DNA from: Blastocystis sp. Blastoise
Taxonomy: Eukaryota > Sar > Bigyra > Opalinata > Blastocystidae
Reading direction: 5' to 3'
Assembly: GCA_039096225.1 (NCBI GenBank)
Contig: JBBPEB010000005.1
Coordinates: 1,292,001-1,356,000, forward strand
Length of the DNA stretch: 64,000 nucleotides
Of the stretch, positions 1-64,000 are shown piece by piece. The first letter of the stretch is position 1. Every line of letters starts with the position of its first letter. The notes under the pieces were generated by a model. That model was not told the DNA's origin. It did no database searches and was given only the letters and a program-made list of their open reading frames with translations. The position numbers and the translations under genes are program-made.

Positions 1-146
1 TATAGTTCATATTTTATTAATATATTTAAAAGTCGTATCACTTTTAAAATAACGATTCATTCAACAAACTAAAGATAGAGAATAAATGATAAAAACACAT
101 ATTATATAATAAAAGAACAGTTGTTTCTATACATATTATATACATA

Positions 147-1920
147 TTATTCCATATATAGTGTTTCATCTTCACCTTCTAAAGTGATATCTATAGGTTT
201 ATTATTATTTGATTTTTGATTGATTGTGGAATTATTCTGTTTCTCTTCATTATTTGATACGTTTGAAGACTCATTTTTTGATTTATTCTTACTAAATATC
301 TAGAAGAGTATAGGAATAGGTAAATTATTTAATATATTATTATTATTAAATAAATTATTATTATTATTATATTATTATTATATAAATCATTATACAAATT
401 ATTATTATATTATTATTATTATAAATTATTATTATATTATTATTATATATTTATACAATAAATAATGGTTTTCCTTTGAGTATAAATCCATGTGTAGAAT
501 CGAGAGCAGCTGCTGCTTTATATTCATCGGGAAATGTCACAAAACACTGATCTTTCAAACGACCTTCTTTTAATAAATGGATTTCTAATTGTCTGTAACA
601 CATATGATAATAAGTATTATAGAGTATAATCATAAATATAGTTATAATTAGTATATATTACTATAAAATAATTATTAAATAATAATTCTATATTATAATA
701 AATAAAAGACAAATAAAACAATCGCTATCATTTTAAATAATATAAATTAAAATACTCTTTTGCTTGTTTATCTGTATCAAAGAAACGACCAAATATATAT
801 AATATATCATCTTCAGTAACTGTCTTTGCAAGATTCTTTATATATAATTTATTACTCACTTCACCAGGAGAATAATTCTGGAATTTGGGAAGAGTGGCTA
901 TTTCTATATTTATATATATAATTATTATTATTATTCTTTTAAAAGGATAATAATAAATAAAAAAGAATAAAGAATGAATTGAATTTATAATAAAAGTATA
1001 TATAAAAATGAGTAAATAAAAAAAAAAAAAAAAAAAAAATTATATATACCTTCTTTAGAAACAATTCCTGCTTTAATAATATCGTTACTAGCACATGTAC
1101 GTTCTACTTTTGTGTTTTGGAATATTCCCGTGATTATCTTGACATTTGAGGAAGGAGTTATTGTTTTCTTTGTAAATATAGTTGCCATTATTTTTGGTTT
1201 ATTTATAGTATTTGTTGATTCTGAAGTAGAAAGAGGAAGAGAAGGAGAAGAAGTAGAAATGTCTGAAATAGGTTGAGAACTACTGGATAGTGTATTATTT
1301 GTTGTAGAAACAATAGTAGGTGAACTATTCATATCTGATTTATCTATTGTAATTGAAACAGAGGCCATATTAGGACGTTTTGATTGATACGAAGAATTTG
1401 AAGAATTATTATTATCATCATCAGACTCTTTCTCACTCTCATTCTCTGCATAATCATAAGTCTAGTCAATATAATATAAATAGATTAATTATGAAGAAAA
1501 ATAAGAACAACAATAGAATATTTAACAAAAAAAAAGCTATCCTACTCGTTTGATTCCAGAAGATATAGTATCTATAGGATACGGAGGTTGTGGAGTTATA
1601 GATCCAAATGGAGGAGGTAAATTCATCTTATTCATTAAATGACATACTTGTATATAAAACTGAGGTACTGCAATTAAAGCTATTTATATGTATTTTCTTA
1701 TTTATATTTTTATAGAATATAAATATACCATGTGAGATGTTTTTGATAATATCTTCTGATACAGGTGGATATTGATATTCAAGGATTGGATTCGAAACAT
1801 AATTGATTCTAAAGATTCATAGTATAGTTTTTGAATATAGAATGATTTTTAAGATATATTGATAAAAGTAATATACCCTAATTCAGGAGCAATAGGTGCT
1901 GGAGGAGGTAATTGTTGCAT
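147..1920 (-). CDS. RNPC3: U11/U12 small nuclear ribonucleoprotein 65 kDa protein (minor spliceosome), seven exons
   Basis: Family role: binds U12 snRNA and bridges U11 and U12 in the minor spliceosome. Seven exons splice in frame with GT-AG introns. Starting at the first in-frame ATG (1918-1920), the protein opens MQQLPPPAPIAPELG, then has a block with ILEYQYPPV and ALIAVPQFYIQVCHLMNKMN followed by LPPPFGSITPQPPYP, which is the hallmark central region of this family. An acidic Ser/Asn-rich linker follows (exon 985-1500 region). The C-terminal RRM reads KLYIKNLAKTVTEDDILYIF, then LLKEGRLKDQCFVTFPDEYK and GFILKGKPLFI, closely matching the U12-binding RRM of the human protein. A short Asn/Lys tail ends in ETLYME and TAA at 147-149. 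The N-terminal RRM of animal and plant homologues is absent: only about 280 bp separate this start from the divergent MPI gene, and the open frame there is not RRM-like. Family assignment is from remembered homologues, not a search. Confidence 0.88.
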
Positions 1921-2200
1921 AATTTGATTTATGAATAGATTAATGATATAGAGATATTTGTTCTGATAGATTAGAAAGGATATAAAATAAGATAAAATAA
2001 GTAAATGAGTAGAAAAAGTTAAATTTTCAAATAATATTGAATTGTTCTGAAAAGTGTTGAAAAAAAAAGTAGAATTTTGCTGATAATTTCTAAATCTCAC
2101 GAGATTTTGGGGTCAGATTATTGGTTTCCTTTTGTGTCTTTGAAGAGAAATAATTTTTATAAATAATTTCTGTTGAATCGTATCGATATTCATAAAAAAT
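1921..2200. promoter_or_regulatory. Divergent promoter region between RNPC3 and MPI
   Basis: This 280-bp interval separates two genes read outward from it, so both promoters must lie here. It is mostly A/T with short T runs. No clear TATA box or defined element can be assigned. An ATATCCTTTC motif on the minus strand near 1976-1985 resembles a U12 5' splice site, but no matching branch and acceptor are evident. Confidence 0.45.
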
Positions 2201-3414
2201 ATGTATAAGCTTCATTGTGTTGTATGTTTATTAGCTTGTATTTGATATTCATGTTGACAATTAGGTACAAAATTATCTTTGGGGAAAGGCTGGACATGAA
2301 AGTCGTGTTGCTTTGTTAAAGCATGCTGATGATGATTCTTATGAAGTTTCAGAAGATAAACATTATGCTGAATATTGGTATATAGATATTATTGAAGGTT
2401 TTGGAATTATTTGAATTGCTTTTATTGTTATTTGAATTGTTTTTTAAATAAATAAATAAAAATATTTTTATAGGTTTGGTACCCATCCTTCAGGACCTTC
2501 TTCTATAGAAGTTGATGGATCTATTATTCCTTTAAAGGAATATTTAAATGTAAATAGTTTTTTTTGTTTTGTTTTATAGTGTTTTGTTATTATTATATTT
2601 ATGTTTATTAGGATATCATTTATTAGTATTATATATATAGAGTCATCCTGAGTTAATGGGAACAAGTATGGGTGAACACGGAGATCTTCCCTTCCTTTAT
2701 AAAGTACTCTCCGTAGGGGCTGCTCTCTCTATTCAAGTATATATATATATTTGTTATTATTATATTATTTATGTTTATTTTGATTAGTTATAATAATTAT
2801 TGAAATAATTATATCATTAAACTCTATTATTTATGAGTGTCTATGATTGTCTATAACTATCCTCTCTCTCTAAATATATATATATATATATATAGGCCCA
2901 TCCCGACAAAGTCTTAGCTAAGCATCTTCATGCCATAAATCCCACTGCTTATACCGATGATAATCATAAGCCAGAAATGGCACTTGCTCTTGGACCCTTT
3001 GAAGCCATGTATATATATTATTATTATTACTTATTATATACTTATTATATACTTATTATTACTTATTATTATTACTACTTATTATTATTATATAGGTGTG
3101 GATTCCGTTGTTTATCTGAAATAGCTGTTTATTTGAAAGAAATTAAACCTTTATATAATATTATTGGAAAAGAAACTGCTGATCGTTTTATTAAAGAAGT
3201 TGAAACCAATTCTGTTTCTGATGAAAAATTATTATTAAAATCTTTATTTAAACAATTTATTGAATGTCCTAAAGAAATAGTATTACAATCCCTCAAGGAA
3301 CATAGAGATTATTTAGAACACAAATCCAATAAATCTCAAATGGAAAACACAATTCTTGAAGTTATGGATACTGTATATATATATTTAGTTATTTATTTAT
3401 TTATTACTATTATG

Positions 3415-3452
<38 letters not shown>

Positions 3453-4123
3453 TATGTTTATTATTATTATTATTATTCTTATTATTATTATTATATGTAG
3501 TATCCTGGAGATGCTGGTTCTTTTGCTCCTTATATTCTCAATTATTTACAATTATCTAAAGGAGATAGTATTTATCTTGGAGCGAATATTCCTCATGCAT
3601 ATCTTAAAGGTATATATAATAATAATTAATATTATTCTTATTTATATATTCTTCTAAAATCAATTAAAATCAATGTTATTATAGTATAATACATTTATAT
3701 ATATATATATACATAGGAGATATTATGGAGAGTATGGCTTGTAGTAATAATGTAGTTCGAGCTGGATTAACTCCTAAATTTATTGATAAAGAAACACTTA
3801 TTAACATGTGTACTTATGAAAATGGTCCTGTAAATATAAATAAGGGTGAATCTATTGATAAATATACTTCTTTATATTCTACTCCTGCTCCTGAATTTGA
3901 AATTGAATATACTCATATACCAAGTGATTCTACATATATTCTTCCTATTCATACTGTTCCTTCTATTTGTGTTGTTACTTCAGGAAATGCTTCTATTCAT
4001 AGTGAAACTGGATCTATGAATATTAAAGAAGGTAGTATATTATTCCATGCTGCTTCTTCTACTGCTACTATCACTACTACTTCAAATCCTATTGATATCT
4101 ATACTACTCATGAAAAGTTATAA
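2201..4123 (+). CDS. MPI: Mannose-6-phosphate isomerase (type I, zinc-dependent), eight exons
   Basis: Interconverts fructose-6-phosphate and mannose-6-phosphate, the entry to GDP-mannose and GDP-fucose synthesis; cytosolic. Exons I can join: 2201-2221, 2265-2377, 2474-2549, 2641-2736, 2896-3008, 3096-3372, 3501-3609 and 3717-4123, all in frame, giving 403 residues (the human enzyme is 423). The start [17 protein letters not shown] aligns with the family's N-terminus and fixes the 21-nt first exon and a 43-nt intron. Metal-site regions are visible: the Gln and His of SIQAHP, the Glu of NHKPE and the His of [10 protein letters not shown]. The signature ending [10 protein letters not shown] is also present. 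All key residues are intact. It is divergent from RNPC3 and convergent with the GDP-fucose transporter gene. Introns are 43-164 nt and start GTATAT, GTATGT or GTAAAT. Confidence 0.95.
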
Positions 4124-4434
4124 ATATTTATATCTTATACATGGTATTTTATAAATAAAAAAAGATTTTGTTGATTATCGTTGATGAAAAAAGAAAATAA
4201 AACACTACAAGTAATAACAATTAATGATAAAGAAAAAAGAAATAGAACTCTTTTACTATATAAAACAATTCAAAATGGTATATAATTATAAAACCAGAAT
4301 GATTCATTAAGTTTCAAGTAGTTCAAAAAAACATAATAATAAAAAAAAATTAATAATAAATATAGTAAATTTTTATTGAAATATAAGAAATTATTTGTTA
4401 GAAATCAAGTACAAAAAAAAAATATTATTTCTTT

Positions 4435-6017
4435 TTACATTTGATTTTTGTTTTGTTCAGTAAGAAGAGGTTTACTTTCAGTAATTTCATCTTTTTCAAT
4501 ATCACTTGGTTGTTCTACAGAAAGAGAAGACACTTTAACATATATATATTAATATAATAATAATAATAATATACCTTTAGCAAGTTTAGTAGCTTTATCC
4601 ATTTCAACACTTCTAATCTATATATATTATATATATAAGAATTGAATAATAATAATAAAATAAAGAATATATACATAAGAATATAAGAAAGATCCAGTAA
4701 GAACAGAAGCACTTCCAATAATCATCTTTAAACCCATAGTTTCACCTCTGAAAATAACAGCACAAATAGATTGTACACAAGCTTTAGCAGTACCTGAAAT
4801 ATTATGAGTAAGAGGAGAAGTAAGCTTAATCTATATATATAAATAATTTTAATAGTTTATATTTAATAATAATAAAATAAAAAAATAAAAATAAAAATAA
4901 TAATAAAAAATAAAAAATAATAATAATAAAAATAATAAATCATTATACTTGAAGAATAGTGACAATACCAATAAGGAAGCCGACAATACCAGCGAAACTC
5001 ATCCAGAACCAGAAAGTAGAAGATTGAAGTACATGAATGTGAGACATAATAATATCATATTCAAAATAGAAAATAAAAGGAATAAATAATACACAAGCAT
5101 TCATATTGTTATAAAAACATAATTTCCATGAATCATTATCGACAACATAAATAAGTTTCTTAGTATAAATACTATTTAAAGAAACGAAAACAGAGCTAAG
5201 AACACCAAATACAGTTCCCCAAAGAGAAAAGACCATTTGTCCATCATTACCAATAAAGAAACCAAAGATAACAACACATAAAGAACAAATTACAGGGAAA
5301 GAAGTCGTAGTATGTAAGAAGAAGAAACTATAATAGTTAATTGAAATAGTATATGACATAATAAAAAAAAAAAAAAAAAAAAAATAAATAAATAAAATAA
5401 ATAAAATAAATAAATAAAAATAAAAAAAAAAAAAATAAATAAATAAATAAATAAAATAAATAAAATAAATAAAAATAAAATAAAAATAAACATACGTAAA
5501 AAGAACGTTGAAGACAATAGTTAATGATCTAGCAATTAAATAGAAGGATACATCGACATATTTTAAGCAAAGATTATTGAATGTAATCATACAAACAAAA
5601 ATAGTAGATAAAGGAAGAATTCTTAAACCAGTAGCAAGATCATAACGTTGAACAGGGAATTGTCCAAGGAAACTTTCTATAAAAAAAGGATATAAATATA
5701 AAAATAAAATAATAAAAAAACAAGAATAAGAGAAAAGCAATTCTCATAAATATATACGCTTAGGTTTTCCTCTTCCAAGTAAACCAAGTAACCAACAAAT
5801 AATGACAGTAATGACACATTGATACCTAATGAATAAAAATTGTTAACAGTAGAAAATAAAATAGGATAGAAATATAAGTATACCAAGTGACAAAGAATGG
5901 TGCAGGAATAGAAGTATTTTCTCCAGTGATAAGGTATTTGTTGACAAAGACCATAGAAATGGAGACAACAAAGTAAGAGAAAACGACAAGAGCGATCTTT
6001 AACTTTTGGGAAAGCAT
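4435..6017 (-). CDS. SLC35C1: GDP-fucose transporter, SLC35C1-like (Golgi nucleotide-sugar transporter)
   Basis: Imports GDP-fucose into the Golgi lumen in exchange for GMP. The spliced product is about 355 residues, like the human protein (364), with about ten hydrophobic segments. Blocks that match the fucose transporter in particular are KIALVVFSYFVVSISMVFVN, ILPLSTIFVCMITFNNLCLK, FGVLSSVFVSLNSIYTKKL, CFYNNMNAC and IKLTSPLTHNISGTAKACVQ. Introns are GT-AG; the one near 5345-5493 is an A-rich (TTTA)n stretch on the coding strand. The chosen start gives MLSQKLKIALVV; an in-frame ATG at 6143 would add 42 residues (MNNKHQDEW...) and cannot be excluded. The C-terminus is hydrophilic, ending EQNKNQM. 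It lies tail to tail with MPI, 311 bp apart. Within the SLC35C family the exact sugar specificity is inferred from resemblance only. Confidence 0.88.
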
Positions 6018-8125
6018 CTTTTTTGTTCTGTTAGTATTCAATGTAATAATATAATTTATTAAATTATATATTTTTATAGAGTGTTTTTCCTTAATAAGGA
6101 GAAGAGATTCTTGTAGCCATTCATCCTGATGTTTGTTATTCATAAAAATGTAATAACCATAGGAATCTTCATTTTATCAGAGAATTTTTCAATTCTTTCA
6201 ATTTTTTCAATCTAATTTTCATTCGTCATTGATTTGCTACGGTTATTCTTAAAAAAATGTACAGAAATTCGTCATTTTTTCTTGTTTATGCAAGAAAGAA
6301 GAATAACAAACAATGGCTCTTTGTAAGTCAAAGAGAGTTGAGTATTATTTTGTCGTCATCTTGGTGAAATGTCAGTCTTTACTTGTTTGGTGTATATAGA
6401 ATCACTTGTAGAATGGTGAGTAGTGAACAACACAAACAATGCAAACATTATACTTGGCTTTATAGAAGAAGAAGATCGATAATTTCTAGTTCGTAGTGCT
6501 TAGAAACATGTAAAACGATAGTATAGCATGTATAAAGCGAATAGACGCTGATTTGAATACAATCTCACTGTTTATAGGTTATTTTTATGGTACACTATTT
6601 GTAGAATTAGTTGTTTTAGAGATTAATTTGAATGTAGAAAAGAAGCTTAGATGGTTGAACTGCAGAATCTATCAATTAAATACATTGGCAATTGTATTAG
6701 CATACAATGTGATGAGTCATGATTAATTGAACAATTATTAAGAATTCTATATTTTGTTATGGAGTATGTTCTTGTATATTTCAAACAAACAAGAAATGGT
6801 ATTTGTGTCGTGATCAGCAAATAAATAAATAGATCAAAATAGGTTTTAGTACTTTTTATTGGATGAACGAATAATTCTGTTTTATTTTTATTTAAATTCA
6901 GTTTTTCTCCTATTTTATGTGGGAAACCAAATAGGTGCATCTACTTATTTTATCGTTTTTCTGTATGTAAAAACAATAATATTTAAAATTTTTACAAATA
7001 AATATTATCAATACAAGTCATCACATGAAGCGAATGATATTATGTTGCTCAATTGCGTATCGTCGTGGAATAATAAATAAAAATGAAAAATATTAAAGTT
7101 AGTGCAGAATATCCCCATGAATATAAATAAAATCTATTGTTAATTAATCGGATTATTCGTGATTATTGGAATTTGTCATGACTTTCCATGGAATCCTCAA
7201 ACTAGTTTATTTAATTCCATGATGATATAGAAGTATATAGGATGTTTTCTTTCGTTGTTTCTATAATGGATGTTATGAAAACGGCATTGGAAAAAGTAAA
7301 ATATAAATGAAACAACAATGTGGTTGTAATCCAAGAGCATATATGTGACTAATACTCTTTCTTTATTGAAAATCGATGATTTTCTTTGCGCTGAGCAATA
7401 TATATATGGATATCTTTGTTGAATAAGAATGGTTTTTGCTTGATACGAAAGGTTTTCATAATATTTATTTCAAAATACGTATAATCAAGTGATTTTGATA
7501 TATTTAAATATACAGAAAGATGAATGAATCTAAAAGTATAATGCTTTATTGATATCATGAGCTTAGTACGGCTATTATGTTGGTATTTTATTCTATTTAT
7601 TGTTCAATATTTTTTCAAATAGATGAGATATCAGGATGTATACTGATTGTTGAGGGAAAAATATAAAAAAAGTTGTTTGAATAATAAAATAATTTCTGTT
7701 TTCTACATCCTTGTTGTTGGAGTAATTCAAAAAGAGAATGTAAGGGATTTCTAATCGAAGTAAGAGAACTATTGGTTGAACGTTTTTGTCATTCATTTTT
7801 TTTTCCATTATTGAATCAGTTCTCCAATCATATCGGACTTTTTTAGTTTCTCAATTGACATCCAATCTTTCCAAATAACCGAGATTAATTCATATTTTCT
7901 AATAGAGTATAGTCACTATATTGATTCATGGAAAAACCTATAAATTCAGTCAATGAATTTATTTTAACGTGATTATTTTGAAAAGTGGTTGACAACAAAT
8001 GGAAACATAAATAGCAAGGACTTTTTTTCATATTTAAATTTTTGAATTATAGACGCTTTTTATTATCCAATAATCAAGAATTTATTGATAACTAGTCTCT
8101 ACTTTGAAGAGAATTCAACAGAACA
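6018..8125. other. Intergenic region, no gene recognised
   Basis: About 2.1 kb between the 5' ends of the transporter (-) and the PH-domain gene (+), so it carries both promoters. It is visibly less repetitive and somewhat richer in G/C than other intergenic DNA here. Small open frames exist on both strands (for example 6647-6940 - and 7593-7808 -) but they lack recognisable domains or intron structure and are not called as genes. No tRNA or other RNA gene was recognised. Confidence 0.5.
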
Positions 8126-10870
<2,745 letters not shown>

Positions 10871-11012
10871 GGATTCTATATATATATATATATATTGCTT
10901 TATTTTCATCATTTTTGAATTTCTGTAGTCTGTGTTTATTTTTCTATTTTATTATTTCTTATTCCTTTATATATAATCATTAATCTTTTATTAAGAACTA
11001 TACGTGATATCC

Positions 11013-11049
<37 letters not shown>

Positions 11050-12839
11050 TATTACTTATTCAATACATGAATGCATTTTTATCTAATTATATCTATTGAT
11101 ATTTATTCTTACTAATTATTTTATTATATATAATTATAATTTATATTTTAAGATTTTTTATTTTATTAGAATTATATATTATTTTCTTATAAAATAAATG
11201 TAATTTATTAAATATTTATATGTATATATATTTTTGGTATATCTATTCTATTTTATCACAATTATATATATATATATATACTTTTTTTTATAAAATTTAT
11301 TTTGATTTATTACTCACTGTCTCCTGTAGTAACTGGATTGTCTTCATACTATATATATATATATATAATAAACTTTAAAAATATATATGTACTTGCTTTT
11401 TGGTTATTTTTATTTTCTTTTTTTCATATTATTATATGTATATTATATGTATATATAATTATAATAATTTTTCTTTTCTTTATTTTCCATTTATATTTGC
11501 TGATACTATATATATATAATTTCTTTTTTAATGATCTTTTTCTTTTGTTTACTATTAAAATACATTATTATTATACCATTTTATAGAATAGAATTTTAAG
11601 TTGATTTTTTCATGTCTATACTATAAATGTTCATAATATATATACTATACTATTGAACATAAAATAACTAATAATAATATATTTACATAGAATTATATTT
11701 CTTTATTATCATCTTATATATATATCTTTTTTATATCATTTTTTGAATTTTTAGTTATTAATATTTATACTATTTTTTTATAACATTTATATATATATAT
11801 ATTCACATATTATATATATTGCTTTATATAATTTCTACATATATATACATAAAAGAATGTATTAACTTATTAACTTATTGTTTTAATCGTATTTACTCTT
11901 TCTTGATGTGTTTTTCTTTAGCTGTGAATACATCTTTTCATAATTGATTTCAATGTAATTGTTTTCCCGTTCTTTTCGGATATACAGTTACATTCGTATA
12001 TTTTTGCATTTGTTTACTATTTTTTTAGTATTGTTAGAATTTTATGTATATCTCAAAATATATTTTTAATAACTATTTTATATTTTTCTTTTATTCAACA
12101 ATATTTTAAAAATAAGTATACACTGATAAGTATTTTGGCTTTTAAAAAGAATTGATTGTATAAAATTTCGAAAATATCCACTCAAAAATTCTAAAAGTCC
12201 AAAAGTACCTAATAGTATGTAGAAATTTCATTAAATAACAGAGAACAGTTGTAATCCAACGATGGTATGTTAATTACCTTCGTTTTAGAATCATTAATTG
12301 ATAAAAATGTTAGTTGACACATTAGAAAAAAAATAAAAGATTTATGAAATAGATATATAAATATACCTAGTTTTTTAATTGTAGTATTTTTGTTTTTCTT
12401 ATAATGACACATCTCTAAGAATAACCATGATTTATTAGCGATAATTGGTGTATTGAAGCGTTTATCCATGATTATGGTCTTATTGAGGCTTTGATTCATA
12501 TACCCTATTTGATTGGAATAATCATTGAACATCCAATGAAATCCGAAATAAATTGTGTTTTTGAATCATGACGGATTCTCTTTAATATATATACCTAGTT
12601 CTTTTTACTCGAATTTTTTTTTAATTCTCTTCAGTTTTATTTTTAATTTTCAATATTTAAAATGAACGTATTTATTGATATTTACTGCTATTCTATTACT
12701 AACATCTTAGTTAACTAGTTTTAATGATCAAATTGCTGTTTTACAAGGTTTACCATATATACAAAGTTTTCGTTCAATTAGTAGTAAGTTTAGAGCTATG
12801 TATGATACGTAAACTATTTATTTAGTAAGGATAGGAAAT
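10871..12839. other. Intergenic region between PH-domain and kinase genes
   Basis: About 2 kb of A/T with many (TA)n stretches, for example near 11017-11045 and 11264-11280. A minus-strand open frame of 107 codons at 12209-12532 has no recognisable motif and no intron signals, so it is not called. The 12540-12839 part must hold the promoter and 5' UTR of the kinase gene. Confidence 0.5.
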
Positions 12840-13380
12840 ATGGAAGCGATCGAAGCCGAATTTTCCATAAAGATTCCTGGAGACCAAAATATTTCTATTC
12901 ATATGAAAGAAAAATACTGTGTCTCTAACGGTTCCGTATCATTGAACTCAATCAATGTAAGTTTAGAAGGTATACTGTTCGATTTACTAATTATGTTATT
13001 TAATTTTGTTTAGATACATACAGAAAGATGAAGCAAAATGCTGTTACAAAATTAATTGAATATTTTAATAATAATATTTTGAGTATTGTTAATAAAGTAT
13101 TTATATATTTAATTTTTTTTTATAATACAATAGGAAAATCAATCTGGTCTGATGGATACTGCAAACTATCTAAGAAATCAATTAACTAACGTTTCTTATA
13201 ATCAAATGTATGCTTATATGTTATATATATTGAAATATATGTTATATTGGTTTTATTATTATATATTTTATAATTCTATATATATAGTGAAAATGGAAGT
13301 GAAAGTATATCAGAACCGGAATTGATTGATGATGAAATAAAAAGAAAATATAAGATGATTAATGATAAAGTTGGATTTAT

Positions 13381-13416
<36 letters not shown>

Positions 13417-15697
13417 AAATAAACAACTATTATTTACTATATATATTATTTTCTTAAAAAAATAATTAGAATATATATTATCTAATAAAACATATTATTA
13501 TAGTTCCATATTATTCTCAAGATAAGTTTTCTAATGAGCGTTATTTAGGAAAAGGTGGCTTTGGAGAAGCATATTATGTGTATATATATATTTTTCTATG
13601 ATAATTCTATTTGTATTTAATTAACAAATAATCTATAGAAAATATAATAATATGGATTTATGTGTAAAATATTTCATAAAGAAAGAAGAAGAAGAAAATA
13701 TGTTTGAGAATTTATGTAGAGAACTGAAATCTCTTCTTACATGTCATTGTGAATATATTGTGAAAGGTTTGGGTATAACAATTAATGAGGAAAAAGGCTA
13801 TGGTATTGTATTAGAATATGCAAATGGCGGTGACTTAAGAAAACGGTTAAATGAGTATTTATATAGAATAATGATGATTTTATATTTATAGAAAAAAACT
13901 TGATACTAAGGATGCATATGAATATTCGATTCAATTAACAAAAGCTGTGAACTATCTGCAAGAAATTAATTTTGTACACAGAGATATTAAGGTATATTAT
14001 TCTAATAAATACTAATCAATTATAAATAATAATTTTTAATACATTAATCTGTTTATAATTATATTTTATATATATATTATATAGCCAGCAAATATTTTTT
14101 TTAAAGATGGAAAAATTAAACTTGGAGACTTTGGTTTATGTAGAAATGCATCTAAAACAGATCGTTTTATGACATATTGTGGAACTCCTAGTTAGTATAT
14201 AGATAATAATATTTTTTTTAAATACTGTATTTTCATTTTTTCTAAAGATTATATATGTAAACAGTTAATTTTTTAATATTATTAAAAATATATATATAGT
14301 GAAGCTCCTGAAGTTCGATCTCGTAAACAATATAATATAAAGGCAGATATTTATTCTTTAGGTTTAGTTATATATGAATTATTTACTAATGCGTGTCTTA
14401 TTAAAGAAGTTTTTCATGATGAAGATGTATATATTATATATAATGTTTCATTTCTTATTGTGTGTCTATAAAAATATAGGTTAAAAAACAAATTAATGAT
14501 GGTATATATGACTACAATCATAACGAATATTGTACTTCAAATATTTTATATTATTTTGATAAATACTTATTTTAAAATAATTCTATATATATAGGAATAA
14601 GTAAATTGGTATGCCATTGTTTAGATAGTAATTCTCATGAGCGTCCTGATGCTGTAGATATTCTCAAAGAATTAAACCAATTATACGAGAATTATTTAAA
14701 ACGTCCACATGATGAGTCAAATAAGCTATTATCCTCCTATAACATTATGTACCAACTTGAAAAAGAAAGATCAGAATCAATATATAATACTCAAATTCCC
14801 TGTATTCCTCTTAATGGAGATCTAATTGAATCAAGTACATTTATTACTGAAGATATGATTGATTTCTTAAAAGCATCTTCATCTTCAATGAATCAATCTT
14901 CTCAATTAGAACTTATTTATAAGTATATATAATAATCTTATCATCATTATTATAGTATTTATTTTTTAAATTACGAAATAAGATGCTATTTTTTTTATTA
15001 TAAAAATATATTAAATAATAAATATATTTATACATAACATAGATCTTCTCGTGATGGGGCTACAGGTCAAAAATTTCATGAATATTGTGATAATATTAAA
15101 AATACACTTGTATTTATTAAACATATAGATATTCATGGAAGAATCAATGTATTTGGTGGATACGCGAGTAAGAAGTTGCAACCACAAGGACTATTTAAAA
15201 AACTTTTTGGTATATGTATATATATTATTAAAACTTATTATTTAATTAAATATAAAGGCAAAGCGAAAAGTCAATATTCTTCATCTTATGTTTATTCAAG
15301 TATATATATATATGTATTATTGAATAATTATAGTTTTATCAATATTTATAATAATATTTCTATAGAAGGAGAAGATATATATGATGATAAGGCTTTTATT
15401 TTTTCATTAGTCAATCCTCATCATACAAGTCCTCAAATATTAAAATGTCTAGATCCAGATCAAGCATTAAGATATTATAGTGAATCAGGCCCACAATTTG
15501 GGGACTCAATTGTTATTGGTAATGATTTTTCAGCAGATGATGCTGAACAAAGTCAAATGAATGCAATTACTAGATTAAATAATATTTATGAAGTCAATGA
15601 CAAATATAAATGCTCCTTATTTACAAATACTGGGCATAAAGATGATATAAACTTTTTTAAAGTAGAAGAAATGGAAGTATTCAAAATTGTTAGTTAA
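12840..15697 (+). CDS. Protein kinase-TLDc fusion protein
   Basis: About a dozen exons join in frame from ATG at 12840. After an N-terminal, probably helical stretch of about 130 residues comes a full Ser/Thr kinase domain: glycine loop YLGKGGFGEAYYV, a Lys in CVKYF (likely ATP Lys), Glu in CRELKSLL, catalytic HRDIKPANIFF, LGDFGLCRN, GTPSYEAPEV and DIYSLGLVIYELFT. All catalytic residues are present, and the HRDIKPANIF/GTPSY pattern resembles NEK-like kinases. After about 90 linker residues (exon 14596-14924) follows a TLDc domain: GQKFHEYCDN, NVFGGYASKK, DDKAFIFSLVNP, GPQFGDSIVI and the closing FFKVEEMEVFKI. TLDc domains are linked to oxidative-stress resistance and V-ATPase regulation. Kinase and TLDc in one chain is unusual. 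Substrates are unknown. Introns are GT-AG, many mostly (TA)n. Confidence 0.85.
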
Positions 15698-17225
15698 ATT
15701 TTTGTTTTTTATCATTATGAAAATATGGTTTTTTGGTTTTTTGTATTTCTTGATTTTATACTTTTTTACTTTTTTTTGAATAGATTTAATGATATAAACT
15801 TTTGTTATCATTGTTTGTTGTATAATATTATATAGTTTTATTATATTATTGGATTTTATTATATTATTGGATTTTTAATATTATATAGTTTTAAAATATT
15901 ATATAGTTTCAAAATATTATTTAGTTTTATAATAACAATATTAAACTGACAAGTTAATGTAAAAATCAGTAGATTTTATATTTTTTCTATATATAGAATC
16001 AATAACGAAGTTAATGAATACGATACTTTACATATTTAATTACTAGAACAATAGAAAACATATTAGAATTAATATCATAATTATATTATAAATTTTCTTT
16101 ATAAATATTTTAAAATATAGTATTAAGATTAAGTTCCATATAATTATATACATGGAGAAATAAATGCATTTTTTTTTTGTAATAGAGAAATATTAAATAT
16201 TTGTTCTATATATGATTAAAATGTTTATAATAATAATAAATAATCCATCAATGATTGTAGATATTATTTATGTCATAAAAATATTTAAATAATATATGCT
16301 TATATACTAATAAAGAATATTTTTATTGCAATACACTTGATGGAAAGAGTTGAATGAACAGATTTATAGAAATAAATAAAAATAAAAAATACTTTAGTAG
16401 AAGAATAACAGTATTGCAATAATTGCATTATTGAGGTATATATTTATTAAATATATAAATAAAAATTATTATTTCTAGTGTATTTCATTCAATAGAAATT
16501 TTATATCAATGGATATAATTTTAATAAAAAAGCAGTAGATAATTTAAATATAATAAAAATCTTTAAGGAAAGGAACAATTTATTATTTGATTCAGAATAT
16601 ATGATTAACGTTATAATTCTGCTTTTTTGTATATATTAATCTATAGTTCAAATTTTGAAAACATCTAAATGAATATTTTAAAAACTTAGATTGTTCATCT
16701 GTACCAATTTAAGTGTAAGAATTGTATTATTTGAAATTTTTTGAAATTATTTGGCAGAAGAAAAACTTTTATCTATCGTTGTGATATATAGAAAAGAATA
16801 TACTTTATATTTACATTTTAATGGAGATACTTATAGTTGTTCTTCACATTATTGAGTTTTATAATGCTCAGAATTATGATATAAACATATATAACAATTT
16901 CTTCAAATAAAATAATTAAAAATATGGCTTAAAAAGTGAAAAATAAAAAATATATATATTTTTCTGAATAATGAAGGTATTTTTTCTGAAAATGGCTGAA
17001 TTTTAGATTTATGAATATTCATGTGGAACCTAGTTAATTTTTATTATTCCCAAGATAATTATTTTAACTAAAATTCTTTTATAATTAATTCTTTTTTCTT
17101 TTATTATTCATCATATTTTTACTATTTTATATCAATTTTTAAAGTATTTATATATTGTTAACATAAAAATACAATTTTAATATACTAATTATTGAACATG
17201 ATACCATTATAGTTGAATTCAAGTG
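15698..17225. other. Intergenic region, no gene seen
   Basis: About 1.5 kb of A/T-rich DNA. It begins with degenerate tandem copies of a TATTATATAGTTTTA-like unit (about 15825-15925). No open frame with domain or exon structure is visible. The last few hundred bases must contain the promoter of the repeat-protein gene. Confidence 0.5.
15825..15925. repeat. Degenerate short tandem repeat
   Basis: Four to six imperfect copies of a unit around ATTATATAGTTTTA and TTATTGGATTTTA in tandem, just downstream of the kinase-TLDc gene. No function is evident. Confidence 0.7.
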
Positions 17226-18897
17226 ATGATAACAACTCAATTTCAATTAGATGAAGTTCAATGTATGTAAATGTGAATGGAAAACGCTTAATTATTTTTA
17301 GATTTGTTTACATTTCAAGATGAGACGAAATTATGGATTTCTAAAGAATTTATTGAGAAATACAATCAATTACCATTTTATGATATTATTAAAAACTCTG
17401 AAAAATATGAAGATGATAGCTATTATATAGATATGCCTTCTTCTACAATGGAAAAAGTGATTCGCTTTTTATTGGCAGAAGACAAAAATATTTCTTCTTT
17501 AGATTTTAAAGAAAGTTATGATATATATAAAATAATTTATGAATTTTCAGTTACGGCTGATAATAGCATTCAAAAATGTTTATTATTTCATATTAAAGAA
17601 TTATTTATTGATTATTTGAATGAAAATAATTATGTTGTATATAATAAATATGATATTTTTTGGCATTCTTTGAGAAAATTAAATATTAGCATAGAATTAT
17701 TCAGTTTAGAGAAGAAAAAAATATGTATGCAAGGTAAGTTTATATTATAATTTGCAAATATAATATATATAGGATTATTTACACCAAAAAGAAAAGATGA
17801 ATTATTCTATTATTCGATTCTTTTTAAAATGATGAACGTTACAACAGTTGAAATTGAATGTATATATATATATATTTATTATATTATAGCTAATAATCAT
17901 AATAATATAGATTCATATGCCTCCAATATTCCAATAGAATATATATGTCCAAAATATATTAAAGATATATTTCCGTCCTTAGAAAGTTTAACGATAACTA
18001 GTATATATCTATATAATTCTATTTTTTTATTATATATAGTAAATATACATTATAAGAAAAGTGAATTCTTATTAAAACCAAATAGTGATGAATATATAAT
18101 GGAATATGCTCGCTTATTTGATAGCAGTTTCTATACTCTATCTGATTCTGAAGAATATGAATATTTTACAAGATCAGAAATGAATGAATATAATACGATT
18201 TCTTCTTTAGATCTTAATAAATTATATTATTCACATGATTTAGTTTACGTCTATAAGAGAAATAAAGAAAATAATAAATTACCTAAATTATATAAATATT
18301 TTATTAATGAAGGTATAAATACGAATCATTATTTACATGTAGAAATGAATGGAACAACCAATGAATATACATTATTTGATCGAATCAGTATTGAATATGA
18401 TGGTATATTTATATAGTATATAGTATTTAATTTATATCAATATATATATAGAGAAAACAAATGATAAGACTTTGTGGTATATAATAATAATTATCTTATA
18501 AATATAGATTAAATAGTATCAATGAATTATCTTCACAATTGAATACATCTCAATTAATTCAACTTTCTACATATATGTGTAGTTCAAATATCATGATCAA
18601 TACAAGTAAATCAAAATATATATATATATATATATATATTATAACTAAGGAATTCATTATAGATTTCTTTTCAACATATGAAGCTATGGCTTTTATGAAG
18701 GCATTGGAAGATAGTATTTTCGATTCTTTAAAGATATTAAGTGTAAGATGGAGTATATTGATATGACTTTTATTATTATTATTATTATTAATTATATTAT
18801 AGTTAAAGAATTAACTTTTGATATTAACAAAAATCTATATATAAAAATAATGACAACTCATTTGTTTCCAAATGTTACTGAACTTATCTATAATGAG

Positions 18898-18951
<54 letters not shown>

Positions 18952-20494
18952 ATTTCGAACTATCTTCAATAAAGAAAGAATGTTTTCCAAAATTACATAT
19001 TATCAACATTGATATTAAAATAAGTAAATTTATTTATAGATATCTAATATATTATTTAATAGCTCATAAGTTTGTTGAGTCTCTAATTCCTGTAAATTTA
19101 ATATCTATGATTGATACTATTCGAATAAAAGAAATTGAATCCGACCAAAAGAAGGAAATAGCTCTTCAATTCGATAATTTAGCTTATATTTATTCAATTT
19201 ATATAGATGGAATTGGTATATATATATATATATTTAACTCTAAAACAAGGTATATAATTAATAAAAAAAAAATATAAATATAGATGATTTAATATATTAT
19301 TGTCCTCATATAAAAGAATTATTAGAAAACAGTCTTATTTCAATTCATAAACTTACGGGTAATAGTTTTCATTCTTATTTTTTTATAGTTTTATTATTAA
19401 TATTTATCATTATATATATATTATATACTATACAGTTGATACTTCTGATTTTGTAAATATCAAAAAATTAGATTATTTTAAAAATTATAAACAAAATATT
19501 GATTTTTTAGATATTAAATTAAAAGGTATTCATTTATATTATATACATAAAAATATAGTTGATATATATTTCTAATACTTTTTTTATTTATTTATAGATG
19601 CTCACGAAAATAATGAATCAAATAATAATGATATAATAAATTCTTTAGAAAGATTTTTAACGAGTAGTCTATTTCAACATTTGAATAGTTTTAATCTTAT
19701 TTGTATATATATATATATATTATTATTATATTTTATATAATATTTATAGTTGATTATAATATAAGTATAAAATATTTAAAATCAATATCAAATATCTTTA
19801 ACAACAATAAAATTAATACTATTCATAAATTAACGATTAATTGTATATTATATATATATATATAAATCAATATATAGTAAATCTAATCCAAAAAGATTTA
19901 TCATCTGAATATCTTAATATATATGAAAAAATTATGGAGAAATTAATACCTAAGGCTTCTTTTGTTAAAATAGAATGTAATTATTTATATTTATATAAAA
20001 TATATTATTATGTTAAAAGAATTATTTAATTAATATAATGATTCTTATTAGATTGTCCTATGACTGTTATAAATCGATTCATTCTCAAGGGTTGTTTTCA
20101 TAATACAACTCAATTAACTCTAAGTTTATATATATTATGTAGATATAATTATTCAATTATAGAATATAATATATCTCATTTTATAATTTATATTAATATT
20201 ATTCTAGTTATTAATGATATACCAAATGATAATTTTTTGGAACTATATACTACTGACAATTTACCTAAATTAGAATATATTGAATTATGTATATACTAAT
20301 GATACTATATTATATATATGAATCATAAATATATATACATATAATTCTAATCTATAATAATTATTTTTATTAATTATTATGTATTTTAATAGGTAAACGT
20401 AAGGATAAAAAATGGTGGATTCATTTTATTCAAAGATTAATTAATTATATTTATAAAAATAACTTTCCATTATCAACTACTATTCGATTAAATA

Positions 20495-20542
<48 letters not shown>

Positions 20543-20809
20543 TATTATTATAAATCTATAGATTCATTTATTGTAAATGATTATTATATTTATGATCCTA
20601 ATTCTTCTATTTTTCGATATAAATATGAAAATCATACATATATAAATACAATTATTGGTACAAAGAGTATATATTTATATCTAATGAATATATTATATAT
20701 TTATATATAGACAAATTAATGAATGAATATGAAATAGAAACGCTATTTGATTGTATAAATGAAAATAAAACTAACAATTTAAACAACTTAAAATTATGTA
20801 TACATCTAT

Positions 20810-20841
<32 letters not shown>

Positions 20842-21075
20842 TTTTTATAGATTTTTATGATGATGAAAAATTATCAACTCTTATCAATTTTATAATAAAT
20901 GGAAAAATTCCTCAATTAAAAAAAATTATTATTAATTTTAGTAATATATATATTTATTTATATAAATATTATTTTTATAGGTGATACTATTTCAGATAAA
21001 CAAATTAAAATCTATGAACAAAAATTGAATGATTCTTCATTTATTCAAGAAAATAGTGTAGATTATGAATTTTAA
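17226..21075 (+). CDS. BTB/T1-like protein with irregular Leu/Ile-rich repeats (copy 1)
   Basis: About 20 exons give roughly 900-950 residues (estimate). Exon 1 reads MITTQFQLDEVQ and joins YLFTFQDETKLWISKEFIEK. The first 90 residues have the T1/BTB pattern: a short hydrophobic strand, an 'I-x-E-F-I-E-K-Y' helix, a DDSYYIDMP strand and EKVIRFLL helix. The rest is a chain of short units with motifs such as FPNVTELIY, FPKLHIINI, CPHIKELLE and LPKLEYIEL, that is, irregular leucine-rich repeats. Introns fall at matching places between units and nearly all are phase 1; one near 18476-18515 is phase 2. BTB and LRR modules usually mediate protein binding, often as ubiquitin-ligase adaptors, but no function is assigned. 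The paralogue at 43051-46837 shares exon order and intron positions. The last codons are SVDYEF and TAA. Confidence 0.7.
18899..18948 (+). repeat. 50-nt intron made of a pure TA microsatellite
   Basis: Between AAT GAG G and AA TAT TTC the intron is GT followed by uninterrupted AT repeats and AG: no other bases occur. Splicing keeps a phase 1 frame. Several neighbouring introns, such as the one starting at 20495, are nearly as pure. Confidence 0.85.
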
Positions 21076-21443
21076 GCAAAATATGTATATTAACGTTTTT
21101 TTTTCTCTATATATTTTATTATATTAATACATTCAATTATCAATGTTTTTATGAATAGTTAATATTTTTAATGTTTATATCGAAAATATTAAAAAAATGT
21201 TTTATTTTCTCTGTAAATAATGGAATAATTATAATCAATATAAAAAATTGGATAAAATTCCGTTTACAATTGTCAGATAAAAAATACTGTAAAGTCATGT
21301 GAGATTGTGTTGAACATAATTATTTAATTATATAAAAAAACTTGTTTTTTATTATATAAATAAAAGCAAACAATATTAAAACAACTAAATAAATTAAATA
21401 TAATTATATAGATAAAATTAATAAAAAAACAATAAAGCTTACT
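21076..21443. other. Convergent intergenic spacer
   Basis: A 368-bp A/T-rich spacer between the stop codons of repeat-protein copy 1 (+) and the giant gene (-). It should hold both polyadenylation signals; several AATAAA-like hexamers occur but none can be assigned. Confidence 0.5.
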
Positions 21444-24400
21444 TTACTCCTTATTTTCATTTTCGTCGATAGTTGAAATAGAAGAAATAGAACCATCTTT
21501 CTCTACACCTTCTTTATATGTTTTTATATCATTTTGTAAATGAGGAATAAATAGAGGAGGACTATAAGCTTTGTTATCAAGTTCCTGTTGAATATCGAGA
21601 TCTGAAGGAATAACAGTTCGACTAATACGATTTATAGGAGATATACTAGTATTTCTATTAGAACTTGTTAATAAGGTATTTTTATTCTTTTGTTTTTCTT
21701 TATGATTTATTTTTTTTGTTTTTTTATTTATTTTTTCATCATTATTAGTTATATTTTCATTATTACTCTTATTATTTTCAATAATATTTTCATTATTATT
21801 ATGAGGATGAGACAAAGAAATAGATATTAATGGATTAGGAGAGGATAATGGGTTTTGAGATGAATATCCTGAAGAAGAAATAGAAGAAGTTCGATGTCCA
21901 GAATAATAGCCAAAAGAAGAATTTCGATGAGAAGGAGAGACAAGAGAAGGAGAACCATTTGAACTATATCTATTATTATTCCATAAAGGAAGAGGAGATT
22001 GACTGAAATCTAATCGATAATTATTATTTGTATATATAGGTATATGAGATAATGTATTATTAGAAGAAATAGGAATTTGATTTGATATATTGATTGATGA
22101 ATCATTCAATAGTTTAGATTGACCTATAGTAGATACTATAGGTATAGGTATATTTGAATTATTAAGAATAGGTGAATGACCATTAGTATAAGAATGAATA
22201 CCTGATCGAGTAGGAGATATAGTTGAATTAGATATAGGATGAGGAGATGAAGAATTATTATTATTATTATTATTATTTAATATGATTTGAGGAGTAGATA
22301 GATTATTATTATTATTTTCTTGATTTATAGATTTATTATTAATAGAAGATTGAGGAAGAATAACCATAGATTTCACACGATTTGTATTATTATTATTATT
22401 ATTATTATTCATTTGATTCATTTTTGATGCATTTAGAGCATCTATATTAAGAGATCTTCTTGTTAATAATGATTTACGATCTATTATTATAGTATCAGGT
22501 AATTCATTATTCTCTTCAGAATTCTTATTTATAGTTGATGAATTGATTGGATCATGAGGAGATTTAGAATTATTATTATTATTATTATTATCATTTATAA
22601 TCTTTGAATCTTCTTCTATTGGACTTTTAGATCCTTTTTTAACTTTACGAATAATAATTTTCTTTACTTTTTTCTTATTCTTATTATCTTCATTTAAATC
22701 ATTATTATTATCATCTTTTCTATCTTCAATAGTTTCAGAAATAGGTGTTGTATTTTCAGAAACAGGAGAATTACTGTTTTTCTTAACAATCTTCTTTACT
22801 ATACGTTTCTTAATAATCTTTTTTACTTTACGTTTAGGTTTCTCTTCTGTTGATTCTATAGGTGTAATTGATTCATTATTCTCATTATTTTCTTTATGAA
22901 TAATATCAACATTATTTTCATTATTATTAATTATAATATTATTTCTCTTTGATTTATAAGAATCTAAACTACTATGTTTTGATGAAGAATTAGAATTCGA
23001 ATTCGATTTTGAATTTGATATAGAAACACTTGAGTTCATGGATTGATGTTTAGAATCTACTATAGGTTCATGAGATATATTTAATATAGACATAGAAGCT
23101 CTAGAAGGATGATTCTGTTTTGGTGAAGATAGTATATTCATAGACGATCTCATATTTCTTATTGTAGAAGAATCTATAGTTTTTGATAAAAATTCTCTTC
23201 TAGAATTTAAACTAAAATTATTCTTTGAATTATTTTCTTGAATATCTTCATTATTATAATTATTATTCTTTCTTTGATTCATATTCAATAGAGTTCCTCC
23301 ACGTAAGAAATTAGGATTTCCTACAACAGAATCTGCTGTGATTATCATCTTTTTATTATTATTATTATAAAATGAATTATTATGACTATTATTACGACTA
23401 TTATAAAGATGAGAACTATCTCCACTTCCATCAATATCTAATCCCATAGATAAATCTTCAGTATCATTACTATATAAATGATATCGATCTCTATCTTGAT
23501 TTTTAGAATTCATCTTATGATCAAAACTATTACTATTCTTATGATGATATTGTGAATAGGATAAATATAAAGAAGGTCTATTAATAGAATCTTGATCATA
23601 AGTACTACAAGTACTACTCGTACGATGGAAATTATTCATTGAATAAGATCGAGTTATATTTGCATTATAATATTCATTAAATGATATTGTATGAATACTA
23701 TGACTAAATAATGAATGTTCTAAATTCATATTCATAGTTGCTTGTAATAAAGGTAATAAACGTTCTTTATCATTATTATCTGTTGATTTTAAAATAGGAG
23801 ATGTAGATCCTATTGTTGATGAAGGAATACTATGAGAATCAACATTATTTATATCTATTCCTTCAGATATATTCATATCTGTATTACTATTAATAGAAGA
23901 AGAACGTTCATTATGAATAGAAGAAGAATCACTTGAAGGAAATTGTAAGGATATATATCCAGGAGAACTAAATGAACGAGTTATTGAATGAGGCTGTAAT
24001 TGTAATTGTTGTAAATAAGTATAATATAACTATAAAAAGGATTTTTTAAATTAATTTATATTAATATAATAATAATAAATATATACTTGTAAAGCTTTTA
24101 TACGTTTAATTCTTCGTTTAATTTCTTGTTCATTTTTATTTACTATAATAGATTTTTCTTTCCATAATTCATCTTGTTTCATTTTCTGTTGAGTTTCAAA
24201 AGCATATTGATTTTCTGTTAATCGATATTTACCTCGATCTCTTAAATCAATACCACTATTGATCCATTCTTGTGTTTCACTATGCCATTGATCTTCAATT
24301 CGATCACTTTCTTTTGTTGTCTCTAATTTCACAAAGGTCTTATTCATAAAATCCCATCGAAATTTATATCGTAATAACATAAATAATAAATATCTATAGA

Positions 24401-27400
24401 AATAGATATATTATTTTTATAAATAATTTAAAATATAATAAATAATAAAATAATAATAATAATTAATAAAAAAAACAACTTACAATAAAATAATAAAACA
24501 TGGAAGATAAACAAAGCAAATAATCATTGTGATTGTATTAATTTGGAAATTTTGATTTGTATATATATAAGGATAAGATCCTTTTGATAATTTGGGTCTT
24601 ATAATAATACCATAAACACCACTTTCTTTAATATTACATAGAATCATACTTTTTTCAAATCGATATTGAATTTCATCTAAACATTCAAATTCATTTCGTT
24701 TCTCATTTAATTTAGCAATACAATGTTCATCTTCTGTAATATCTAATGGATGACGATAATAAGTATTATTCTGAAGTACACGAGGTAATAACCATACTTT
24801 ACGAGGGAACATTAAATCGATCTCTATTGCATTCATTAACGATTCTACACGTTTATTATAAATATCTATAAAAGTTAAATTTAATATTAATCCATGTTGA
24901 ATTACAGGTAAATGTAAAGATAATAAAGAAGAATCATATCGAGGAGGTTCATATATAGCTATAGGTTTTCCTGAAATAAAACGTAATTCTTGAAGACGTG
25001 TATAATTATTAGCTTTATATGTATATTGATTTAATTGTGAAGATGATAATGTTGTTATGGATAAAAATATTGGTAAATTTGTAGAATGTAATTGAGCTAT
25101 ATAAAAATAATATATTTTATTCATTAATTAATATATATATATACCATGAGGTGTATGTATATAACCATAAAAATCATTCGTTTGAGTATATAAAATAATT
25201 TGTTTTGATTCTTGACCTAATAAAGTAATACGATAATCATAAGGAAGTATATCTCTTGGATTTAAATATAAACATTCAGATATAGAATAATGACAACTAC
25301 CATCAAAACATCTATAAATGATTTATTGTTATTGTTATTATTATAATAAAAAAATTAATATAAAAAATAATTAAAATAATAAAAATAAAAATAACAACCA
25401 TACCTATACATATTATTTGGACAATTATACAATCCTTTACATGATAATGTAGATTCTGTATTTGAATTGAAAGATATACATGTAGAATCAGGACATCTTA
25501 ATTGATTCTTCATACATCCATAAGTAATAGGACATGTTAATCTACAAATACCATCTGAACATAATTGATATGTAGATATAAAACAACTATATGTATTATT
25601 ATTTGAATATAGAATAGGAATAAAAATAGATAATGTTGTAGAATCATAATGAATATTAATTTGATTTGATTTTTCTTTAGAATAAATAGAATAATCATAA
25701 TAATGATAAGGTGAATAAATAGATCTTCCTACTTGTTGTCCTGATGGTGATATAAATATAGAATTACAATCGATATTGATATCTACACAAATACCATTAG
25801 GACATCTTTTAGGAGATGTAGTAGGACAAGGAGGAATAGGAGGACAAAGAGAAATATCACGAAAAGACCCATCAGGACATAATGTAATAGCAGAAAAAGG
25901 AGAAGGAGAAGGAAGAGATGAAAATAATGTTATATTTAATGTTTCACAATAAAGAGGAGAAGATACACATAAATCATTATAACAATGATAAGGAAGATTC
26001 TCAGGACAATTTGATAGTAATGGACAATCACCTTCATTTAATACACATGTACCTATAAAATATTTTTATTATAAAATTATTATATATATATACCATCAGG
26101 ACATTCTACAGGTAAATGTGAAGGACAAAAAGGAAGTTTTTCTGGATCTTGCTATATATATTATATTATTATTAGTATACAAATAAAAATAAAAATAAAA
26201 ATAAAATAAAAATAAAATAAACATCACCTACATACATTACAATTTATACATGGTTTACATAAACTATAATGAGCTACACAACTCATATCATCACATAGAA
26301 AAGGAATATCTTTTGGACAAATAGGTCTTTTTGGACAACTTCTATATAGAAAACTAATTTCTTGATCTGTTTCTTTTCCTTGTATTAATGTATAATTTTC
26401 TATAGAATTATAAGGATTATCAGATTGATCTTCATTTATAATATTTAAAGATAATAAAATAGGTGAATATCGTTGACCATGTAAAGGAATACAATCTCCA
26501 GAAGCACATGCTTGAGAATGATATATAGAACATCTATTTAATAATAAACATTGTGAAGGATGAGAAACACATTGACCATTTGGACATATATAAGATTGAT
26601 TTATAGGACAAGAATATGTATTAGAATTTAGAATAGAAGAACATTCATTTCTTGTAGAAACACAAGTACCATTAGAACATAATATAGGATGAAGAGGAGA
26701 ACAACCATTAATAAATGTACATTCATTAGCATTCCTTACACATTCTCCTCGAATACATTTATAAGGTCTTTCATGAGGACAAGAATGATATGTATATTCA
26801 GTTGTACAATTATAAGAATATTTCACACAACGACCTGTTGGACATTTATAGGGAGATGAGAGTGGACAACCTATATATATTATTATTATTTATTTATTTA
26901 TTAATATATATAATATATATGTAATAAATAAAACCTTACCATTATCACTAAGACAATCTTCTTCTTTTTCAACACATAATCCATTATATAATCCTGTTTT
27001 ACACATATAATTATAAGGAGATGTACATATAGTTCGATCAGTACATAAAGAAGAAGAAGCACGACAACTACCATCAGAACAACGAATATAATTTGTATTA
27101 TAATTACTTGTATTACAAGGCATAATCAAAGGACAATCTGTATACGATTTCACACATATACCTATAGCACATCGAATTGGTTTATCTTCACTACATAATG
27201 AAGGAAGACTAGAAAAATAAGAATATAAATATTGACGATCTACAAAATAAACTAAAGGAGATTCAAAGAGTTCTGAAGAAAATAAGGATAACTTATTATT
27301 ATTATTATTTATTAATGTATGTTCATATTCATTTAATAAAGGAGATGATTTCTGAAGATTATTTTCTGTAAAGAAAGATTTATCCATATATTTCATAAAA

Positions 27401-30400
27401 GAATCGATTATTGTATTATATAGAGTATTTATTATAGATTTTATATTATTCATTATTTTATTTATATAACTATTATTATTTATATCTGTATTCAATAATG
27501 AATTAACAAATAAAGAAGGAGAAGGAGATGTATCTTCAGGAATAAATGAATAAGAAGAATAAGGACAATAAAAAGTAGATATCATACATAAACCATTCTC
27601 ACATTGTTTATATGGAGCAACACATAAAGCTAGATAATAGTTATTTATTATTATAAATAAAATAATAAAATAAAATAAAAAAAAAAATAAAAAAATAAAA
27701 TAAACAAACATACGACTACATTCTTCATCTTCTTTAATACATTCACCATTATAACATGATTTAGGTTTAGAAGAAAAGCAACCATTCGAAAGAGGACAAT
27801 CTTCTATAGATTGACGACATGTACCATCTAAACAACGTATATATCCATTAGTATTACAAGTCCAATCACAAGAAGAATGATAAATATCTATATTATTCTT
27901 TGAACTATCTTTTGAATAACATATTAATGTATTATGACACCATCCACTAAATTGATCACTATTACAATTATCATTCGATGTACATTCTTCTTTTGAAGAT
28001 ACACATAATCCTGAAATACATTTATAAGGTTTAAACATAGGACATAAAGGTTCAGAACATAAAGAAGAATCACGAACACATGTACCATCAGAACATAAAT
28101 ATTTATCATAACTACAAAAACCAGTCACATAATGATCACTTTCCATTGAATATTTATCTAAAAAAAAATATTATATATTATAAAAAAATATATATTATAA
28201 AATAAAATAAAATAAAATAAATAAAAAAAAATTATAAAATAATAAAAAAAAACATACTATAATAACCTTCATATCCATTAATACAATCACTTCGATCTTT
28301 AACATATTCTCCATGAATACTACAGAAACTAGTAAATTTAGTAACTTGTCTTGCTCCTGTAGTAATACATTTTCCATTAAGACAATTAGAAGGTACATAA
28401 GGAGGTATAGGTGGACAATCATCTTCAGAAACATGACATGATTGATCCCAACATAATATAGGATTTGTAGTTGGACAATATAATAATGGACATTTCTTTG
28501 TTATAAATACACAACTACCATCATTACATAATTTATAATTAATAGGACAATGAATAGTATTAAGACATTGATTCTGATGATAATGACATAATCCATCACT
28601 ACATAAAATAGGTTTATTTCTTGGACATATACGATAAGAAGGACATTGTTCACTTTGAGATATACAACTACCCTCTATACATCGTTTACTACCTTTAGGA
28701 CAAAGAGGAGGAGGAATAGAATTCGATAAGATATTCGATTGAAAGGATGTATCTGTAGATAATGGATCCCAATAATATTTATTTATAGAAGTTAAAGATC
28801 CTTCTATAGAAGCAATAGGATCTCCTGTAGGTATAAAATAGGGAGATATACTATATATATAATAACTATCATCACTATAATGTATATTATATCTTCTACA
28901 AGGATAAAATTGATAATTACGTGAACATAAATGTTGATATCGATCTTTTATTTTATTTATACAATTATTTATATCTTCTTTATTATTATATACATTACAT
29001 ACATCTATATACATTTCTAAATATTTACTAACACATTGTTCTATTGTATGTTTTATATTTAAATCTGATTTATCATGATATTCTGTTATATCTAAATATT
29101 CTTCATTATATTCTTGTAAAGAATTATAGATATAAGGGAATATATTAGTAACACCATAAGTACTATCTTCAATCATATAACAACCTCCATCTTCACATCT
29201 CATTTCATTATCTCTACATACAGATATAGTAGGACATAAATAAGAATGTTCTACACATATTTTTTGATAATCACACATATAGAATCCTAATGGACAATGA
29301 TAATTAGATTCATCAGTACATAATGAATAAGAAGATACACAATAACCAGTATCACATAATATAGGACTCGTAGTAGGACAAATAACAGGACTTGAACATA
29401 ATAAACTATTTCGTACACATGTTTTACTAGAAGAACAATAATATGGATAAGCAGAAGGACAATGAGAAGTTAATAATATTGAAGAAGAAGGAATAGTTAT
29501 ATTTGTAGTAGTTTCTAAAGATTTATTTTATTTATATAGTTTATTATTTATTATTATTATATAATATATATATATACTTCCTTGTTGATTTCTTTCAATA
29601 AAATGAATTTGTGAATAACAATCTTTAGTATTTTCAACACAAGTACCATTATCACAAAGAATAGGTTTTTCAAAAGTACATAAGATACTAGGTCTACATT
29701 GTTGATAGAATAAAGCACATCCTCCATTAGGACAATTTATATAAGGAGATCGACAAAGAGGTGTTTGAGAACAATAAAAAGATGAAGGTTTACATGTATT
29801 ATCAGGACATAATACAAGAGGAGAAGGACATGTAAAGTTATTAAAGAAAATATATAAATATATAAATAAATATAATAAATATAAATAAATATTATAAATA
29901 TATAAAGGATATGAAACATGTGTTGGACATTCAAGCATAGAAACAACACAAGTATTATCATTACATTTATAAAAGTTCTTTGGACAATTTGTATAAATAT
30001 TAATGATTGTAGATTCATTTAAAGATTTTTCATAAATAATATTATTATAAGCATCTTTATGATAGAGAGGATAAGGAAATAAAGTAGTTTCTTCATTATT
30101 ATTATTAGTAGTAATAGTTTTAATAGAAGAAATAGCTTGAATATTATTATTAAGAATAGAAGAAGATGAATATAAATTCATATTTCTTGATCTTGTATTT
30201 GGTGCACTTTCAGATAAATTTAAATATAAGAATTTATTATCATATTGATAATTATAAGTTTCACCAAAAATAAATATAGAATCCGAAATACATTGATTTG
30301 AAGGAGATAAATGATAATATCTTGGACATGTAATTGAAGAAGGACATAAAGTAGCATTCTTAACACAATATCCTTGAGGACATCGATAAGGATAGGTTAA

Positions 30401-33400
30401 TGGACATGTTGTATATATACATTCAGATATACTATAATTATAATTATTATTATTATATTATTATAATATAATATATATATATACTTATGTGTACACATTC
30501 CATCAGGACATAAAATAAGTGGTTTAGGACAAAAACGAAGAGAAGGACATTCAATTGGATCAATAACACAACTTTTCTATTTATATATATATTATTAATA
30601 ATAATAATAAAATCATATAAAATACTTTATCCCAACATAAAATAGGAGCATAAGAAGGACATTGAATAGAGTTTTTATATTGATTACATTCTTCTATAGA
30701 TACTGCACAAGTAACTAGATCTCCACAAGTAATTGTAGAAGGTGGACAATGAACTTGTTGAGGACACATTTGTTTATTTATAGCTATTGTTCCATCAACA
30801 CATATTACTTTATTTGTATCATGTATAGGAAAAGAAGGACATCTAAAAATATATATATATTATAATATATTAATTATAAAAATAAATCAATCTATATACT
30901 TCATATAATTATCAACACAAGCTCCATTTTCACATATATATCCATGACAAGTACAATTATGAATATCTTGTTGACAACCTATATGAATATCTTCAGATTC
31001 ACGATTCATACAAGCTTCCATTCCTAGAGGACAAGTAAGACTATTATGACAATCATTCCAATCAGAAACACAATGAATAGTTTGTCCATTATCAACGAAT
31101 TCTATAGGATTCTTTATGTAATCACCATTCATATTATTATAACATATATAAGGACTAAGAGAAGAATGCTGCTTACATAAAGAAGGAAGGAAAACAAGAT
31201 TTGGTTGAGTACCTAATAATATCTTTGTATAGATTTCTGTATTTGTAAGATCATCCCAAGTAATATCTGTTAAATAAAAATCTATAGATCCATAACCATA
31301 TAAAGGAGATAATATAGTTAAACTATGTATATAAGGAGTCTGAGATTTGAAAGGAATAGTCAATCGAAGCTATATACATAGAAATTTTATGAAATAATTA
31401 TTATTAAATATATATATAAAATCATACAGATCTTTGTTTTCCACTTGAATCAAGAGTAATAATAGCAAATAGAGTTTTATTGGATGTATTAATATCTAAT
31501 AAATTCCCTAATGCATCACGAATCTTAATAATCATAGTCACATCTGTATATAGAGAAGTACTCTCTGAAATAAATGATATATATGTATTTGTATATTCAG
31601 GTTCTAAAGGAGAAAGAGGAGTAATTTTATTAAGAAATATTATATAGATATATTTTTATAATTATATTATATATAATATAAAGGATATAGATAATGATAT
31701 TGAAGATATGGATGATTATTAATAATAGGATAATATATATAATCACCAGAATAGATTAATTTATATTCACAAGTATAGGAATCCTTTATAAATATACAAG
31801 GGAATAGTTCAGTATGAAGAATAGGATTTCCATCACCCTCTATATCCAGTGATACATCCATTTCAATAGAAATAGAATAGGCATCAAATTCTATTGGACG
31901 TTCATATATATCATAAAGATATATATATATAAAACAAGTTGTATTCACACGTTCACATTCATCATTCTTAAGGACTATTTATATTTATATTTATTTATTT
32001 ATATATAGATTAATAAGAATACTTGTAGATTGATATCTGATTTGTGCTGGATACAGTTGAATCTTTAATAATGGAAAAGGAGAAGTTGAATTATAATATA
32101 ATTGAAGTGTATATTCAGTTAGTATATTTATTAAAGAAAATAATTTTTATTTTTTAAATATATTTATAATTATATAAATAGGATATAATTTCCAGGATGA
32201 GTAGAAGTTAAATCATTATAAATTATCAAATATTGACCTATATAAAAATATTATATTTTATTATATTATTATATATATACCAAGTTCTTTATCATATAAT
32301 TGAACAGTCAAATGAGGTGGAATAAACATTGTATTCGACTATATAGAATAATAATAATAATAATATATATATTATATATATACAGAAGATGTAATAGCCA
32401 TAGAGAATAGATTTGTGTCAAAATAGGTATATACAGGATTCTCATATATATCTACAGTAGATAATAAGAATGATCCTTTTGTCTATTAATATATAATATA
32501 ATATAATATATAAATATATACATTTTCTCTTAATCCATGTATACTACATAATCCATCAGGTAACTTATCTTCATTCTCTAAGGGAGAACAGGAATATATA
32601 TAGGAAGTAGCTTCTGATGGTTTTATAATAGCTTGTATTGGAGAATTCTATTCATATATATATATAGAATATAATAATATAATAAATATACTAATAAAGC
32701 TACTCCAGATCGTTTTACATATATATCATAGTTTCCAATTGTATATAAATATAACGAAAATACATATACATTTCCATAAATTAATATTGCATAACTATAT
32801 AGATATATAATAATAATAAAATATATATACCTATCAGTTTCTATACGAGTTTCATTCTTATATATTTCTATATATAATTCTTTTGATATATCTTCTTCTA
32901 TTGTATTATTAAAGGAGTGATTATTAAGAAAATATTTATTTATATAATAATATAATATATATATAATATAAAAGATATATCAAAGAGATGAACATGAATG
33001 AAAATTTGATTACCAGCTATATAAGCTATATATAGAAATAATAATGATAATAAATATATATATATATACTTTTATTAATTCCTTCATCATCTAATAATTC
33101 TATATATAATAAAATAATAAAAATACATATAATAAATACCATTTTTTCCATAATCTTCATAATTAGGAACAGGAATAGGATTATTATTAGAAGGGAAATG
33201 AATAAATGATTGTTGAGGGTCCATAATTGATGGAGAAATAATCAATTGAAATTGTTGTTTATAATGAATGTATTCAAGAGAAAATGTTATTGTGTATGTA
33301 TCAGCATCAATATAATACATTCTATATAATATAATAATAATATAATATATATAATATATACTTTGTATAAATAGTATTATGATCAAAAATAAAGATAGCT

Positions 33401-36254
33401 GGTTTATTCCCTGTGCAATAAGGTAAATCACATACATTGAGATTATTACCCTTAGAATCAATCACTTTATAATATAGTAATAATAATAATAATAATATAT
33501 ATACATGTTGATTTTAAGAATGGTTGAATATAAGTAGGATTAATATCATTACCATAAATATCTCGTGGATGAAATGTACAATTGAATTCTATTCCTGTAG
33601 TTAATTCATCAGGACAAAGTAAATAAGAAGGAGATCCAAGAAGATCTATATAATTATATTATTATTATATATTATATATATACTCATATTAGGATAAGCA
33701 TAAGTAGTAGTAGTAAGTATTTCAATATAGGGTTTATCTTCAAAGGATGTAGAAATAGTAATTGTATATAGATCTCGATAAGAAGAAAGATGAAGAGGAG
33801 AATCTATTAGAAACTATATAAATATTAATTATATATATATTATTAATAAATATACATGAATATGATTATTATTGAGAGTATAAGAATAGAGAAGAGGAGG
33901 AGAAGAAGTTAAATTGAATTGTTGATTTATAGGAATAGGACTATATATAATAAATAGTATATAAAAACAATATACATTTCATTATTATGAATATCTTTAA
34001 CAATAACATCTAATTCTCTTCTTATTTCAGGTACAAATCCCATACTGAATGTTCCTGAATAGGTTGATGATAAAGAATACTTTAAACATGTCCATGTAGT
34101 AATTGTCACTGATGTATCCAATATAGGCATATTATTATATAATAATATAAACGTATAATTACGAGCAGTAGGAAGATGAGGTATAGTTGTATATAGATTA
34201 AAGAAAATAATAGTATTTAATTATTATTATTAATATATATATATATAAAAGGATATTTATAAGTACCAGGTGATGTAGTTTCAACTATATACATGATTCC
34301 ATCATAATAATCTTCATCTATATTTATCCTATATATATTTATATTTATATAATAATAATAGAATACCATTTAAGATTAGATTGTTGACCCGTAATAATAT
34401 GCTGATTTTCATCAAATATTTGAAATGAAAAGAATGGATCAGTTTCTAAATTGACATTTAATATCGATGATACATGAAATTTAAGAGGAGATGTTAATCT
34501 ATACAGATATATAAAAAAATAATAAAAAATATATATACATGAATAGAGAATAAGGAAGAGAAGATAGAGTAATAGGAATATCTTTAGAGAATAGATTATC
34601 CTGCTTATTTTGAAAGAATAGACGTATATATAAATAAGGATATTCTGATTCAGTAAGACCAATAATAGAAGACATTTCAACAATATAATGAATATGAATA
34701 CTATAAATAAATAATATAAATAATAATAATAAATATACGTATTATTGAGTATATGTTTATCTACAGTAAAAGGAGTATCTTCTAAAGTATCAGCTCGTCG
34801 AATATCTATATCAATATATTCTCCTTCATGATTATATATAGAAAAAGAAGGATCTTCTTTTGAATATCCACCTTCTTCAATATAATATGTAGCATTCAAT
34901 GAATTAAAATATTCATCTTTTAAATTCATATAGATATCTCCACAAATAGAAATATTAGTAGAATCACAATAAGAAACAAATTCAATTCCAGTACCATGAA
35001 TATCAGTATGAGCAATATAAAGAGTACCAGGAACAACAGTTAGATAAGAATCATAGATATTTCCAGAAACTAATGTAATCAATGAAATCTTATGGAATCC
35101 TGATACTTTAGCAGGTATAGAACATGTACTAAGAAGACTTATTGAATCTGGATTCATAACATCATAATAAGTATTTCGATCTATATAAAATTAAATTAAA
35201 ATTATATATATATTATATATATACCTTCTACATAACTATAATCACATATTTTATATACACTTTGTAAATTAATTACTGAATTATTATATCTATAAATTAT
35301 ATATATATGAATAAAAAGAATAATAAAATAATTACATATCAAAGAATTTGATGTTTATAGGAATAATATCACCAGCAGTATAAAGAGAATCATGAGTTAC
35401 TTTTATTGTAGATGTACTATATATATATATAAGAGAATAATAATAATAATTAATATACATTTCAGTAGAAGGTATAGTAGTGATATTCCATTCTAAAGAG
35501 GACCAAATATTATCTTCAGATAAACAATCTATTTTCACAGTGATATTTCTAACTTTTGAAGGTAATTGAATAAATGTATAAAGAGGACAAATAGAAGTAT
35601 ATTGATATTCTTGTGTATATATATCAAGAGAAGGAGATGTTGAAAATGAATAAAAGGATTTCTGAGTATACTATATAATAATATTATTTAATAAATAAAT
35701 ATATATATATATACATCTCCATCACCTTTAATATACACTTTATATTTATCTCTTCGATTATCTAAACAATATCCATCATCATATATATCTCTTGTATATA
35801 TATACATATACGTTAATGTACCTGCAAAACTAATAGGACTGTAAAAAGTAGAATTAAGAAATATATATAATATTATTATTGAGAGAATATAATATAAAAT
35901 AAAATAAAAGGATATATAGATTTCAGTTTTCGAGCAATCATTAGGACTAATTCTACTTTGAATAGTACAATATATATAAGAATTAATCATATCAATATCT
36001 TCTTCTTCTTGATTTAGAAGACGTACATATAAATGACCATTAGAAATCTCACGAAAGAAACGAATGGATAATGTATATTGTGAAGTAGAATCCATAGTGA
36101 TTCTATAACTAAAGAATTGATCGGATTCACCTGGAAATAAAGGAATATCAAATCCTTCTGAAGATGTTACATATAATTTTATTATAAAATTATTCTGATT
36201 CACTAAATTATAATAACGATCTCTTACTATTAATGTAAACTATATATATTATTT

Positions 36255-36286
<32 letters not shown>

Positions 36287-39200
36287 CAACACTTCTATAT
36301 AAAGGAATAATTGAATAGATAGTAGAGATAGAAGAGTAGAGATAAGAAGGAACATCACTATATACTGATAATTGGAATGGAGTATTAATCACAGATAAAC
36401 CATTCACACTATAAAAATATTATTATAAGTTTATTTATAATTATACAAATATACATCCATCTAAAATAAACAGATTCTGAAGTATACGAAACAAATTGAT
36501 ATATTAATTTTTCATGTAATGGATCTATATATAATAATAAATAATAATAACTAAATAAATACCTTCTTTTGAAGTAAAGAAATAAGATTGATCTGTATTT
36601 AATAGAATTGTTCCTGTAAATAATGTTGTAGGAACTGTATTATTATATTCATCACGAAAATATATTTCAAAATTATCTATATATTTATGTTATTATTAAA
36701 TAAATATAAAATAAATATATACGAATAACACCAACAGTAGTAGTTCTATTTGGTGGTATAAAAATAGTATTAGAAGGAAGAAGAGAACCATGAGTTACTG
36801 TCCATGCAGATAAAAATGGAGAATAATGAATAGGAATACCATCTACTGTTATATAAATATCATATATAGCTACATAGATAGCTTTTAAATATAAATAAAG
36901 AGAAGAAGAAGAAAGATAGGAGAAGGTATATGTAGGAAGAGATGGAACTATATATATATATAGAATAATAATAATAAATAAATAAAATAAATACCGTTTC
37001 GATCACTAATAAAAGTGACTTTAATTCGTTGTTCGAGATCGATATCTATAGGTATTTGTCCACATCGACTATTAAGAAATAATTGAAGTGGATATATAGA
37101 TCCTGCAGTACTCGTGAAGAAGAGAGGATATTCAGAAGTAGTAATAGTAGTAGAAGTCAAAGGAATCGTTGATACTGTAGGAGATATCAATTGGATACCC
37201 TATTCAATATAATTATATTATTATTATTATTAATATATACATTTTCGGGTGAAATAATTTCTAAATAATATCCTGATGATAGATGAGAGACAGAATCCTA
37301 TATATATAATAATAATAATGATTATATATAGAATGATACAAGATTGATATTGAGAGTATGTTTATTCGAGAGATAGAGATGAAGTTGATTATATCTAGAG
37401 ATCAATTGTAGAGTTAATTGTCCATTATTATAGAAGGAATAGGATACTGAAGTAATTATAGAAGGAGATTTCATTGTAGGAGGAGTATCACCAGGTAAAT
37501 ATACTTGAAGAACTATATATTATTAATATTTAATATTATTATATTTATATACTATTTTCATTAAAGAAGAATATATAAGAATTAGATTGAGAGAAACATC
37601 GAGATTGAAGTATATTATTATAAGGAATATCAGGGTTTATTACAGGAGTAGAAGAAGAGTATTGTATATAAGGATGAAGAAGAATACAAAATGGAGATAT
37701 GGATTCTATATATATATAATATATATTTAGTATATATATACCTAAATAGATATTTGATTTAAATTGAAGTATTTCATACATATAAATATGATATCCAAAT
37801 ATTGATGTTTTATTAAGAGATACAGTCTAAATATATATATATAATAATAAATATATATATATACTTGTTGTTGAATATGAATATTTTGGAAATCTCTTGT
37901 ACAATAATAAGGATTTTCTCCTTCACTGTTTAAAGTACTACTATAGCTATTTCCAGAGAGATTAATACTACTATTCATATTTGGTATAGTTGTAGTATCT
38001 TCTTTATCAATAATCATAGAAACTACTTTAGAGAGAAGAGGAGCATCACAGAGAAATGTCAAATTCGTTTGAGTTATAAAACGAGATATAGAATCTATAT
38101 AATAATAATATTATTTTTATTATTATTATTATTATATACTTGATTGAGTTCCACATGTTCTAGAAGCAAAGAATATAGATATAGAATAGGTGATTCCAGG
38201 AATAAGACCTAATTTATCTGCATAATTCGTTATATTAATATGAGAACCAACTGGAGTATTATAACTATATAAATAATAATAATAAATAATATTTAATATA
38301 TATATATACCCTCCATAATCTAAGAATAAATGTTTATTAATAAAAACCCATAATCCATTATTCGTTTCAAAATCTATAAATTGATCTGTTCTATTCTCAT
38401 ATCTATATATATAATAATAATATTATATAAATATAAAATAATAATATACAAGAAGAATAGATTTGTTTTCATAGTAAACCAACATTTCTTACCAATATAT
38501 TCTTCTATTGGACTTAATGCATATCCTCCTTTTACATCTGTTAAAGGAAAATAAGTAGGACTAGAAGATATAAAATTTTATATATATATATATATATATA
38601 CTAATTAAGTGTAAGAAGGTTTTTGGTACCAATAATACCAATAAGAGGAAAAGAGAAAGAATAAGAATTATTACTTTCTGTAAACCATGTATTGAAGGTA
38701 GAATATGTAGAATTCATAGATGCACTATAAAAAGAAGAATAAAAAAGAAGAATAAAAAAAAATATAATATATATATATATATATACAGGAAGATCATAAT
38801 CATTGAGTTCTGATTCAACGAATCCAGTTTCTTTAGAACTTCCCCATTTCTGAAAGTCAGTATTCCCTTGGGGATCTAAACAACATAATCGAGAAATCAC
38901 TTCATTATTATGGAAATCATCAGTAATATCCTCTACGAAACAACATCCATCTCCTGCAGCAGTATAATCATAATAGGTACTCATTGTATATATTATAGCT
39001 ATAAAGAATTATATTCATTATATATATATATATAAATATACGAGAAGTAGCAACAAAAATTCGAATATTGTTATCAGCATAATCATTCACTTTATCACAT
39101 ACTGTTTCTACTCTATCTTCTTTTGAATATAAATTTGAATATATATATCTATATAAAAAAATATAAAAATAATAAATACATATATATATACTTTGGATAA

Positions 39201-40091
39201 TTTGAAGGTTGTTTTGTAATAAAATTATCTGTATAATGAATAATACAATCACGAATACCAAATCCTTTCTCATCAACATATAATGCATATACTCTATATA
39301 AATAAATAAATAATTAATAATTATATATATACTTATAAGTAACTGATTTTGTTTGTATTTCAATATATTCACCTCCAGGAAGTGATTGACAAGATTCATA
39401 AGGCCATTGATTTGTTATAAATTCATTAAATGTAGAATACTTTTGAAAAGTCATTATGAAATATTCATCATCAGACCAACCATTTATATTCAATATTAAC
39501 AACTTTAACGAGGTTTCTGGCAATAACGAAATAGGAAGGGAACCTATAAATATATTTCAATTTATAATTATTTTTTACAGATAAATATGATGATAAGAAT
39601 CATAAATTTCATATTTATAGAAATTAAAAAAAAATATAAAAATCATACCAATTACGTCGTAATCTCTGAATGAATTATTCTCTATGTTCTTAAAGCCTGT
39701 AGGATCCGATATATGTTCTATATAACTTCGTTTATCTGTTATAAAGTCATTATTGGAATTCGAATAAAACATTTCCCACATTTGACCTTGAAAATGATAA
39801 CAATAAGTCTAAATAAATGAATAAATGATTCTAGAATTCTATTTATATATCATTACATACAAGATAAACTTCATTACGATCTTTTCCTATCCAAACATAC
39901 TCAGAATCAAAATAATAATCACCTCCTTGTTTTATCATACAATCTTGTGCAGGCAATTCTCTTGATTTACCTATTCAATTATGTGGAATATTATGGAATT
40001 AAGAGAATAGAAAAAAATTACCTAGTGTTTTTTCAGAATTCACTGCTAAACATGTAGTATAGATGAATAAGAGTAGATAAAATATTCTCAT
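21444..40091 (-). CDS. Giant single-pass membrane receptor-like protein: filamin/Ig-like ectodomain, Cys-rich repeats, TM helix, long cytoplasmic tail
   Basis: About 60 short introns; by rough estimate near 5,000 residues. The start MRIFYLLLFIYTTCLAVNSE is a clear signal peptide. From about 40.0 to 31.3 kb the exons encode beta-rich sequence with recurring motifs such as PGTLYIAHTDIHGTGIEF, AGNQIFIHVHLFD and SPGTYK, resembling filamin/Ig-like repeats, after an N-terminal region that I do not recognise. From about 31.3 to 25.4 kb come close to 40 Cys-rich units of the form CPxxxPxxCxDGxCVxxxxxC, lacking the acidic calcium motif of LDLa repeats. A transmembrane helix near 24.5 kb is followed by LLRYKFRWDF, then a tail of about 970 residues rich in Ser, Asn and Lys with no known domain. 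Frame was followed across the tail, TM and many ectodomain junctions. It looks like a surface adhesion or sensing receptor; ligand unknown. Six introns are AT-AC. Splitting into two genes is possible but no internal start or stop supports it. Confidence 0.72.
22600..22850 (-). other. Basic Val/Ile-Lys-Lys tracts in the cytoplasmic tail
   Basis: Two clusters, VKKIIKKRIVKKIVKK and VKKIIIRKVKKGSKSP, lie in the tail about 45 residues apart. Alternation of Val/Ile with Lys pairs suggests amphipathic basic helices or strands that could bind acidic lipids or nucleic acids. That role is inference. Confidence 0.7.
24362..24540 (-). other. Transmembrane segment and stop-transfer of the giant receptor
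   Basis: Exon end TITMIICFVYLPCFIILL joins, over a GTAAGT...TATAG intron (24394-24480), to YLLFMLLRYKFRW. Together this is one long hydrophobic stretch followed at once by Arg/Lys, the classic stop-transfer arrangement. It sets the Cys-rich array outside and the 24.4-21.4 kb part inside. Confidence 0.85.
25380..31300 (-). repeat. Array of close to 40 Cys-rich protein repeats
   Basis: Units read like CPINQSYICPNGQCVSHPSQC, spaced about 20-30 residues. Representative cores are CSDGTCV, CIRGECV, CDNGTCV and CPNGGCA. Variants replace DG by NG, IG or DQ. Some units are separated by hydrophilic spacers, for example 27230-27520 and 28740-29200. The pattern resembles Cys-rich repeats seen in surface proteins of some early-branching fungi and protists; that comparison is from memory. 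About ten introns interrupt the array, one of them AT-AC (29832-29912). Confidence 0.85.
29832..29912 (-). other. U12-type AT-AC intron (a), 81 nt, in the Cys-rich array
   Basis: 5' end ATATCCTTTA, branch-like TTTTCTTTAATAA, acceptor TTTAC about 9-10 nt past the branch A. Splicing joins ECPTHV-S to CPSPLVLC in phase 2 and restores the usual spacing between Cys units. The length is a multiple of three with no stop, so read-through would insert about 27 hydrophobic residues. Confidence 0.8.
31621..31688 (-). other. U12-type AT-AC intron (b), 68 nt
   Basis: 5' end ATATCCTTTA, branch-like TTTCTTAATA, acceptor ATTAC. The exon ends CAT TAT CT and resumes T CCT CTT, giving HYL-PLSPLEPEY in frame. 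Read-through meets TAA in the intron, and no usable GT-AG pair exists at these borders. Confidence 0.85.
32122..32186 (-). other. U12-type AT-AC intron (c), 65 nt
   Basis: 5' end ATATCCTATT (one mismatch to ATATCCTTT), branch-like TTTTCTTTAATAA, acceptor ATATAC. Phase 1 join gives HPGN-L-TEYTLQLYYN. Read-through meets TAA. No GT is present at the 5' border. Confidence 0.78.
32917..32978 (-). other. U12-type AT-AC intron (d), 62 nt
   Basis: 5' end ATATCTTTTA (one mismatch), branch-like TTTTCTTAATAA, acceptor AATCAC. Phase 0 join gives IHVHLFD-SFNNTIEED. Read-through meets TAA. The branch-to-AC distance is short, about 7-8 nt, so the exact acceptor is less sure than in the others. Confidence 0.68.
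34189..34256 (-). other. U12-type AT-AC intron (e), 68 nt
   Basis: 5' end ATATCCTTTT, branch-like TTTTCTTTAATCT, acceptor ATATAC. Phase 2 join gives TTSPGTY-K-TIPHLPTARNY and runs on into MPILDTSVTITTW. Read-through meets TAA, and no AG occurs near the downstream border, so a GT-AG alternative is excluded. Confidence 0.88.
35841..35915 (-). other. U12-type AT-AC intron (f), 75 nt
   Basis: 5' end ATATCCTTTT, branch-like TTTCTTAATTC, acceptor TTTTTAC about 13 nt past the branch A. Phase 0 join gives CSKTEIY-SPISFAGTLTY. The intron is a multiple of three without stops; the competing TTTTTACAG acceptor would cause a stop two codons later. Confidence 0.8.
40044..40091 (-). other. Signal peptide of the giant receptor
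   Basis: The first 16 residues are Met-Arg followed by a hydrophobic core (IFYLLLFIYTTCLA) and a small-residue end suited to signal peptidase, before VNSEKTLG. The first intron begins right after the G-rich codon of TLG. This supports 40091 as the true start. Confidence 0.85.
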
Positions 40092-43050
40092 TTAATTAAA
40101 TAAGAACTATAGGATGAATTATCAGAAAAAAATAAAAGTGTTTTGAAAACAAGAAGATTCTCTTAATTATTTGTTAGAATCTCAGTGAGAAAATGGTTTG
40201 TGTTGTTTAAAATGTTTTTGTTAGAATTTTCTTTGATTTCTTTGTTGTTTTGGGAGTTATGTGTTATTTATAGTGTTAGAAGATTTTGTATTTGAATGAT
40301 TATGCTGATTGTTGCTTATTATTTTAAAATAATTAATTTAATTTTGAAATAATTCATTTAATATTTTAGTTAGATGAGTATTGTAATGAGTATATAAAAG
40401 TTTATGTGATAGATTAAATAGTATTTTATTAGTTAAATAGGAGAAAAGTCTTTTAAGTTTAATTTTGCTTTAGAATTGTTTGTTTTATTGAATTATTTTT
40501 GATTCATTGTATTATTTAAAGCATTTTACATATTATTTGAAATCAATAAATTTATTTTATTGATAATTATTGCTATGAAAACTGAATGATTATCATAAAT
40601 CTGAATCATATGAATAATATAGCATCTATACATTTTACAGTTCACTTTAAAGCCATTCAATACTTTATAATTTTTCTTATTGAATAAAAAAATGAAGAAA
40701 ACAATAGAATCGTTTTTTCCCATATTTGTACTGCTCTTCTCCATAACTTGCAATATAATATTTTTTGGGTATTTCTACCAATTTTTCTTCTTTTTTTTCC
40801 TTTATCGTTTCTTTCCATCATATAGCATAAGGATACTAACAAACAGCTGATATCACAAAACTGACAACTCAAGTCGGGAAAGAAACACAATTATTAGAAT
40901 GTCTATATAGAATATCAATGAATAGAAACTCTGGTATTTGACCACCATTTCTCTTGTATTATACATAAATTGACTGATTGTAAAAAAGTTGCTAATTCAA
41001 CTGTTTTGAAAATAGTATAAAAATAATTATAGCTATACCATCGGTATTTCCCAAGAAATCAGTAAAAGTGATCTTATTCGTCAAGTGAGAATTCTACACT
41101 GTCTACAGTCAAGTCTAAAAACAATGAAAACCTATTGGAGTCAATAAACAAAGAATTCTTCTACAATTTCTCGCTATTTACCTAGTTTTTAAATAAAATA
41201 TTCTTTAGAAGCTATGTTATCAAAACGAGTCATAAAAAATAGTAACATTTGTTTAATTTTTCTATATAAAAAGATTGTTATTTTACGTCAATACGACTTT
41301 TCCCATGAATCAGCAAACGATATTCAGAAACTCTTCATTCATTTGTATTCGTTGCTTTTTGCAAAATACTTTGGCTATCCTTTTTTATTTTTCATTTTAT
41401 TCTATGAATATGGAATATAATTATATAATTTATTATTTTCTAATGAGTATTTTATGTGTATTCTTCATTAGTAGATTTTAAAAAACATAATAAAGACAAT
41501 TATAGTGATTCCATTTTAATAATGTTGTCACTTTTTAGTATAAATTGTTATATAATGTTTATCAATATTAAAGATATACATAAATGAATTTTATAGGATT
41601 AAAAGAGGAAATGATAAAAATAATAGTTTATAAAATTGTATTAAAAACATTTTGTAAATATTTTAGAAACTTTTTATTCTAAAAATTTATTATTTTTATT
41701 TTAGAATGATAAACGTATTAAATCATTTATAAATGTATTATTCTATTCTATCTACTTGCTAACTTGTTTAATTGATTAAAATGAATACATAAAAATCACT
41801 GATTCTCAAAGATGAGTATATTTTTCTTATTAATAAGTTAAAAATAAAAGTTATTCACAATGTATTGAATACATATAATAACAACTAATAAAAAATAACT
41901 AAGAAAAAACATCAAAAATGATGTTCTATAAAAATATATATGAAGAGTCTTTACATATCAATATCAGTGTCATAAAGAAATATAAACTCATAGATTTATA
42001 AATGATTTATTATATGAAGAGGATCTTTATGTATTTAATAATGTGAACTATTTCTTCAAAATACTTTATACAATAAAAAGTAACAATGAAATGCTTTTAG
42101 AGAATTCAGTAGATGAATCAACTTCATATTCTTCCACTGTTTTCAATCTATGTACATGAATAGATTCTTGATAAATATTAATTCATATATAATATAATAA
42201 CTACATAAATAGCATGAATATCAGGAAATAAAGATGAATTGCTTGTTTCAATTGGTATACATAAGGTATATTCATGTTATAATATACAGAAATGTGATAG
42301 AATAGGTTTTTATAACTTTATAGAATATAATATTGCTATTATTTCAAAAACAAGCGGAGAATCACTGTTAATTGCTTCTATCTTGCTGAAATTCCAGTAG
42401 AGAATAAATAATTAATATTTCATGACATCATAAATCATCATAGACTTCTTAAATAGCTGCTCATGAAGATCAATATAGGATTTTGAAAATAATTTGTTGA
42501 AGAATTGTGAATATTTGACTTTTATTTGAAATATACTTTGCTAACATTTGATTAAAGCAGCCAATAATACATTCATTTATGTTTATTCAGTAATTTTGAT
42601 TCTTGTATTTCTTTTTTTGATTATAATAATGAATTCTTTGAGTATATCCATGTTCTTTATGTATTTTAACTAACATATTCAACTATATCGAATTAAATAA
42701 GTTATTTTAACGATATAAAATGAATAAATAAAATTTAAAAGAAATAATATTTTTCACTTTTCAATTTTTCGCTTTAAAAAAATGATATAATCGTGATTCT
42801 TTTTTGATATATGTTTATTCACTTTGAAATGCTATATAATTGCACTTAATATCAATTAGTAACTAAGAGTAATTCCATATATGTCTTTTCTACAAATTTG
42901 CAAGTTTTAATTTTTCTTGCTTTCATTAATTTATTATTTTTATTCTAGGATACAACTATTTTCAAAGTATTTATTGAATATATTATATAGAAATGCATTT
43001 CCGAAGAATAATACTTTATAATTAATTATTTTTATAGTTGAATTTGCGTG
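40092..43050. other. Intergenic region, no gene recognised
   Basis: About 3 kb upstream of the giant gene (-) and of repeat-protein copy 2 (+). The part around 40500-41500 is less repetitive and slightly richer in G/C and holds short open frames on both strands (40526-40890 -, 41214-41481 +) without recognisable domains. The rest is plain A/T DNA. No RNA gene was recognised. Confidence 0.5.
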
Positions 43051-46000
43051 ATGTCAGAAAATAAGTCTTTATTAGCAGAAAATAAATGTATGTGAGTATG
43101 ATTACAACTAATTTATATGTTTTTAGATTTATTTACATTTCAAGATGAGACGCAATTATGGATTTCAAGAGAATTTATTGAGAATTATTCTCAATTCCCC
43201 TTTCATGATATTATTCAACACTCTGAACAATTTAAGGATGGTAGCTATTATATAAATATGCTTCCATTTCATATAGAAAAAGTGATTTCATTGTTTAATG
43301 ATAAAAATATAGATATTTCTTCTTTAAATCTACGAGACACTTATGATATATATAGAACACTTCTTGAATATTCAATTACACTTGATAATGAAATTCAAAG
43401 TGATTTATTCTTTCATATTAAAAAAATTATTTGCAGAGTATCTGAAAGAGAATGATTATGAGATATTTATAGGTTATGACAATAGAAACCTGTTGGATGA
43501 TGATTATCCTATTGAATTATTTGATTCAGATTGGAAAAAAATAAGTATAAAAGGTATATTTATATTATTATTTGCAAATAATATGTATAGGCTTATTTAC
43601 ACAACAACGAAGAGAAGAATTATTCTATTATTCATTACTTATTAAACTGATGAATATTATTATAGTTGAAATTGAATGTAAATAGATATTAAAATAATAA
43701 ATAAATATATATAGATGATTATGCCTCAAATATTCCATTAGAATATATATGTCCATTGTATATTCAAGATATATTCCCTTCATTAAACGAATTAACAATA
43801 AATAGTATATATATACCTTTGTTTTACTATATATATATAGTAACTACAAGTAGTAAACAAACTGAATTAGTATTGAATCCAAATAGTGATGAATATATAA
43901 TGGAATATGCTCGCCTATTCTATAGTGATGACTATGAAATAAGTAAACGTAAAAAATATGAGTATTACACCGAATCAGAAATGAATGAATATAATAAGAT
44001 TTCTTCTTTAGATACTAAAAATATTTATTATTCTCGTGATTTGATTGTTTCTTATAATAAAAAAAGAAAACAAAATCAGTTACCAAAAATATTTAAAAAT
44101 AGTATTAATGAAGTTATATATACAAATGATTATTCAGAAATCAAAAATAGTGAAATGATTTGTAATAATATGCTTAAAGATACGGTTAGAATTACATTTG
44201 ATAGTATATATATATATATAGAATTAAAACTTTTCATTTATAATCCTTATAATATATAATCAAGCATTTTATTAATAATCCTTATAATATAGACCACAAA
44301 AACAATAAAAAATTGTGGTATTTTCTTATATATATATATTTTTATATCATTAATTTATTCTTATATATATATCAAATAGTATTGATAAAGTGTCTTCAGA
44401 ATGGGGTATGTCTCAATTATTACAACTTTGTCCTTATTTTTCTATTTCAGAAATATGGTTTAATACATGTAAATAAATACACTATAAACATAATATCAAA
44501 CACTAGTACATTCCTATTCAAAATATGAGGCTATGATTATTATAAAATCATTGGAAGGTGTCTTTGATTCTTTAAAAACATTAAATATTAGATGGAGTAT
44601 GTATTTCTAGTTATTATTGTCAATATTACTACTTTATATTATTATTTAATATAGTTAAAGAATTAAATGATAAAATTAATAATAAACTGTTTATGAAAAT
44701 AATGACAACTCACGTATTTCCAAATGTTACTGAAATTATATATGATGATGGTATAGATATATATTATATAAAGTATATATGATATATAGAATCTTTCAGA
44801 TTGTCTTCAATAAAAAAAGAATGCTTCCCTAAATTACATATTATCAATTACAATGTTACAATAAGTAAATTTTTATATTAAAAGATATTCTAGTTATTAT
44901 AGCTACTAGTAATTTTGAATTCCTTTTTCCTATGGATTTAATGTCAATAATTGATACTATTAGAATAAATAGAATTGATATCAACAATAACAAGGAAATA
45001 GCTACTCTTTTAGATAACCTAGTTTATAGTCATTCAATTCATATTGATGAAATTAATCCATTACTTTGTAGTATATATATTTGATAGTGTTACACTCTCT
45101 ATACAATTACATTTCTTTGTTTTTATATAGATGGATTGATTTATTGTTTACCGCATTTAAAAGAATTATTAGAGAAAAATCTTATTTCCTTTGATAAAAT
45201 TTATAGTATAATATATATATATATATATATATTAAAAAAATATTATTTTATATGCTATATATTATTTTTATTCATATAAAGTTGATACTTCTGATTCTAT
45301 AAATGTCAAAAAATTAGATTATTTTGAAAATTATAAACATAATATTGATCGTTTAGATATTACAGTCAGAGGTATTTATTTAATATATAGTCTATTTATA
45401 GTATTAATAATTATTTATAGATAATATGGAAGATGATATAAGAAATTCTTTAGAAGGATTTTTAAAGAGTAGTGTATTAGAACATTTGAATGAATTAAAT
45501 ATTTCATGTATATTCTTTATTATATAATATTATGTTTTGTATAACGTCTATAGTTGAAGAAAACATAAGTTTTGAATATTTAAAATGGATATCAAGTGCT
45601 TTTAATGATAATAAGATTACAGTTATTAAAAAATTAACGATTAATTGTATATTATATTATAAATATATGATAATATATAGTACGCTATATCAAGGAAGAC
45701 TCATTGTCTGAATATTTCACAATATTAGAAAACATAATGAATATACTGATTCCTATCGCTTCTATTGTTTTTATTTATGGTAATTATATATATATATGAT
45801 GATTATGTTCAATAATAATTTTTTAATTAATTTAAATAAAATTATAAAGGAAATATGACAGATATAAATAGATTGATTCTTAAAGGTTGTTTCCATAATA
45901 TAACTGAATTATCTTTATGTATATATATATTCTACAAACAAAACGTTTCAATAGAAAACATGATATATCTGATCTTATTTTAATATTTGTATTATTATAG

Positions 46001-46837
46001 ACCCTGATGATATACCTGATGAACACTTTTGTGAACTATATACTACAGATAGTTTCCCTAAGTTAAAATTGATCAAGTTTCGTATATATTTATAGTAACA
46101 ATAAGATATATATTATAAATTATGAATCTTTGTGTATTATTTCTTTATTATATAATTTCATTTTATCAATATTATATATATTAATAGGAACATTTAGAGA
46201 CAATGATTGGTGGAATGGTTTTATCCAAAAAATATGTATATATATGAATCATGACAACTTTTCATTATCAACTAGTATTCAATTAATTTGTATGTCAATC
46301 CAAATAATACTATATTATTCATTAATGTTATTAATTCTATAGGTGGTTCTTCTTATACGTATATTTATGATCCTAATACTTCTATTCTTCGATGTAAACA
46401 GGATACTCATTCACTTATGGATACAGTTAAATGTACAGAAGGTACATATATGTAACTAATATGTATTATATAATATGTAGATAAAACAATAAATGAATAT
46501 GAAATAGAGACATTATTTGATTGTATAAATGAAAATAAGACGAAAAGTTTAAAAAGTTTAGAAATATGTATACATATATATAAATATTTTAAATTATACT
46601 TTTTTATAGATATTTATAATGAGGAACACTTATTAGAATTGATCAATTTTATAACTACAAGAAGAATTCCTAAATTGAAAGAATTTATAATTCATATCGG
46701 TATATTCACAATTATATATATCTATAATGTTTTGTATAGATGAATATATTCCAGATGAACACATTAATTCATATAAACAACGATTGATTGATTCTATGTT
46801 TATTCTAGAAAATCATGTGTATTATAAATTCGATTAA
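43051..46837 (+). CDS. BTB/T1-like Leu/Ile-rich repeat protein (copy 2), frameshifted near its start
   Basis: Paralogue of the gene at 17226-21075. The start MSENKSLLAENK joins YLFTFQDETQLWISREFIEN across a first intron at the same place as in copy 1. Downstream exons match copy 1 in order and phase, for example IPLEYICPLYIQDIFPSLNE, NPNSDEYIMEYARLFYS and ESEMNEYNKISSLD. The C-terminus NHVYYKFD matches the end of copy 1. One lesion is visible: in the A7 run at 43420-43426 the frame slips by one base, and unshifted translation stops soon after HIKKIICRVSERE, whereas the shifted frame continues as LFAEYLKENDYE, the true counterpart of copy 1. The other exons I compared look open. This is either a very young pseudogene or an indel in the sequence. 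Function is unknown, as for copy 1. Confidence 0.65.
43420..43426 (+). other. Frameshift site in an A7 run
   Basis: Copy 1 reads CAT ATT AAA GAA TTA TTT; copy 2 reads CAT ATT AAA AAA A TTA TTT, so one extra A breaks the frame. Homopolymer runs are common sites of both real indels and sequencing errors. Confidence 0.75.
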
Positions 46838-48661
46838 ATTAAGTAAATTCTTTTATATTTGCTTTTTGTTGTTGCTTTATATATAATCTATTTTTTTTTC
46901 TTATTTAAAAAAATATTTAAATTTCTATTAATTATATATATATATAAATTTATTATTTTATTTGAAAATGATGGAATAAAAATAATCAGTATATATGTTA
47001 GCTGTTGTTTTCAGTATTTGATGTTTTTAAAATAACATATTATTGTTTGCTATGAATTCATTGTTTTATTGTGCTTATTAGGTATTCTTAAAGAAGAATA
47101 AATACTTCAATAGATATATTCTTATACAAAAATAATTTGAAATAATTTTTGGTAAAAATGTTTAATAACTGTTAACTACTATATATGAAGTATTAAAAAG
47201 AAAAAAGACTGTTTTGGATCTACTTTTTATGTTCTAAAAGAATTATAAATTCAAAATATATAAAAAATTATTTGTTTTAGGGTTTCTTATGTGTTATAAT
47301 ATGTTTGTTTAACAGTTTATAAAAGTAGTTTCAAAGTAAGCTGTAGAAGAATAGAGGAAATATGTTGTTTATATAAGAATCTTTTTTCATGCTTAATATA
47401 TAAAATACCAAATAGTTTTTTGTATATGTATAATTAAATATCATATAGAGACTTTGATATAAATAGATTAATAGTATAGTATACCATCCAATAGAATTAT
47501 ACATGTTTATAAATATTGAAAAAATATGTTTTTATGATTCATTATAAATGTAAAATATATTTAAAAATTACAGTTATTAAATGTATATATGAATTGCTAT
47601 ACTTGAAATCATTTTATGTGCTATTATATCATAATTTAATTATTTATTATATAATTGATATTGTTTAAATAAGATAATGAATAAGAAACGTTCTGTACTG
47701 GGAGCTAATCATATTTGGTCTATAGATGAATATGGTAAATATATATAAATTAAGTATCTTAGATAATAATTTTTTGTTGAATAGTATATAAAAATAAAAG
47801 TGATAATAATTGTTTGGATGGAAATAATATACTCATTTACATGATAATTATAAGGAGTATAAGATATATTATGATTAATTATTTTAAAGAATAAAAATAG
47901 AAAAAAATAATGATTTTTTAATTAACTAGAAGGATATTGAAATTGAAAGAAATAAAATAATTTGAATGGGTAGAGAATTATATTATGAATGTAATAAATA
48001 TATAAAAATATTAAATCGAGGATAGAATTGGAATGATTAGCTAAAGAAACATCAAAATTATAATTTAGATCAGTGATTCATGTAGTTCATTGCTATTTAA
48101 ATAATATTAAATATATATTTATGTTCAAATAGATCCTATGAAGAAGATTTGAAACCAAAATGTGAATAAAAGTAGAAATTCAAAAGTAATTAATGAAAAT
48201 TATTAATATTCAGAACACTCTGATTAAATACTAATATAAAATTGACTTGTTACCGTAGCTAATTGAACAAAGAATGATAATTATTTGTTTATTTTGATCT
48301 ATTTTAATGTTATTCTTGTAGATTACATGATTTATAAATAAAAAAATCAAATATTTTTCTTTATAAATGCAATTTTATTGAATAATAAAGAGATTTAAAA
48401 AATGAATAAAAAAATTTGCAAATAATCTATATTTATTTTAGAATAAAAGTCAATGAATCAAAAATAATCGTGAATTGGTGAAAATCTAGTTTTTTATAAA
48501 TATTTACGATTATTATTATTTTTTACGCTATAAAAATATATTTCACAATTGAGTTATTTAACTAGAATTTTGAATAAGAGAGACATGTTTCTCTTTATAA
48601 GATAGAAAAAGAGTTTTTTAAAGGAGTTTTCACTTTTATTTTATTCCTTTGATTGTTTAGA
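46838..48661. other. Intergenic region with a possible integrase remnant
   Basis: About 1.8 kb of A/T-rich DNA between copy 2 and the BTB-TLDc gene. Apart from the short integrase-like fragment at 47677-47748, no gene is seen. Confidence 0.5.
47677..47748 (+). mobile_element. Possible remnant of a DDE integrase-like gene
   Basis: The fragment MNKKRSVLGANHIWSIDEYG fits the G-x-N-x-x-W-x-I-D segment that carries the first catalytic Asp in integrase-core proteins of the R-x-Y-x(3)-G-P-N-x-x-W-H-I-D-G family. It is followed by a stop, and the next few hundred bases show only scattered frames. If real it is a dead remnant; a chance match of a short stretch is also possible. Confidence 0.35.
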
Positions 48662-50235
48662 ATGGTGAAAGAGAAGGTAGAATTTGATGCGAATAAGATT
48701 GGTGATATTCAGAAGGATGTAATTCATTTTGAAAGACTGATTGGTGATTTGATTGGTATTTTAAGTAAGTCAATAAGTTTCTGTATTCATTCAGGTGAAT
48801 CTATAAATGAATTGGTAAAGCAATCCGTAAGAAATTGTGAAGGAATGAAGGATAAGAATGGTGATGATCCACATATAATTATCCAAGAATCTTCTTTTCT
48901 GAATGAAAATGATTTAAATATGAATAATAATGATAATGGAATTGATTATATTCGATTCACAAGTAGTGGTCCAGCTTATTCTCTTCCTAAACGAATAACA
49001 AATAGTTTAGTAGGAACATTTTTATATGAATATTCTCAAGAAGATAAAAGAAGTGTTGATGGTACTATTTTTTTTGATTATCGTGGTGATGAAACACTTT
49101 TTCCTTTATTAATTGATTCTTTAATGAATAAGAAAATAAATATTGATAAATTGAAATTTGGTGATCAAGTTGATTTATTAAAAATGTTTGAATATTGTGA
49201 ATTACCTATTCCTGAAGAATTAATGAAAACCTATTATAGAAGAGATCATGGTGTGAAACAATATAAAGAAGGTGATGATGTTATTCTATATATAAATGAT
49301 AAGGAAGATGATAGATTAAAAGATTACTTAAAGAAGAATGGATTAATGAATAAGATTGTTAATGAATATGGTAATGGATATGTAGATTATGATGAAAAGA
49401 ATAATGAAATGTATATGAAGATGAATTATACATATATTGATCATATTTATGAATATATTCAATATAATTGTATTTATATTTCTAAAGAAGAAACAAAAAA
49501 TATAAATAGAGAATTATTAGAGAATGAAATGTATAGATTATTTGGTGATAAAGTAATAAATATAGTGAATGAATGTATAATTCCTCATTCATATTTCCTG
49601 TATACACGTATAATTACTAATGAATATTCAATGGAAATTCCCTTAATGAATTGGCTTGGTAAAGAAAAGAAATGGAAATTATTATTTAGGTATATTTATA
49701 TTTTATTAGTATTATATCGTTATATATATAGAGCAAGTAAACATGATTTCTTAGCAAGTGAATTCCATAAATATTGTGATGATCAAGGAGAGACAGTAAC
49801 TATAATCAAACATATAGGTCATAATAATCATATGAATGTATTTGGAGGATATACAGATCAAAGTTGGGCTGGTTCATGTAGTATATTTATTTATTTATAT
49901 AATTATTCAATATCAATTATATAGGCTATAAATCTCATTCTAAAGAATTTCTATTTACTTTAAGTAATGAACATGGTATTCCACCTACTAAATATGATAA
50001 TATTAATAGTAGCTATGGTATATGTTGTTCTTCTTCTTATGGTCCAACATTTGGAGGTGGCCATGATATCTGTATATCTGATCAATGTCATAGTAATTCT
50101 AATTCTTATTGTAATGCACGTTCTTATTCTGAAGTGAAAACTCCTCAAAAACATTCATTATTTGTAAATACAAATAACTCTAATTCTCAAAATAATTATA
50201 AAGTAGAAGATTATGAAGTCTGGGGAAGAGCATAA
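48662..50235 (+). CDS. BTB/T1-like and TLDc domain protein
   Basis: Starts MVKEKVEFDANKIGDIQKDV with a helical N-terminus. A T1/BTB-like module follows: SGPAYSLPKRITNSLVGTFL, DGTIFFDYRGDETLFPLLID and FGDQVDLLKMFEYCELPIP. A middle region of about 190 residues contains a second, weaker module of the same kind (around ENEMYRLFGDK). The TLDc domain is split by two introns: KWKLLFR joins ASKHDFLASEFHKYCDDQG (54-nt intron near 49690), then NVFGGYTDQSWAGSC joins YKSHSKEFLFTLSNEHG (intron ending at 49924). It closes with GGGHDICISDQCHSNSNSYC and VEDYEVWGRA, the typical final strands. TLDc proteins act in oxidative-stress resistance and V-ATPase regulation in other eukaryotes; the role here is not known. 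It shares the TLDc fold with the kinase at 12840-15697, but not its overall architecture. Confidence 0.85.
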
Positions 50236-52691
50236 AAAGAATAATAAATTACTATTTCATTTTTATTTTCTCTCTTTATATATATTGTTTTCTTTTCTTT
50301 ATTGAGAAAAGTTTTTTCAATATATATATATTATTTTTAATAAAATATAAAAAAAAGTTTTGTTAATTGTTTTCTAACTGCATTTATACAATTAAAAGTT
50401 TATCAATATTAATTAGTATATAATACTTTCAAGAATAAATAAATAGCTTTTTAATAAAACTATTTTTAAATATATTTATTTTATAGATATATAACAAAGG
50501 ATAAGATATAAATTATAAGAATAAAAACAATAAAATATATGAAGGATAGGAATTCTATGATAATAATAAACATCAATACATTATTGTTTATTTAAATAAT
50601 TAAAAACAATACTTATTGAAACTTCAAAATAATAAATAGTTATCTATAATATAAAATGAAAGATGTTTCTATTGTTTTATTAATCAAAAATTTAATACTT
50701 TTTATAAACAATTATAATAAGAATACTATATATATGATTATCAATTTATATACAATATAAATAAAAAATAAATTATATCATTGAATTATAAAAATTTAAA
50801 TATAAAAAAGATTAAAATAAATGTATAGAATGAATATTATTTAAAAGAAATGAACAAATGTAATAAAATATTAATAATAAAACTAAATGATTTTTTTAAA
50901 TATAATAAAAAATAGTTTATAAACAAGAATAAGTTGAGAATAGTATAGAATTCATGAATAGTATACAATTTATATAAAGTAGCTAAACGAGCATTTTAAT
51001 ACTATTTATAACTAATATAAAAATAGTATGATTATGAAAAGAGTTTTTATTATGATGAAGAGTATAAATATAAATGAATAATAGAATAATATAGAAAATT
51101 TGAATAAATAATAAAAAAGATAAATTTGGTGAGATATATAAAAAATAATATCGGTGTCTTGCCAATATTTTGTGGTACTTGTTGTGACTATCACAGAAAG
51201 ACATTTAAATCTAACTTAATACAGTGAATAAAAAATATTTTACATTGTTAAAAAATAACAAATGTGTCACTTTTTGATGACAATTGTTGTAAAAAAAGTG
51301 TCATGGAAGAGAGAGATTATTATTATTATTATTATAGAGAACAGTTGGTGAATATATTTTCTATTATGGATATGTTTATACTATAGATTAAATGAAGAGA
51401 ATCATGTGATATTCTGATTAATGCCATTTTATAAAGATGATAGTTTTGTATATATGTATTATATATATATAATAATGTAAAATATTTTATCTATTTGTCT
51501 CTTCTTAGTTATATAGATATACTTGACATTTAATAATTTATTTATTATCTTTGTTTATGTTTTTATTTTTATCAAGTATATCTACATATATGTAGTTTCT
51601 CAACTACTATTTTGAATCTCTATATATTTCTCTCTAATATTTTAAATTAAATGTTTTTATAAAAGTTATAGAACAACAAATATTATATATCTATATAGAT
51701 TTATATACATTATTATCTTCTAAGAGTTCATACCTTTCATATTCTTGCCTTCAAATCATTATTCTTACACTTACAACAATTCATATCTCCCATTTACAAG
51801 CATTATATTCTTAAGGTTTTCAATAACTTGATGTATATAAATATATTGTATAATATATATATATATAATATATATTGTTTGTATAATATGTATCTATTAT
51901 ATATATAATAATAATAATATATATATATATAGTACATAAATATTATATAGAGGATGATTCATCTTATTCATTTGTAGGTCCATTTGATATATTTAATATA
52001 CTTACTACCTTGATAATGTATATATATATATATATATTTCTAACAATAAAAATTTATAAGAATATATATATATATAGAGAGAGAGAAAACAATTCAAATA
52101 TTAATCATTAAATAGCTATTTGAATGTTATCCTATATATATTTATATATCCTATATTTGGTCTTTATTATTTAAAATGGAATTATTTTTTGGAATAAATT
52201 AATTGAATATTATATTTGAATTTTTAGCTTTGAAAATAGCTTATATTTGAATTATTTTTATGTTAAAAAATGTCTTATTAATGAATATATAAATATATAG
52301 ATTTATATAAGATATATTATTATCTAAGAATAAAAGAAATAAATTGTTGTATATGGTTTAGAAGTGTTAAAAGAAAGATATAAACATTATTAAATATACT
52401 AAACTTATATATATATTGAAATATCGATTATAAATGGAAGAAGAACTATTCTATAGGTATATATATATTCTTATTATACTTATAATTAATATATTTATTC
52501 TTATTATAGTTATATATTATTTATATATATTTTATATAGTCATAAAAATATTAATGCATCTTGAACATCATTATTTTATTCTCCTATTAATGTAGTTACT
52601 TATATTCTTCTTTTAAAAATAATTTATGAAATTCTTTTTAAAAGAATAATATTATGATTATAGAATAGTCTATGACATTAAAGTATATAAT
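50236..52691. other. Intergenic region, no gene seen
   Basis: About 2.5 kb, almost pure A/T with (TA)n stretches near 51850-52080. A short imperfect hairpin lies at 51265-51303. An ATG with an intron-like GTATAT at 52435-52460 may be the first exon of the decayed gene downstream. Confidence 0.45.
51265..51303. repeat. Imperfect inverted repeat
   Basis: TGTCACTTTTT pairs with AAAAAGTGTCA with one mismatch around a loop of about 17 nt. It could be the end of a small foldback element or chance. Confidence 0.5.
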
Positions 52692-54732
52692 GTGATGAAA
52701 CAGATTCATACTGAATTTGAAGAAATTCTTAAAGAAGAAATATTAATATTATTGTTATATATAATAATAAAGATAATATTATTGTATCTCCTTCTTCTAT
52801 GCCATCCTCACAACAAAAAAATAAACCAAATCAAGCTTCTATTTCACATTGGAATAACACATTATTTACGTGATTATTTATGAATCGAAACAGTCCTTCT
52901 GTGCTTTCAACTCTGAAATCTCATTCACCTATTCCATTTCGTTCAATGTCTCCTTCTATATCTCCTTCTCCTTCTATTAATAATACAAATATTTCTCCTA
53001 TTACAACTATACATAGATCTTCATCTACTATTCCTTCTTCTTCATCTCATTCATTTACAGATTCTTCTAATAATTCAACACAACCTTTATCATCTTCAAC
53101 TATACCTATATCAAATGATTATACTCAATCATATTCTTCTATTCAAGAAAAAAATATATATTCTGATACATATATATATCTCAAAAGACATGTTTTCCTC
53201 TTCTAATATATTTAACTACAGTAAATGAAGAAGATAAGTCAAATCTTATAAGTAGTAATATTTTTGTGAATACTAATAATAATTCAAATAAATAATAATA
53301 ATTCAAATAACTTTATATTAAATAATAAAATAGCTATAAACCATTATAATGATTCAGAAAATGAGTATATAAATAAGAATATATTAAGTCCTATAATTCT
53401 TAAAGATAAAGAATTATTTAAAAGAAGAATAGTATAAATAGAATACCTCAAAATAATCGATTTCATTCAAATAGTATATCTACAGTATATGATAATAATA
53501 TATCATTAACAGATATAGCAGAATCTTCTAAAATAAAACATTCATCATTACGTCTTCTTAGTCATTCTTCTTCTTCTTCTTCTTCTATTCATAATTTATC
53601 TTGTACTACATCGTATTGTTTATCTACATATATATACATAATCAGTCTGAAATTACTCATTATAATACTCCTATTGCTCTTCTTCCTTCTTCTAAATATA
53701 TTTTATATAATATAGATTTATATTCATCTAATCCTTCTATAGATATACATTATTCAAATAATAATAATAATAATAATAATATCTCAGATAATAATAATAA
53801 TAATGAAGATAATAATCCTAATATTCAATCAAATGATATATTAGATTTGACAGAACATTCTTTTAATATATATTCCATTATCTATATCAACAGAAGATCA
53901 GAATTATACTATTAATAATTCTGCAAAGAATGATAATACTATCTCATATAATGAGAAGAATCAATCCTTAATTCACATAAAAGAAGAACGTAAGATTATG
54001 AAAACTGAAACTAATAATATGATTTATAATACTAATAGTATTATGAATAATAATAATACTAATGAAAATAATATCGCATACAATAATAATATGGTATTTA
54101 TTTCTACTATTAATAATATGTCTTCTACAAATAATAATGTTATTACTACTAACAATAATATAAATAATAATTTTATAATTCCAAATAATAATAATATAAA
54201 TAATAATTCTATGATTGCTACTAATAATAATATTTATATTCCTAATGCTACTACTATTACTATTTCTACTTTTTTAATCCTATACATACTACTGTTAGTA
54301 ATAGTCTTCCTCCTACATCATATACTATCCATTCTTTATCTAATCTACACAATACCATCTTTCTCTATGACTTCAGAATCTCTTTCTTGTTATCATAATA
54401 ATAGTTCTGATATGAATCATTTAACTAACTCTAATAGTATGCCTGTTCCTACATTCTCATCTAAATCAATTATTACTAGTACAACGACTGATCCTCCTAT
54501 TACTGCTATTACAACAGCAACTACTATTATTACTACTATTACTCCTACTATTACAACAGCAACTACTATTATTACTACTTCTTCTACTATACCTTCTTAT
54601 TATAGGACTAAACGAAGTCATACTATTTGTTTATCTCCAATTCAATCATTACCGAATTCCCATCACTATTATTAGTTACTACTACTATTATTACTATATC
54701 TTCAAATTCAAGGCTAACAATCAAAACTAATT

Positions 54733-54783
<51 letters not shown>

Positions 54784-55073
54784 TGAATATAAATAATAAT
54801 GAGGGTGTTACTTATCCTATTTCTCCTTCATTTCTTTCTTCTACATGTGTTTTTATTTGTTGAAGGACGACTAAATATTCTTCATTATCCTATTATATAA
54901 TATTTCCTTTAGAAATAGGGAATCAATCTTATAATCATAATAATAATAATATTTAAATAGATATTCATAAAGACATTAGTAATATTAATGATATTATTGA
55001 TGTTAATACTACAGCTAATAATAATAATTCAAATACTAATAATAAAAATATAAAGAATGATGAAAATGATTAA
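52692..55073 (+). pseudogene. Decayed Ser/Asn/Thr-rich protein gene
   Basis: Coding-like sequence continues for more than 2 kb but jumps between frames. Pieces include SPSSMPSSQQKNKPNQASIS (about 52782-52841), the 108-codon frame from 52880 (SPIPFRSMSPSISPSPS), NRIPQNNRFHSNSISTVYD, SEITHYNTPIALLPSSKY, NNMSSTNNNVITTNNN and, at the end, DIHKDISNINDIIDVNTT with a TAA at 55071-55073. Stops and frame jumps are not explained by GT-AG introns. Its composition resembles the tails of the PH-domain protein and the giant receptor, but no domain is recognisable. Clustered A/T indels suggest decay; assembly errors could mimic part of this. Confidence 0.55.
54738..54782 (+). repeat. (AAT)n tract in the decayed gene
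   Basis: About 15 AAT triplets in a row within the Asn-rich remnant, still nearly pure although the surrounding frame is broken. Confidence 0.9.
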
Positions 55074-58000
55074 GATTTATTATTCATACTATATTGAATT
55101 TTATAAAAAATAATATTAATGATATTATTATACAAATAGAATCATTCTTATTTGATTAATATGATATTTAGTTATATAATATAATAAAAATATATATTTA
55201 AATGAATTGATGATAATATTTGAATAGAATAATTATCAAATATAGTTATTGAATAATATTAAATAATGTAAATTTCTATAATACTAATATATTAGATAGA
55301 TAAAATTGATGATAAACATATGATGATACATGAAATAGAAGTGGATTGTAAACTGTTATAATATATATAATAAAATTTCATTCAAATTTTTTTATTAGAT
55401 TCAGTTTTGGGTACCAAAATAACCGAAAAAAAAAATAAAATCGATCTAATATATTCCCAAAATGGGTATGTAATTCAACTAGATCCAAAAATATATTTTG
55501 TTTTTCTAAAAAGAAAAAAAATATAAAAAATAAAGGAAATTTTTCTATTATTTTTCTTTTGAAATAAAGATTACTTTTTATAATATATATTCTGAATGAA
55601 TAATTAATATAATTATTTAATTTTTTTACTAATTATTAAAGAAAGTGTTTGCCACCTGTATAGTTGTAATAATGTATTTTTATTTGATACTCGAAAACTT
55701 AATTATAATTATATTTTTATTTATTTATATTTATAGTTTATTGGCAATACCTGACGTTATTAGACTATGATCTAGTTGTGATGAAACAGGAAGAAATATG
55801 TTCGACAAAGTATTGTAAATGTTGATAATTATTATTATTTATATATAGGTTAATCATAATTGGAATGATTCAGAACAATCTCACAAGGTATACAAACAGT
55901 TCTAAATCAAAATAAATTTAAAAAAAAAACAAAAAAATGAGAAAATGGGAGATCATTTCTTTTTGTATATATTTATTGTTTTATATTATTTATTTATTTT
56001 AGTTTAGAATATCGAAATTAATACTTTAATGTCATTCTGGTGTCTTGAATGTTCTAAATTATAAAACAAACAAAATCTTCAAAAATTCTTATAGGTAAAT
56101 ATCTATATACATATATATATTTATTTTATTTTGTTTTTTTTATTTAATTCATATGTTTATTATATTAATCTAATTATACTAGATATAAATATATTGAAAA
56201 TAGTTGTTTTACATTATATCTACTGTTAGTTTGGTAATTCAATATTTTATTATATATGTATAAAATTTATTTATTATTTCAATACTTTTTTATATATATA
56301 TTTTTTGTTATTGTATTTTTAATCTTATTTATTTCCTATATAGGAAATTTTAATTAGAAAATAATGTTTAAAACAATTTTAATTAAATATTATGGTATAT
56401 TAAAATATTTTTATTATTATTAAGAAGAATATATATATATATATATATTGTTTTTATTTAATATATATGAATATATTTATATTTATTTATATTTAGGTTC
56501 AGATCGTATTATTATATATATAAAGAATAACAGAGAAATATAAAAGAGAGATTAGTAGTCTTGTAACTTGAATTCTTATAGTATATATATATTTAGTTAT
56601 TTATATTATTTGCTAAATTTATTTATATTATTTGTTATTTATTTATTTGTATTATTTGTTATTCATTTATATTCTACAGTCATATAAAAAGACTAGTAAG
56701 CAGGAATACCTATTATGTGACTCACTCTATAGATTACTAGAGGTATCTATAAGAAAATAGTTTATATATATATATATATATATTATTAATTTTTATTTAT
56801 GTTATATTTTTTTATTTATTTGTTATTAATTTATTTATTATTAATTTATTTATATTATTAGTAATGTTATTATAGTTAGTATCTATATATTCTCCATATA
56901 TAATTGTTGTTATTCTATATAAATCGTTATATATATATAAATGCTACTAATACTATATTCTAGATTTATTTTCATTTCTTTCACTCCTCCTCTTCACCAT
57001 CTTCGTATAGTTATATATATTTTTTATGTCTCTCCAGAATATGTAATGTTTTCAACATATATATGTATATGTATATTATATTATTATAATTATTATTTTT
57101 TTTTTCTTTTTTAAATGATATCATTTATATATATAGGAATAGAATATAATTCTATATCTTCTTATATTTTTCAATTTACTCAAGAATGAATACTTTAACA
57201 TATTTATTATATATAAACGTAAACCATTCAGATTTCCATCGGAATTAAGTCTACTGACCTTTTATGTCTTACGAAAAATAATATATTTTGTTGATTTACT
57301 ATTAATACTTTTTTCTGTATAAATACAGAAGGATTAGAAAAACAATAACAAGTTTATAATTATAAGTATATAAACATATTATGATTATAATTATTGATAT
57401 AATTATCTCTTACTTCAATCTATTTTATTATTACTCTTTTTTCTATTCGTTGTGTATCTATTTATATATATATATATAGGTATCGATTTCTATTCTAGAC
57501 ATCTCTCTCTCTTCCTCTCTAATAAACTCTTTATATTCCTGTTATTCACCTTGTCATGTTGATTCTATATTAGTTTCATTGCACAAGATTCATCTGTGTT
57601 CCAGAACATACTTAAAACTGTAGAATCTTTCAGTGATAATAATCAATATTTTTTTTATAAATATATATTATTGAAAGAAGTTAAGATCATATTGAAAAAG
57701 TATATTTATATATATATTTATAATTATAATATTATATATATATAGTATAGAACAGTAATTAATTAATTACCTTTTTTCTTATACCCAAGAAAATATCTGT
57801 GTTTCTTTTTGTTCTACAGATATATTATATATCCGATGATTTTATACAATAGAAATATCTTTATGGATATAGTAATGTTATTAATTATAAATTGTATATA
57901 TATATATATAGTTCCTATTAGTTAATAAATTTGTTTTCTCTTAAATTATCGACTTGCTTATTTACTGTTTCTGAAGAATTCTTTCTTTCTAAGGTGACTC

Positions 58001-58635
58001 CTATGAATATAACATTATGAAATACTATTATTAATTATATTCTAGGTAACTTCTATATTATTAAGTATATATATTTATTGTTTTTATTCAGTATTATTTA
58101 TCTATTATATATAGATCTGATTCTTCTATAATGAAGATATTGACTACTATAAAATGGTTTCCTAATAATTTTAATAAATTATATATACCTAATAGAATTA
58201 TATAATCTTATGGATATCTCTATGAAAACATTATTATCTGAACTATATCATCCTTTTCGATATATTAATGTTTTATTATCAGTATGTATCTGATCTATTA
58301 GGAATTAATTAAATTATACATATAAATAGTTATTTAAGAATATGTTATAATGTAGATGATAAATTTAACAAGATAATAAAAAAATAATAATAAAGAAAAT
58401 ATTGATTGATATATACAACTATATAATTTATTATTATGTTATTTAAATAAAGAATAAAATAGGTTTTTAATTTCTTCAAATTCAAAAGGTTTCCTTTCAT
58501 TTTTCTATGGGAATGAAGGAAAAAAAGAGTATCTATATCTGTGTGCTGAATAATTCTTAAAAAAACTTAAAGAAGTATATATAAGTTATTATTGTTATTA
58601 TTTTATGTTTATTATATTATATATATATATTCTAG
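55074..58635. other. A/T-rich region, no gene recognised
   Basis: About 3.5 kb with many short intron-like GTATAT...TATAG strings (for example around 56100-57130) and small stretches with slightly coding-like composition (56990-57060, 57480-57620). No open frame can be followed. It may be an older, more decayed continuation of the genes on either side. Confidence 0.4.
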
Positions 58636-59680
58636 AATCCATTTATTAATATATATTCTACTCCTCTTTCTTCTATATCACAATCAAAATCTACTATAAC
58701 TACATTATTCTATGATTTAAATGAAAATATTTATATGAATAATTGTTGGTTAGCTTCTTCAAATTATTCTATTATTACTAAAAAAACAAGTATATATATA
58801 TAGATATATATATATTGTATTTTATATAATTATTTTCTGATCTTATTCAATCATTATAATTAGCAACTCAATTTTCTTAAGAAATATTATTAAAATAATT
58901 AATATGTATTAATTTACTGTATAAAAAAAGAATTACTCTTAAGATTTATTGAAATCAATTAAAAATATATGTGTAACTATATATGAACAATTATTTACTA
59001 TTAAGAATGAATCTACTAAACCTACTCTTCTTCCTCTAGAACTAATTTCAGATATATAAAAATTGGGTCCATTCATCTTTCTAATGTGAATATATTTATT
59101 ATTATAACTAAACAATAAATACTGGATTCTATTAAAGAACTATTAAATAATATAAAATGAATTAAAACTAATATAAAATTTAGAAGAATATATTCTGGTT
59201 TCATATCTCCTTTAGAAACTAATTATTTATTTATATATAAAGTTTTTATTATTATATACATATATTGAACAATTAAAAGTATTGAAAAGTCGAAATAATA
59301 TTGGAAATAAGATTATAGACAAGTATATATATTTATATTATTATAATTATTATATATATATATATTATATTGTTATTGATGTATATATTTAGATATTAAT
59401 ACATACAAAGATAAATAGAATGATACTATTTCTTCCTTTGATCTTTTGGTTATTCTCTTTATATGTTGTTAATTTTTGTTCTTTCGAATTCGAAGAGTAT
59501 TATTTTGAATGTTTTTGTTTAATTATATCTTCTATTATATATTATTATTAAATTAATCATATATATTATATCTATAAACTTATTTTTTTTATAGTCTAAG
59601 TATTTTATTAAATTATTCACTGAATTATACTATAATAGATAAGAATGAATTTAATGATAAAAATAAATAATAATGAGATA
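58636..59680 (+). pseudogene. Short decayed coding remnant
   Basis: One piece reads NPFINIYSTPLSSISQSKST followed by FYDLNENIYMNNCWLASSNY before a GTATAT...TAG intron-like string. A second piece near 58977-59060 reads LFTIKNESTKPTLLPLELIS before a stop, and others resume in different frames to about 59280. The composition is coding-like and the gaps look like introns, yet frames are broken. The family is not recognised. Confidence 0.4.
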
Positions 59681-62600
59681 ATCAATAGGAGTAATAAACA
59701 TATATTTCTAAAGGAAAAATAGTCTATGCTATATATATTCTTTAATAAGTTCTTTTATATCTTTACAACATATATATAATTACTATTCTATATTATTACT
59801 CTTTTTTATTATTTACTAAATAATATATATATATTCGTTTATACTATTATTTTTATTTCTTCTTGTAATTAATATCATAAGAATATAAATTAGTTTATTA
59901 TTAATGTTTCTACCTAAATAACTAATAGTTTTCTATATATATAGTTTTGTTTATAATAATAATATTTTTTTTTACACTTTTATTTCTATTAATATTCTTT
60001 AAATTGATTTATTTAAAACATAGTTCTTTACACATTTATTTCTATGAGTATGTAAAAATAAGAAGAGTTATATTTTTATAAATAAAAAATATTTTTAAAG
60101 AATTAGTAAATCAGTTTGTGAAACTATATCAGATTAAATATTTTCTTATTTTAAATGATATAATTATTGTAATAAAATATTATATAATCATTATAGTATC
60201 TCGATTAAACTCAATATAGTTTTTATTTCATTTGTTATTGATTTTTATTCTTTCAATAACCTAATATCACTTGTCATAACATAAATATAAATATCATAAT
60301 AATTATATTATGAATATACAGTGATATTTGAACTATGCTGATTTTTTTAGTATTCAATCATTCAAGAGAAAAAAAAGGAGAAATCATCATAGGATAGAAT
60401 TTTCAGAGTTTTCGTATATATAAAAAATTTATACATATTTTAGGGTTAGAGGTTAGATTATTATTTGACATAAAAGTTTTTCACATAAATTATTTTATTT
60501 ATTATTTTTTTATGTATTGTTTTTTGTTGACTTATAATGGTATGTATCATTATTTTTTTATATACTTTATTATATAGCTATCATTTATGACTTAAATAAA
60601 TAGGAGACGAACACAATTTTTTCTCTTGGATTAAGATATGTTCTTATTTTACTATTTATCTACTCTCTATAGTTATAACTTTGTTTTTGGTGCTCTACTG
60701 ATCAGAAATGACTTACTTTGAAATGTATGCTTTAAATATTTTTATATAATAGTTATAGTTGGCTTCTTTTAGCTGGTGATCCTTGAAGTGTAATCATTGA
60801 TTGATGTGCGTGTTTAATATATATTATTTATAATTATTTTTTTATTCCTTTTTATTTTAAACTGTATATAGTTTTTCAGAATAATCATATAATTGAAGAT
60901 AAGATGATGTTTGATGTGTTTATATAAGGTGTATAATTTATTATTATTAAATTATCAATATTTTTATAATTACATTTTTATAGTCTTTAAAAATGGTCAA
61001 AAAACGACACTCTCCATGAATACTAAACCTATAATAAAAAATCTATGTTAGTTTATTAATTATTTATGTATTCTTTTTTGTTAGTTTATTATTTTTCTGT
61101 TTATAATACTATTAAATGAAAATGAGTTTCTTTGGGATTAAAAAGGATATTAATTAAATATGAAATGACTTATTAAACCCTTTTATATATCATTAATACC
61201 CATATTATGTTAATTAAATAATATATATGTTTTATTTCTCGTGAATTTTTATTTACTTAGCGTTAGAACCAAATACATTTCTGAAATTGCTTCTTAAAAA
61301 AATATTGGGTCTGATAGTGGTGTCATATACGTTATTTGGTGTTGACTCTAGAGTCACAATGTGATTTTTTATTTCTATTTGTGTTTTTCTAGAGGCTCAT
61401 AGTAATCAGACTAATGGTTATTTAAAAAAAGAAAACAAAAAAATATCTATTAGTGAAAATGGTCTATATGTCAAAGAATCTATATAAAGTAAAATAATTA
61501 AAAAATAATATTAATGTTGTATAGTGATCACTTATAAGGAAATAAAAAAAAACTAATTTTTCTTTTAAATTATGAATAGTAAATAAATAATTCTATGAAA
61601 TATTTCGAATTATATAAAAAGTTAAATAAAAATAATTTAAAAATTTTAATTTGCTATTTTTTAGATATAAATAAAATTAATATATGAAAAAAATAAAATT
61701 TTAAAAGAAAACATTTTTGTAATTCTTGTTTTGGAATAGATTTTAGTGTCATAAATTCATTTTTAATTATGTGTTATATATACATATAAGTTTTATATAT
61801 ATTATTAATGATAATCCAAAATTAGTAATATTAAAGAATTATTTATCATATATAGATAATCATAATCATAATTTTTTCTTATTTTTATTATATAAATAAA
61901 TATTAATATAAAATATAATATTTATTTTTATAGATATATATTATTATAATTTTATTATGTATAGTTTTAAAATAGATTATTATTAATTAGAAATACATAT
62001 ATATATAAGATATTAAAAGAAATTATTCTTAGAGTGATAAATTTCTTTTTTTATTAATAAAATATTTTAACTAATTCTTAAAATATATAAAACATTGTAG
62101 TGTTATAAATTTAAATAAAAATTTATATTAAATGATAATACGTAGAAAATACATATGTGTTGATATAGAATTATAATAGATTCAAATATTATATTTTAAT
62201 TTATCATATTATTATAAAAAATATATAAATTGTTTTATAAAATATTTTTTATATATTTTAATGTCAATGAATTATTTTTATTAAATGAATTTATAATTTA
62301 TATTTATAAATATAATTATTTAGTTAATATAATATTTATTATAATGTTAATGATTTTAATGATATTGAAGCATTAATAAATAAAAGATAAGAATTATGTA
62401 TTAAATTATTTATTTATATAATGAATTAAATATTTTTAAAATGATACTCACATTCATTTATTTATAAATTATTTTTATATTTTATTTATTCATTTGATAT
62501 TCTATTAATAATATGGAATTCAAAATATATTTGATAATAAATTATTCATTGAATAAGATATTTGTTTTTTATTAAGATTAAATGAATTTTTTATTATTTT

Positions 62601-64000
62601 TATGTAGTTTAATTATTTAATTATTTATTTTATTTATAAAAATGGATTGAATTATGAATAAGTTATATTAATATAAAAGAATTCATTTAAATGTGATAAT
62701 AGAAATATTTTTTAAATATAAATTATATTTGTATATTTATGTATTGAATAAATATATTAATAAAATATAAATGAAATAGTTTTTTGAATATATAATATAT
62801 ATATATATTTATTAAAAATAATTATTTCCAAATTAATTTATGATAATATTTTATATTATAATAGTTATTTTACATTTAATATGATGAATTGTATTTAATA
62901 ATAATCATTGTTTTATAATAAATAATATTTTAAATAATTTTATTAAAATAATATAGAAAATATTACAAACAAATATATTTATTAATTAATAAGAAAAATT
63001 TTAATTAATAAATATATATGTAATTTTAAAATGAAAATAAATATTGATTTATGATTGATATTTAAATTAAAAAATTAAAATAATGAAAATGATTTAAAAA
63101 TATAATTTTCATTAAATATTAATATAAAATTCTATTTAAATAATTGAATAATAATAAATTAAAGTTATATTTTATATGAATTAATCAATTGATGAAATAA
63201 AATTGCATTGAAATTGTTTAGTATTAGAAATATTCTTATAAATAATATTACTTTTTATTTATACATATATATAATAATGAATGAAGATAATTATATATAT
63301 ATATATGAATTCATTATATATGTAAATATATCTATTTGAATAATAGAAAAGATGTTATTAAAATTTATAGCTTGTTATATATATATAAAATTATTTATAA
63401 TATATATTAAGAAATTATATTAGTTTTTAAAATGTATAAATATATAAATTAGAAAAAAGAATGAAAATGATATATTATAAATTTATTTCTGATTGTATGA
63501 AAATATATTATTTATAATGAATAATTCAATTAGTAATGAATGCTTTAAGAATATTTATGATATGCATTAGAATTATGTTAATTAATGTTGATAAGATAGA
63601 ATAATAATGAATATATGTATATATATACATATAATTACAAATAATTATAAAATATTAATTTTTTTAATAACAAACACTATATTTTTTAGAATTGATATGC
63701 TTGGTATTTATATATGAGAAAGAATAGAGTCACATGACAATTAATGAATGATATAGAATTTATGAATAATTCGATTTATTACTATAATATTTATAAATAA
63801 TCTTGATTGTTAATAGAAGAAGCTTAATTTATATATAAAACAAAATTAGGTAGAATAAATAGTAGCTAAGAGTCTAATATGACAAATAAGTGTAATGTTT
63901 TGTTCTAGTATAGGTGTATGTAAGTCATATAGATAATAATGAGTACCTAGGAGTATATAGGAGACTTGATAAGTCATTAATAACAAAAAAATTAATAAGT
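59681..64000. other. A/T-rich region without genes
   Basis: From about 61.5 kb on the sequence is almost entirely A/T, with no open frame of note. Between 60.4 and 61.5 kb G/C is a little higher and a short TTAGGG-like string occurs at 60440-60456. No tRNA, rRNA or mobile element is recognisable. The last 200 bases regain some complexity and may be the edge of a further feature outside the window. Confidence 0.45.

Follow-up and report, generated by a model that had tools for sequence, protein, structure and literature searches.

The window analyzed here, a 64,000-nt stretch of the Blastocystis sp. Blastoise genome, contains a giant membrane-protein gene on the minus strand (21443..40091), for which our own Viterbi gene model predicts a product of 5186 aa. 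Judged by eye, the protein has a signal-peptide-like start, a repeated region, cysteine-rich CxDGxC repeats, one membrane segment and a low-complexity tail. A Pfam scan of residues 1-888 matched no family, and protein searches returned only two distant proteins for a 2919-aa piece and one annotated paralogue for a 731-aa piece. The gene is a member of a multicopy gene family. Its model contains 59 introns (53 GT-AG and six AT-AC) and reads through at least one further short GT-AG intron at ~35420-35460; thus, the figure of about 60 introns given in a preliminary description of this DNA is correct. The weights of the gene finder were set by hand and its codon table was partly derived from the same giant gene, which was split once under a 40-nt minimum intron setting.

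The six AT-AC introns, all on the minus strand and numbered here in gene order, lie where they had been placed by the preliminary description. Intron 1 (35841..35915) is 75 nt long and in phase 0, intron 2 (34186 or 34189..34256) is 71 nt (or 68 nt) and in phase 2, intron 3 (32917..32978), which starts with ATATCT, is 62 nt and in phase 0, intron 4 (32122..32186) is 65 nt and in phase 1, intron 5 (31621..31688) is 68 nt and in phase 2, and intron 6 (29832..29912) is 81 nt and in phase 2. These values agree with the claimed lengths of 62-81 nt, and the phases claimed in coordinate order (2, 2, 1, 0, 2, 0) are exact, with the reading frame kept. The gene model confirmed all borders except the 3′ end of intron 2, which is ambiguous between two AC ends three bases apart, each frame-keeping; the end at 34189 gives a 9-nt spacing, as in three of the other five introns, and the gene finder picked 34186. 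An origin of the introns by internal domain duplication was considered, but their phases in gene order (0, 2, 0, 1, 2, 2) do not suggest a single copied unit.

The introns start with ATATCCTTTATA (two introns), ATATCCTATTTA and ATATCTTTTATA (one each) or ATATCCTTTTAT (two), and five of the six conform to the 5′ splice site rule RTATCCTT, in which one of C5 and C6 may be T (PMC2846911). The exception is the intron at 32186, whose start, ATATCCTA, deviates at +8. The branch motif TTYYTTAAY occurs in every intron, as TTCTTTAAT in three and as TTTCTTAAT in three, so that all six carry the TTCCTTAAC-like element near the 3′ end that is expected of the U12 type. In each of them the AC end is placed 7-13 nt past the final A of TTAA, in line with the distance of about 7-13 nt beyond the branch A noted previously, and the fit to the U12 consensus is borne out with the one departure at the 5′ splice site. 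If retained, four introns (those at 34256, 32978, 32186 and 31688) would introduce in-frame stops, the same number as reported before. The remaining two, of 75 and 81 nt, are open and multiples of three in the window copy, as they might be if the segments were low-complexity coding inserts and not introns at all. We give that reading next to no credence, given the stops in the other four segments, the paralogue copies of introns 1 and 6 (83 and 68 nt, neither a multiple of three) and the cysteine repeat that would be disrupted by keeping intron 6, the removal of which yields the repeat spacing CPTHVSCPSPLVLCPDNTC.

The paralogue in question (L030) is near-identical to the giant gene (98.6% exon identity; dN/dS = 0.28 over 1539 codons) and has all six AT-AC introns at the same positions and in the same phases. 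Because its exons are so similar, conservation of the motifs tells little and the weight falls on the indels. Copies of introns 2 to 5 measure 71, 59, 67 and 70 nt, and the differences from the window for introns 1-6 are +8, 0, -3, +2, +2 and -13 nt with the frame kept, so that five of the six pairs are unequal in length, four of them by a non-multiple of three. Among window positions, those opposite a gap in L030 number 1 of 4881 in exons (located in the missed GT-AG intron), 16 of 422 in the U12 introns and 141 of 1001 in the U2 introns, where 77 correspond to two introns missing from the paralogue.

WA158_006823 (731 aa), a paralogue model in the public annotation, does not use the AT-AC borders, and it implies that the major spliceosome treats the segments as GT-AG introns whose borders are shifted. 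It skips 29 residues at intron 2, which fits a GT-AG intron across that site, but it enters the first shared exon via FLNSTFY, a read-through of the end of intron 1, stops nine residues short of intron 3 and looks like the product of a predictor blind to AT-AC introns. Shifted GT-AG borders would also lose coding sequence retained in frame by the AT-AC model. With our gene finder scoring, no GT-AG-only model covers the giant gene: the score is 2086.2 with U12 introns permitted and 1993.8 without them, when the gene splits in three. Removal at shifted GT-AG borders is thus highly improbable.

The U12-type assignment also stands out from chance. In the window, six U12-type calls were made against 1, 0, 0, 1 and 0 for five decoy motif sets under the same scoring. 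In 19 sampled 10-kb stretches, four of 381 introns were U12-type and decoys gave 0 or 1. Genome-wide, the pattern RTATCCTTN{28,58}TTYYTTAAY had 175 matches, repeated copies of the giant gene included, compared to 42 for a reversed control pattern; of the 175, 100 were listed, and A was the first letter in 98 of these, in an AT-rich genome that biases chance matches likewise. The earlier estimate that one in ten introns is minor-class holds within the giant gene (6/59) and fails beyond it, since the genome sample gave 4/381, making the proportion a property of the gene family and not of the genome. Likewise, AT-AC ends do dominate, being present in all six introns, but they are not unusual: 77% of the minor introns of Blastocystis ST1 are reported to be AT-AC (Larue and Roy, 2023, PMC10639083), so this dominance is not peculiar to the giant gene.

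The preliminary description had named the absence of all minor-spliceosome snRNAs as grounds for refuting U12-type splicing; the genome contains a candidate gene for each of the four, with Rfam scores of 62.9 bits (U11), 63.8 (U6atac), 46.8 (U12) and 29.7 (U4atac), the last two under their gathering cut-offs. The Rfam search of the genome for U4atac gave no match, and the divergent candidate (L024) was located only via a pattern complementary to U6atac, which had three matches (U6atac itself, L024 and a further locus, L023) compared to 10 for a control pattern. A predicted cofold of U4atac and U6atac contains two intermolecular stems flanking the U4atac hairpin. U6, U6atac, U11 and U12 are each preceded, at a distance of 57-64 nt, by the element CTTCTAATCA, which is also found 60 nt upstream of the sequence through which U4atac was located, and upstream of U1, U2, U4, U5, U3 and an SRP-like RNA. 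The U4atac candidate is thus backed by its complementarity to U6atac and by this element as well as by its score. The 5′ end of U11, AUAAAGGGC, forms predicted duplexes of -3.4 to -7.3 kcal/mol with the 5′ splice sites, and U12 retains GAGUAAGGAAA, with complementarity to the branch motif judged by eye. CENATAC, which human cells are reported to need for AT-AN introns (PMC8280824), is present as well: PF14968 scored above cut-off in two pieces within C4:1257772-1259852, and the first 124 residues of the predicted protein gave 66.7 bits. Comparable to the competing splice sites described for animal CENATAC (PMC8280824), the Blastoise gene (L045) apparently has, from sequence alone, a U2-type intron that encloses a 5′ splice site and a branch motif of the U12 type. 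Seven U11/U12 proteins (20K to 65K) have been reported in Blastocystis ST1 and ST7 (PMC5608401). Taken together, the motifs, the decoy controls, the frame-breaking indels of the paralogue, the four snRNA candidates and CENATAC indicate that the six segments are very probably AT-AC introns of the U12 type, carried by a multicopy gene family and removed by a minor spliceosome.

The U6atac candidate has a core of GCCGAGAGA instead of the Rfam family consensus AAGGAGAGA. This departure, which falls exactly where pairing with the introns is expected, was counted against the U12-type explanation. In the consensus, the AAGGA part of AAGGAGAGA pairs with UCCUU of the 5′ splice site; with GCCGAGAGA in its place, most of the predicted pairing is therefore gone, and duplexes with the six 5′ splice sites range from -0.1 to -1.6, where the consensus core gives -4.5 to -8.9. 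The introns retain ATATCCTTT despite this change. By numbering counted on the Rfam consensus, the Blastoise U6atac has C at human position 14 and G and C at positions 12 and 13, where the human RNA has A and A. The candidate could be a diverged extra copy, with a canonical U6atac outside the assembled sequence examined, since the assembly is in 34 contigs with some stretches read as N and the altered motif is shown as conserved in the Rfam consensus. We consider this unlikely, as the candidate is the sole family match among those scored, ends in a T-run, has CTTCTAATCA upstream at U6-like spacing and pairs with the U4atac candidate. An exact AAGGAGAGAAGGTT is absent from the 33.3 Mb of genome searched, and no canonical second U6atac was found, both other sites within three mismatches of AAAGGAGAGAAGGTTAGCA not being U6atac by Rfam.

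Two possible compensations for the altered core were considered. Introns co-evolved with the GCCGA of U6atac would have ATATCGGC starts, and RTATCGGCN{28,58}TTYYTTAAY had 0 matches, a weak result because the control also had 0 in this AT-rich genome. A new helix between the 5′ end of U12, CGGCCUCAA, and UUGAGCCG of U6atac has a predicted pairing of -10.1 kcal/mol and was rejected: 4189 of 20000 shuffles pair equally well, which puts it within chance, and other parts of U12, U11 and U4atac give stronger pairing with U6atac. In viral and genome contig collections, longer patterns of the core had 0 matches; a 15-mer of the core hit 48 viral-contig stretches, of which a crude flank filter left two, neither resembling U6atac by eye. 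A changed U6atac core in Blastocystis is not among the reports in those portions of the literature on U6atac divergence and Blastocystis minor introns that were available to us.

Activation of U12-type introns is said to require that U6atac pair with the 5′ splice site, a result credited to Incorvaia and Padgett in 1998. In the proposed sequence of events, the 5′ splice site, with its UCCUUUAU-like letters, would base-pair with U11 (AUAAAGGGC), and the branch motif TTYYTTAAT would do so with U12 (GAGUAAGGAAA); U4atac/U6atac would then join, and U6atac would displace U11, the usual UCCUU/AAGGA helix being reduced to U4-A, C5-G and one wobble. What the data show directly is the anatomy of the sequence, the behaviour of the reading frame and the snRNA gene candidates with their complementarity; splicing itself, and the manner in which the 5′ splice site would be held after the departure of U11, are inferences. 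Tentatively, we suggest it is quite possible that minor-spliceosome activation of ATATCCTTT introns proceeds in this Blastocystis with a U6atac devoid of the AAGGA helix, the identity of the 5′ splice site being conferred by U11 and proteins and U6atac giving little beyond U4-A and C5-G. The AT-AC restriction and the retained CENATAC may be part of the same shift in recognition. Humans and Blastoise have in common a minor spliceosome with U11, U12, U4atac and U6atac, and in human cells a change at intron C5/C6 is reported to be rescued by a matching change at U6atac 14/15 (PMC4980772).

Mostly AT-AC U12-type introns at ~1% are already known from Blastocystis ST1, where 346 minor introns were reported among 35,412, in 319 genes (Gentekaki et al., 2017, PMC5608401). 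On available accounts, ST1 and Blastoise share typically AT-AC ends, a frequency of ~1% and all four snRNA genes, and phase 0, not avoided in ST1, is used by two of the six introns here. ST1 minor introns average <42 bp in the 2023 survey (PMC10639083) compared to 62-81 nt in the Blastoise gene, and the 346 ST1 introns are spread over 319 genes whereas six fall within one gene here. Physarum, like this gene family, is enriched in U12-type introns above 0.5%, but its enrichment is described as genome-wide (PMC10639083, PMC2846911), unlike that of Blastoise, which concerns a single gene family, the genome itself standing at ~1%. What appears to be new is the presence of six putative AT-AC introns in one multicopy gene, together with a candidate U6atac having GCCGAGAGA instead of AAGGAGAGA. 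Six minor introns exceed the one to three per gene reported for mouse and human (PMC6717393), and duplication of one such gene would raise the minor-intron count of the genome. AT-AC introns may also account for the broken public gene model of this family. If true, a U6atac without its pairing element amid many AT-AC introns would mean that the activation requirement can be relaxed, and the Blastoise U6atac would provide a test case beyond animals and plants.

The giant membrane-protein gene occupies 40091 to 21443 on the minus strand, and is modeled with 53 GT-AG and six AT-AC introns and 5186 residues. The model comes from our own simple Viterbi gene finder, which uses a codon table trained on the open stretches of the window and hand-set scores for GT-AG introns and [AG]TATC...TTYYTTAAY...A[CG] introns. 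Together with the motifs, it places AT-AC introns 1 to 6 on the minus strand at 35841-35915, 34186-34256, 32917-32978, 32122-32186, 31621-31688 and 29832-29912. All six begin with ATATC, contain TTYYTTAAY and end in AC 7 to 13 nt past the last A of TTAA, in line with the spacing of about 7-13 nt past the branch A given in the preliminary description. The coordinates and phases reported there were also correct under this model; the 3′ end of intron 2 can be set at 34189 or 34186 with the frame kept either way, the former giving a 9-nt spacing as in three of the five others. Retention would introduce in-frame stops in four of the six introns, as had been claimed, whereas the remaining two contain no stop and have lengths divisible by three. 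Removal of intron 6 yields the Cys repeat CPTHVSCPSPLVLCPDNTC, and P0080, distantly homologous to the giant protein, aligns across this junction. P0080 (ENA, 4638 aa, from a 14.2-kb contig) has Cys repeats of the same kind.

Forbidding U12-type introns lowered the Viterbi score over 41500-24800 from 2086.2 to 1993.8 and split the gene into three. When introns had to be at least 40 nt long, the gene was broken once, at 34676, and the same six U12-type introns were still called. At least one GT-AG intron near 35420-35460 (42 nt; 41 nt in the paralogue copy) is taken as coding by the model.

The genome of this stramenopile (Blastocystidae) comprises 33.3 Mb in 34 contigs, and G+C in the window is 12-27% per 2 kb. 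Across the whole window the real motifs gave six U12-type calls, every one in the giant gene, vs. 1, 0, 0, 1 and 0 for five sets of decoy motifs with similar composition. In 19 sampled 10-kb stretches, five of them adjacent and on the window's own contig and two holding 5000 and 2500 N treated as A, 4 of 381 introns were called U12-type (decoy sets 1, 0, 1, 1 and 0), and only the call in stretch L014 looks strong. At this rate (1.05%), the probability of six or more U12-type introns among 59 is 3.7e-5. Genome-wide, a strict U12 pattern had 175 matches vs. 42 for the reversed pattern; among the 100 of the 175 matches listed, 98 start with A (hand count).

A near-identical paralogue, L030 on contig C13, carries all six AT-AC introns at identical positions and phases, with 98.6% exon identity and intron length differences of +8, 0, -3, +2, +2 and -13 relative to the window. 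Only one of 4881 exon positions in the window copy faces a gap, and it lies inside the missed 42-nt intron, compared with 16 of 422 positions in U12-type introns and 141 of 1001 in U2-type introns, 77 of the latter belonging to two introns wholly missing from L030. Because the copies are so close, this pattern shows what would be removal of the six segments, not motif conservation. Two GT-AG introns occur only in the window copy (33941-33975, 35 nt; 33814-33855, 42 nt) and two only in L030 (1084-1122, 39 nt; 1245-1287, 43 nt); all four differences are exact, the exon bases on either side being contiguous in the copy that lacks the intron. Among the six AT-AC introns, no presence/absence difference was found between the two copies. 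Recent intron gain or loss seems, from these alignments, to be active in the family.

Stretches resembling introns 1, 2, 5 and 6 were seen by eye on C8, C13, C14, C16, C17 and C20 among the matches listed, which reach as far as C20 and include at least four sites (counting the window) with these introns in order and at least six further sites with introns 1 and 2 or 1 alone. Of the eight family sites on contigs of established length, six are 45-111 kb away from a contig end and the other two 194 and 351 kb away, a placement that may reflect subtelomeric spread. Elsewhere in the window, a protein encoded on the plus strand within 48653-49924 shares 96% identity with WA158_006561 of the same organism and belongs to a large family; 78 of the 79 relatives found, all from this isolate, contain PF07534, a TLD domain.

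The sole annotated protein found for the AT-AC intron part of the gene, WA158_006823 (731 aa), derives from a paralogue. It reaches the first shared exon through FLNSTFY, the residues that intron 1 would encode at its end if read through; 29 residues are missing around intron 2, and the protein terminates nine residues short of intron 3. We read it as the probable product of a predictor without AT-AC introns. It provides no transcript support for the AT-AC borders, and the gene-model borders are predicted.

Candidates for the minor snRNA genes, proposed earlier as a check, were recovered: by Rfam models U11 (C4:1684165-1684293, 62.9 bits), U6atac (C21:544821-544937, 63.8 bits) and, under the cut-off of 53, U12 (C24:844725-844868, 46.8 bits), and by another route a U4atac candidate, likewise under a cut-off of 53. 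U6 (94.1 bits) lies 6.6 kb from U6atac. The Rfam U4atac model had no match in the genome, and a search for the complement of stem II in U6atac returned three places vs. ten for the control. One of the three led to the divergent U4atac candidate (L024; C8 151033-151167, minus strand), identified by this complementarity and by the upstream element that it shares with other snRNA genes, the element lying 60 nt upstream of the matched place; the candidate scores 29.7 bits with the U4atac model (E 0.0035, 601 bases searched). Its predicted cofold with U6atac has two stems, the arrangement known elsewhere. A CENATAC gene is present on C4. At ~570-742 of L045 (C4:1257600-1259900), a U2-type intron of this gene, starting at 570 by eye vs. 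627 in the Viterbi finder, seems to contain a U12-type 5′ splice site followed by a branch motif, from 673 on; the arrangement would resemble the competing sites of animal CENATAC. A strong U12-like stretch, ATATCCTTGATT...TTTCTTTAATTATGTAC, lies at L002 1355, <100 bases from the U6atac 3′ end on the opposite strand.

The U6atac core reads UGAGCCGAGAGAAGG vs. UGAAAGGAGAGAAGG in the Rfam consensus. In human cells, a change at intron C5/C6 was rescued by a matching change at U6atac 14/15, according to excerpts of PMC4980772. Here, C5 is still opposite G, and C6 and U7 are opposite C. Predicted duplexes with the six 5′ splice sites are -0.1 to -1.6 kcal/mol for the local U6atac; the consensus core gives -4.5 to -8.9 and the local U11 -3.4 to -7.3. 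Exact AAGGAGAGAAGGTT was not found in the 33.3 Mb, with 26 one-mismatch matches vs. 18 for the control; a longer core, allowed up to three mismatches, matched at two places besides this gene, neither of which is U6atac by Rfam. No intron starting ATATCGGC, to match the altered core, was found in the genome, the control pattern also giving 0 in this AT-rich sequence. Since only the altered-core gene and no matching introns were found, it appears to be the working one, its core having changed while the introns have not. We think that 5′ splice sites would be selected mostly by U11 and proteins. In the literature excerpts available, we found no description of this core in Blastocystis.

The upstream element WMACTTCTAATCA had 18 genome matches vs. 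5 for the control: U4atac, U6atac, U6, U12 and 14 further places, nine of which are U1 (two), U2, U4, U5 (two), U3 (two) and an SRP-like RNA under its cut-off. For the other five (L031, L034, L037, L039, L040), Rfam gave nothing up to an E value of 1. In the form AAACTTCTAATCA, the element stands upstream of U1, U2, U3, U4, U4atac, U5, U6, U6atac, U12 and the SRP-like RNA (18 places, e.g., L031-L044), and U11 has it one base off the searched pattern. L040 ends in a ATTAATTTAT stretch resembling the U1 and U2 ends of this organism, and could represent a small RNA not described before. The element offers a handle for finding snRNA genes of Blastocystis sp. Blastoise.

Excerpts of PMC5608401 report 346 U12-type introns in 319 genes, of 35,412 introns, in Blastocystis subtype ST1, with four minor snRNAs and seven proteins. 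A later ST1 survey, available in part (PMC10639083), gives 253 (77% AT-AC, 49% phase 0) and describes rapid turnover within the genus. The accessible part of PMC7367187 reports that such introns cluster within genes in 21 genomes, and the giant gene has six, compared with a maximum of three per gene in mouse and human in that of PMC6717393. Given the published ST1 introns and the clustering elsewhere, the phenomenon is known, and the six introns add a new example of it that is locally rich.
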